DNA of 40,374 nucleotides from Sulfurimonas sp. Its GTDB lineage: Bacteria; Campylobacterota; Campylobacteria; Campylobacterales; Sulfurimonadaceae. The stretch is taken from contig JAURYA010000109.1 in the NCBI GenBank assembly GCA_030654155.1, positions 1 to 40,374 on the forward strand, read 5' to 3'. Position 1 is the first letter of the stretch. The number at the start of each line of letters is the position of its first letter. A program made the translations under genes and the position numbers. The notes beneath the pieces were generated by a model, which made no database searches, had not been told where the DNA came from, and saw nothing but the letters and a program-made list of their open reading frames with translations. Below, one piece after another: positions 1-40,374 of this stretch.

Positions 1-2
1 TA

Positions 3-773
3 TGGGTAAAAGAAGAGACGCTTTTTTATGAAAAAGAGCTAAAGAAACTCCAAGGTGAGCTTTTAAAATATCAGAATTATGTTAAAGAAAAAGGGCTGAA
101 GGTTATTATGATTTTCGAGGGTCGTGATGCGGCAGGCAAGGGCGGAACGATTAAGAGGATAACAGAGCATTTAAATCCGAGGGGTGCTAGAATAGTCGCA
201 CTCTCTAAACCAAACGAGCAAGAGATGACGCAGTGGTATTTTCAAAGGTACACTCAGCATTTGCCAAGTGCGGGAGAGATAGTGCTTTTTGACAGAAGCT
301 GGTATAACAGAGCGATGGTTGAACCGGTTATGGGATTTTGCAGTGATGAGGAGTATCAAAAGTTTTTAGACGATGCGCCTGTGTTTGAGAAGATGATAAT
401 AGATAACGATACAAAAATTTTTAAATTTTATTTTTCAATATCCAAAGAAGAGCAGGCTTCGAGACTTCAAAATAGGGAAGATGACCCATTAAAGCAGTAT
501 AAGCTCTCTGCAATTGATCAGTTCGCACAGAAGCTTTGGGATGAGTACACTCTGGCAAAACAAAAAATGCTAAAAGCTACAAACACAAACTACGCACCGT
601 GGACTATTATTAAAAGTGACAACAAGAAAAAAGCCAGAATCAATATTATCAAATATATTTTAAAGCTTGTAGATTATCCAAATAAAATTAGCTCCGATGA
701 GATAGTCGTGGATAAAAATATAATCATAGATGCCAAACATGAGTTACAAGCAATGAAGAAAAATTTTCTGTAA
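3..773 (+). CDS. ppk2: Polyphosphate kinase 2 (PPK2), 5' end cut off by window
   Basis: Nucleoside-phosphate kinase that moves phosphate between inorganic polyphosphate and nucleotides in the cytoplasm. The reading frame is open from base 3, well upstream of the first internal ATG at 108, and the upstream residues (WVKEETLFYEKELKKLQ) continue the normal PPK2 N-terminal helix, so the gene starts outside the window. Visible motifs are the Walker A stretch GRDAAGKGG, the PRGARIVAL segment, the Walker B-like DRSWYNR and the lid-region arginines around SRLQNREDDPLKQYK. The C-terminal tail (about 50 residues) looks less conserved. It sits next to a PstS protein and a phosphate-type porin, which fits a phosphate-storage role. 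Family assignment is firm; the preferred nucleotide cannot be read from sequence. Confidence 0.95.
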   Translation, partial: WVKEETLFYEKELKKLQGELLKYQNYVKEKGLKVIMIFEGRDAAGKGGTIKRITEHLNPRGARIVALSKPNEQEMTQWYFQRYTQHLPSAGEIVLFDRSWYNRAMVEPVMGFCSDEEYQKFLDDAPVFEKMIIDNDTKIFKFYFSISKEEQASRLQNREDDPLKQYKLSAIDQFAQKLWDEYTLAKQKMLKATNTNYAPWTIIKSDNKKKARINIIKYILKLVDYPNKISSDEIVVDKNIIIDAKHELQAMKKNFL

Positions 774-788
774 TTATTTTGGTATAAT
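768..788 (+). promoter_or_regulatory. Promoter of the small lipoprotein gene, with one Pho-box-like half site
   Basis: A perfect -10 (TATAAT, 783-788) lies just after the ppk2 stop codon. Upstream of it CTGTAAT (768-774) is identical to the first half of the repeat before pstS, but the second half (TTGGTAT, 779-785) is degraded and overlaps the -10, so spacing differs from the two better boxes. The -10 is believable; Pho control is weakly supported. Confidence 0.4.
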
Positions 789-830
789 GAAGTTAGTGAG
801 AAGTCACAAACAAAAATATAAGGAATTATT

Positions 831-1193
831 ATGAATAGATTAAAAATGGTAAGCGCGGTCGTTGTTGCAATGACGGTTTTTGCAGGATGTAGTGCAAAAG
901 AGCCTACTACGGGTGATTTTATGCGTATGCATGCAGCAGATGAAAAAGCAATGGGTTTAGATCAAAAAGAGATAGCTAAAAATTGGGACAAGGGTTTAGC
1001 ATTAAAGCAATCAGGTGAGAAATTACTCAAGCATGGTGAAAAGCTGGTTAAATCAGGTGAGCAAGATATTATGACCGGTAAAAATGAGATTGAACAAGGA
1101 AATAAAGATATTATCGATGGGACAAAACTTTCCAATGAGAGTGAGCGTGTTTTTCGTGAAAAATACCCTGATTTAAAACTCGAGCTTAAATAG
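831..1193 (+). CDS. Small helical lipoprotein, unknown function
   Basis: A 120-residue predicted lipoprotein: charged N-terminus, hydrophobic stretch and lipobox VFAGC with the acylated cysteine at residue 20. The mature part is hydrophilic and apparently all-helical, with a repeated K-x-G-E/K-x-L/D pattern (QSGEKLL, KHGEKLV, KSGEQDI, TGKNEI, QGNKDI) of about seven residues, suggesting a coiled coil or an extended periplasmic helix. A clear AAGGA ribosome site precedes the ATG. It lies between ppk2 and pstS on the same strand with its own -10. I do not recognise the family; a role in the phosphate island is only guilt by position. Confidence 0.8.
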   Translation: MNRLKMVSAVVVAMTVFAGCSAKEPTTGDFMRMHAADEKAMGLDQKEIAKNWDKGLALKQSGEKLLKHGEKLVKSGEQDIMTGKNEIEQGNKDIIDGTKLSNESERVFREKYPDLKLELK

Positions 1194-1228
1194 AGATTTT
1201 TTCCAAAAAAACTCTTCTGCAGATTTAG

Positions 1229-1252
1229 GTGAGGGTGAAAATATACCCTCAC
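1229..1252. other. Stem-loop in the lipoprotein-pstS gap
   Basis: GTGAGGGT (1229-1236) and ACCCTCAC (1245-1252) form a perfect 8-bp stem with an 8-base AT-rich loop. There is no T-run directly after it on either strand, so it is not a standard intrinsic terminator, though it may end or stabilise the upstream transcript. The rest of the gap (1194-1397) shows nothing gene-like. Confidence 0.45.
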
Positions 1253-1397
1253 TGCCTCAACTATTAGTAAATTATTTTAAGTAAAGCTCGCATGTTGGCT
1301 TTTGCCGCTTTTGAGTTAATATTATCTAAATTGACCTCATGTAGAATACAAATTATTTGAGCATAGAATAGTAAAATTAAATTTAGCCAATAAGGCA

Positions 1398-1441
1398 GTA
1401 ATTTTTTCTGTAATCATTTTGTAATACGCGGCAATTATAAT
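1398..1441 (+). promoter_or_regulatory. Pho-box-like direct repeats and -10 of pstS
   Basis: CTGTAAT (1408-1414) and TTGTAAT (1419-1425) are 7-base direct repeats separated by 4 bases, the 7-4-7 layout of PhoB-type boxes; a third GTAAT begins at 1398. A TATAAT -10 (1436-1441) begins 17 bases after the start of the second repeat, so the repeats occupy the place of a -35 box. The same layout recurs upstream of the porin. Confidence 0.65.
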
Positions 1442-1469
1442 TTCGCCAAACATTAAAAAGGAAAAACAA

Positions 1470-2474
1470 ATGTTAAAAAAATTAGCTTTAGTTGTACTTG
1501 TTACAGCTGCTTCGGTAACTGCTTCATTTGCGTCTGATAAACTAAACGGTGCGGGTGCATCATTCCCGGCTCCCTTATATTATGATTGGGCATTTAACTA
1601 TAAAAAAGATACAAAAAATCTTGTTAACTACCAGTCAATCGGCTCAGGCGGAGGAATCAAGCAGATTTCTAAAAGAGTTGTAGATTTTGGCGCATCTGAT
1701 GAGGCTTTAAACACTTTACAACTTGCAAAAGATAATTTGTTTCAGTTTCCTGCGGTTATCGGTTCAATCGTTGTTGCATTCAATGTAGATAAAATTGCTG
1801 ATGAAACTCTAAAACTTAGTAATGAAGTAGTTGCAGACATTTTTGCAGGAAAAATTACAATGTGGAATGATAAGGCTATCGCAGCAGACAATCAAGGTCT
1901 TGCTCTTCCAAACCAAAAAATCGTTGTAGTCCACCGTTCAGACGGAAGCGGAACAACTTTTAACTTTACTTACTATCTGACTCAAAGTTCTAAGAGCTGG
2001 AAAGAGAGTTTTGGAACTGGTAAAGCGATTGACTGGGCTACTGGAATCGGCGGAAAAGGTAATGAGGGTGTTGCAAGTTTGGTCAAGCAGACTCCTTACT
2101 CAATCGGATATATTGAAAATGCATACAAAGAGAAAAATAATCTTAGTGCTGCGATTCTTAAGACTGCAAGCGGTAAATGGGTAAAAGCAACTGAAGAGAA
2201 CTTCAAAGCAGCTGCAAAGTATGCAACTTGGACAAAAGATAAGCACTTTTACTCTGTTTTGGCACTACAAGAGGGTGACACATCATACCCGATAGTTGCG
2301 GCTACATTTATACTTCTTCCTAGAGAAGGCGGTGATATGAACAAAAAAGTAACAGCTTTTTTTGATTACGCATTTAAAAACGGTGATGATGAAGCTAAAA
2401 AATTAGGTTACATTCCTCTTCCTGAAGAGACTAAAAAAATGATTAGAGAGTATTGGGCAGCCAACTTAAAATAA
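1470..2474 (+). CDS. pstS: Phosphate ABC transporter substrate-binding protein
   Basis: Periplasmic phosphate-binding protein that would deliver phosphate to a PstCAB permease. A signal peptide (about residues 1-21, ending near SFAS) is followed by the conserved PstS motifs GAGASFPAPLYYDW, SIGSGGGIKQ, DFGASDEAL, the HRSDGSGTTFNFTYYL phosphate-binding loop and a GNEGVASLV-QTPYSIGYIE segment. Length of 334 residues is normal. The ATG follows AAAAAGGAAAAAC. The gene is monocistronic here: a strong terminator follows and pstC, pstA and pstB are absent from the window. Pho-box-like repeats upstream suggest induction by phosphate limitation. Confidence 0.96.
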   Translation: MLKKLALVVLVTAASVTASFASDKLNGAGASFPAPLYYDWAFNYKKDTKNLVNYQSIGSGGGIKQISKRVVDFGASDEALNTLQLAKDNLFQFPAVIGSIVVAFNVDKIADETLKLSNEVVADIFAGKITMWNDKAIAADNQGLALPNQKIVVVHRSDGSGTTFNFTYYLTQSSKSWKESFGTGKAIDWATGIGGKGNEGVASLVKQTPYSIGYIENAYKEKNNLSAAILKTASGKWVKATEENFKAAAKYATWTKDKHFYSVLALQEGDTSYPIVAATFILLPREGGDMNKKVTAFFDYAFKNGDDEAKKLGYIPLPEETKKMIREYWAANLK

Positions 2475-2528
2475 TCATCTAATCGCGTCCATTCTCATAT
2501 ATTTTCTCTCCTAAGAAAATCTCCTGTA

Positions 2529-2561
2529 AGCCCTTGCAACTTCTCATTGCAAGGGCTTTTT
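2529..2561 (+). terminator. Intrinsic terminator after pstS
   Basis: AGCCCTTGCAA (2529-2539) pairs perfectly with TTGCAAGGGCT (2547-2557) around a 7-base loop, followed by a T-run to 2561. It separates pstS from the porin, so the porin needs its own promoter. Confidence 0.93.
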
Positions 2562-2604
2562 CCATTTCTGGCATATTCCATTTTATTATATAAATATCTA
2601 TTTT

Positions 2605-2638
2605 TTGTAATCTTTTCGTAACCTAATAATTTTATAAT
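2605..2638 (+). promoter_or_regulatory. Pho-box-like direct repeats and -10 of the porin gene
   Basis: TTGTAAT (2605-2611) and TCGTAAC (2616-2622) form 7-base repeats with a 4-base spacer. TATAAT (2633-2638) begins 17 bases after the second repeat, exactly as in the pstS promoter, and 36 bases before the ATG (34 in pstS). Confidence 0.65.
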
Positions 2639-2668
2639 TCTGCAACAAAAAAACAAGGGAAATAACAA

Positions 2669-3916
2669 ATGAAAAAAATCGTTTTATCGACTATCGCTGC
2701 TTTAGCGGTTAGTGCAACAAGCTTAAGTGCTTCACAACAGTTTTATGTAGATGATAAAGGTCAAGTTTTTACGACATCTGGACCAGACCGTATAGCTATT
2801 GAAAATAAAGAATCTCCAGTATTTTCTAAAACAGCAAGGTTAGAGTTTAGCGGTACTCACTATTTTGGTTTGACATCGGTACAACCTGATTTAACTGGTC
2901 CATCTGTTGATAACTCTACTGGTTTCGAGCTTCGTCGTAACTACTTGCAGGTTAAGGCATATTTTAATGAGAAAGACTTTTTCCGTGTAACTATGGATAC
3001 AACGAAAGAGATCGGATCAAGCACATCTTATGCTGATATATACGCTAAATACGCTTACCTTTATTTAGATAACATTCTCCCGTATACTGGGGTAGAGATT
3101 GGTATCGCTCACCGTCCATGGATCGACTATGAAGAGCACAATTCTTGGCATTACCGTTCAATCAACAAAGTTGCGATTGAGCAAAAAACAAATACAACAG
3201 ATAGTGGTCCAGACTTAGTTAATTCAGCTGACCTTGGTTTCAACTTAAAAACTAAAACGGAAAACTTCAGTTCTGAAATCGGTATGTTCAATGGTGAGGG
3301 TTACCATGCGGATAAGGCAGCAGCAAACCAAGAAAACAGTACAGACCTTTCACTTGAATGGCGTTTGACTGGTCACTTGATGGGTAGCGGTAACAAACTC
3401 GGTAAAAACGATCGTACCAAAGCGACTTATTTAAATGTTTCAACATATGGTTTAATGTCGAAAAATCATAAAGATGCTGATGTACTTGTAGATGGTCCAG
3501 CAGAATATGATCGTTCAATGTATGGACTCCATGCGGTCTATAATCAACCATTGTTCTTGATAGCTGCTCAATACTATATTGCCAACGATGATGCACAAAA
3601 TACTACACTTGGTGACAGTAAAGACTATACGGGCTATTCTATCAATGCTGAAATCCGTCCAATGACAGACTGGACTATCATCGGTCGTTATGATGTTAGT
3701 GATATTGATAAGATTGCAAAAGCTACAGCCATAGAAACAAAAGATCAAGAGATGAAACAAATGCTTCTTGGTGTAGCATATAAATATAACAAAAATGTAA
3801 GTTTTATCGCTTCAGGTAAACACATTACTGACGATGCAAAAACATGGACTGCTCTTACCCTGGCTGATGCAAAAGAGAAAAATGTTTACATGCTAACTAC
3901 TGAAGTTAAATGGTAA
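2669..3916 (+). CDS. Outer-membrane porin, phosphate-selective OprO/OprP type
   Basis: A 415-residue beta-barrel porin. A signal peptide (residues 1-22, MKKIVLSTIAALAV...SLSAS) is followed by alternating hydrophobic and polar strands, conserved barrel segments (GFELRRNYLQVKAYF, FRVTMDT, YAYLYLDNILPYTGVEIGIAHRPW) and a C-terminal aromatic (TTEVKW) suited to BAM recognition. The ELRRNYL entry strand and overall layout match the phosphate-selective porin O/P family. Position behind pstS and a matching Pho-box promoter support phosphate uptake. Family membership alone does not prove anion choice, since such porins are also general in this phylum. GGGAAATAAC precedes the ATG. Confidence 0.85.
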   Translation: MKKIVLSTIAALAVSATSLSASQQFYVDDKGQVFTTSGPDRIAIENKESPVFSKTARLEFSGTHYFGLTSVQPDLTGPSVDNSTGFELRRNYLQVKAYFNEKDFFRVTMDTTKEIGSSTSYADIYAKYAYLYLDNILPYTGVEIGIAHRPWIDYEEHNSWHYRSINKVAIEQKTNTTDSGPDLVNSADLGFNLKTKTENFSSEIGMFNGEGYHADKAAANQENSTDLSLEWRLTGHLMGSGNKLGKNDRTKATYLNVSTYGLMSKNHKDADVLVDGPAEYDRSMYGLHAVYNQPLFLIAAQYYIANDDAQNTTLGDSKDYTGYSINAEIRPMTDWTIIGRYDVSDIDKIAKATAIETKDQEMKQMLLGVAYKYNKNVSFIASGKHITDDAKTWTALTLADAKEKNVYMLTTEVKW

Positions 3917-3966
3917 CATCTTAAAAAGCATTACAAATTTCTCCTTTTTTTCTCACACTCCCCTAA

Positions 3967-3998
3967 ATATAGAGCCCTTTTGGGCTTTATATATATTT
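3967..3998 (+). terminator. Intrinsic terminator after the porin gene
   Basis: ATATAGAGCCC (3967-3977) pairs with GGGCTTTATAT (3982-3992), with one G-T pair, around a TTTT loop; an AT-rich run with several Ts follows. It closes the phosphate island before ilvE. Confidence 0.8.
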
Positions 3999-4107
3999 TC
4001 TTTTTTACAGCTATAAGAACAACACTTATTGACGATTAATGCAATATAAACATCATTTTAGATAGAATACCAAGAATTTTAAAGTAGCAATTATTGGAGA
4101 AATGGAT

Positions 4108-5028
4108 ATGGACGCGGCTAAATATATTTGGATGAATGGCAAATTTGTTGGATGGGATGACGCGAAGGTTCACGTTTTGTCGCACACTTTGCATTATGGT
4201 AACGGTGTAATTGAGGGAACAAAAGCGTATAGAACTGCTAAAGGTTACGCTATTTTTCGTCTGAATGACCACACCAAAAGATTAAAAGAGTCTGCAAAAA
4301 TGACTCTTATGGATATCCCTTACACTGTTGAGGAGTTAAATGAGGCTCAGTTAGAGCTGCTTAGAAAAAATGATTTTAAAGGCGAAAATATATATATCCG
4401 CCCTTTTGCATTTTTGGGGTATGGCGTTATGGGTGTTTATCATAAACATGCGCCCGTTGAGACCGCTATAGCTGCATGGGAGTGGGGCGCTTATCTTGGC
4501 GAAGAGGGTATGAAAAAAGGCATAAAGCTTAAAATCGTATCTATGACTAGACCTGCCAATACTTCAAATATGGGTAAAGCGAAGGCTGTTGCAAACTACC
4601 TAAATTCTCAAATGGCAAAGTATGAAGCGATTGATTGCGGATATGAGGAAGCACTTCTGCTGGATGATCAGGGGTATGTTGCAGAAGCAAGCGGTGCCAG
4701 CTTTTTTATGGTAAAAAACGGCGTGCTTATTACTCCTCCAAATGATAACTCTCTAGAGTCAATTACTCAAAAAACTACAATTGAACTAGCTACCGATATG
4801 GGCATAAAAGTTGAGCGCCGCCGTATTTCAAGAGAAGATGTTTATACTGCAGATGAAGCATTCCTAACAGGAACTGCTGCTGAAATCACTCCTGTTCGCC
4901 ATGTTGACGGCAGAGACATAGGATGCGGTGCACGCGGTGAAATGACAGAGAAATTGCAAAGCAAATATTTTGATGTAGTTTTTGGCAGAGATAAAAAATA
5001 TGAGCACTATTTGACGTATATTAACTAA
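4108..5028 (+). CDS. ilvE: Branched-chain amino-acid aminotransferase
   Basis: PLP-dependent class IV aminotransferase for the last step of leucine, isoleucine and valine synthesis. Features seen: N-terminal HTLHYGNGVIEGTKAY, FLGYGVMGVY in mid-protein, the lysine-bearing segment NMGKAKAVANY, and the PLP-phosphate region EALLLDDQGYVAEASGASFF followed by LITPP and FLTGTAAEITPV. About 306 residues is the normal size. The GGAGA site (4096-4100) touches the first ATG at 4102 but is correctly spaced for the ATG at 4108, so I start there (MDAAKYIWMNG). It leads a rightward run of closely spaced genes to 7916. Confidence 0.95.
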   Translation: MDAAKYIWMNGKFVGWDDAKVHVLSHTLHYGNGVIEGTKAYRTAKGYAIFRLNDHTKRLKESAKMTLMDIPYTVEELNEAQLELLRKNDFKGENIYIRPFAFLGYGVMGVYHKHAPVETAIAAWEWGAYLGEEGMKKGIKLKIVSMTRPANTSNMGKAKAVANYLNSQMAKYEAIDCGYEEALLLDDQGYVAEASGASFFMVKNGVLITPPNDNSLESITQKTTIELATDMGIKVERRRISREDVYTADEAFLTGTAAEITPVRHVDGRDIGCGARGEMTEKLQSKYFDVVFGRDKKYEHYLTYIN

Positions 5029-5047
5029 ATCAAGGAAATAGAAAAAA

Positions 5048-6178
5048 ATGAAGGACAATATAACAATGGCATCAGATATGAATGACTATTTCAATAAGAA
5101 AAAGAGCGAAGATAGTAATTTTGGAAAAAAATCAACCGGTGAAAATAGCGGCGGAGGCGGCGGTGGAAACGGTCCTCAAATGCCAAAAATAGATTTCAAT
5201 TTCGGTGGAGGAAAAGCCGGAGTTTTCTATTTTATAATTGCAATTGTTATTATTTTAATTTTAGCGAAGCCATTTACAATAATTGAAGAGGGAGAACGCG
5301 GTATTTTAAGCACTAACGGTAAATATCAAGACCAAGCACTTCTTCCGGGACTGCATTTTATTCTTCCTGTTATTCAAAAAGTATTCATAGTAGATACAAA
5401 AGTTCGTATTATTAACTATGCATCTAGTGTTGAAGCGGGTGGCGGCACTGCTGCATCGGGAATAAACGCAAAACCAGCTATTACCGTTCTTGATAAGCGC
5501 GGACTTCCTGTTTCTATTGAACTAACTGTTCAGTACAGACTAAACGCTCAGTTTGCGGCTCAGACAATATCAAACTGGGGATTTAGCTGGGAAGATAAAA
5601 TTATAAATCCTGTTGTAAGAGATGTTGTTCGTAACGTCGTCGGTAAATATGATGCAGAAGTTCTTCCGCAGATGAGAGACAATATAGCCGCTGATATAGA
5701 AGTTGGAATAAGAAAGAGTGTGGCAGGTTTACAGAATGCTCCTGCTGATTTGCAGTCGGTTCAACTTCGTGAAATTTTGCTTCCTCCAAAAGTAAAAGAG
5801 CAGATAGAAAATGTTCAAATAGCAAAACAACAAGTTCAAAAAGCCGAACAAGATGTACAGCGTGCTGAACAAGAGGCGCTTAGACGTGCAGCAGAGTCAA
5901 GAGGTATTGCAGAAAAGGCTAGAATTGAAGCTCAAGGTTTGGCGGATGCAATCACGATTGATGCAGATGCAAAATCAAAAGCTAACTACCTAATCTCAAA
6001 ATCACTGACTAGTCAGCTGTTACAGCTAGAGCAGATTCATGTTCAAGGCAAATTTAATGATGCTCTCAAAGAGAATAAAGACGCTAAAATTTTCTTAACA
6101 CCTGGCGGTTCAACTCCAAATATTTGGGTTGACATGAAAGATGCTAAGCAAAGAACTTCAACTTCTACTGCTGAGTAA
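5048..6178 (+). CDS. SPFH/prohibitin-family membrane protein (HflK-like)
   Basis: Single-pass membrane protein with an SPFH domain. The N-terminus is hydrophilic and glycine-rich (GGGGGGNG), followed by one transmembrane segment (about residues 57-75, VFYFIIAIVIILILA), the SPFH domain (about 80-270, starting FTIIEEGERGILSTNGKY and containing LPGLHFILPVIQKV), then a long coiled coil (KQQVQKAEQDVQRAEQEALRRAAESRG). Relatives form ring assemblies that shield FtsH or organise membranes. A second ATG at 5066 (MASDMNDYFNKKK) also has an AAGGA upstream and resembles family N-termini, so the true start may be 18 bases later. Partner HflC is not adjacent. Confidence 0.85.
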   Translation: MKDNITMASDMNDYFNKKKSEDSNFGKKSTGENSGGGGGGNGPQMPKIDFNFGGGKAGVFYFIIAIVIILILAKPFTIIEEGERGILSTNGKYQDQALLPGLHFILPVIQKVFIVDTKVRIINYASSVEAGGGTAASGINAKPAITVLDKRGLPVSIELTVQYRLNAQFAAQTISNWGFSWEDKIINPVVRDVVRNVVGKYDAEVLPQMRDNIAADIEVGIRKSVAGLQNAPADLQSVQLREILLPPKVKEQIENVQIAKQQVQKAEQDVQRAEQEALRRAAESRGIAEKARIEAQGLADAITIDADAKSKANYLISKSLTSQLLQLEQIHVQGKFNDALKENKDAKIFLTPGGSTPNIWVDMKDAKQRTSTSTAE

Positions 6179-6186
6179 ACAAAGAG

Positions 6187-6867
6187 ATGCAAGAGATAAT
6201 AGATAAAATTGACTGGCAAAAAATTTCCCTTTTGCCGGTAATCGTTCAAGACAGCGCAAATCAAGAAGTTTTGATGATGGCTTATATGAACAAAGAGGCG
6301 CTCTCCCTCTCACTCTCAACCAGAATTGCACACTACTTCTCTCGCTCTAAACAACGGATTTGGAAAAAAGGCGAGAGCAGCGGCCACACACAACAAATTA
6401 GCTCCTTTAATATAGATTGCGATAACGATACACTTCTAATAAAAGTCGTGCAAAACGGAGTGGCATGTCATACAGGAAGACGCTCATGCTTTTTTACCGA
6501 GTTGGAATCAGGTGAAATAAATAGTGAAGTTGAAGTAAGCAGTGAAGCACTTTACGGTGTTATTGACACCCTTTATCACACAATACAAGAGCGCAAATAT
6601 GCAGACCCAAGCACTTCATGGACGGCAAAACTTTTAAGCAAAGGCGACAATACAATTTTAAAAAAGATTGTAGAAGAGGCTGGTGAGTTTAGTTTTGCCT
6701 ACAAAGACAATGATGAACATGAGATAATTTATGAAGCAGCAGATTTGACGTATCACGTTCTTGTGGCGCTTGCGGCAAAAAATATCTCCCCTGATAGAGT
6801 TAAGCAAGAGTTGGCTCGTAGATTTGACATGAGCGGAATAGTTGAAAAAAATTCAAGAGACAGCTAA
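6187..6867 (+). CDS. hisIE: Bifunctional PR-AMP cyclohydrolase / PR-ATP pyrophosphatase
   Basis: Carries out the second and third steps of histidine synthesis. The HisI half (about residues 1-115) has VLMMAYMNKEAL, the SRSKQRIWKKGESSGHTQ motif, DCDNDTLLIKV and the metal-binding GVACHTGRRSCFF. The HisE half (about 125-226) has PSTSWTAKLLSKGDNTILKKIVEEAGE and EAADLTYHVLVAL, the helical NTP-pyrophosphohydrolase core. It starts 9 bases after the SPFH stop codon. Fusion is the common arrangement. No other his genes are nearby apart from a possible histidinol phosphatase at 12647-13426. Confidence 0.95.
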   Translation: MQEIIDKIDWQKISLLPVIVQDSANQEVLMMAYMNKEALSLSLSTRIAHYFSRSKQRIWKKGESSGHTQQISSFNIDCDNDTLLIKVVQNGVACHTGRRSCFFTELESGEINSEVEVSSEALYGVIDTLYHTIQERKYADPSTSWTAKLLSKGDNTILKKIVEEAGEFSFAYKDNDEHEIIYEAADLTYHVLVALAAKNISPDRVKQELARRFDMSGIVEKNSRDS

Positions 6868-6873
6868 AAAATA

Positions 6874-7383
6874 ATGGTAGCAGTTACTAAATTTATAAAA
6901 GAGTTAATAATTTATGACTATATTTTATTTGGCAGTTTATTAACGCTATTTATTATTTTTGTTATACTCGGAATAGTTCTTCGCCGTAAAACTTTTCTGG
7001 CAGTTTTTCTTGTGCTGTTTGCATTTATCACTCTCGTCGCAGGCTCAACTTTTGGTTATATAGCAATGCACCAATATCTTTTTAAAAATCAAACTACTAT
7101 CATAAGTCAAAAAAAACTCTCATTTACAAAAGCTGTGGTTGTTTATGGAACTCTGAAAAATACGTCAGATAGAGATTTTAAAAGTTGTAAAATAACCGTA
7201 AGCGCTTATAAGGTAGGTGGCAATAAAATAAAAAATTATTTATTTAAGTTTAAGCCGATTAATAAAATGTCGATAATTGAGAGTGATATTTTAAAAGGGC
7301 ATGAGCGCGAAATTAAGTTTATAATTGAGCCGTTTACGTATGCAAATGATTACAATATTTCTCTAGGAGCAAATTGTAAATGA
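6874..7383 (+). CDS. DUF2393-like membrane protein, first of a pair
   Basis: A 169-residue protein with two N-terminal transmembrane helices (about residues 13-38 and 44-68), then an extracytoplasmic beta-rich region (KAVVVYGTLKNTSDRDFKSCKITVSAY ... EREIKFIIEPF) that reads like an FxLYD-type fold. This pattern matches the DUF2393 family known mainly from Campylobacter and Helicobacter; function is unknown. Its stop overlaps the start of the next gene (ATGA at 7380-7383), so the pair is translationally coupled. No clear ribosome site is seen before the ATG, suggesting coupling to hisIE. Confidence 0.72.
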   Translation: MVAVTKFIKELIIYDYILFGSLLTLFIIFVILGIVLRRKTFLAVFLVLFAFITLVAGSTFGYIAMHQYLFKNQTTIISQKKLSFTKAVVVYGTLKNTSDRDFKSCKITVSAYKVGGNKIKNYLFKFKPINKMSIIESDILKGHEREIKFIIEPFTYANDYNISLGANCK

Positions 7384-7916
7384 GTACACTATTTAATTAT
7401 TGGCACTATATAGTTTTATCTGTTTTGCTGCTGATTTTCATAGGTGCTGCAGTAGCTGTTCTTAAACAAGAAGATTCAAAACAAAAATATCAGATAGTTC
7501 TTCTGTTTTTTATAATATTTATAGTTATGTCCGGCATTGGTATAGTCACGGTAGACAAATATACAAAAGTGGCAAAACTATATAAACTGGAAAATAAAAG
7601 AAATTTAAACAGTGAAAAAATCATGTATAGCGGTGTGGTTAGAAATGAGGGGGATTATGAGATTGGCGAGGTTGTTTTTGAGATAAAATTAGTTAACGGC
7701 GGCAGTGATACCGGCAGTGTAAAAGCCGGTATGTTTTTTAAGCCGAGCGGTTTTTCCGGTCTTTTTTCAAGCGGAGTAAGGCCTCAACAGATAACGCAAA
7801 CGTTTGTAGTAGCAAAAAATTTAAAACCTAGGGAGAGCATGGACTTTATAGTCTATTTGGAATACCCGCCATACTTTAGAAGCGTTTCTCATTTCTCAAA
7901 ACTTTATGCGCATTAA
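7380..7916 (+). CDS. DUF2393-like membrane protein, second of a pair
   Basis: A 178-residue protein with the same plan as the gene before it: two N-terminal transmembrane helices (about residues 9-29 and 39-60) and an outward beta-rich domain (EKIMYSGVVRNEGDYEIGEVVFEIKLV ... ESMDFIVYLEYPP). The pair probably arose by duplication and could form a heteromer, which is inference. The ATG overlaps the previous stop. Its 3' end overlaps the convergent radical SAM gene by 4 bases, leaving no room for a terminator between them. Confidence 0.72.
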   Translation: MSTLFNYWHYIVLSVLLLIFIGAAVAVLKQEDSKQKYQIVLLFFIIFIVMSGIGIVTVDKYTKVAKLYKLENKRNLNSEKIMYSGVVRNEGDYEIGEVVFEIKLVNGGSDTGSVKAGMFFKPSGFSGLFSSGVRPQQITQTFVVAKNLKPRESMDFIVYLEYPPYFRSVSHFSKLYAH

Positions 7917-8872
7917 TATTTAAGTTTTAATGGTTTTAGCGCCATGTTTATCTTTTTAATTTGGCTTTTTTTGTCTCTACACCAATCAGGTGCCAAAAGA
8001 GAGCTGTCGTCTATCCCTGCCGTAACCCTTTGAACAGAGACATTTGAGGGCTTCATCAGTAGAGATTTTATTAGTACATGTAGATAAATATCCTCGGTTA
8101 TAGGAGTAAAAGCTCCTCTTAGAAAATCATTCGCAAGGGCAGTTTTTTTAACTACATAGAGCGGATGGTACTTTACGGAGTCTATGCCCCATTCATACGC
8201 CTCTCTTGCAGTTTCTAGCATCATCTCTTGGGTCTCATCAGGCAGACCGAAAATAAGATGTCCGCATACGTTTAAGCCTTTTGCTTTTGCTTTTAAAATC
8301 CACTCTTTTATGTTTGCGCTGTTATGCCCGCGATTGATTTTTTTTAGGGTTTCGTCATAAACAGATTGGATTCCAAACTCAATCCATATCTCTTTTGTAA
8401 GATTGAGTTTTGCAAGATACTCTAGCGTCTCCTCGGTTATACTGTCTGAGCGTGTGCCGATGCTGAGTCCGACAACATTATCGAATGAGAGAGCCTTTTC
8501 ATAGAGAGCTTTGAGCGTTTCAAACGGGGCGTATGTGTTGGTAAAGGATTGAAAGTAGACTATAAATTTCTCTGCCCCATACTCTTCGCGCTGTCTTTTG
8601 CTGATTGCATTAAACTGCATCTCTAACTGTTTGAGCTGTTTGTCCAGATTTGGATTTGTTTTTGAGTTGAGATTTAGGTAAAAACCCTTTAGTTCTTGGG
8701 TTTGACCGGTACTTGCGCTAAAAGAGTCGTTTTCGCAAAATGTACATCCACCCTTGGCCACCGTCCCGTCTATATTTGGACATGTAAAGCCTGATATGTT
8801 GATGCCGACTTTGTAAACTTTGCAGCCGAATTTATTTTTTAAGTAGCTGCCAAAGGTGTAAATTTGTTCCAT
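7913..8872 (-). CDS. YhcC-like radical SAM protein (TIGR01212 type)
   Basis: Radical SAM enzyme with the iron-sulfur motif GFTCPNIDGT...GGCTFC (cysteines about residues 31, 43 and 46) followed by the SAM-binding core and motifs YFQSFTNTYAP, VGLSIGTRSDSI, IWIEFGIQSV and HLIFGLPDET. This is the YhcC/TIGR01212 group, whose substrate is not known to me. I start it at 8872 (MEQIYTFGSYL): this ATG overlaps the purF stop by one base (TAATG), implying coupling, and matches family N-termini. An in-frame ATG at 8899 would overlap purF by 28 bases. It is not the AmrS radical SAM of AmmeMemoRadiSam sets. Confidence 0.88.
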   Translation of the reverse strand: MEQIYTFGSYLKNKFGCKVYKVGINISGFTCPNIDGTVAKGGCTFCENDSFSASTGQTQELKGFYLNLNSKTNPNLDKQLKQLEMQFNAISKRQREEYGAEKFIVYFQSFTNTYAPFETLKALYEKALSFDNVVGLSIGTRSDSITEETLEYLAKLNLTKEIWIEFGIQSVYDETLKKINRGHNSANIKEWILKAKAKGLNVCGHLIFGLPDETQEMMLETAREAYEWGIDSVKYHPLYVVKKTALANDFLRGAFTPITEDIYLHVLIKSLLMKPSNVSVQRVTAGIDDSSLLAPDWCRDKKSQIKKINMALKPLKLKY

Positions 8873-10227
8873 TAAACTATATATTTTCCTGTAAAACAAG
8901 CGGTACAGTAGTTGTCTTCTTTAGCATTTACGCTTCTTAAAAGTGATGCCTCATCAAGATATGCCAATGAGTCCGCTTCGATAAATTTGCATATATCGTC
9001 AAGGCTCATATTTGCAGCGATTAGTTTATCTTTGTCAGGCGTGTCAACACCGTAAAAACATGGGTCAGTTGTCGGAGGAGAAGATACTCTCATATGAACT
9101 TCGCTTGCTCCAGCTTCTTTTAGCATTCTAACAATTCTTTTTGAGGTTGTTCCGCGGACTATCGAGTCATCGACGACAATCACTCTTTTGCCTTTTATGA
9201 TATCCGTCATTGGTGAGAGTTTCATCTTAACTTTTAGGTCTCTCATCTCCTGCGTCGGCTCAATAAATGTTCTTCCGATGTAATGATTTCTCATTATTCC
9301 CATCTCATAAGGGATACCGCTCTCTTGAGCGTAGCCGATAGCAGCAGGGACACCGCCGTCTGGAACAGGGATAACCATGTCTGCTTCAACTGGTTTTATG
9401 CGTGCTAATTCTATGCCCATATTTTTTCTATTTTGATACACGCTTTGGCCAAATACTTTTGAATCAGGTCTTGCAAAATATACATATTCAAAGATGCAGT
9501 GTTTTGGAGTAGGTTCAAAAACTTTTATGCTCTCGGGCTCTTTGTCTTCATCAAATACTAAAAGCTCACCCGGTTCAACATCTCTTATAAACTCTGCCCC
9601 AACAAGGTCAAATGCACATGTTTCACTTGCAACGATATAGCCGCCGCTAGGAAGTTTTCCAAGACTGAGTGGGCGAAAGCCAAAACGGTCACGCATAGCA
9701 AACATTTTTGTTCTGCTTAAAAACACAAGTGAAAACGCACCCTCTATTCTCTGAACGGCATCTATAATTCTGTCTAGTAACTTCTCTTTTTTACTTTTAG
9801 CGATAAGATGAATAAGATTTTCGGTATCCATAAAAGTTTGAAAAATTGCGCCATTTTCAATAAGTTTGTTACGAATTTCCTCGGCATTAGTAAGATTTCC
9901 GTTGTGAACAATTGCCATCTCTCCTAAATCATATCTAGCAAAAACCGGCTGAGCATCGAGGATAGAGTCATCTCCTGCAGTTGAGTAGCGAGTATGACCG
10001 ATGGCACTTGAGCCTTTTAGGGTTTCAAGTTTTTTCTCATCAAATACGCGCATAACTAAACCGCGCTTTTTGATTGTTTGAAGTTTTGTGCCATCTGAAG
10101 AGCTTATTCCGGCTGCTTCTTGGCCACGATGCTGAAGTGCATGTAGTGAAAAATAAGCTAGCCTAGAAGCCTCTTTATTACCATAGATTCCTACAACCGC
10201 ACACTTTTCATTAACATCTTCTAGCAC
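8872..10227 (-). CDS. purF: Amidophosphoribosyltransferase
   Basis: First committed enzyme of purine synthesis: transfers ammonia from glutamine to PRPP. The N-terminal glutaminase (Ntn hydrolase) begins at Cys9 after a short propeptide (MLEDVNEK | CAVVGIYG), expected to be cleaved to expose the nucleophile. Also visible are HALQHRGQEAAGI, GHTRYST, HNGNLTN and the phosphoribosyltransferase loop VIVVDDSIVRGTT. C-terminal cysteines (NYCTACFTGKY) fit the class with an iron-sulfur cluster. 451 residues is normal. It is coupled to the downstream radical SAM gene. Confidence 0.97.
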   Translation of the reverse strand: MLEDVNEKCAVVGIYGNKEASRLAYFSLHALQHRGQEAAGISSSDGTKLQTIKKRGLVMRVFDEKKLETLKGSSAIGHTRYSTAGDDSILDAQPVFARYDLGEMAIVHNGNLTNAEEIRNKLIENGAIFQTFMDTENLIHLIAKSKKEKLLDRIIDAVQRIEGAFSLVFLSRTKMFAMRDRFGFRPLSLGKLPSGGYIVASETCAFDLVGAEFIRDVEPGELLVFDEDKEPESIKVFEPTPKHCIFEYVYFARPDSKVFGQSVYQNRKNMGIELARIKPVEADMVIPVPDGGVPAAIGYAQESGIPYEMGIMRNHYIGRTFIEPTQEMRDLKVKMKLSPMTDIIKGKRVIVVDDSIVRGTTSKRIVRMLKEAGASEVHMRVSSPPTTDPCFYGVDTPDKDKLIAANMSLDDICKFIEADSLAYLDEASLLRSVNAKEDNYCTACFTGKYIV

Positions 10228-10288
10228 ATTTTTCTCCTCGAGAATATTTAATGGAATTATACTAAAATCAAATTAAAATAAAGTTGAT

Positions 10289-11056
10289 TTAAACTTCTAG
10301 ACAGTCACTTATAGAGTAAAGTCCAGCCTCTTTTTCAGCCAGCCACGAAGCAGCCCTCAGGGCACCCTTGCTAAATGTATTTCTTGAAGTTGCCGTATGA
10401 TTTAGCTCTATAAATTCGCCATCATTATAAAAACCGACTGTATGACGGCCGACTATATCACCGCCGCGAAGTGCCATAACAGCAATCTCATCTTGGCTTC
10501 TCTCGCCGATATTTCCGTCTCTGCCGCTTATACGAACTTTATCTAGAGTTAATCCACGACCTCGTGCGCACGACTCGCCCAGAGTAAGAGCAGTTCCGCT
10601 TGGAGCATCTTTTTTATGTCTATGGTGCATCTCTACTATCTCTATATCAAAGCCATCAAGAGCTGCTGCTGCTTGGTATACTAGTTTGTTTAAAAGAGCT
10701 ACGCCCAAAGACATGTTTGTAGCATAGAGTATAGGCATATTTTCACTAGCCTGTTTTAAAAGATTTAGTTGATGAGCACTCAATCCTGTTGTTCCGATAA
10801 CTAAAGGTTTTGGTGTTTTTATTGCCGCTTCAAGAAGGGCTTCACAAGCCTCTGGAAGTGAAAAATCTATAACGATATCACATCCGTTTAAAAATGATTT
10901 CATATCAGTAGTGACTAGTACCGAAGGGTCTATTGAGAAATTCAGCGAATTTCTTACAAATACCGAACTTAGACTTATGCCGTCCGCTGCTTTTAAATCA
11001 TCAATAAGAAGTTTTCCGACTCTGCCGTTCGCACCAAAAATACCAACTCTAACCAT
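10289..11056 (-). CDS. dapB: 4-hydroxy-tetrahydrodipicolinate reductase
   Basis: Reduces hydroxy-tetrahydrodipicolinate using NAD(P)H in lysine and diaminopimelate synthesis. N-terminal Rossmann motif GANGRVGKLL, then FSLPEA, GTTGLS, ATNMSLGV and the signature EMHHRHKKDAPSGTAL (catalytic His and Lys), and a C-terminal GEFIELNHTATSR. 255 residues is typical. It lies between trxB and purF on the same strand with gaps of 27 and 61 bases, so it probably shares a transcript with them. Confidence 0.96.
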   Translation of the reverse strand: MVRVGIFGANGRVGKLLIDDLKAADGISLSSVFVRNSLNFSIDPSVLVTTDMKSFLNGCDIVIDFSLPEACEALLEAAIKTPKPLVIGTTGLSAHQLNLLKQASENMPILYATNMSLGVALLNKLVYQAAAALDGFDIEIVEMHHRHKKDAPSGTALTLGESCARGRGLTLDKVRISGRDGNIGERSQDEIAVMALRGGDIVGRHTVGFYNDGEFIELNHTATSRNTFSKGALRAASWLAEKEAGLYSISDCLEV

Positions 11057-11083
11057 CTATTTTTCCTTTAATTTATTATAATG

Positions 11084-12028
11084 CTAATGATTTAACAGCT
11101 CATCAACGTATGAGATTGCCTGCAGTGCTGCAACGGCTCCATCTCCAGCAGCGCTAACCACCTGCTTTGGAGCTGCGATACGCATATCACCTGCCGCAAA
11201 AAGTCCTTTTACTGATGTTTTCATGCTTATGTCAACTATAACTTCACCGGCTTTGTTAACGTCGCACAGGAAACTTCCATCTTCTTGAATCAGAGTTTGA
11301 TTGTTTACATCATTTCCAACGAATGTAAAGACACCGGGAACTTTAATATCGCGGATTTCTCCCTCGGCATTTTTAACAAGGATACCGACAACTCCCATGT
11401 TGTCACCATATACTTCGGTTGGCGATGAGTTTAATATTAGTTCAATATTCGCAGTTCTTTTTACCCTAGCCACCGTATTTGGAGCTGAGCGAAAAGTGTC
11501 ACGTCTGTGAATTAGGTAAACTTTAGAACATATTTTAGCAAGGTAAAGAGCTTCTTCAAGCGCCGTATCGCCGCCGCCTACAACTGCCACCTCTTTTCCT
11601 TTGTAGAAAAAGCCATCACACGTTGCACAGGTGCTAACGCCTTTGCCTATAAGTTCTGTTTCGCCTTTAAAGCCTGCGCGCCTCGGGGATGAACCGGTAC
11701 AAACAATAACGCTATGCGCTTGTGCATACGAGCCGTCTGTTTTGTGGATTTTAAAAACATTGCCATCTTTGCTGACGCGTTTTACTTCACTCATGTCATG
11801 CTTAAGACCAAATTTTTGGCACTGCTCAGGCCACGGCATCATAAGATCCATACCGCTGATTTCACCCGTTACTCCAGGGTAATTTTCTATCTCGCTGCTT
11901 GAGGTGATTTGACCCCCAGGCATACCTTTTTCAAACATAACTACATTCTCTAAACCGCCGCGTGTTGTGTAAAGTCCCGCAGTGAGCCCAGCTGGTCCAC
12001 CGCCTATAATTGCGCAATCCAAAATCAT
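11084..12028 (-). CDS. trxB: Thioredoxin reductase
   Basis: FAD/NADPH enzyme that reduces thioredoxin. FAD motif [12 protein letters not shown] at the N-terminus, redox-active CATC in [15 protein letters not shown] (about residues 134-137), NADPH motif [15 protein letters not shown], and C-terminal GLFAAGDMR...[13 protein letters not shown]. 314 residues is standard. It lies downstream of trxA on the same strand, so the two redox partners are neighbours, with a probable terminator in the 223-base gap between them. Confidence 0.96.
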
Positions 12029-12200
12029 GAAAATACCTTTTTATAAATCTATTATTTTGTTTGATAACTTATTCAAATTATCCAGTTTTCATATGATACT
12101 ATCTTGTTTATAAATAGTCTCTTTGGTTTTGTTTGTAAAAAAAATAGAGGGGATTTTGATAGTAATTAAATCTTTGGATAAAATTTATGAGTGAAGTTAA

Positions 12201-12229
12201 GCAAAAGCGACAGCTACGATAGCTGCGCC
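12201..12229 (-). terminator. Probable terminator after trxA
   Basis: Read on the minus strand, GGCGCAGCTA (12229-12220) pairs with TAGCTGTCGC (12217-12208) through a short loop with one bulged base, then TTTTGC follows (12206-12201). The rest of the 12029-12200 gap shows no gene. Confidence 0.55.
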
Positions 12230-12251
12230 AAATGCTATTTTCTGTTTTTAA

Positions 12252-12572
12252 CTACGCTAAAAGAGCGTTTATTTTTTCTGCTAGAGCAGCTTTAGATTGT
12301 GCTCCAACAACTTGGTCTACCATTTTTCCGTCTTTAAAGAACATAATGGTAGGAATAGAACGGATACCGAATTTAACAGCAATATCTTGCTCTTCGTCTG
12401 TATTTACTTTACAGATTTTTGCTTTGCCGTCGTAGTCATTTGCAAGCTCTTCTATTACAGGAGCAATCATACGACAAGGTCCACACCATGGAGCCCAGAA
12501 ATCTACTAACGAAACGCCTTCTTTTAAAGTTGCTTCAAAATCTGAGCTAGTTAATTCTATATATTTTCCCAT
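12252..12572 (-). CDS. trxA: Thioredoxin
   Basis: Small disulfide reductase. It contains DFWAPWCGPCRMIAPVIEELA with the WCGPC active site, KVNTDEE, the cis-proline segment IRSIPTIMFF and GQ/VVGAQ-type C-terminal helix. About 106 residues is normal. Two ATGs are adjacent at 12575 and 12572; the AAGGA site fits the second better (MGKYIELTSS). A likely terminator follows, so trxA may be expressed alone as well as with trxB. Confidence 0.97.
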   Translation of the reverse strand: MGKYIELTSSDFEATLKEGVSLVDFWAPWCGPCRMIAPVIEELANDYDGKAKICKVNTDEEQDIAVKFGIRSIPTIMFFKDGKMVDQVVGAQSKAALAEKINALLA

Positions 12573-12646
12573 CATTATTCCTTCTTAATTTTAAGTTCAC
12601 ACATTATACAAGTCTAACTCTTTAAAATTGCTTTATATCGAATCTA

Positions 12647-13426
12647 CTAAAATTTTATAAATTTTTTCTGCCTTTTGTTGTAGAAAACACACTCGCTGTA
12701 ACCGACACTTTTAGCCATCTCTATAGCCTCATCGCTGTACAGTCCAACCTGCTCAGGTTTGTGAGCATCAGAGGCAAAAGTTATTGGAATATCCAGTTTT
12801 TTAATCTCTTTTAAAAGCGCTAAAGATGGGTATGCTTCACCAATCGGTTTTCTAAATCCCGCAACGTTTATCTCAATCGACATATCGGCTTCTTTTATGG
12901 CAAGAAGAGCATTTTTTGCCATATCGTTTATATCTTTGTTTGGCATATATTTAAAAATTTTTATAAGGTCAAGATGACCTACGATATCAAAAAGCCTGCT
13001 GTTGGCCATCTCTTCTATCGCATTGAAATATTTTTGCCAAATCTCATCTATGTTTTGGTCTTTATAGTTTCCAATGAACTCAGGGTTGTCAAATCCCCAC
13101 TCTTCTATGAAGTGCACAGAACCTATCAGATAATCAACATTAGAATTTAAAACTCTCTCATCCATATAGCCTCTAAGATAGTCAACCTCATAACCTAAAA
13201 GTATCTCTATTTTATCTTTATATCTCTCTTTTGCATCCAATACACTAATCTCATACTCTCTCATCTGCTCAAAGCTTATGCGGTATTTTTCATCAAAATT
13301 CATCGGCGCATGCTCGGAAAACCCAAAATATTTTATGCCGCACACAATCGCTTTTTCTATATATTGTGATATTTCGCCCTCGGCATGATTACAAAGTTTT
13401 GTGTGGTTATGTAAATCAACTATCAT
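12647..13426 (-). CDS. PHP-family histidinol-phosphatase (HisJ/HisK type)
   Basis: Metal-dependent phosphoesterase of the PHP fold. Metal ligands visible in order: DLHNHT, the FGFSEHAPM segment, LLGYEVDYL, IGSVHFIEEWGFD, DIVGHLDLIK, IEINVAGFRKP and FASDAHKPEQVG. This order is that of histidinol-phosphate phosphatases (TIGR01856), acting late in histidine synthesis. I start at the ATG at 13426 (MIVDLHNHT), as in relatives; an ATG at 13444 gives six extra residues and has no better ribosome site. Another PHP phosphoesterase activity cannot be excluded. Confidence 0.82.
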   Translation of the reverse strand: MIVDLHNHTKLCNHAEGEISQYIEKAIVCGIKYFGFSEHAPMNFDEKYRISFEQMREYEISVLDAKERYKDKIEILLGYEVDYLRGYMDERVLNSNVDYLIGSVHFIEEWGFDNPEFIGNYKDQNIDEIWQKYFNAIEEMANSRLFDIVGHLDLIKIFKYMPNKDINDMAKNALLAIKEADMSIEINVAGFRKPIGEAYPSLALLKEIKKLDIPITFASDAHKPEQVGLYSDEAIEMAKSVGYSECVFYNKRQKKFIKF

Positions 13427-13460
13427 TAAATTAAGTTCTCGCATTTATATTATTTTATGA

Positions 13461-13466
13461 TATTAT
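13461..13466 (+). promoter_or_regulatory. -10 box of the cheZ promoter
   Basis: TATTAT in TGATATTATAGTGAC lies 49-54 bases before the cheZ ATG, in the divergent gap between the PHP gene and cheZ. No convincing -35 is seen. Confidence 0.4.
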
Positions 13467-13514
13467 AGTGACAAAAAAATAAATTTAGCGAATTTTATAG
13501 ATGGAGAAGTTTTT

Positions 13515-14246
13515 ATGACTCAAGAAGAACTTGACGCTTTAATGAGTGGGGATATTGAAGATTTAGAATCTTTAAGTGATGATGAAGTGAATGATGATTT
13601 GGAAGTAGAGGGTGCGGATTCTGAAGAAGATTTTGCATACGAATTTGAAGAGGATGCTAAGCCGCCTAAAGACGACGATAAGCCTGTCGGTTACAGCAAA
13701 GAGACTGCCTACCATTGGCCGTTGCCTGCAACCAATGAAAATAAGATGGTTCATCAGCTTGACGATGTTACAAAAGAGAGTGAAGAAAAAGCCAGTGAAA
13801 TTTTTGATATTATTGAAAAAATCAGCAATGAGCTGATGGCAAAAGAAGAAACAGCAAAAAATATTATTGAAGTTCTAAAAAGTAACATTAAGCTTTTTAC
13901 AACACTGAGTGAAAAATTTTCAGATGTAGAAGCTTTTAAAGTACAGCTAGAAAAAAATGTTACTGCATTAGATGAAACAAAAAAAGCATTAGAGACGCTT
14001 CAATCAAGCGGTGATGCAATAATGAGTGTTATGGATATTATGCAGTATCAAGATATTCATCGTCAAAAGATTGAGCGAGTTATAAATGTTATGCGCGCAC
14101 TTTCTAACTATATGAACTCTCTTTTTGAAGGTCGTATCGATGATGAAAAAAGAGTCTCTTCCGCACAGCATATTGTCGGCGACACACATAATGAATTAGC
14201 CTCTAATGAAGATATAGAAGCTCTTCTGGCACAATTTGGAAAATGA
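13515..14246 (+). CDS. cheZ: Chemotaxis phosphatase CheZ, epsilon type
   Basis: Dephosphorylates CheY-P to reset flagellar switching. The long helical region (about residues 85-220) contains QDIHRQKIERVI with Asp180 and Gln184, matching the E. coli CheZ catalytic Asp143/Gln147 spacing (D-x3-Q). The C-terminus NEDIEALLAQFGK resembles the CheZ tail that docks CheY. The N-terminus MTQEELDALMSGD resembles the CheY-binding peptide at the start of FliM (LSQxEIDALL), followed by a very acidic linker (residues 14-55). This two-ended layout resembles the remote CheZ of Helicobacter and Campylobacter. Ribosome site ATGGAGAAG. The stop overlaps the next gene. Confidence 0.85.
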   Translation: MTQEELDALMSGDIEDLESLSDDEVNDDLEVEGADSEEDFAYEFEEDAKPPKDDDKPVGYSKETAYHWPLPATNENKMVHQLDDVTKESEEKASEIFDIIEKISNELMAKEETAKNIIEVLKSNIKLFTTLSEKFSDVEAFKVQLEKNVTALDETKKALETLQSSGDAIMSVMDIMQYQDIHRQKIERVINVMRALSNYMNSLFEGRIDDEKRVSSAQHIVGDTHNELASNEDIEALLAQFGK

Positions 14247-15538
14247 TGCAGAAGGTTGAGTTACTCTCTCCTGCTGGAACGCTGGAAAAATTAAAAATTG
14301 CTATTGACTTTGGAGCTGATGCCGTATATGGCGGTGTTAGCCACTTCTCTCTTCGCATCCGCTCCGGCAAAGAGTTTAGTATGGATGAGTTTGCAGAGGG
14401 GATTGAGTATGCCCACTCCCGCGGCAAAAAAGTATATGCGACGCTAAACGGATTTCCTTTTAACTCTCAGCTAAATCTCTTAAAAAAACATATTTTAGCT
14501 ATGGCGGATTTGGGACCTGATGCCTTTATAGTAGCAACTCCCGGTGTGCTTAAACTCTGTCATGATTTAGTTCCTCATATGCCTCTTCACCTTTCGACGC
14601 AAGCAAATGTAATGAATGTGCTTGATGCAAAGGTTTATTGTGACATGGGGGCAACCCGCATAATAACGGCAAGAGAGATATCACTAAGAGATTTGATAGA
14701 GATAAAAAAAGAGCTTCCTGATTTGGAGCTTGAAGTATTTGTTCACGGCTCAATGTGTTTTGCATACAGCGGCAGATGTCTTATCTCAACTCTTCAGAGC
14801 GGACGTGTGCCAAACCGCGGAAGCTGTGCGAATGATTGCAGATTTCCTTATGAAATGTACGCTGCAAATCCAGAAACAGGAACGCTATTTAGACTTGAAG
14901 AGGAAGAGGGTGTCGGAACTTACATTATGAACTCAAAAGACCTCAATTTGGCTTCACATGTAAAAGAGATTTTAGACAGCGGCGCGGTAAATTCTCTCAA
15001 AATTGAGGGGCGTACAAAAACCGCTTACTATGCGGCAGTAACGGCAAAAGCTTACAGAATGGCGATTGATGATTACTATGAGGGCATAAATGAGGTAGAG
15101 AAGTATCAATATGAACTTCAATCTCTTCAAAATCGCGGATATACGGATGCTTATCTTATCTCAAGACCGTTTGAGAAACATGATACGCAGAGTCTTGACT
15201 TTACAATGCAGTTGGGTACCCATCAGGTTAGCGGAGTCGTAGATGAAGAGGGTACACATTTTTTATGCAAGTACAAAACCCTGCCAAATGATGAGCTTGA
15301 AATAGTCGCTCCGCTTGGCTCCGTCATAGAAATTATGGATAACGAGATAGGCACGACTTACGAGCGCGACGGAAAAATTTATATGAAGCTAAAGCAGCTT
15401 CTAGCACGAAATAAAAAAGTCTGGGATGAGGTGCATAGCGGAAATATAAATCCTATAATGCTCCCTCTAAAGCTTCCTCCGTATACTTTTTTGAGAATTC
15501 CGGCGCATCCTGATATGGTGACTTATCAGAAAGCTTAA
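14243..15538 (+). CDS. U32 peptidase-family protein, TrhP-like (tRNA U34 hydroxylation)
   Basis: U32-family protein of the TrhP/YegQ group, which takes part in prephenate-dependent 5-hydroxylation of tRNA uridine-34. Motifs: ELLSPAGTLEKLKIAIDFGADAVYGG, HLSTQANVMNVLDAK, EVFVHGSMCFAYSGRCLIS and GSCANDCRFPYEMYA; the four cysteines in the last two are the likely metal-cluster ligands. A C-terminal beta domain follows (about 330-431). 431 residues is near family length. Start ATG overlaps the cheZ stop (ATGA). The older label is collagenase-like protease; activity as a protease is doubtful for this group. Confidence 0.9.
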   Translation: MMQKVELLSPAGTLEKLKIAIDFGADAVYGGVSHFSLRIRSGKEFSMDEFAEGIEYAHSRGKKVYATLNGFPFNSQLNLLKKHILAMADLGPDAFIVATPGVLKLCHDLVPHMPLHLSTQANVMNVLDAKVYCDMGATRIITAREISLRDLIEIKKELPDLELEVFVHGSMCFAYSGRCLISTLQSGRVPNRGSCANDCRFPYEMYAANPETGTLFRLEEEEGVGTYIMNSKDLNLASHVKEILDSGAVNSLKIEGRTKTAYYAAVTAKAYRMAIDDYYEGINEVEKYQYELQSLQNRGYTDAYLISRPFEKHDTQSLDFTMQLGTHQVSGVVDEEGTHFLCKYKTLPNDELEIVAPLGSVIEIMDNEIGTTYERDGKIYMKLKQLLARNKKVWDEVHSGNINPIMLPLKLPPYTFLRIPAHPDMVTYQKA

Positions 15539-15567
15539 CAAGCTTTGTATAGTTTAAAAAGCTATGA

Positions 15568-15573
15568 TATAAT
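15568..15573 (+). promoter_or_regulatory. -10 box of the purE promoter
   Basis: TATAAT in CTATGATATAATCGCCC, 30 bases before the purE ATG, with AAAAAAAGGAAG as the ribosome site between. No clear -35, as usual in this phylum. Confidence 0.6.
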
Positions 15574-15602
15574 CGCCCATCAAAAAAAAGGAAGATAAAT
15601 AG

Positions 15603-16097
15603 ATGAAATTTGTTTCAATTATAATAGGCAGTAAAAGTGATTATGAGATAATGAAGTCTTGTTCAGATACGCTAGAGGCGTTCGGCGTTTTGTATGAAAT
15701 GATTATTTCCTCAGCCCATCGCTCCCCTGAGAGAACAAAAGATTATATTGCCAAAGCAGAGAAAAAAGGCGCTCAGGTTTTTATAGCAGCTGCTGGAATG
15801 GCTGCGCACTTAGCCGGTGTTTTATCTTCTAAAACTGTTAAGCCGATTATCGGTGTTCCAATGAGCGCATCTGCTCTTAGCGGGATTGACGCTCTCCTCT
15901 CAACAGTTCAAATGCCTGCCGGAATGCCGGTTGCTACTGTTGCGATAGGAAAAGCAGGAGCGATAAACTCGGCTTATTTGGCTATGCAGATACTTGCACT
16001 TGATAATGAAGAGCTTACTATCAAACTAAAAGAAGACCGTATCGCAAAAGCTAAAAAAGTAGAGATGGATTCGTTGGAGATAGAGACTATTATCTAA
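15603..16097 (+). CDS. purE: N5-carboxyaminoimidazole ribonucleotide mutase
   Basis: Rearranges N5-CAIR to CAIR in purine synthesis. Shows the class I signature IIIGSKSDYEIM, ISSAHRSPERT (catalytic His), AAAGMAAHLAGVLSSKTVKPIIGVP and LLSTVQMPAGMPVATVAIGKAGA. 164 residues is normal. No purK lies nearby. It leads a rightward group with DUF3972 and DUF89 genes after short gaps (27 and 12 bases), though no functional link is known. Confidence 0.96.
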   Translation: MKFVSIIIGSKSDYEIMKSCSDTLEAFGVLYEMIISSAHRSPERTKDYIAKAEKKGAQVFIAAAGMAAHLAGVLSSKTVKPIIGVPMSASALSGIDALLSTVQMPAGMPVATVAIGKAGAINSAYLAMQILALDNEELTIKLKEDRIAKAKKVEMDSLEIETII

Positions 16098-16124
16098 ATA
16101 GTAGTTTTATAAAAAGGGTTTAAG

Positions 16125-16598
16125 ATGAAGTGGATGAGCGACGAAGAGTATATGCAACTTACAGGGCTGGACATATCGGCTATTGATGATTTGGCTGATA
16201 GAGGAAAGCTTACCCTTAAAGTAGAAGACGGCATTAGATATATTGACCCGTCCAAAGGCTCACAAGCAGTAGTTCCTGCTCAGCTTAAAGAACTCTCCGC
16301 TCATAATACCAAAGAGATGTTGGTTCAGCCGCAGTTTGTCGAAAAAACAATAGGCACCATCATAAACCTCCACGAAAAAGTGCTTGATGCAAAAGAGGAA
16401 GTCCTTGCCGCTGTAAGGGTTGAAAATGAGTTCTTAAGAGAGGCTCTTGGCTCTTTGCAGGAGCTTTACGATGAAGATAGAAAAACCATACACACGCTTC
16501 AAGAACAGTTAAAGCTTTCACAGCAAGAAGTTGAATTTATGAGAAGAAAATACAAACTTATGTGGAACAAAGCTATTGACGAGCACACAGATAAGTAA
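16125..16598 (+). CDS. DUF3972-like coiled-coil protein
   Basis: A 157-residue cytoplasmic protein. The N-terminal ~45 residues (WMSDEEYMQLTGLDISAIDDLADRGKL ... RYID) resemble a helix-turn-helix of MerR/excisionase style; the C-terminal half (about 80-150) is a coiled coil (KVLDAKEEVLAAVRVENEFLREALGSL ... EQLKLSQQEVEFMRRK). It corresponds to a protein family found in Campylobacterota, DUF3972 as I recall it, without known function. A good AAAAGGG ribosome site is present. DNA binding is inference only. Confidence 0.65.
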   Translation: MKWMSDEEYMQLTGLDISAIDDLADRGKLTLKVEDGIRYIDPSKGSQAVVPAQLKELSAHNTKEMLVQPQFVEKTIGTIINLHEKVLDAKEEVLAAVRVENEFLREALGSLQELYDEDRKTIHTLQEQLKLSQQEVEFMRRKYKLMWNKAIDEHTDK

Positions 16599-16610
16599 GC
16601 ATTTTCAGAG

Positions 16611-17468
16611 ATGACGATTGATGAGGCTTGTGTCGGCTGTATAATAAACCAGAGCGTTAAGGTCGCAAATGCCATCCACGCCTCTGCATCACTTGCAGAT
16701 GAGTTGAAATCCACTGTTACAAAGATGAGCGAAACTTTCTCCTACAATGACGCTCCTCCCGAAATCGCCTCTTATGTGTATGAAAAAATGGCGCTTATTG
16801 CCAATAAAGCAGACCTTTATGATGAAGTTAAAGAACTCTCAACAAAAAAAGCCCTCTCTTTCGTTCCGCTCTTAGAAAAAGAGCTCTCAAACTCCAAAGA
16901 TAAACTTTTAACTGCCACAAAAATTGCAATAGCAGGAAATGTTATAGACCTTGCCGCAGAGGTTGAGTTTGACTTGGAGGAGGAGCTTGAGAAGATATTT
17001 CACACCGAGTTTGCGCATGATGATTTTGCTCTGTTTGAAGAAAAATTAAACAGTGCAAAGAATGTTTTAGTTATCGGCGACAATGTCGGAGAGCATATTT
17101 TTGACTACATGTTGATTGAAACGTTGAGCAAACTCTACCCCGAGACTAAATTTTTCTATATGGTCAGAGGCAATCCAATCATAAACGATGTAACCATGAA
17201 AGAGGCGATAGAAGCAGGGTTTGAGAAGATTTGCGAAGTGGTTGACAGCGGAGTAAATACACCGGGATTTACTTATTATCGAGCAAATTCCTACTCAAAA
17301 GAGCTTTTTGACAGCGCTGATTTGGTTATAAGCAAAGGGATGGGAAATTATGAGTGTATGAGCCCATCGCATAGACGTGATATCTGTTTTTTGCTAAAGG
17401 TAAAGTGCGGTGTCGTTGCAGCTTCGCTTAAAAAAGAGGTTGGCGATATAATCTGCAAAATGGTTTAA
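16611..17468 (+). CDS. DUF89 damage-control phosphatase family protein
   Basis: Metal-dependent phosphatase of the DUF89/ARMT1 group, whose members hydrolyse damaged or unwanted sugar phosphates and related metabolites. N-terminal CVGC pair within an all-helical region, then the catalytic core: NVLVIGDNVGEHIFDYMLIETL (metal Asp/Asn), MVRGNPIINDVTMKEA, VVDSGVNTPGF and ADLVISKGMGNYECM. 285 residues fits the small prokaryotic class. It starts 12 bases after the DUF3972 stop; a palindromic repeat follows its 3' end and may act as terminator. The substrate is unknown. Confidence 0.85.
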   Translation: MTIDEACVGCIINQSVKVANAIHASASLADELKSTVTKMSETFSYNDAPPEIASYVYEKMALIANKADLYDEVKELSTKKALSFVPLLEKELSNSKDKLLTATKIAIAGNVIDLAAEVEFDLEEELEKIFHTEFAHDDFALFEEKLNSAKNVLVIGDNVGEHIFDYMLIETLSKLYPETKFFYMVRGNPIINDVTMKEAIEAGFEKICEVVDSGVNTPGFTYYRANSYSKELFDSADLVISKGMGNYECMSPSHRRDICFLLKVKCGVVAASLKKEVGDIICKMV

Positions 17469-17483
17469 AAAGTTCAATAAATC

Positions 17484-17546
17484 TAGATTGCTTCGTCGCT
17501 TTTCTCCTCGCAATGACGGTCATTGCGAACGGAGTGAAGCAATCTA
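17484..17546. repeat. Palindromic interspersed repeat, copy 1
   Basis: A 63-base imperfect palindrome. Outer arms TAGATTGCTTC (17484-17494) and GAAGCAATCTA (17536-17546) are perfectly complementary; the inner core CGCAATGAC / GTCATTGCG (17509-17517, 17519-17527) forms a second perfect stem. Its core and ends recur in copy 2 at 18132-18201. It resembles REP/MITE-like intergenic repeats seen in many bacterial genomes. No ORF is inside. Confidence 0.85.
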
Positions 17547-17566
17547 AAAAGAGGGATGAAAGAGTT

Positions 17567-18013
17567 TTACTCAAACACCATTAGCGCATATCCGTTGTTT
17601 TGGTAGGAAATAGTTTCTATAAAGCTGTTTGGCGATATTTTTACAGATGGAATCACGTCGCTCTCATCAATAGTGTTTGCATTTAGACTCATGGCGCAAA
17701 CAAATATTTCTACGCCCTTTTTTGCTAATTTTACAAGTTGCTTTTGAGATAAATCAATTGAAGCCAAATCCTTCTCATTTAAAATTATCTCATCATAATT
17801 TTTTGAAACTATTGGAGCGCAGCCTCCATGTATGGTCATGGCAAACTTTGTCGTATTGCCGTTTTTCTCAATCATATCCATAGTTCTCTCAACCAACACC
17901 ATACGACTCGCTACATACTGCATGTCGTTTGAGTTGCAGTTAAAAACCGCTTTGTACTCTTGTGCATGCAGGGTTGCAACAACAATAGAGAAAATAAAAA
18001 GTATATGTTTCAT
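17567..18013 (-). CDS. Exported DsrE-like protein
   Basis: A 148-residue protein with a cleavable signal peptide (MKHILFIFSIVVATLHA) and a DsrE/DsrF-like alpha/beta domain. Seen are YKAVFNCNSND, FAMTIHGGCAPIV, a helix LSQKQLVKLAKKGVEIFVCAMSLNANTID with the Cys expected at the DsrE active-site position, and C-terminal SPNSFIETISYQNNGYALMVFE. Family members handle protein-bound sulfur or are of unknown role; the export signal places this one in the periplasm. I start at the ATG at 18013; one 15 bases upstream adds MEVGS before the signal peptide. The gene is alone between two palindromic repeats. Confidence 0.78.
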   Translation of the reverse strand: MKHILFIFSIVVATLHAQEYKAVFNCNSNDMQYVASRMVLVERTMDMIEKNGNTTKFAMTIHGGCAPIVSKNYDEIILNEKDLASIDLSQKQLVKLAKKGVEIFVCAMSLNANTIDESDVIPSVKISPNSFIETISYQNNGYALMVFE

Positions 18014-18131
18014 AGAACCAACTTCCATAATAAAATATAGGTGTATTATAATAGGTAATTTTTAAAATAAACTAAACAAATAAAAAAGCAGCCTCGTCTT
18101 TTTGAATTGAAGTCTCTGATTAAATCAAGAT

Positions 18132-18201
18132 TAGATTGCCGCACCTCTTGTAGAGGCTCGCAATGACGGTCATTGCGAGGAGTTTACGACGAAGCAATCT
18201 A
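18132..18201. repeat. Palindromic interspersed repeat, copy 2
   Basis: A 70-base palindrome with ends TAGATTGC (18132-18139) and GCAATCTA (18194-18201) and the core CTCGCAATGAC / GTCATTGCGAG (18157-18167, 18169-18179) shared with copy 1. A small extra hairpin, CCTCT-TGT-AGAGG (18144-18156), sits in the left half. The rest of the 18014-18281 gap holds the glyQ promoter and nothing else gene-like. Confidence 0.85.
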
Positions 18202-18245
18202 TGTTTGTTCAGAAAGTTAAATTATAAATTAAAGTTTTGCTTTGA

Positions 18246-18251
18246 TATAAT
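18246..18251 (+). promoter_or_regulatory. -10 box of the glyQ promoter
   Basis: TATAAT in TTTGATATAATTGCG, 36 bases before the glyQ ATG. No -35 stands out. Confidence 0.55.
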
Positions 18252-18281
18252 TGCGAAATTAAAAAATATTAGGGTGTATAG

Positions 18282-19163
18282 ATGATAACTTTTAGCTCCA
18301 TGTTACTTAAACTACAAGAATTTTGGATGAAACAGGGGTGTAACATCGTTCAGCCCTACGATATTCCGGCAGGAGCGGGAACATTTCATCCTGCTACTTT
18401 TTTGCGCTCACTAGACTCTACTCCATGGTCGGTTGCTTATGTGGCACCGTCTCGCCGTCCGACAGACGGAAGATACGGCGAAAATCCAAACCGTCTTGGA
18501 AGCTACTATCAGTTTCAGGCACTTATAAAACCATCACCTGACAATATCCAAGAGCTTTATTTAAAATCGTTAGAGTATCTTGGGCTTGATGTAAAAAATC
18601 ATGATATCCGCTTTGTAGAAGACAATTGGGAGTCTCCGACACTCGGCGCATGGGGACTTGGCTGGGAAGTTTGGCTTAACGGTATGGAAGTCACTCAGTT
18701 TACCTACTTTCAGCAGGTAGGCGGCATAGAGTGCAATCCCGTCGCGGTTGAGATAACTTACGGAACAGAGAGACTTGCGATGTACTTGCAAGGCGTTGAT
18801 ACCGTTTTTGACATCGTTTGGGGCGAAAATGAGCATGGAAAAACACTCTACCGCGATGTTCACAAAGAGGCGGAGATAGAGTTTAGCAAGTACAACTTTG
18901 AAGTCGCCGACACAGCGATGCTTTTTCATGAGTTTAACGCAAAGAGTGAGGAGTGTTTAAAAACCATAAAAGCGGGACTTCCTCTTCCTGCGTACGACCT
19001 TTGTATGATGGCGGCAAACACTTTTAACGTGCTTGATGCAAGAAAAGCCATCAGCCAAACTGAACGCCAAAACTACATCCTAAAAATCCGTGAACTCTCA
19101 AAAGGGTGCGCGGAACTTTATAAATCGCAAGAAGTTGAAAGAAACAAGAGGGTTAAGGCGTAA
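18282..19163 (+). CDS. glyQ: Glycyl-tRNA synthetase alpha subunit
   Basis: Catalytic subunit of the two-subunit bacterial glycyl-tRNA synthetase. Motifs of the class II core are clear: [81 protein letters not shown] and [12 protein letters not shown]. 293 residues is the normal length. The beta subunit gene (glyS) is not in the window, so the two are unlinked here or farther away. The next gene, a DpnI homologue, begins 25 bases after the stop. Confidence 0.97.
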
Positions 19164-19188
19164 AGATTATGTTTAAAATGGTAAATTA

Positions 19189-19956
19189 ATGAGCTTAAAT
19201 CTTTACTCAGCAAAAGCGGATATTTACCATAGTAACTCACAAAAAATACGAGTCTTAACGGAAAATTGGGTCAATGAATTTATATATTGTCCCAACTGCG
19301 GCAACAGTATATGTGAATATGAAAATAACAAACCTGTTGCTGATTTTTATTGCCATAAATGCAGTGAAGATTATGAACTCAAAAGTAAAAAAGACAAAAT
19401 GGGTAAAAAAATTGTTGATGGCGCTTATGCCACGATGATTAAACGTCTACAAAGCGAATCAAATCCTAACTTCTTCTTTTTGAATTATGATAAAAACACT
19501 CTCGATATCTCTAATTTTATAGTTATTCCCAAACATTTTTTTATTCCAGAAATCATTGAAAAACGAAAACAGCTCTCTTTAACAGCTAAAAGAGCGGGTT
19601 GGGTAGGATGCAATATCCTTCTTGATACTATTCCAAATAGCGGTAAAATATTTTATGTCAAAGATTCCAAGATACAAAGTAAAGATAAAATTTTAGAAGA
19701 GTGGCATAAAACAAGTTTTTTAAAAGAGTCTCACAATATCAAATCCAAAGGTTGGATACTTGATATTTTAAAATGTATTGAAAAACTTGATAGAAAAGAT
19801 TTTACGCTCCATGATATTTATCAATTTGAAACTTATCTTAAACTCAAACATCCAGATAACAATAATATTCAAGCAAAAATCAGGCAACAGCTTCAAGTAT
19901 TAAGAGATAAAGAGTATTTAAGCTTTACGGCTCGCGGAAAATATAAAGTTAAATAG
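19189..19956 (+). CDS. DpnI-type methyl-directed restriction endonuclease
   Basis: Close relative of Streptococcus DpnI, the type IIM enzyme that cuts GATC only when the adenine is methylated. Length 255 matches. The PD-(D/E)XK centre is intact: Asp52 (PVADFYC), Glu63 and Lys65 (YELKSKK). Zinc-binding Cys34, Cys37, Cys55 and Cys58 surround it. Also shared are SNSQKIRVLTENWV, DGAYATMIKR, NPNFFFLNYDK, TAKRAGWVGCNI and the C-terminal winged helix with IRQQLQVLRDKEYLSF-RGKYK that reads N6-methyladenine. No clear ribosome site is seen. It sits between glyQ and a helicase with no methyltransferase in the window, as expected for this class. Probable horizontal acquisition. Confidence 0.95.
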   Translation: MSLNLYSAKADIYHSNSQKIRVLTENWVNEFIYCPNCGNSICEYENNKPVADFYCHKCSEDYELKSKKDKMGKKIVDGAYATMIKRLQSESNPNFFFLNYDKNTLDISNFIVIPKHFFIPEIIEKRKQLSLTAKRAGWVGCNILLDTIPNSGKIFYVKDSKIQSKDKILEEWHKTSFLKESHNIKSKGWILDILKCIEKLDRKDFTLHDIYQFETYLKLKHPDNNNIQAKIRQQLQVLRDKEYLSFTARGKYKVK

Positions 19957-19966
19957 GATGTGCAAT

Positions 19967-20221
19967 TTGAAAAATAGTATTGTAGATAAAAAATATATAT
20001 TTGTAACATTTGAAGGGTTTACATTTCAGCCATATAGCGAGTCGGATGTGCCAGATATTGAGAATATGCAAGTAATTGGGTTTTCAGAAGGAAAAGATAC
20101 AAAAGAAGCATTTAAAAACTTACTTCTTAATCAACAATATTTAAAAGATACTACATTTAATGAGGTAATAGCTTTTGAATTAGCCAGTGATAAACAAGAT
20201 GTTTTTACTATACAAACATAA
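19967..20221 (+). CDS. Small unknown protein downstream of the DpnI homologue
   Basis: An 84-88 residue acidic cytoplasmic protein I cannot name. Visible segments are KKYIFVTFEGFTFQPYSESDVPDIEN, VIGFSEGKDTKEAFKNLLLN and FNEVIAFEL, suggesting a small alpha/beta fold. Two starts are possible: ATG at 19958, one base after the dpnI-like stop, or TTG at 19967, which has AGGAT (19955-19959) at ideal spacing; I prefer TTG. It is surely cotranscribed with the nuclease gene. The pneumococcal DpnI cassette also has a second small gene of unknown role (dpnD), but I do not claim homology. Confidence 0.72.
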   Translation: MKNSIVDKKYIFVTFEGFTFQPYSESDVPDIENMQVIGFSEGKDTKEAFKNLLLNQQYLKDTTFNEVIAFELASDKQDVFTIQT

Positions 20222-20236
20222 GAGTAGGTTTAAATA

Positions 20237-22474
20237 TTGAACGAAACCCTAATAGGTCAAATTGACAAAATCCTTTTCGAGGAAGAAGCTTTTTTTATAG
20301 CCGTGCTAAAGAGTGGTGAGAAGATAAGCGGCTCATACTATGAGAGTGCGGTCTCACACTTAAAAGATAGTGCCATTACACTAAAAGGGCACTGGGAAGA
20401 GCATAAAAAACATGGTAAAACCTTTAAATTTGAGCATATAAAAGTAAACCAAAACGAGCTCTTTTTCTTTCTGAACAAAATTATAAAAGGGTTTACAAAA
20501 AAACTCTCTGCCGAGCTAATAGAGCATTTTGGAAATGAAAAACTCATAGATATTTTAGATAACGATATAGAAAAACTGCTTGAGTTTAGCGGTATCAAAG
20601 AGAAGCGTCTCAAAAAGATACAAACAAGCTGGAAAAAGTTTCGCTCCATGCGTGAGATAGGGGAATTTCTAAGCCCTTATGACGTATCTCCAGCGCTTCT
20701 TACCACCATTGCAACTGCGATGCGCGACGTTGATGAGCCTTGTGCAAAGATAAAAAACAATCCCTACATTTTAACCTCCATAAACTCCATAGGTTTCAAA
20801 CGTGCTGATGAGCTCGCACTTAAGATGGGGGTGAGCCCAAACGACGAAAACCGCATAGGCTCGGCGATGGATTATGTTTTGCTCAACTATTGCGAGCAGC
20901 AAGGCAACTCGTGTGTCTCAAAAGAGATTTTATTTAGAGAGCTAAACGAGCTGCTTATGTTCAGCGACAAAAACCATCTTTACGAAGCAACGCTAATAGA
21001 GCGTGTAGCAGAGCAAAGCATAGTCCTTATGAAAAATAACCGCGTCTCTCCCTCTCGCCTTTACGATTCGGAAAAGTTTTTATATGATGAGTTTAAGAGA
21101 AGGGCGAAGTTAGACAACGGCGGTTTTGTAAAAGATTTGGATGAGTTTTTAAAAGATAAAGAGCTTCAGTTGGGAGAGCAGCAAAAAGAGGCGGTGAAGA
21201 AGATAAACGAGGGCGCGTCGATACTCTTTTTGGTCGGTTATGCGGGAACTGGAAAGAGCACTACATCCAGAACCATACTTGATTTGCTAAATACAAAATA
21301 CGACAAAAAAGAGATAATGACCTGTGCATTAAGCGGCATAGCATCTCAGCGTATTGCCGACACGACCGGCTATGAGAGTGCGACTATCCAGTCTTTGCTA
21401 GTCAAGTTTGAAGATAGAGACGACTTTCCATTTTCGGTTGTTTTGATAGATGAAGCCTCGATGATAAACTCCTCTCTTTTTGCAAGACTTGTCTCAAAAA
21501 TCAGCAAAAATGCTATCTTGATTATCGTAGGGGATGACGCGCAGCTTCCTCCTATCGGTGCGGGAAATGTTCTAAGCGATGTTTTGACATTGGAGCTGGC
21601 ACCAATAGTAAAGCTTACAAAGATTTATAGGCAGAGCGAAGATAAAGCTTTAACGGTTATAGCAAACGAGATAAGAATAGGCAATGTGCCTGAGTATAGA
21701 AAAAGCTACGAAGATTTTGAGTTTATAGATGTAAATATAGAGAACTATTATGCTCGTAAAAATCAGCTATCTCAAAAAGAGTTACAGGATCTAAGAGAGG
21801 AGAACTCATCACAAATTGTTGTCGAGATTGCCCACAAAGTTGTAGAGTCCATAGAAAAGGCGAGATACAGGCTAAACAACAAGCAGATAAAAGAGTATCT
21901 GAACTATTTTCAGGTTATTACTCCAATGAAGGGCGGAACTCTCGGCTCAAACAACTTAAACTTGGTTTTGCAGGAGTACTTTAATCCAAACCCTAAAAAG
22001 TGCGTGAAAAAGGGCGGTGTAGAGTTTCGACTTATGGACAAGGTCGTTCACACCAAAAATGAAAATATGACTTCGTGGAGCGGCGAGGGATATAAAAGCG
22101 GCGAAGATTCGGCTCAGAGGCGCATATTTAACGGGATGAGCGGACTTCTTTTCAAGATAGAGGAGGAGGATGAACAAGCGTTCGTGTTTTACCCAAACGA
22201 AGATGTTGTGGTTGTTTACGAGTATGAGGAGCTAAAAAGCCATTTAATGCTCTCTTATGCGCTGACTATCCATAAAGTTCAAGGCATGGAGTATGACATA
22301 GTAGTTATTCCTATGACATTTTCCCACTATATTATGCACAATACAAAGCTCATTTATACAGCCGTTACGAGAGCAAAACACAAGTGCATTTTGATAGGCG
22401 AGAGCGGAGCTTTTGAGAGTGCATGTAAGAAGTTTGAAATAACGGCAAGAGATACCGTACTTTTGGAATTATGA
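20237..22474 (+). CDS. RecD2-like ATP-dependent DNA helicase
   Basis: Superfamily 1B (5'-3') helicase of 745 residues. The N-terminal part (1-~310) has an OB-like region and helix-hairpin-helix segments (LIDILDNDIEKLLEFSGIKEKRLKKI, NSIGFKRADELALKMGV) as in RecD2. The motor core follows: GYAGTGKST (about 333-341), VVLIDEASMINS, VGDDAQLPPIGAGNVLSD, LTKIYRQSEDKAL, ALTIHKVQGMEYD and IYTAVTRAKHKCILIGE. The start is a TTG at 20237 with an AGG about 8 bases upstream; N-terminal residues (IGQIDKILFEEEAFFIAVLKS) match the family beginning. It lacks RecBC partners nearby, consistent with stand-alone RecD2 in repair. Confidence 0.9.
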   Translation: MNETLIGQIDKILFEEEAFFIAVLKSGEKISGSYYESAVSHLKDSAITLKGHWEEHKKHGKTFKFEHIKVNQNELFFFLNKIIKGFTKKLSAELIEHFGNEKLIDILDNDIEKLLEFSGIKEKRLKKIQTSWKKFRSMREIGEFLSPYDVSPALLTTIATAMRDVDEPCAKIKNNPYILTSINSIGFKRADELALKMGVSPNDENRIGSAMDYVLLNYCEQQGNSCVSKEILFRELNELLMFSDKNHLYEATLIERVAEQSIVLMKNNRVSPSRLYDSEKFLYDEFKRRAKLDNGGFVKDLDEFLKDKELQLGEQQKEAVKKINEGASILFLVGYAGTGKSTTSRTILDLLNTKYDKKEIMTCALSGIASQRIADTTGYESATIQSLLVKFEDRDDFPFSVVLIDEASMINSSLFARLVSKISKNAILIIVGDDAQLPPIGAGNVLSDVLTLELAPIVKLTKIYRQSEDKALTVIANEIRIGNVPEYRKSYEDFEFIDVNIENYYARKNQLSQKELQDLREENSSQIVVEIAHKVVESIEKARYRLNNKQIKEYLNYFQVITPMKGGTLGSNNLNLVLQEYFNPNPKKCVKKGGVEFRLMDKVVHTKNENMTSWSGEGYKSGEDSAQRRIFNGMSGLLFKIEEEDEQAFVFYPNEDVVVVYEYEELKSHLMLSYALTIHKVQGMEYDIVVIPMTFSHYIMHNTKLIYTAVTRAKHKCILIGESGAFESACKKFEITARDTVLLEL

Positions 22475-22574
22475 TTTTGTGCTAATGTATCATAAAGCTG
22501 TTAAAGATTATTAAAGCAAGTAGTAGTTATTATTAATAAATATTATTTTGTTAAGGTCTTAAAAAGGTTGTTTT

Positions 22575-25500
22575 ATGTCAAAAAACCGAATATGGAAAAA
22601 AGATGATTTAGATGTAATAGATGTTGCTATGGCTGTTTTAAGCCCGACCGGCTCAATAGTGTTATTTAACAAGCGGTTTGGTGCAATTTTTGATGATAAG
22701 AGCAAAGAAATAAATGAAGAAAATTGGTTTGAGTTGTCATTATCTTCTCATGAAAAAGAGAGAGCTCTAAAGCTCTTTGAGCTTGGGATGTCAGGTGAAG
22801 AGTCTGCAATAGATGAACTTAAAAAGATGCAAATAGTAGAAAAGTACGGGGCAGATTTTATTACATGGGAGATTTCTGTACTTCGAAGTAAAAAAAATTT
22901 GATAGAAGGTGCTTTATGCATAGGCATAAACAGCACAAAACAGATGGAAGCGCAAAAGAGCTTAGTGACTGAAAGCGAAGAACAGCGAGCCCTTAACTCT
23001 ATTTTAAGTGTTAGTTTAGAAAATATATCTTTAAAAGAGCAGTTAAAAAAAGCACTGAGCATACTTCTCTCTCTGTCATGGCTTACCATAAGAAATGCAG
23101 GCGGAATATTTTTAGTTGATAAAAAGAGCGATACGCTTGTATTGACCGTAGAGAACGGGCTTCATCCAGCTCTTTTGACTTTATGTGCAAGGGTGCCATT
23201 TGGTCACTGTTTGTGCGGACGCGCCGCTGCAACTAAAGAGATTCAGTATGCCGCATGTTTAGATAAACGACATGAAATCACATACGACGGCATTCAACCT
23301 CACGGACACTATAACATACCTATAATATCACAGGATAAGGTACTTGGAGTTATAGTCTTATATTTGACTCATGGACATAAAAGAGATGAGAGAGAGATTA
23401 TGTTTCTTGGCAGTGTGGCAAATACTCTTGCAGGATTAATTGAACGCTACCATATCCAGGATGCTCTCTCTATAAGTTTGCAAAAGTTGGAACAGGCACA
23501 GCAGATTGCACATCTGGGAGGCTGGGAATGGGATATTACCGAGAATAAAATCTATTTTTCAGATGAAGCCATGAGTGTCATGGGGAGTGCCGCATTTCAA
23601 AGAATCATGAGTTTGGAAAAATTTATGGAGGTTATTTATCCTAATGATAGAGAAACTGTTCAAAAATCTGCCGAAGCAGGTCTTAGGGGAGAGGATTTTA
23701 GTCTTGATTACTGCATAGTGCAAAAAGACGGCTCTTTGCGAAGCATTCATACTCAAGCAAAAGCGGTATTTGACGCTGATGGGAAAGTAACGGGTGCTAC
23801 GGGAACAATGCTAGATATTACAAAGCGTAAAGAGATGGAGAATAACCTCCGCTTATCTGCGACAGTTTTTGAAAACACTACAGAGGGCGTCATAATTACG
23901 GATGCCGCTGAGAATATAATATCTACAAATAAGGCTGTTTTTGATATTACAGGTTATGAAAATTATGAGATTATTCAAAAACCAATCTCGATTATTAAAT
24001 CCGAGCGACATGATGATGAGTTCTACCGTGACATAAAAAAAACAGTCTCTAAAACAGGCAGTTGGCAGGGTGAGATTTGGAACAAACGAAAAAATGGCGA
24101 GATATATCCACAGTGGCTAAATATAAGTGTTGTTAAAAATGCAAATAAAGAGATATCCAACTACGTATGGGTATTTTCTGATATAAGCGCTATAAAAGAG
24201 TCGCAGCAAAAACTTGACCATCTTGCCCATCATGATCCTCTTACAGGTCTGCCGAACCGTTTACTTTTAGATGCGCGTATGACCCAGTCACTCTCAAGAG
24301 CCAGACGTAATAAAAGCAAAATAGCCGTTATGTCTTTGGATCTTGATCACTTTAAAAATGTAAACGATACGCTTGGGCATCCGGTCGGTGATCTGCTTCT
24401 TCAGGAGGTGTCACGCCGATTAAGCGACTGTGTCAGAGAAGAGGATACTGTATGCCGACAAGGCGGGGATGAGTTTATAGTTATACTTGAAGAGCTTCAT
24501 GATTCACATTTTGCCAGCGACGTTGCTCAAAAGATTATTATCTCATTGGCACAGAAGTACAATCTTCAAGGGCATGATGTGTTTGTTACATGTAGTATCG
24601 GTATAAGTCTATATCCTGATGACAGTGAAGATATGACTACCTTGTTCAAGAACGCAGACAGTGCTCTTTATAAGGCTAAAGAGCAAGGACGTAATACATA
24701 TCAGTACTATACGGATGAATTGACTATTAATGCAATGCAGAGAATGCATATGGAAAACGACTTGCGAAATGCTATAAAACGCAATGAATTGATAGTGTAT
24801 TATCAACCACAAGTTGATCTCTATAGCGGACAGATTATAGGTATAGAGGCATTGGTTCGCTGGCAGCATCCTGAAAACGGGCTTATGCTGCCTGATGACT
24901 TTATTCCTCTTGCGGAGGAGACGGGGCATATTTTTCAAATCGGGGAATTTGTGCTGCGAAGTGCATGTAAGTTTTTAAAATCATGGATTGACAAAGGGCT
25001 TTCTAAAATTAAGATGTCCGTAAATATATCGGCAGTCGAGTTTAATCAAAAAAACTTTTTACGTACTGTAACAAACATACTTAATGAAACTGGGCTGGAG
25101 GGAGAGTATTTAGAACTTGAGATTACCGAGAGAACAGCCATGAAAGATGCACAAAACACCATAAATATTATGAGAGAACTTAGAAAAATCGGCGTCTCTT
25201 TTTCTATAGACGATTTTGGTACAGGTTACTCTTCTCTTAGCTATCTTAAAAAATTTCCTATAAGTAAAATAAAGATTGATAAATCATTTATCAGTAATAT
25301 AACAACAGACTCTGAAGATGCTGCTATTTCACAAGCCGTTATTTCAATGTCTCACAGCATGCATCTAAAAACAGTTGCAGAAGGAGTAGAGACCCTTGAA
25401 CAGCAGGAGTTTTTACGTTCACACCAATGTGATGAGATTCAGGGTCACCACTTCAGTTATCCTCTTCCTGAAGCTAAAATGGAAGAACTTTTAAGTAGCG

Positions 25501-25916
25501 GAAGTAAAATAGATATAACCAAACTTCAAAAAAAGGAAAAGGTTCTTTTAATAGTAGATGATAATAGAGTAATCAGCGATAAGCTTGAGCATATATTGCA
25601 AGTTGACGGGTATAAAATACTTCATGCATACACCTCTAAAGAAGCTCTTGATATAATGGCTATAAACAATGTGCATATCATTATCGTAGATCAGGATTTA
25701 TCCCAAATGAGCGGTGTAGAGCTATTAAGAAAGGTTAGAAAGCAATATGCAAATACAATACGAATATTGCTTACTTCATACAATAACCCTGAAATTATTG
25801 CAAGAGCCGTTAATGAGAGTGCTGTGCATAAAATTATCCATAAATCACTCTCTAACGATGAGCAAATGCTTAAAGATATCAGGGCTGCTTTTATTTACGC
25901 TCAAGGTTTGGTATAA
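22575..25916 (+). CDS. PAS-GAF-PAS-PAS-GGDEF-EAL-REC cyclic-di-GMP signalling protein
   Basis: A 1113-residue predicted soluble hybrid. Approximate domains: PAS-like 1-125, GAF 150-295 (VPFGHCLCGRAAATKEIQ), PAS 300-420, PAS 425-545, GGDEF 555-715, EAL 730-975, receiver 990-1110. The diguanylate cyclase motif is intact (RQGGDEF, about residue 629) as is the phosphodiesterase motif (GIEALVRWQHP, about 756-766; DDFGTGYSSL). The C-terminal receiver has VDDNRVI and the acceptor-region VDQDLSQMSG (about 1037-1046). No transmembrane helix was seen, so it senses cytoplasmic signals. Either or both catalytic halves may be active. AAAAAGG ribosome site; no partner genes. Confidence 0.92.
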   Translation: MSKNRIWKKDDLDVIDVAMAVLSPTGSIVLFNKRFGAIFDDKSKEINEENWFELSLSSHEKERALKLFELGMSGEESAIDELKKMQIVEKYGADFITWEISVLRSKKNLIEGALCIGINSTKQMEAQKSLVTESEEQRALNSILSVSLENISLKEQLKKALSILLSLSWLTIRNAGGIFLVDKKSDTLVLTVENGLHPALLTLCARVPFGHCLCGRAAATKEIQYAACLDKRHEITYDGIQPHGHYNIPIISQDKVLGVIVLYLTHGHKRDEREIMFLGSVANTLAGLIERYHIQDALSISLQKLEQAQQIAHLGGWEWDITENKIYFSDEAMSVMGSAAFQRIMSLEKFMEVIYPNDRETVQKSAEAGLRGEDFSLDYCIVQKDGSLRSIHTQAKAVFDADGKVTGATGTMLDITKRKEMENNLRLSATVFENTTEGVIITDAAENIISTNKAVFDITGYENYEIIQKPISIIKSERHDDEFYRDIKKTVSKTGSWQGEIWNKRKNGEIYPQWLNISVVKNANKEISNYVWVFSDISAIKESQQKLDHLAHHDPLTGLPNRLLLDARMTQSLSRARRNKSKIAVMSLDLDHFKNVNDTLGHPVGDLLLQEVSRRLSDCVREEDTVCRQGGDEFIVILEELHDSHFASDVAQKIIISLAQKYNLQGHDVFVTCSIGISLYPDDSEDMTTLFKNADSALYKAKEQGRNTYQYYTDELTINAMQRMHMENDLRNAIKRNELIVYYQPQVDLYSGQIIGIEALVRWQHPENGLMLPDDFIPLAEETGHIFQIGEFVLRSACKFLKSWIDKGLSKIKMSVNISAVEFNQKNFLRTVTNILNETGLEGEYLELEITERTAMKDAQNTINIMRELRKIGVSFSIDDFGTGYSSLSYLKKFPISKIKIDKSFISNITTDSEDAAISQAVISMSHSMHLKTVAEGVETLEQQEFLRSHQCDEIQGHHFSYPLPEAKMEELLSSGSKIDITKLQKKEKVLLIVDDNRVISDKLEHILQVDGYKILHAYTSKEALDIMAINNVHIIIVDQDLSQMSGVELLRKVRKQYANTIRILLTSYNNPEIIARAVNESAVHKIIHKSLSNDEQMLKDIRAAFIYAQGLV

Positions 25917-25946
25917 AGATTTTTATTTAAATAAAGGAGTTTTGAC

Positions 25947-26819
25947 ATGTCAATAGGAAATAAGCTAAAAATTGCTATTTGCGGCAAGAGCGGTCTAGTC
26001 GGTTCAAAGCTCGATGAGCTGTTTACGTCGCAGTACAACAGTGTTATCGGTGTGAAAATTCGTGACAATACATCCATAGAGGATGTCGCTGCGCAGATAG
26101 ATAAGTGCGATATTTTAATCAACTTAAACGGCACTACCATCTTGGCTCCTTGGAGCGATGAGTACAAAAAAAAGCTATATAGCAGCCGTATAGATACAAC
26201 AAGAAAATTGGTTGACGCCATTGCTGTTTGCAAAGAGAAACCGAAGCTTTTTTTGAGTGCTTCGGCGGTTGGAATTTATGAGTCAAATATACCGCATGAC
26301 GACAACTCACAAAGGTATGAGAATGATTTTTTATCGCATCTTTGCAGAGATTGGGAAGCTGAGGCAAAAAAAGCCGAGATACTTGATGTCAGAGTCGTGC
26401 AGATGAGATTCGGGGTAATATTTTCCAAAGACGGCGGCGCGATGTCTAAGATATTGCCGCCCTTTAAGATGGGAATCGGCGGAAAACTAGGTGGCGGAGA
26501 GCAGATGGTCTCATGGATACATATAGAGGATTTGCTAAGAGCAATTTTGTTTATAATTAAAACCCCGGCAATCAGCGGTTCGGTAAATTTCACGTCACCA
26601 TATCCTGTCTCAAACAAAGAGCAGACAAATATTTTAGGCAAAGTTTTAAACAGACCAACTTTTTTTGGTGTTCCTGCATTTATGATAAAGTTGGTTTTTG
26701 GAGATGGCGCTAGAGTGATTCTTGATTCAAAAGAGGTCTATCCTACAAAGCTGTTAGAAAACGGATTTGCGTTTTACTATGAAAAATTTGAAGATGCCAT
26801 AAAAGAGATAGTAGAATAA
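25947..26819 (+). CDS. TIGR01777-type SDR nucleoside-sugar epimerase-like protein
   Basis: Extended short-chain dehydrogenase fold with N-terminal NAD(P) motif ICGKSGLVGSKLDELF, then INLNGTTILAPWSDEYKKKLYSSRIDTTR, LSASAVGIY (catalytic Ser/Tyr region), VVQMRFGVIFSKDGGAMSKILPPFKMGIGGKLGGG and MVSWIHIEDLLRAI. These are hallmarks of the TIGR01777/YfcH family, whose substrate is unknown. 290 residues is typical. A good AAAGGAG ribosome site precedes the ATG. Confidence 0.88.
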   Translation: MSIGNKLKIAICGKSGLVGSKLDELFTSQYNSVIGVKIRDNTSIEDVAAQIDKCDILINLNGTTILAPWSDEYKKKLYSSRIDTTRKLVDAIAVCKEKPKLFLSASAVGIYESNIPHDDNSQRYENDFLSHLCRDWEAEAKKAEILDVRVVQMRFGVIFSKDGGAMSKILPPFKMGIGGKLGGGEQMVSWIHIEDLLRAILFIIKTPAISGSVNFTSPYPVSNKEQTNILGKVLNRPTFFGVPAFMIKLVFGDGARVILDSKEVYPTKLLENGFAFYYEKFEDAIKEIVE

Positions 26820-26860
26820 TTTTTAGGATTTGATTTAGTTTTTTATAAAGCTCAAAGTTG

Positions 26861-26866
26861 TACAAT
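26861..26866 (+). promoter_or_regulatory. Possible -10 of the AMMECR1-Memo-cupin operon
   Basis: TACAAT within GTTGTACAATGG. Transcription from here would start just downstream of the in-frame ATG at 26865, which favours the later GTG start of the gene. Confidence 0.35.
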
Positions 26867-26894
26867 GGTTTGTTTGCTAAAAAAAGGAGTTGCT

Positions 26895-27467
26895 GTGCTA
26901 GATTCCATTTTGCTTAGAATTGCGAAAAACTCTATACTTTGTGAGTTTAATAGTTCATATAATTTTGATAAAAATAAGTTGTTGGAGAGCTACCCTTTCT
27001 TAAAAAAGGATGGTGCGTCATTTGTGACATTAAAGTATGATGACCATCTGCGTGGTTGCATTGGCTCCATAATCGCGCACCGTTCACTCCTTAATGATGT
27101 TGCTGCAAATGCCGTATCTGCCGCATTTCATGACCCAAGATTTCATCAGTTGCATGAAAACGAGCTCTCTAATATCTTTGTTGAGGTGTCCGTTCTTAGC
27201 GAACCTAAGCTTTTAGAGTATGAAGATTTTGATGATTTGCTTAAAAAGGTAGAGCCGTTTATTGACGGACTTATTTTAAAACATAATGGGCATCAAGGAA
27301 CTTTTTTACCGCAAGTATGGGAGCAGCTCCCCTCAGTAAAAGAGTTTTTGGAACATCTTAGTATGAAAGCTGGTTTAAATCCCTCGGTTTACGCAGAGCA
27401 CCCTACTATCTACAGATATAGAGTTGAAGCGATAGAGGGTAAATTTGATGAAATATTGCCGCTATAA
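26895..27467 (+). CDS. AMMECR1-domain protein (AmmeMemoRadiSam system protein A-like)
   Basis: A 190-residue AMMECR1-fold protein: FVTLKYDDHLRGCIGSIIAHRSLLNDVAANAVSAAFHDPRF is the family signature (LRGCIGS), followed by VEVSVLSEPKLL and GHQGTFLPQVWEQLPSVKEFL. I choose the GTG at 26895 because AAAAAGGAG sits at correct spacing; the upstream ATG at 26865 has no ribosome site. The biochemical function of the family is not settled. Its neighbour is the Memo-family gene, the usual partner. Confidence 0.88.
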   Translation: MLDSILLRIAKNSILCEFNSSYNFDKNKLLESYPFLKKDGASFVTLKYDDHLRGCIGSIIAHRSLLNDVAANAVSAAFHDPRFHQLHENELSNIFVEVSVLSEPKLLEYEDFDDLLKKVEPFIDGLILKHNGHQGTFLPQVWEQLPSVKEFLEHLSMKAGLNPSVYAEHPTIYRYRVEAIEGKFDEILPL

Positions 27468-27513
27468 CAAAAAAATAATTTTTAAAAGATAGAGAATTCA
27501 TAGGAGTAGAGTT

Positions 27514-28299
27514 ATGAAACGTAATATGAGTGTGTCAGGCAGTTTTTATCCCAGAAGAGCAGTTGAGATAGAGAGATATTTTGAACACTTCAGCAAAATA
27601 TATGATGAGAATTTTACTCTCCCAGATGTCAAAAGCAGAGCTGTTATAGTCCCTCATGCGGGATATATCTACTCCGGGTATACGGCAAATATCGCGTATA
27701 GAGTTTTGCAAAAAAGCGGAGTTAAAAAATTTGTTGTTATAGGACCATCACACAAAGTTGCTTTTAATGGGATCAGCCTTTGCGAATTTAGCAGCTATGA
27801 TACCCCGTTTGGCAAGATTAACGCTATAGCGGATTTGGCTCCAAAACTAAAAGATAAATTTTCTATTTCGTGTATCAAGGATGCTCACGCTGAACATAGC
27901 ACTGAGGTTCAGTTTCCTTTTTTAAAGCACTACATAGAGGATGTAAGTATCGTTGAGCTGGTGTATAGCTATGCAAATGCACACTACGTATCTGAGATAA
28001 TAGATTTTATTTTAGAGCATGATGATATGGGAGTTATTATCAGCACCGATTTAAGCCATTTTTATAATCTAAATGAGGCGCACAGACTTGATAATATCTG
28101 CCTAGTAGCCATCGGAAAACTTGATGTCGGAATGCTTCACAACGGATGCGAGGCATGCGGAAACATCGGTGTTGAAGCAATGATTCTTAGTGCAAAAAAG
28201 CTTGGTCTGAGTGCTCATATACTTGATTATAGAACTAGTGCGGATGCAACAGATGACACAAGCAGAGTGGTCGGTTACACGAGCGCCTACTTTTCATGA
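27514..28299 (+). CDS. Memo-family protein (AmmeMemoRadiSam system protein B-like)
   Basis: MEMO1-like protein related to extradiol dioxygenases. Motifs: SGSFYPRRAVEIERYF, VPHAGYIYSGYTANIAYRVL, VVIGPSHKVAFNGISLC, YDTPFGKI, AHAEHSTEVQFPFLKHY and ISTDLSHFYNLNEA, with the His/Asp/Cys residues of the putative metal pocket (HAGY, HSTEVQFPF, DLSHF, NGCEACGNIG). 261 residues is normal. AGGAG precedes the ATG. The stop overlaps the cupin start (ATGA), so the two are coupled. Catalysis in the family is unproven. Confidence 0.92.
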   Translation: MKRNMSVSGSFYPRRAVEIERYFEHFSKIYDENFTLPDVKSRAVIVPHAGYIYSGYTANIAYRVLQKSGVKKFVVIGPSHKVAFNGISLCEFSSYDTPFGKINAIADLAPKLKDKFSISCIKDAHAEHSTEVQFPFLKHYIEDVSIVELVYSYANAHYVSEIIDFILEHDDMGVIISTDLSHFYNLNEAHRLDNICLVAIGKLDVGMLHNGCEACGNIGVEAMILSAKKLGLSAHILDYRTSADATDDTSRVVGYTSAYFS

Positions 28300-28613
28300 A
28301 AAAATCAAACATATTTGACCTGATTCCGGAAACGTTAAAAGATGAGCTTTTTGAGGAGTTGATTTCAAAAGACGGTATAAAGATTGAGAGAATAGTCTCT
28401 CATGGGCACGTTACCTCAGAATTTGAGTGGTATGACCAAAGAAGAGATGAGTGGGTTATTTTACTTCAAGGCGAGGCTGTAATCTCTTTTTTAAATGAGG
28501 ATGATGTTAGATTAAAAGCAGGAGATTATATAAATATACCTGCCCGTAAAAAACATAGAGTCTCTTGGACAAAGCCTAATGAGGATACTCTCTGGCTGGC
28601 TGTGCACTATTAA
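28296..28613 (+). CDS. Small cupin-domain protein
   Basis: A 105-residue single cupin barrel: HGHVTSEFEWYDQRRDEWVILLQGEAVISF is cupin motif 1 with metal-type residues partly retained, and GDYINIPARKKHRVSWT is motif 2 with its histidine. The start overlaps the Memo stop by 4 bases. A small metal-binding barrel is likely; the ligand is unknown. Such cupins are common, so the coupling to Memo is more informative than the fold. Confidence 0.82.
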   Translation: MKKSNIFDLIPETLKDELFEELISKDGIKIERIVSHGHVTSEFEWYDQRRDEWVILLQGEAVISFLNEDDVRLKAGDYINIPARKKHRVSWTKPNEDTLWLAVHY

Positions 28614-28671
28614 TGTTGGCAATATATAAAATTAGGTAATATTGCAAACTTATTTTAAAAGGATTTATATT

Positions 28672-29700
28672 TTGCAACATTTCAGATTCTCTTTTATCTT
28701 TACATTTATAGGTTTGCTTATAGCCGGATGGTGGGGATATGGTTTGGGCGGCTGGATAAACGCTGTTAATTTAATATTTATAGCGGCAATCCTTGCTTTG
28801 ATGGAGGTATCTCTCTCTTTTGATAACGCTGTCGTAAATGCTTCAATTCTCAAAACATGGGATGAGTATTGGAAGAAACTTTTCTTAACAGTCGGTATTT
28901 TAGTTGCGGTTTTTGGAATGAGACTTCTTTTCCCTCTTGTAATCGTAGCTCAAACGGCTGATTTGGGACTTTTGGAAGTTTGGGATTTAGCACTGAACAA
29001 TCCTGCCGAGTATTCAAGCAATCTTATCGCACATCATGCTGAGATATCCGCATTTGGAGGGGTGTTTTTACTGCTTGTTTTTCTTAATTTTATGCTTGAT
29101 GAGAACAAAAGCATTCACTGGTTTGAGTACCTTGAAGAGAAGTTGGGACTGCTTGGAAAAATTGAAGCTATCTCAATTTTTATCGCGATTGTAACATTAA
29201 TGACTTTTCTCTCTTTTATTGAGCAAGAGAACAAATTAGTTGTTCTTATGGCGGGATTATGGGGAATTGTTATATATGTTGGAGTTGACATTATCGGTAT
29301 TGTGTTAGAAAAAGAGGAGAGTGAGCCAGTAGTTGCGAATGTAATCAAAAAAGGAAGCATCGGCGGCTTTTTATACTTAGAAGTTTTAGACGCCTCTTTC
29401 TCTTTTGACGGCGTAATAGGTGCTTTTGCCATAACAAAAGATATCGTAATTATAATGGTTGGACTTGGTATCGGAGCGATGTTTGTAAGGTCTTTAACTA
29501 TATATCTGGTAGAAAAAGAGACGCTTGACCAATATATCTATCTAGAACACGGTGCACACTATGCGATAGGTATTTTAGCTCTGATTATGCTTTTTGGTAT
29601 GAATTTTCATATACCTGAAATATTTACGGGGCTTATCGGCATAGCTTTTATAGCATTGTCATTATGGTCTTCTGTTAAAAAAAATAGAGCTTCTTCTTAA
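28672..29700 (+). CDS. DUF475/TerC-family integral membrane protein
   Basis: A ~342-residue multi-pass membrane protein of the TerC superfamily. It has paired motifs with acidic residues in membrane helices, LMEVSLSFDNAVVNASIL and LEVLDASFSFDGVIGAFAIT, typical of metal-ion-related TerC proteins; about eight or nine helices. I take the TTG at 28672 (MQHFRFSFIF) because AAAAGGAT lies 8 bases upstream; the frame also has a TTG at 28642. Some TerC relatives export manganese. It stands just before a CNNM/CorC-type gene, so both may concern divalent cations (inference). Confidence 0.85.
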   Translation: MQHFRFSFIFTFIGLLIAGWWGYGLGGWINAVNLIFIAAILALMEVSLSFDNAVVNASILKTWDEYWKKLFLTVGILVAVFGMRLLFPLVIVAQTADLGLLEVWDLALNNPAEYSSNLIAHHAEISAFGGVFLLLVFLNFMLDENKSIHWFEYLEEKLGLLGKIEAISIFIAIVTLMTFLSFIEQENKLVVLMAGLWGIVIYVGVDIIGIVLEKEESEPVVANVIKKGSIGGFLYLEVLDASFSFDGVIGAFAITKDIVIIMVGLGIGAMFVRSLTIYLVEKETLDQYIYLEHGAHYAIGILALIMLFGMNFHIPEIFTGLIGIAFIALSLWSSVKKNRASS

Positions 29701-29720
29701 AAAATATATGGGAAGCTCTA
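29685..29720. other. Inverted repeat over the terC-like stop codon
   Basis: TAGAGCTTC (29685-29693) and GAAGCTCTA (29712-29720) form a perfect 9-bp stem with an 18-base AT-rich loop. The T-run expected of an intrinsic terminator is weak, so its role is open. Confidence 0.4.
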
Positions 29721-29756
29721 CCGTTTCAAGTGTGAAATCAACTAGTAACTTAAATG

Positions 29757-29765
29757 TGCTATAAT
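29757..29765 (+). promoter_or_regulatory. Extended -10 promoter of the leader ORF and CNNM-like gene
   Basis: TGCTATAAT is an extended -10 (TATAAT at 29760-29765). Transcription would begin near 29772, giving a short leader of about 24 bases before the ATG at 29796. Confidence 0.6.
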
Positions 29766-29795
29766 TCGACTCAAAAATTTTTAAAGGAATTTTAA

Positions 29796-29858
29796 ATGAC
29801 CCAAAGCGACCCGGACTCGCGTAGTTTTATCTTCACAGCCATAGGGATAGACCTATGA
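29796..29858 (+). CDS. Leader peptide upstream of the CNNM/CorC-like gene
   Basis: A 20-codon ORF (MTQSDPDSRS...GIDL) with an excellent ribosome site (AAAGGAA, 29783-29789, 6 bases before the ATG) directly behind an extended -10. Its stop overlaps the start of the membrane-protein gene (ATGA, 29855-29858), the signature of translational coupling. The early Asp-Pro-Asp resembles the acidic/proline N-termini that destabilise ribosomes at low Mg2+ (E. coli MgtL starts MEPDP). A Mg2+-sensing role is inference; translation of the ORF is well supported by the signals. Confidence 0.62.
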   Translation: MTQSDPDSRSFIFTAIGIDL

Positions 29859-30931
29859 CATTACTGATAATTTATCTTTCAATCGCCCTTTTTATATCGT
29901 TTATCTGTTCGATGCTTGAAGCAGTTTTACTCTCAAGTACCAACTCCTATGTTGAAAGTTTGTCTAAAGATCATAATGAAAATCTGGTCAATAAAATCAG
30001 AAGATTAAAAGCAGATATTGATAAACCAATCTCTTCTATTTTGACCGTAAACACTTTTGCCCACACTATGGGTGCAGCAGGTGTCGGCGCTCAAGCTCAG
30101 GTTGTTTTTGGAGATGAGTTGCAAACACTTATTGCTTTTATAGTAACGCTCTTAATTTTATATTTTTCAGAGATTATTCCTAAAACATACGGTGTTTTGT
30201 ATTGGAAAAAATTGCTGATTCCCTCAGCACATATAATTTCTTTTTTAGTGATGATTACTACTCCTTTTACATGGATTTCGTCGTTTTTGACAAACTACAT
30301 CTCAAAAAATAAAAAACATCAAAGCAATTTTTCGCGTGATGAGATTATGGCAGTTGTTGCAATGGGCGAAAAAGAGGGAACCATCCTTACTAAAGAGAGT
30401 GATTTGATTGAAAATCTTTTAAAGCTCAAAAACATAAAAGCAAAAGATATCATGACTCCAAGAAGTGTTGTTTTCGCCCTATCTGCAGAAACAACAATAG
30501 AAGAAGCAATTGAAGATGACCGTATGTATATTCACTCGCGCATCCCTATTTTTAGAGAGACACTTGATGATATCGTAGGTATTGTTTTTAACCAAAAAAT
30601 TCTTGAAGAGAGCAATGAAGATAATGACAGTATTTCTTTAGAGAGTATCTCGCATGAAGTACATATGGTTTCTGAAAATCTTCCTGTTCCAAATCTTATT
30701 GACCAGTTTGTAAAACGAAAAACACATCTTTTTATAGTTTATGACAATTATGGGCAGACAGTAGGTGTTGTTACTCTTGAAGATGCGATTGAGACTCTTT
30801 TAGGAGTTGAGATTGTGGATGAGATGGATGAGATTGAAGATATGCAGGTTTTTGCAAAAGATAGAAGTAAAAAGTTTCAAGATCGCATGAAAGTTGAGAG
30901 AAAAAAACTTGAAAAAGCTAAAATCGTATAA
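29855..30931 (+). CDS. CNNM/CorC-family membrane protein with CBS domains
   Basis: A 358-residue protein: DUF21 (CNNM) transmembrane domain (about residues 1-150, with CSMLEAVLLSS, TVNTFAHTMGAAGVGAQ and YFSEIIPKTYGV), a CBS pair (about 195-320, KDIMTPRSVVFAL; VYDNYGQTVGVVTLEDAIETLLGVEIVDE) and a short basic tail. It lacks the C-terminal CorC_HlyC domain. Characterised bacterial relatives (CorB/CorC) move Mg2+ with Na+. Its ATG overlaps the leader ORF stop, and a GGGA lies 6 bases upstream inside the leader, so initiation may be coupled, independent or both. Confidence 0.88.
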   Translation: MTLLIIYLSIALFISFICSMLEAVLLSSTNSYVESLSKDHNENLVNKIRRLKADIDKPISSILTVNTFAHTMGAAGVGAQAQVVFGDELQTLIAFIVTLLILYFSEIIPKTYGVLYWKKLLIPSAHIISFLVMITTPFTWISSFLTNYISKNKKHQSNFSRDEIMAVVAMGEKEGTILTKESDLIENLLKLKNIKAKDIMTPRSVVFALSAETTIEEAIEDDRMYIHSRIPIFRETLDDIVGIVFNQKILEESNEDNDSISLESISHEVHMVSENLPVPNLIDQFVKRKTHLFIVYDNYGQTVGVVTLEDAIETLLGVEIVDEMDEIEDMQVFAKDRSKKFQDRMKVERKKLEKAKIV

Positions 30932-30952
30932 CTTCTTTAAATAAGGGAAATC

Positions 30953-31795
30953 ATGGTTAAAGTAAGTGCGATTCAGATGCAAATGAGCGAAGATCAAGAG
31001 GCTAATGTTGACAAGGCTGAGAAGCTCGCCAGAGAGGCTGCGGCAAACGGCGCTCAAATCATACTTTTACCGGAACTTTTTGAGGGCTTTTACTTCTGCA
31101 AAGATATAGATGAAAAATATTTTTCATGGGCAAAAGAGAGAGAAGGCAACAAGCTTATAGAGCGATTTAGCAGCCTTGCTAAAGAGTTGCATGTCGTTAT
31201 TTTGATTAGCTATTTTGAGAAGAGCAGTGAGGGTTATTTTAACTCTCTAGTCGTTGCAGATGCCAACGGTCAAATAATGGACAACTACCGTAAAACGCAC
31301 ATTCCCGATGGTCCCGGATATGAAGAGAAGTTCTACTTTAAACCTGGTAACACAGGTTTTAAGGTTTATGATACCGCTTACGCAAAAATAGGCGTCGGAA
31401 TCTGCTGGGACCAATGGTTTTGCGAAACGGCAAGAGCTCTAACTCTAATGGGTGCAGAGATTATTTTTTATCCGACTGCAATTGGAAGTGAACCGGAAAT
31501 CCATCTTGATTCAAAAGAGCACTGGCAGAGAGTTCAAATGGGACACGCTGCTACAAATACAGTTCCTGTTGTTGTAGCTAACCGTATCGGCGAAGAAAAA
31601 GGTGCGACATGTACTTTGAACTTTTACGGCTCATCTTTTATAACCGACTATACGGGTGCAAAAATCGCCGAAGCCTCAAGAGATAAAGAGGAGATAATCT
31701 ACGGCGAGTTTGACATAGAGGACAACCAAAAGCAGAGACACTACTGGGGACTCATAAGAGATAGACGGCCAGAGATGTACAAAAATATCTGCTAG
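30953..31795 (+). CDS. aguB: N-carbamoylputrescine amidase
   Basis: Nitrilase-fold enzyme that makes putrescine from N-carbamoylputrescine in the agmatine pathway. The Glu-Lys-Cys triad is visible: Glu41 in LLPELFEG, the lysine in YRKTHIPDGPGY and the cysteine in GVGICWDQWF. The substrate segment EKFYFKPGNTGF and C-terminal HYWGLIRDRRPEMY match AguB. 280 residues is normal. AAGGGAAATC precedes the ATG. The agmatine deiminase gene (aguA) is not in the window. Confidence 0.93.
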   Translation: MVKVSAIQMQMSEDQEANVDKAEKLAREAAANGAQIILLPELFEGFYFCKDIDEKYFSWAKEREGNKLIERFSSLAKELHVVILISYFEKSSEGYFNSLVVADANGQIMDNYRKTHIPDGPGYEEKFYFKPGNTGFKVYDTAYAKIGVGICWDQWFCETARALTLMGAEIIFYPTAIGSEPEIHLDSKEHWQRVQMGHAATNTVPVVVANRIGEEKGATCTLNFYGSSFITDYTGAKIAEASRDKEEIIYGEFDIEDNQKQRHYWGLIRDRRPEMYKNIC

Positions 31796-31847
31796 TTTGG
31801 AACTATTATTGCTCTAAAGAGTAAAATAATCCAATAAAGGTTAGAAC

Positions 31848-32651
31848 ATGGAGATTGTACTGCGCAATAATCTTATTCTTATCACTACGGAGTTTGACAC
31901 ATTAAATACCCCTTGGATGAGGGAGTTTCTGCACCATCACACCAGAGGTATGCTTTTTTTACCCAAATCAGTACTCGTTTTTAGAAATGAAACACTGACT
32001 GAGGTCAGAAAAGAGTTTTTAAGTAAATTGAGCCAGTATCACGCAGCAAAGTATGATTTTTCCCACGAATTTTTCTTGCGTTCAATGCTTAAATATGGAA
32101 ACCAGCCTATAAAAATTGAACTGAACGAACTTCAAGAGCCAGAAAATATAAAGGTAAATCTCTATGCTTACAATAGAGATACTGTGCTGATTTCTCTTGA
32201 ACGCCCGAACTCTTGGGTTATAAATTATCTCCGTTCGCAACTTGAAGTTTATGTCGAGAGAGGCACAGATGTCTCTTTGGTGGTTGATGTTTCTGATTAC
32301 AGAGCAAAGGCTAGGCTTGAGAGAGCCCTAAATAAGCGCCACATTCTGCACTATCAAATCAACTACACATACGACAATCACTTTATAAGCAAGCTTTACA
32401 GCGATTTTGCAAGTTATAGTTTTGGCAATCTTTGCAAAGATGAAGAAGATAGAGAAAATAACTATTTTTACACGGTTTTGGAGTGTCCAATCGGGGCTAG
32501 TCAAGATGCTCTTAGAAAGAGTTATAAGAAACTTGCAAAAGCTTACCATCCAGACAAAATTGAGCATGAATCGCCATATATGATAAAACACTACACTCAA
32601 AAATTCCAACTTTTGCAAGAGGCTTATTCAGCACTTCGAAGTGCCAGCTAG
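31848..32651 (+). CDS. Protein with a C-terminal J domain
   Basis: A 267-residue protein whose last ~65 residues form a J domain (FYTVLECPIGASQDALRKSYKKLAKAYHPDK) with the HPD motif needed to stimulate DnaK. The first ~195 residues are unfamiliar, soluble and mixed alpha/beta, with LYAYNRDTVLISLERPNSWVINYLRSQLEVYVERG. J domains at the C-terminus mark client-specific co-chaperones, so the N-terminal part probably recruits a particular target; which one is unknown. Similar proteins occur in other Campylobacterota. Confidence 0.83.
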   Translation: MEIVLRNNLILITTEFDTLNTPWMREFLHHHTRGMLFLPKSVLVFRNETLTEVRKEFLSKLSQYHAAKYDFSHEFFLRSMLKYGNQPIKIELNELQEPENIKVNLYAYNRDTVLISLERPNSWVINYLRSQLEVYVERGTDVSLVVDVSDYRAKARLERALNKRHILHYQINYTYDNHFISKLYSDFASYSFGNLCKDEEDRENNYFYTVLECPIGASQDALRKSYKKLAKAYHPDKIEHESPYMIKHYTQKFQLLQEAYSALRSAS

Positions 32652-32676
32652 GTTGTTTTATTATCCTTTTTAATGA

Positions 32677-32682
32677 TATTAT
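32677..32682 (+). promoter_or_regulatory. -10 box of the lipoprotein operon
   Basis: TATTAT in AATGATATTATGTAC, 35 bases before the first ATG (32712) of the CsgG-like gene. If used, it excludes the in-frame start at 32673. Confidence 0.45.
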
Positions 32683-32711
32683 GTACATTATTTAACAAAA
32701 AAAGGAATTTC

Positions 32712-33689
32712 ATGAAAACATCTCTTTTGATGTGGTTCGCTGTTGCCGCATTTATGACAGGCTGTGCTACAATGCAAAAAACCCAAACACATCAAACTCC
32801 TTCACCTGCAACACCGCAAACAAGTAAAACTTTAGTCGTAAAAGAGAACGAGCCTTCTGGCTTAAAACGAAAAGTGGCTATTGGACGTTTTACAAATGAA
32901 ACTCGTTATGGTCAAAGTTTTTTTCTTGATCAAAACAATGACAAAATCGGCAAACAAGCAATGGACATACTTTCTTCGAAGTTATTCCAAACTGGCAAGT
33001 TCGTAATGCTTGAAAGAGCAGATTTGGCAAAAATTGAAAAAGAGTTGAAAATTGGCAAAGCCGGTGAATTAGATAACGCTGCAGACTACTTAATTTTAGG
33101 TTCTATTACCGAGCTTGGATATAAAGAAGTAAGCGACGTCGGTTTTTTTAGTCGTGTTAAAAAGCAAGAGATGTCAGCTAAAGTTCATATTCGCATAGTG
33201 GATGTCAGCAGCGCTCAAATCATATATTCCGAAGAAGGAAAAGGTGTAGTATTCAGTGAAGCCGGAACTGTAATGGGTGTTGGCGGCAAAGCCGGTTATG
33301 ATGGACAATTAAATGATAAAGCTATTGAAGCGGCTATTTCTGACCTTGCTTCTAATATTATTGAAAATATGCTGGATAAACCTTGGAAAGGTTATATTTT
33401 AGGATTTGAAGATGGAAATCTTATAACTTCAGGCGGTAAAAGCCAAAACATCAAAGTCGGTGATAACTTTGATGTATTTCAAAAAGGCAAGCAAGTTAAA
33501 AATCCGCAAACAAATATGATGATTACATTGCCGGGTAAAAAGATTGGTTCCATATCAATAGAAGCAACGATGGGTGATACGCCAGAGACAGAAGTTTCAC
33601 TTGCTTCTATTACGAATGGGGATTTGAAGCCATTTACAGCTTCTAAAAATTTCTCTGATTTATATATTCAAGTAGGAGGAAACAAATGA
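32712..33689 (+). CDS. CsgG/HfaB-like lipoprotein
   Basis: First gene of a four-lipoprotein operon. Signal peptide and lipobox FMTGC (Cys18) after the ATG at 32712, which has AAAAAGGAA upstream; an upstream in-frame start at 32673 would bury the signal. The mature protein has the CsgG fold features: KVAIGRFTNETRYGQSF, AMDILSSKLFQTGKFVMLERADLAKI, ADYLILGSITELGY, KVHIRIVDVSSAQIIYSEEG and a C-terminal beta region (GGKSQNIKVGDNFDVF). Family members include curli and holdfast exporters that form outer-membrane pores. No curli subunit genes are nearby, so the substrate is unknown. Confidence 0.86.
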   Translation: MKTSLLMWFAVAAFMTGCATMQKTQTHQTPSPATPQTSKTLVVKENEPSGLKRKVAIGRFTNETRYGQSFFLDQNNDKIGKQAMDILSSKLFQTGKFVMLERADLAKIEKELKIGKAGELDNAADYLILGSITELGYKEVSDVGFFSRVKKQEMSAKVHIRIVDVSSAQIIYSEEGKGVVFSEAGTVMGVGGKAGYDGQLNDKAIEAAISDLASNIIENMLDKPWKGYILGFEDGNLITSGGKSQNIKVGDNFDVFQKGKQVKNPQTNMMITLPGKKIGSISIEATMGDTPETEVSLASITNGDLKPFTASKNFSDLYIQVGGNK

Positions 33690-33988
33690 AATACAAATCG
33701 CTCATAAGCTTATTTTTGTTTATATTGGCACTAAGCGGATGTGGTTATAAAGAAGGAGTAGCTACTCCTGAGAAAAAATCATATCTTTATTTTACCGGTG
33801 ACCTCAAAGATGTAAAAGTTGTTGTGGACAACAATGAAGGGTTCAGTGTTGAATCTGGGGCTAATCACAGGTATAAAATTAATTCCGGTAAGCATAAAGT
33901 AACGATATATCGTGGGGACAAGGTTATCCTCAATCGTGAAATTTTCGTTAGCGACGGCGTAGAAAAAGAGATAGAGGTTCAGCCGTGA
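33686..33988 (+). CDS. Small lipoprotein with PEGA-like beta domain
   Basis: A 100-residue lipoprotein with lipobox ALSGC (Cys19). The rest is beta-rich: YLYFTGDLKDVKVVVDNN, HRYKINSGKHKVTIYRGDKVILNREIFV, resembling PEGA-type domains (the G-K/P-H-x-V-x-I/V-x-R-x-G pattern). The ATG overlaps the CsgG-like stop (ATGA) and its own stop overlaps the next start (GTGA). It would be an extra member beyond the usual CsgG-DUF4810-DUF799 trio. Function unknown. Confidence 0.8.
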   Translation: MKYKSLISLFLFILALSGCGYKEGVATPEKKSYLYFTGDLKDVKVVVDNNEGFSVESGANHRYKINSGKHKVTIYRGDKVILNREIFVSDGVEKEIEVQP

Positions 33989-34374
33989 TAAAAATTGTAA
34001 AACAAGTTAAGTATATCGCCCCTGTAATAACAACTATTATTTTAGCGGGTTGTGGGGCACAGCAACCTAAGCCGCTCTATAACTATGCCGGTTATAGTGA
34101 TAGTTATTATGCATATAAGAAAAACATGACGCCTGAATCGACTCTTCAATTAGAAAAATCAATAGAAGAAGCAATTAATGGCACACAAAATAGCAGATCT
34201 GGACGAGTTGCACCCGGTATGCATGCTAACTTGGGTTACTTATATTTAAAAGCAGGTAAGTTAAATGAGGCTATTGCCAGCTTTATTAAGGAGAAAACTG
34301 TTTATCCGGAGGCTGCGTTTTTTATGGATAAATTGATCAATAGAGTTAAAGCTGCAGAAGGAACAAAACAGTGA
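33985..34374 (+). CDS. DUF4810-family lipoprotein
   Basis: A 129-residue lipoprotein, GTG start in the overlap GTGATA, lipobox ILAGC (Cys23). KPLYNYAGYSDSYYAYKKNMTPESTLQLEKSIEEAI and the TPR-like helices (GMHANLGYLYLKAGKLNEAIASFIKEKTVYPEAAFFMDKLI) match DUF4810. In other proteobacteria this family lies between a CsgG-like and a DUF799 gene, as here. It is probably a periplasmic partner in a complex anchored at the outer membrane. Confidence 0.85.
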   Translation: MIKIVKQVKYIAPVITTIILAGCGAQQPKPLYNYAGYSDSYYAYKKNMTPESTLQLEKSIEEAINGTQNSRSGRVAPGMHANLGYLYLKAGKLNEAIASFIKEKTVYPEAAFFMDKLINRVKAAEGTKQ

Positions 34375-35069
34375 AACATATAAAATACCTTACAATTGTG
34401 TTATTAGGAATTTTGGTACTTTTTACCTCCGGTTGTGTGCCAAAAGCGAATGTTATTACAAAAGGTGAAAAATTTCCAAAAATGTATGACCAACAGCCAC
34501 GGTCGTTGTTAATTTTACCTCCAATGAATGAAAGCACCGATGCTGAAGCTAAAGACTATTACATGACGACTGTTGAGATGCCTTTTGCACTCATGGGTTA
34601 TTATGTTATGCCTGTTGAGATTGTTAGCGATGTAATGAAGCAAGAGGGTATTACAAATACAGAAATGTTGTATGACTTACCGCTCAATAAATTACAGGAA
34701 TACTTCGGGGCTGATGCAGTTTTATATACCAGAATAAAAAAATGGGATACATCTTATATGGTTGTAGCTTCACAGCTTACAGTTTCAGTCGATTCAGAAA
34801 TTGTGTCAACAAAAACTTCAGAGAAATTGTGGTCATATAACGGTACTGTTGTTCAAGATTTGACTAGCAGAAGCAATGGTGGCGGAGGTTTGGCTGAATT
34901 GATTATAAATATAGCAGCAACAGCTATCAATACTGCTGCGGCTGACTATGTCAAATATGCGCGTATTGCGAATTTTAGATTAATATCATCAGTTCCGGTA
35001 GGTCCTTATCATGAAATGCATATGAAAGATCAGGGTGTTCAGATTGTTGATCAAACTCCAGAAAAATAA
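34371..35069 (+). CDS. DUF799 (GNA1162-like) lipoprotein
   Basis: Last gene of the operon; GTG start overlapping the previous stop (GTGA). Lipobox FTSGC (Cys22). The mature part shows PRSLLILPPMNESTDAEAKDYYMTTVEMPFALMGYYVMPVEIV, LPLNKLQEYFGADAVLYTRIKKWDTSYMV and a glycine-rich turn (SNGGGGLAEL), as in DUF799, whose Neisseria member GNA1162 has a TolB-like fold. 232 residues is normal. It converges on the DUF234 gene only 5 bases away. Confidence 0.86.
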   Translation: MKHIKYLTIVLLGILVLFTSGCVPKANVITKGEKFPKMYDQQPRSLLILPPMNESTDAEAKDYYMTTVEMPFALMGYYVMPVEIVSDVMKQEGITNTEMLYDLPLNKLQEYFGADAVLYTRIKKWDTSYMVVASQLTVSVDSEIVSTKTSEKLWSYNGTVVQDLTSRSNGGGGLAELIINIAATAINTAAADYVKYARIANFRLISSVPVGPYHEMHMKDQGVQIVDQTPEK

Positions 35070-35074
35070 TAAAT

Positions 35075-36016
35075 TTAGCTAAAAAAGTTTTCTATAAGTT
35101 CCTCTTGTTTTATATTTTTTAAGAGTGCCTCAAAGTCTTGTGAACAGTAGAGCGCCAACTTTTTTCCTTGGCATTGCAACAGCTCTTTAGAAAATCCTCT
35201 TTTTGAAAACAGAATTACTTGAGTCGGTTCGATGCCAAGTTTTTCACATTTATCTAAAAGTTTGTGCCACTCTTTCTTGTTCACTTTATGATTTGACCAT
35301 TTGCACTCCGCCGCATAGACCTTTTCATCTTGTGTGATTGTGAGTATATCTATCTCAATGTTTGCGTCCCAGTAACTGCCTGAGCTTAAAATCTGCGAAT
35401 CTCTAAGGTTGTAGTTTAGCAACACCTCAGAGAGCTCTTCAAAAACCAAACTTGTGTAGCTGTGTCGTCTAATCTCAAAATCTTTAAAAAAGTTATCATA
35501 CTTACAATTTTTTATCTCTCTAGAGTGCGGAACGATAAAGTAGAACCAAAACCTTACAAAAGGGTGTGTAAAGAGAACTTTGTGAGATATTCTGTGTCTC
35601 GCCACTTCTCTTTTTAGTTTGCCGCTCGGGTTTAAACTTCTGGCGGGTTCCTCTCTTGAGAATTCTATTTGGATTAAACCTTTTTCCTGCAGAAAGTTAA
35701 GCGCACTTCCGCCGTTTGCATTGTTTAAACCCGCTCTGTTGAATGCTGAGAAAATCTTTCTGTCTCCTACCGCCAAAGCATGAAGAAGCCTTAAATTGTC
35801 ACTGTTTTCAAGCGTCAGTTTTTCTATTTTTTTATTTATCTCTCCGTACTTTTCGAGTATAAGTTCTGTGATTAGGAAGTGCAAAGGTTTTGTGGTATCT
35901 ATCTCCCAGCCAAGTCCGCCAAAGAGTGCAAAATACTCAATCTGCATCTCCATATCATCAGGATAATTTCTTAAATAAAATGAACGGAACTGTTCCAAAA
36001 GTCTGTTTTTTAACAT
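35075..36016 (-). CDS. DUF234 / PD-(D/E)XK nuclease-like protein without its ATPase half
   Basis: A 313-residue protein. C-terminal region (about 215-300) has a nuclease-like core: ANIEIDILTITQDEKVYAAECKWSNHKVNKKEWHKLL with Asp and Glu-x-Lys in PD-(D/E)XK spacing. The middle (about 95-150) resembles a winged helix (FSAFNRAGLNNANGGSALNFLQEKGLIQ). In many genomes this DUF234 region is fused to an AAA ATPase; here the ATPase half is absent. It starts 12 bases after the polymerase stop with no clear ribosome site, so it depends on the upstream message. Confidence 0.7.
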   Translation of the reverse strand: MLKNRLLEQFRSFYLRNYPDDMEMQIEYFALFGGLGWEIDTTKPLHFLITELILEKYGEINKKIEKLTLENSDNLRLLHALAVGDRKIFSAFNRAGLNNANGGSALNFLQEKGLIQIEFSREEPARSLNPSGKLKREVARHRISHKVLFTHPFVRFWFYFIVPHSREIKNCKYDNFFKDFEIRRHSYTSLVFEELSEVLLNYNLRDSQILSSGSYWDANIEIDILTITQDEKVYAAECKWSNHKVNKKEWHKLLDKCEKLGIEPTQVILFSKRGFSKELLQCQGKKLALYCSQDFEALLKNIKQEELIENFFS

Positions 36017-36028
36017 GTACTTATTTTA

Positions 36029-37300
36029 TCATAATTCGCTTCCCCATTTCAACATGTCAATCCCATACTTCTCCCTTATCTCTTGAGAATGCTCTGTCAG
36101 TTTTCTCATTTTTTGCTCATCTTCAAAATTTATAAGCGATAACTCTTTTCTGCTCTCTCTTGTAAAGCTTGAACAGTTTATGCTGATGCCCCTCACTTGC
36201 AATCTTTTGTAAATATCGGCTTCTCTAAAGAGCTCAAGACACAGAGAGTCAAACTTTTTTTCAGTAAACACTTCGCACAGACTTATGTTTTTATGCGATT
36301 TTTGATTCATCTCATAAGCAATACTTAGATGAAAAACCGTAGGGATAACATCAAGTTTTAAGATGGCAAAACTTAGATGACGGGCTAGTACATGTACTCT
36401 TCTTTTTAACTCAGTTCTATCATAAAGAGGGTCGAAAGTCCGTGAGATTCCTATGGATTTTCGTACATGTGTTGTCTGAATCTCATCGTCGCTCATCCCG
36501 CAAACTCTGGCGTACAACTCTTTTGCGTAAGGTCCCCACGACTCAACGGTTCCTCTTCTTCTTTGAAGCTCTCCGAGTGTGTGAATCTGCACACTCTGGA
36601 GCTTCTCTTTCATGCTTTTTCCTATTCCCGCAAATGCACCGACGGGAATCTTTTCTATAAAATTATCCAGCTCATGTGGATATACAATTTTGCAGCCAAA
36701 AGGCTTGGCGTTGGTTGTGGCTAGTTTTGCGATGTAGCGGGTTGGGGCAGCTCCGATTGAGACGGGAAGTTTTGTAACTTTTTGTATCTCTAAGCGCAAA
36801 TCATCTATAAATCTAGGCACATCCTCATCCTCAATCCAGCCGCTTAAATCACCGTAAAATTCATCTATGCTTGCCTGTTCAACAAGTGGTATCTTTGTTT
36901 GCAAAAACTCGTGAAGCTCGTGAGAGAGTTTTTGGTAGAGTGACATGTCGGGAGCTTTTATGATGAGATGCGGACACAAACCCAGAGCCTCTTTTATGCT
37001 CATAGCAGTCTTTACGCCGTAAGCTCTTGCCTCGTAGCTTGAAGTGGTAAGTATGCCTCTCACTCTTCCGTCTTTATCTTTAAAAGCCTCTATGTCATCA
37101 TCACTTTTGTCATAACTTTTATAAAAAGTAGGTACAAATGAACCAGAGTTCTCAAGATTCACGCTCTGGCATTTCGCCTCTTTGTTAAATATTTTTGTAT
37201 CGCTCCGCCCGCCTATTGCAACAGGTTTACCATGGAGCGAGTGTTCTTTTATGCGAGTGGCACTTACAAAAAAGCAGTCTATATCTATGTGTATTTTCAT
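36029..37300 (-). CDS. Y-family (DinB/UmuC-like) DNA polymerase
   Basis: Translesion polymerase. N-terminal IHIDIDCFFVSATRI holds the first metal Asp, SSYEARAYGVKTAMS the nucleotide site, and ASIDEFYGDLSGW the Asp-Glu catalytic pair; SIGAAPTRYIAKLATTNAKP, then the thumb HhH FAGIGKSMKEKLQ and a little-finger domain (SIGISRTFDPL). 423 residues is slightly long because about 40 extra residues (roughly 34-76) separate AIGG from GVRGILTTSSYEAR. No UmuD-like gene or LexA-type box was seen. The assignment to subgroup is uncertain. Confidence 0.88.
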   Translation of the reverse strand: MKIHIDIDCFFVSATRIKEHSLHGKPVAIGGRSDTKIFNKEAKCQSVNLENSGSFVPTFYKSYDKSDDDIEAFKDKDGRVRGILTTSSYEARAYGVKTAMSIKEALGLCPHLIIKAPDMSLYQKLSHELHEFLQTKIPLVEQASIDEFYGDLSGWIEDEDVPRFIDDLRLEIQKVTKLPVSIGAAPTRYIAKLATTNAKPFGCKIVYPHELDNFIEKIPVGAFAGIGKSMKEKLQSVQIHTLGELQRRRGTVESWGPYAKELYARVCGMSDDEIQTTHVRKSIGISRTFDPLYDRTELKRRVHVLARHLSFAILKLDVIPTVFHLSIAYEMNQKSHKNISLCEVFTEKKFDSLCLELFREADIYKRLQVRGISINCSSFTRESRKELSLINFEDEQKMRKLTEHSQEIREKYGIDMLKWGSEL

Positions 37301-37549
37301 AAGTGTAATTGTAGGTAAATTTATTTTCAGAGGTTAAAAATATGGCAAATTGCAAAAAAAGAATCAGCACGAGCAGTTTTTAATCCAAATTTTTTCATAA
37401 AACATAAGAATATATAACCTAAGTGTATAGACTAAATAGTTACTATTTTCTCGTCTCCACTTTTCTCTCTCTTCATTTTTAAACGAGAATGCATACAAGA
37501 ACTATAATTCACAATACAAACTTCCAAGTTGGGGGTTTAAGCCATAATA

Positions 37550-37598
37550 TCAATCAATTGTAAAATTTATGCTATAATCTTTTCAATCAATTGAAAAG
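37550..37598 (+). promoter_or_regulatory. Operator-like repeats and promoter of the AAA ATPase gene
   Basis: TCAATCAATTG occurs twice, at 37550-37560 and 37583-37593, exactly 33 bases (three helical turns) apart, bracketing the -10 TATAAT (37573-37578). The second copy sits in a palindrome, CTTTTCAA-TCAA-TTGAAAAG (37579-37598). Nothing else was seen in the 37301-37614 gap, which is very AT-rich. Confidence 0.5.
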
Positions 37599-37614
37599 AG
37601 AGCTCTGTATCAAC

Positions 37615-38811
37615 ATGTCAACTACTATTTCATTAGAAAAACTCTATGAGTTTTCAAATCTTTATTTCTCGCTTCCGACACCTGCTTTTAAAAGATATCT
37701 TTATAACAAAATAGATTTTGCATCAAAGATGATAGGAATTTTAGGGCAAAGAGGAGTTGGAAAAACTACACTCATAAGACAACTCGCCCAAAATTATGAT
37801 TTGCCCTCTTCAAAGATGCTCTACATTAGTGCCGACAACATCGTAAATAGTTTAACCGATATAGCCAAAGAGTTCAATGCTTATGGCGGAAAACTGCTTA
37901 TCATTGATGAGATACACAAAGCTGACAATTTTGCTCATGAGCTTAAAACTATCTATGATTTTTTGGATATAAAAGTGATATTTTCAGGCTCATCCGCACT
38001 TGAGATAGAAAACTCCAAAGTAGATTTGAGCAGAAGAGTTCTTTTTTATGAGTTGCACTCTTTATCTTTTAGAGAGTTTTTAGCTATCAAGTTTGATATG
38101 AAACTACCGACATACTCACTTACCGATATTTTAGAAAACCATCATGATATAGCTACAAAAATTACAAAAAAGTTTAAGCCGCTAGAATATTTTGCTCTTT
38201 ACAAAGAGTTTGGCACTTATCCGTTTTTCACGGAAGGTGAAATTGGGTATAAACTAAGACTCAATGAGATAATCAACATCATTCTTGATAGCGAAGTAGC
38301 TACTATTTATAATGTAGATAGCGATAAGATAAATACCATTAGAAAACTTTTACATCTCCTTTGTAGCAGTGTTCCCATGGAGCTTAATATCCAAAATATA
38401 GCACAAAGTGCCGGTGTTAGTAGAAATACGCTTTATTCGTACCTTTACTACTTGCAAAAAGCAAATCTTATCGAAATCATAGGTGGAAACTTTGCAAATA
38501 AAAAACTTCTCAACAAGCCCGATAAGATATATCTTGAAAATATAAATCTTTATAATATTTTGTGTTCAAACCAAAATATCGGAAGCCTAAGAGAGAGTTT
38601 TTTTGTGTCACAACTTAAAATAGACCATGCCATCAAATATGCTCAAAAAGGTGATTTTGTTGTGGATGATTTTTATGTTTTTGAAATAGGTGGTAAAAAC
38701 AAAAGCTTTGAACAAATAAAAGATATGCCAGAGAGTTTTGTAGCGGCGGATGATATGGAAGTAGGATTTAAAAATAAAATTCCCCTTTGGTTATTTGGGT
38801 TTATCTATTGA
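37615..38811 (+). CDS. AAA-type ATP-binding protein (DUF4143-like accessory ATPase)
   Basis: A ~398-residue P-loop ATPase: Walker A GQRGVGKTTLIRQLA (about residue 41), Walker B KLLIIDEIHK, sensor VIFSGSSALEI and SRRVLFYELHSLSFREFLAIK. A winged-helix segment (LNIQNIAQSAGVSRNTLYSYLYYLQKANLIEII) follows, then a nuclease-like tail (GDFVVDDFYVFEIGGKNKSFEQI). This is the common accessory ATPase family with DUF4143-type C-terminus, of unsettled function. The ATG at 37615 is preferred; a TTG at 37591 in frame lies within the operator palindrome. Its 3' end overlaps the convergent acyltransferase gene by 11 bases. Confidence 0.82.
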   Translation: MSTTISLEKLYEFSNLYFSLPTPAFKRYLYNKIDFASKMIGILGQRGVGKTTLIRQLAQNYDLPSSKMLYISADNIVNSLTDIAKEFNAYGGKLLIIDEIHKADNFAHELKTIYDFLDIKVIFSGSSALEIENSKVDLSRRVLFYELHSLSFREFLAIKFDMKLPTYSLTDILENHHDIATKITKKFKPLEYFALYKEFGTYPFFTEGEIGYKLRLNEIINIILDSEVATIYNVDSDKINTIRKLLHLLCSSVPMELNIQNIAQSAGVSRNTLYSYLYYLQKANLIEIIGGNFANKKLLNKPDKIYLENINLYNILCSNQNIGSLRESFFVSQLKIDHAIKYAQKGDFVVDDFYVFEIGGKNKSFEQIKDMPESFVAADDMEVGFKNKIPLWLFGFIY

Positions 38812-39778
38812 AAAATTGTTTTTTAATTGCTTCAATTACAACTGAAATAATCAAACAAATACCGAGCAAGACCGTAAAAATGAGCAGTGGATTTTTAAAG
38901 CCGTAGATAAAATCAGAAAAGTAGTAGTAATAGATAAAAGTGTGAAACAAGAAGATATTAAACGAGTGTACACCTATGAACTCCAGCGCTTTTTTGGCAC
39001 TGCTTGAGATTAAAACCAGTTCTGTCGTCCAAAGAATAAGCAAAATCCCAAAAAAAGTATCTGCACGAACACTATCAAAAAGATAGCCGTTTTGTCTGTA
39101 CCACGCTGCAAAGATAGTCAAACTAAGCAATATTAAAAATCTTAAGTTGCCTTGTTTTTGTAACCATCCAAAGAGTTTTACAAAACCGTCTATTTGTGAA
39201 AGATAGATACCGACTGTAAAAGGGAAAATCCAATCATTTACAAGCGGAATCGGAACAAAAAGCAACACGGCGCAAAAAGCTAAAAACCACAACTTGAATT
39301 TTTGAGTAAGATAAAAAGCAAAAGGAAAAATAGCATAAAGGACGATAATAAGGCTCATAAACCACCAAGTGGCATTGTACCCATAGCCCACATCGGTAAA
39401 CATATGGATACCTATCATCTGAATAAAAAGGTCAAAATATGCATCTTCTCCAAAAACACTCTCCAAAGAACGCCCCATAAAAAGCGTCCCGATGGGAATA
39501 AATATAAGCGCAATAAGCCAATAATTCATATAAAGCTTTATCACTCTTTTTTTATAAAAAGCCAATATTTCTAACTTTTTTTTCTTAGATGATTCCGCTA
39601 AGCCATAGCCGCTGAGTAGCACATAGATGCCAACGCAAACTTTTGCCAAAAGTGCCGTTTGAAAAACAACCCATCCCATTTCAGGTTTTTCATAAAAAAG
39701 ATGATGCCAAAGAATAAGCATCAGTGCCATACCTTTGCTTGCGTTGGTGATGGAGATATCAAATTTTTCTAAAGTCAC
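38801..39778 (-). CDS. Acyltransferase 3-family membrane protein
   Basis: A 325-residue multi-pass membrane protein (about nine or ten helices). The start ASKGMALMLILWHHLF carries the conserved His pair region of acyltransferase 3 proteins; VCVGIYVLLSGYGLAESSKKKK, FYKKRVIKLYMNYWLI and WWFMSLIIVLYAIFP follow the family pattern. Such enzymes O-acetylate surface sugars; the acceptor is unknown. It stands alone, with no cell-surface biosynthesis cluster visible in the window. Confidence 0.85.
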   Translation of the reverse strand: MTLEKFDISITNASKGMALMLILWHHLFYEKPEMGWVVFQTALLAKVCVGIYVLLSGYGLAESSKKKKLEILAFYKKRVIKLYMNYWLIALIFIPIGTLFMGRSLESVFGEDAYFDLFIQMIGIHMFTDVGYGYNATWWFMSLIIVLYAIFPFAFYLTQKFKLWFLAFCAVLLFVPIPLVNDWIFPFTVGIYLSQIDGFVKLFGWLQKQGNLRFLILLSLTIFAAWYRQNGYLFDSVRADTFFGILLILWTTELVLISSSAKKALEFIGVHSFNIFLFHTFIYYYYFSDFIYGFKNPLLIFTVLLGICLIISVVIEAIKKQFFNR

Positions 39779-39876
39779 GAAGATGCCTTAAAGCCTATTT
39801 TTAAAATCATATCAAAATTCTTTTATATATAAATATGTTTTACGATTTGTAATCTTATATCGGTACAATTCGCTTT

Positions 39877-40350
39877 ATGAAATATATATTACTTATCTTT
39901 GCCCTTCTTTTTAGTGCGTGCAGTGTTAAAAATTATGAGCATACGCAGACAAAAATCATCACCATAAAATCACCCAAGATAAAGTTTTCCGATGCCGGAT
40001 ATCTGAGAAACAGCGAAAAAATAATGGAGCTGGAACTTTTTATGGCAGGCAAATGCATAGAGAAAATTACCGTAAACCATCTTATCTGCACCAGTAGCGG
40101 ATGCATGAGCAAGGGCGGATTTAACAAAGATTATCTAAACTCTGCCTATCCGGATGACACAATGGAAAACATGCTTCTCTCCCATGCTATTTACGGCGGA
40201 AAAAATTTGACAAAAACCGACGGTGGATTTGAACAGCATATCAAAGATGAACTTGTAGACATAGTTTATATAGTGGATTCACACTCCGTGCAGTTTAGAG
40301 ATACAAAGAACAACATAATTTTCAAGATAAAGGATACGGATGAGCAATAA
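39877..40350 (+). CDS. Lipoprotein upstream of nfo, unknown function
   Basis: A 157-residue lipoprotein, lipobox LFSAC (Cys15). Mature region has a cysteine group (GKCIEKITVNHLICTSSGCMSKGGFNKDYL) that may form disulfides, then acidic and beta-rich sequence (IVYIVDSHSVQFRDTKNNIIFKI). I do not recognise its domain. Its 3' end overlaps the next gene by 11 bases, so it is cotranscribed with nfo. Confidence 0.8.
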   Translation: MKYILLIFALLFSACSVKNYEHTQTKIITIKSPKIKFSDAGYLRNSEKIMELELFMAGKCIEKITVNHLICTSSGCMSKGGFNKDYLNSAYPDDTMENMLLSHAIYGGKNLTKTDGGFEQHIKDELVDIVYIVDSHSVQFRDTKNNIIFKIKDTDEQ

Positions 40351-40374
40351 ATTTGTAGGAGCGCATGTAAGTGC
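40340..40374 (+). CDS. nfo: Endonuclease IV, first 11 codons only
   Basis: The window ends inside a new ORF starting MSNKFVGAHVS, which matches the start of endonuclease IV (family start KFVGAHVSA), an apurinic-site repair enzyme. It begins 11 bases before the upstream lipoprotein gene ends. The call rests on a very short stretch. Confidence 0.6.
   Translation, partial: MSNKFVGAHVS

Follow-up and report, generated by a model that had tools for sequence, protein, structure and literature searches.

The CNNM-family transporter gene in this Sulfurimonas DNA is preceded by a conserved 20-codon leader ORF that overlaps its start codon, and the ribosome site and start codon of the transporter are predicted to lie in a local hairpin. 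Sequence comparisons make it likely that the transporter is leader-coupled and start-masked, with conditional first codons in the leader. Translational coupling alone is very probable; Mg2+ sensing by ribosome drop-off is plausible and is put forward tentatively. The window, which is the whole 40,374-nucleotide stretch of DNA analysed, comes from a 1.97 Mb assembly of 153 contigs. The nearest named relatives are Sulfurimonas metagenome genomes, with a CNNM that is 94-97% identical.

All features of the locus are on the forward strand. An extended -10 promoter element (TGCTATAAT, 29757..29765) was read from the sequence, as was the leader Shine-Dalgarno AAAGGAA (29783..29789), which is located in an unstructured AT-rich 5' UTR. 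The leader ORF (MTQSDPDSRSFIFTAIGIDL, 29796..29858) starts with the ATG at 29796 and stops with the TGA at 29856-29858; the CNNM ATG is at 29855, giving an ATGA overlap with this stop codon. A previous sequence-only reading of this DNA had claimed an extended -10, a strong ribosome site, a 20-codon ORF and an ATGA overlap, and all four were present where it had placed them. The 29757-29765 site was not flagged by a promoter scanner that demands both hexamers.

The downstream ORF (29855..30931, 358 aa) encodes a CNNM-family transporter with a CNNM transmembrane domain (PF01595, E = 3.4e-29) and a CBS domain (PF00571, E = 8.5e-13), both above the Pfam cut-off; a CorC_HlyC domain was not found in this ORF by Pfam. 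GldE, CorC and PaeA-like names were returned for the gene by NCBIfam, all below their cut-offs (86.7 of 379 bits for CorC and 86.9 of 500 bits for PaeA), and it was therefore not assigned to these named subfamilies.

CNNM orthologues and their upstream DNA were gathered by genus, order and public genome searches. Group A comprised 40 distinct sequences (37 distinct leader peptides) from Sulfurimonas and Sulfurospirillum with a CNNM identity of at least 77%, and group B comprised 27 distinct sequences (25 distinct leader peptides) from Sulfurovum, some Arcobacter-like bacteria and others, at 65-75% identity. A short ORF was located directly upstream of the CNNM gene in all 67 distinct sequences. 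It was 18-22 codons long, varied by whole codons only, was open in frame in 67/67 loci and ended in every one of them with a 4-nt overlap with the CNNM start (ATGA or GTGA). The other two frames contained stop codons in 40/40 and 39/40 group A sequences and in 24/27 and 27/27 group B sequences. A frame that is always open when the others are nearly always closed, with length changes of whole codons, is good evidence that the leader is translated, and on these comparisons the window ORF is not due to chance. The conservation, reading frame and overlap of the leader are observed directly in the sequences, and the earlier claim that the leader is coupled to a CNNM-type gene was supported.

Relatives commonly had an extended -10 of the form TGnTAnAAT in the 90 nt before the leader (34/40 group A and 24/27 group B sequences). 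Three Sulfurovum-type loci (L062, L066, L142) had longer 5' UTRs, in which the stretch separating the -10 from the leader ribosome site carried what looks like an inverted repeat, for example CTACTTTTGTAG. The leaders of more distant families (f15, f21) were shorter or divergent and had a TTG start, the leader of a close homologue (L137) was degenerate, and an Arcobacter-like clade at 55-63% CNNM identity had no leader. The group A genomes each carried one site for the leader motif, at the CNNM gene. A role for the motif as operator or leader at further genes of these genomes was rejected; the few two-mismatch matches elsewhere did not exceed a reversed-pattern control.

Within the leader, the conserved N-terminal segment consists of codons 2-10 (29799..29825 in the window); it has an acidic residue near its start, lacks bulky hydrophobic residues and is 60% GC although its surroundings are AT-rich. 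In group A, pN was 0.104 and pS 0.240 over these codons, and 0.408 and 0.379, respectively, over codons 11-20; in the CNNM gene of the same taxa, pN was 0.116 and pS 0.668. This observed profile indicates that the second half of the leader is not constrained as a peptide and that the first half is constrained at both the peptide and nucleotide levels. Equal divergence of synonymous and non-synonymous sites, which the earlier reading had named as a sign against its proposal, was thus absent from codons 2-10 and present in codons 11-20. Constraint on the peptide was evident at Pro6, which was invariant in group A with all four Pro codons in use, and constraint on the nucleotides at Ser8, which was encoded by TCG in 40/40 group A sequences. 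The GC content of group A codons 2-10 was 0.60, compared to 0.39. In group B, an Arg codon was fixed as AGG in 27/27 leaders; AGG made up 6/261 Arg codons (2.3%) in the group B CNNM genes. A pyrimidine stood before this AGG (L023, L060-L067, L124-L142), and YGY came after it in most leaders.

An early Asp-Pro, which had been suggested as the conserved element of the peptide, was upheld in group A, where [DE]P occupied codons 5-6 in 36/37 distinct peptides, and failed in group B, where none of the 25 distinct peptides carried it. An early acidic residue was found in 37/37 group A and 24/25 group B distinct peptides, and an acidic-x(0,1)-acidic arrangement in 23/37 and 8/25, respectively. Bulky hydrophobic residues at positions 2-8 averaged 0.05 in group A and 0.88 in group B, compared to 3.1 in 38 window ORFs; at positions 12-18 of the same leaders the values were 2.6-2.8. 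The feature that is common to both groups is an early acidic residue with few bulky residues at positions 2-8, not Asp-Pro.

A possible small hairpin, GCGA(7 nt)TCGC, is located inside the conserved segment (29806..29820) in group A only. Pairing of these arms was retained in 98.1% of group A cells, without compensatory change. Two alternative helices in group A codons 3-11 likewise gave high pairing and no compensatory changes. Codons 9-10 in group A (window 29805-29825) were linked, being CGTAGT or TGTAGC and almost never mixed (a T at column 25 accompanied a C at column 30), as if two pairings to one G were balanced; there was no compensatory change to prove this double pairing.

The hairpin over the CNNM start in the window (CATAGG-GATAGA-CCTATG, 29840..29857) contains the CNNM Shine-Dalgarno and start codon and has a predicted MFE of -8.5 kcal/mol. 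The predicted group A hairpin, which includes the ribosome site and AUG, has the form CAUAGGA-N4-UUCUAUG. The one predicted for group B pairs the ribosome site (e.g. GGAGUGU) with CNNM codons 2-4 (ACACUUC), leaving the AUG in the loop. The mean MFE of the start region (-22 to +17) was -6.95 kcal/mol in group A and -7.50 kcal/mol in group B, with mean z values against dinucleotide shuffles of -1.6 and -1.8, respectively. The leader's own start was open by the same measure (means of -0.8 and -2.1 kcal/mol), the start regions of 18 window genes averaged -1.8 (sd 1.75), and 15 leaderless homologues were mostly near -1.4. Across a set of 59 genes the mean was -6.9 for leader-bearing and -1.4 for leaderless members (Mann-Whitney p = 8e-9, not corrected for relatedness). 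On the CNNM tree the presence or absence of the leader required at least five gains or losses, and absence of the hairpin accompanied absence of the leader in L137, L150 and the Arcobacter-like clade. Exceptions were observed in both directions: five leader-bearing loci had weak hairpins (L068, -1.8; L057, -2.3; L047, -2.4; L155 and L158, -2.2), and L143 had no leader yet a fairly strong one (-5.5).

In a swap test, group B ribosome-site arms gave a better fit with the codon 2-4 arm of the same sequence than with permuted arms (p = 0.0006; p = 0.001 and 0.008 with thinned sets); for group A the p value was 0.053. The group A helix was paired in 84% of cells among 33 sequences, compared to 27-46% in slid controls, and covariation in these 33 sequences was not above shuffles. 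With pairing probabilities averaged over a longer context, the unpaired probability of the CNNM start was 0.36 in group A and 0.46 in group B; leaderless homologues and window genes gave 0.42 and 0.50, respectively. The contrast is smaller on this measure, and it is the local fold that carries the case for masking. Comparative data thus support the predicted start-masking hairpin well, most strongly in group B. It is newly recognised here that CNNM genes with the leader are predicted to have their Shine-Dalgarno and start codon in a local hairpin. An alternative switch in which leader codons 6-13 pair with the CNNM start or ribosome site was rejected, since there was no signal in group A and the group B signal was lost when L128, L129 and L133 were removed.

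In Sulfurimonas, the CNNM gene is flanked upstream by a DUF475/TerC-like gene and downstream by aguB, encoding N-carbamoylputrescine amidase (window 30953-31795). This flanking was limited to Sulfurimonas and neither gene was kept in other families; the neighbours were accordingly rejected as functional partners, and only the leader and CNNM gene travel together. On the CNNM tree the group A genes of Sulfurimonas nested with those of Sulfurospirillaceae, which suggests that leader and transporter probably moved between lineages as a single cassette. No plasmid match was found. PaeA is a CNNM-type polyamine exporter. With aguB, a polyamine synthesis gene, behind the CNNM gene in most group A Sulfurimonas, export of polyamine rather than Mg2+ is a candidate function.

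Most Sulfurimonas carry a second CNNM type (42-48% identity), which was directly behind mgtE in 19/20 loci checked (L215-L234). This linkage would support a Mg2+ role for the CNNM family, and indirectly for the window member. Sulfurimonas genomes had the mgtE-linked or the leader-coupled type, hardly ever both, and MgtE was not found in the window's own genome.

The proposed unit runs from the promoter through the 20-codon leader and the start-masking hairpin to the CNNM transporter. The leader ribosome site appears strong and open and that of the transporter, with its start codon, folded away, so ribosomes would enter mainly by translating the leader. Ribosomes on the leader would melt the hairpin, end at the UGA that overlaps the AUG and restart on the transporter. 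Coupling in the cell is what we infer from this arrangement, and with a leader stop/start overlap and a predicted masked downstream ribosome site the locus appears to belong to the termination-reinitiation class. The first ten leader codons are conserved and are probably the conditional part. The leader peptide combines small residues with an acidic one near its start and has few or no bulky side chains, and a peptide of this sort may be held only weakly by the ribosome; conditions that weaken the ribosome would then raise drop-off and lower transporter synthesis. Early peptidyl-tRNA drop-off has been linked in E. coli to a lack of bulky residues (PMC10192219). Acidic residues near the N-terminus, combined with Pro, have been associated with destabilised ribosomes (PMC9718836, PMC11282234). 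Low Mg2+ would be the obvious candidate condition, in which case less CNNM is predicted at low Mg2+, and masking of the CNNM ribosome site would make it mechanically sensible that aborting the leader loses the transporter. Both drop-off and Mg2+ as its signal are speculative.

Three other readings of the locus each have some claim, none of them a strong one. The first, a real if minority possibility, is plain constitutive coupling, in which the leader delivers ribosomes to the masked start, senses nothing and has 5' codons that serve efficient initiation. The coupling anatomy would be fully sufficient for this, and no terminator, riboswitch or attenuator was found. However, efficient initiation would favour AT-rich unstructured codons rather than the GC-rich codons 2-10 of group A, and the strong conservation of these codons, down to the invariant TCG, and the fixed rare AGG of group B also argue against it.

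Somewhat unlikely is a strict IRD Mg2+ sensor of the MgtL/MgtQ type, in which low Mg2+ would cause ribosomes to fall off at the acidic/Pro stretch and so turn a Mg2+ exporter off. It is favoured by the [DE]P and acidic-x(0,1)-acidic frequencies, the depletion of bulky residues and the position of a CNNM relative directly behind mgtE in other Sulfurimonas. High Mg2+ eases IRD (PMC9718836), and in Salmonella proteins of the CorC family give protection against excess Mg2+ and the N-terminus of CorC itself is of the IRD type, with YoaL a positive leader of mgpA in Salmonella and E. coli (PMC12421838). Nevertheless, the [DE]P motif is not common to group B, and the leaders of the window and its groups carry only one or two acidic residues; published IRD cases usually have more, and one reporter in E. 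coli needed at least a DPEE motif (PMC11282234). MgtL-type drop-off is modulated in E. coli by EttA (PMC11282234); a full EttA was not identified, as none of the ABC-F proteins present reached the EttA cut-off.

Selection may instead have acted on the nucleotides of codons 2-11 as an RNA-level binding site or switch and not on the peptide, a reading that we regard as rather improbable. Synonymous divergence in group A is unusually low (pS 0.27, compared to 0.69 in CNNM), and the TCG and AGG codons and the GCGA/UCGC pairing are all consistent with such an element. The use of all four Pro codons at the invariant Pro6, the lack of compensatory changes and of an Rfam family, and pairing between this segment and the CNNM start that was not beyond permuted controls once three close relatives were removed argue against it.

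An origin of the leader from remnants of the pabB 3' end (C-terminal PabB sequence ...GGGITLDSDxxSEY...), pabB being directly upstream of CNNM in some relatives, is very improbable for the window. In genus g52 (family f23), the CNNM leader of L161 (1460-1500, TTG-GAT-AGC-GAC...) is a recognisable pabB 3'-end fossil by DNA alignment (score 23; shuffles reached at most 13), and some genera of f23 have a full-length pabB adjoining CNNM, as in L162 and L163. The origin is supported for L161 only: the peptide of the window's group matched the PabB C-terminus no better than shuffles did (p = 0.75), the other groups behaved likewise, and a complete pabB is present elsewhere in the window's genome. 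An amino-acid attenuator leader (no codon run; no terminator-like site in 29400-30100) and a metal riboswitch (no Rfam match to M-box, yybP-ykoY or any other RNA family in the whole window) were rejected.

The preferred reading, a leader-coupled, start-masked CNNM gene, has parallels in known systems, and we propose that the leaders form a new leader-peptide family whose mode of regulation is of a known kind, comparable to mgtQ-mgtB and YoaL-mgpA. In Salmonella mgtQ-mgtB (PMC8092293), a very short ORF with early acidic codons is likewise just upstream of a Mg2+ transporter gene whose ribosome site is masked by a stem-loop, and leader translation is needed; here the masking is predicted. However, mgtQ has 8 codons and is internal to an operon; it acts by way of alternative stem-loops (1:2/3:4 vs 2:3), and its abortion promotes an importer. 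At the window locus there is an ATGA overlap, an alternative hairpin did not gain support, and aborted leader translation would lower the amount of a putative exporter. YoaL of Salmonella and E. coli similarly overlaps the upstream region of a CorC-family gene, mgpA (yoaE); MgpA protects from excess Mg2+, and removal of the YoaL start codon lowers its translation (PMC12421838). MgpA differs in being a TerC-CBS-CorC protein, not CNNM, from another phylum. MgtL of mgtA in E. coli and Salmonella (PMC11282234) is also a Mg2+ transporter leader with early acidic/Pro residues (EPDP), but it acts on Rho-dependent termination, its target is an importer and it has two acidic-Pro units at positions 2-5 as against one at 5-6. 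LeuL, TrpL and MetL are short leader ORFs with aAGGa ribosome sites from Epsilonproteobacteria, the same class; in the part of that account available, they are proposed as amino-acid attenuators with regulatory codons, and none is described for CNNM genes (PMC3847290).

The searchable literature yielded no account of a family of leader peptides acting on CNNM transporters or on Mg2+ homeostasis in Campylobacterota. The locus could, as a doubtful case, be a minimal self-contained ribosome-stability sensor in which the ribosome reads Mg2+, or general integrity, and sets the level of a putative cation exporter without attenuator, riboswitch or protein regulator, the whole moving as one cassette. 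The coupling model can be tested directly on natural variants that have or lack the leader and hairpin, and the combination of an N-terminus poor in bulky residues, a masked start and an ATGA overlap provides a comparative signature for other such leaders. Should the coupling prove real, translated leaders would be controlling cation transporters in a phylum other than that of the enteric precedents, YoaL-mgpA and mgtQ-mgtB, and in a layout simpler than that of mgtQ or MgtL.
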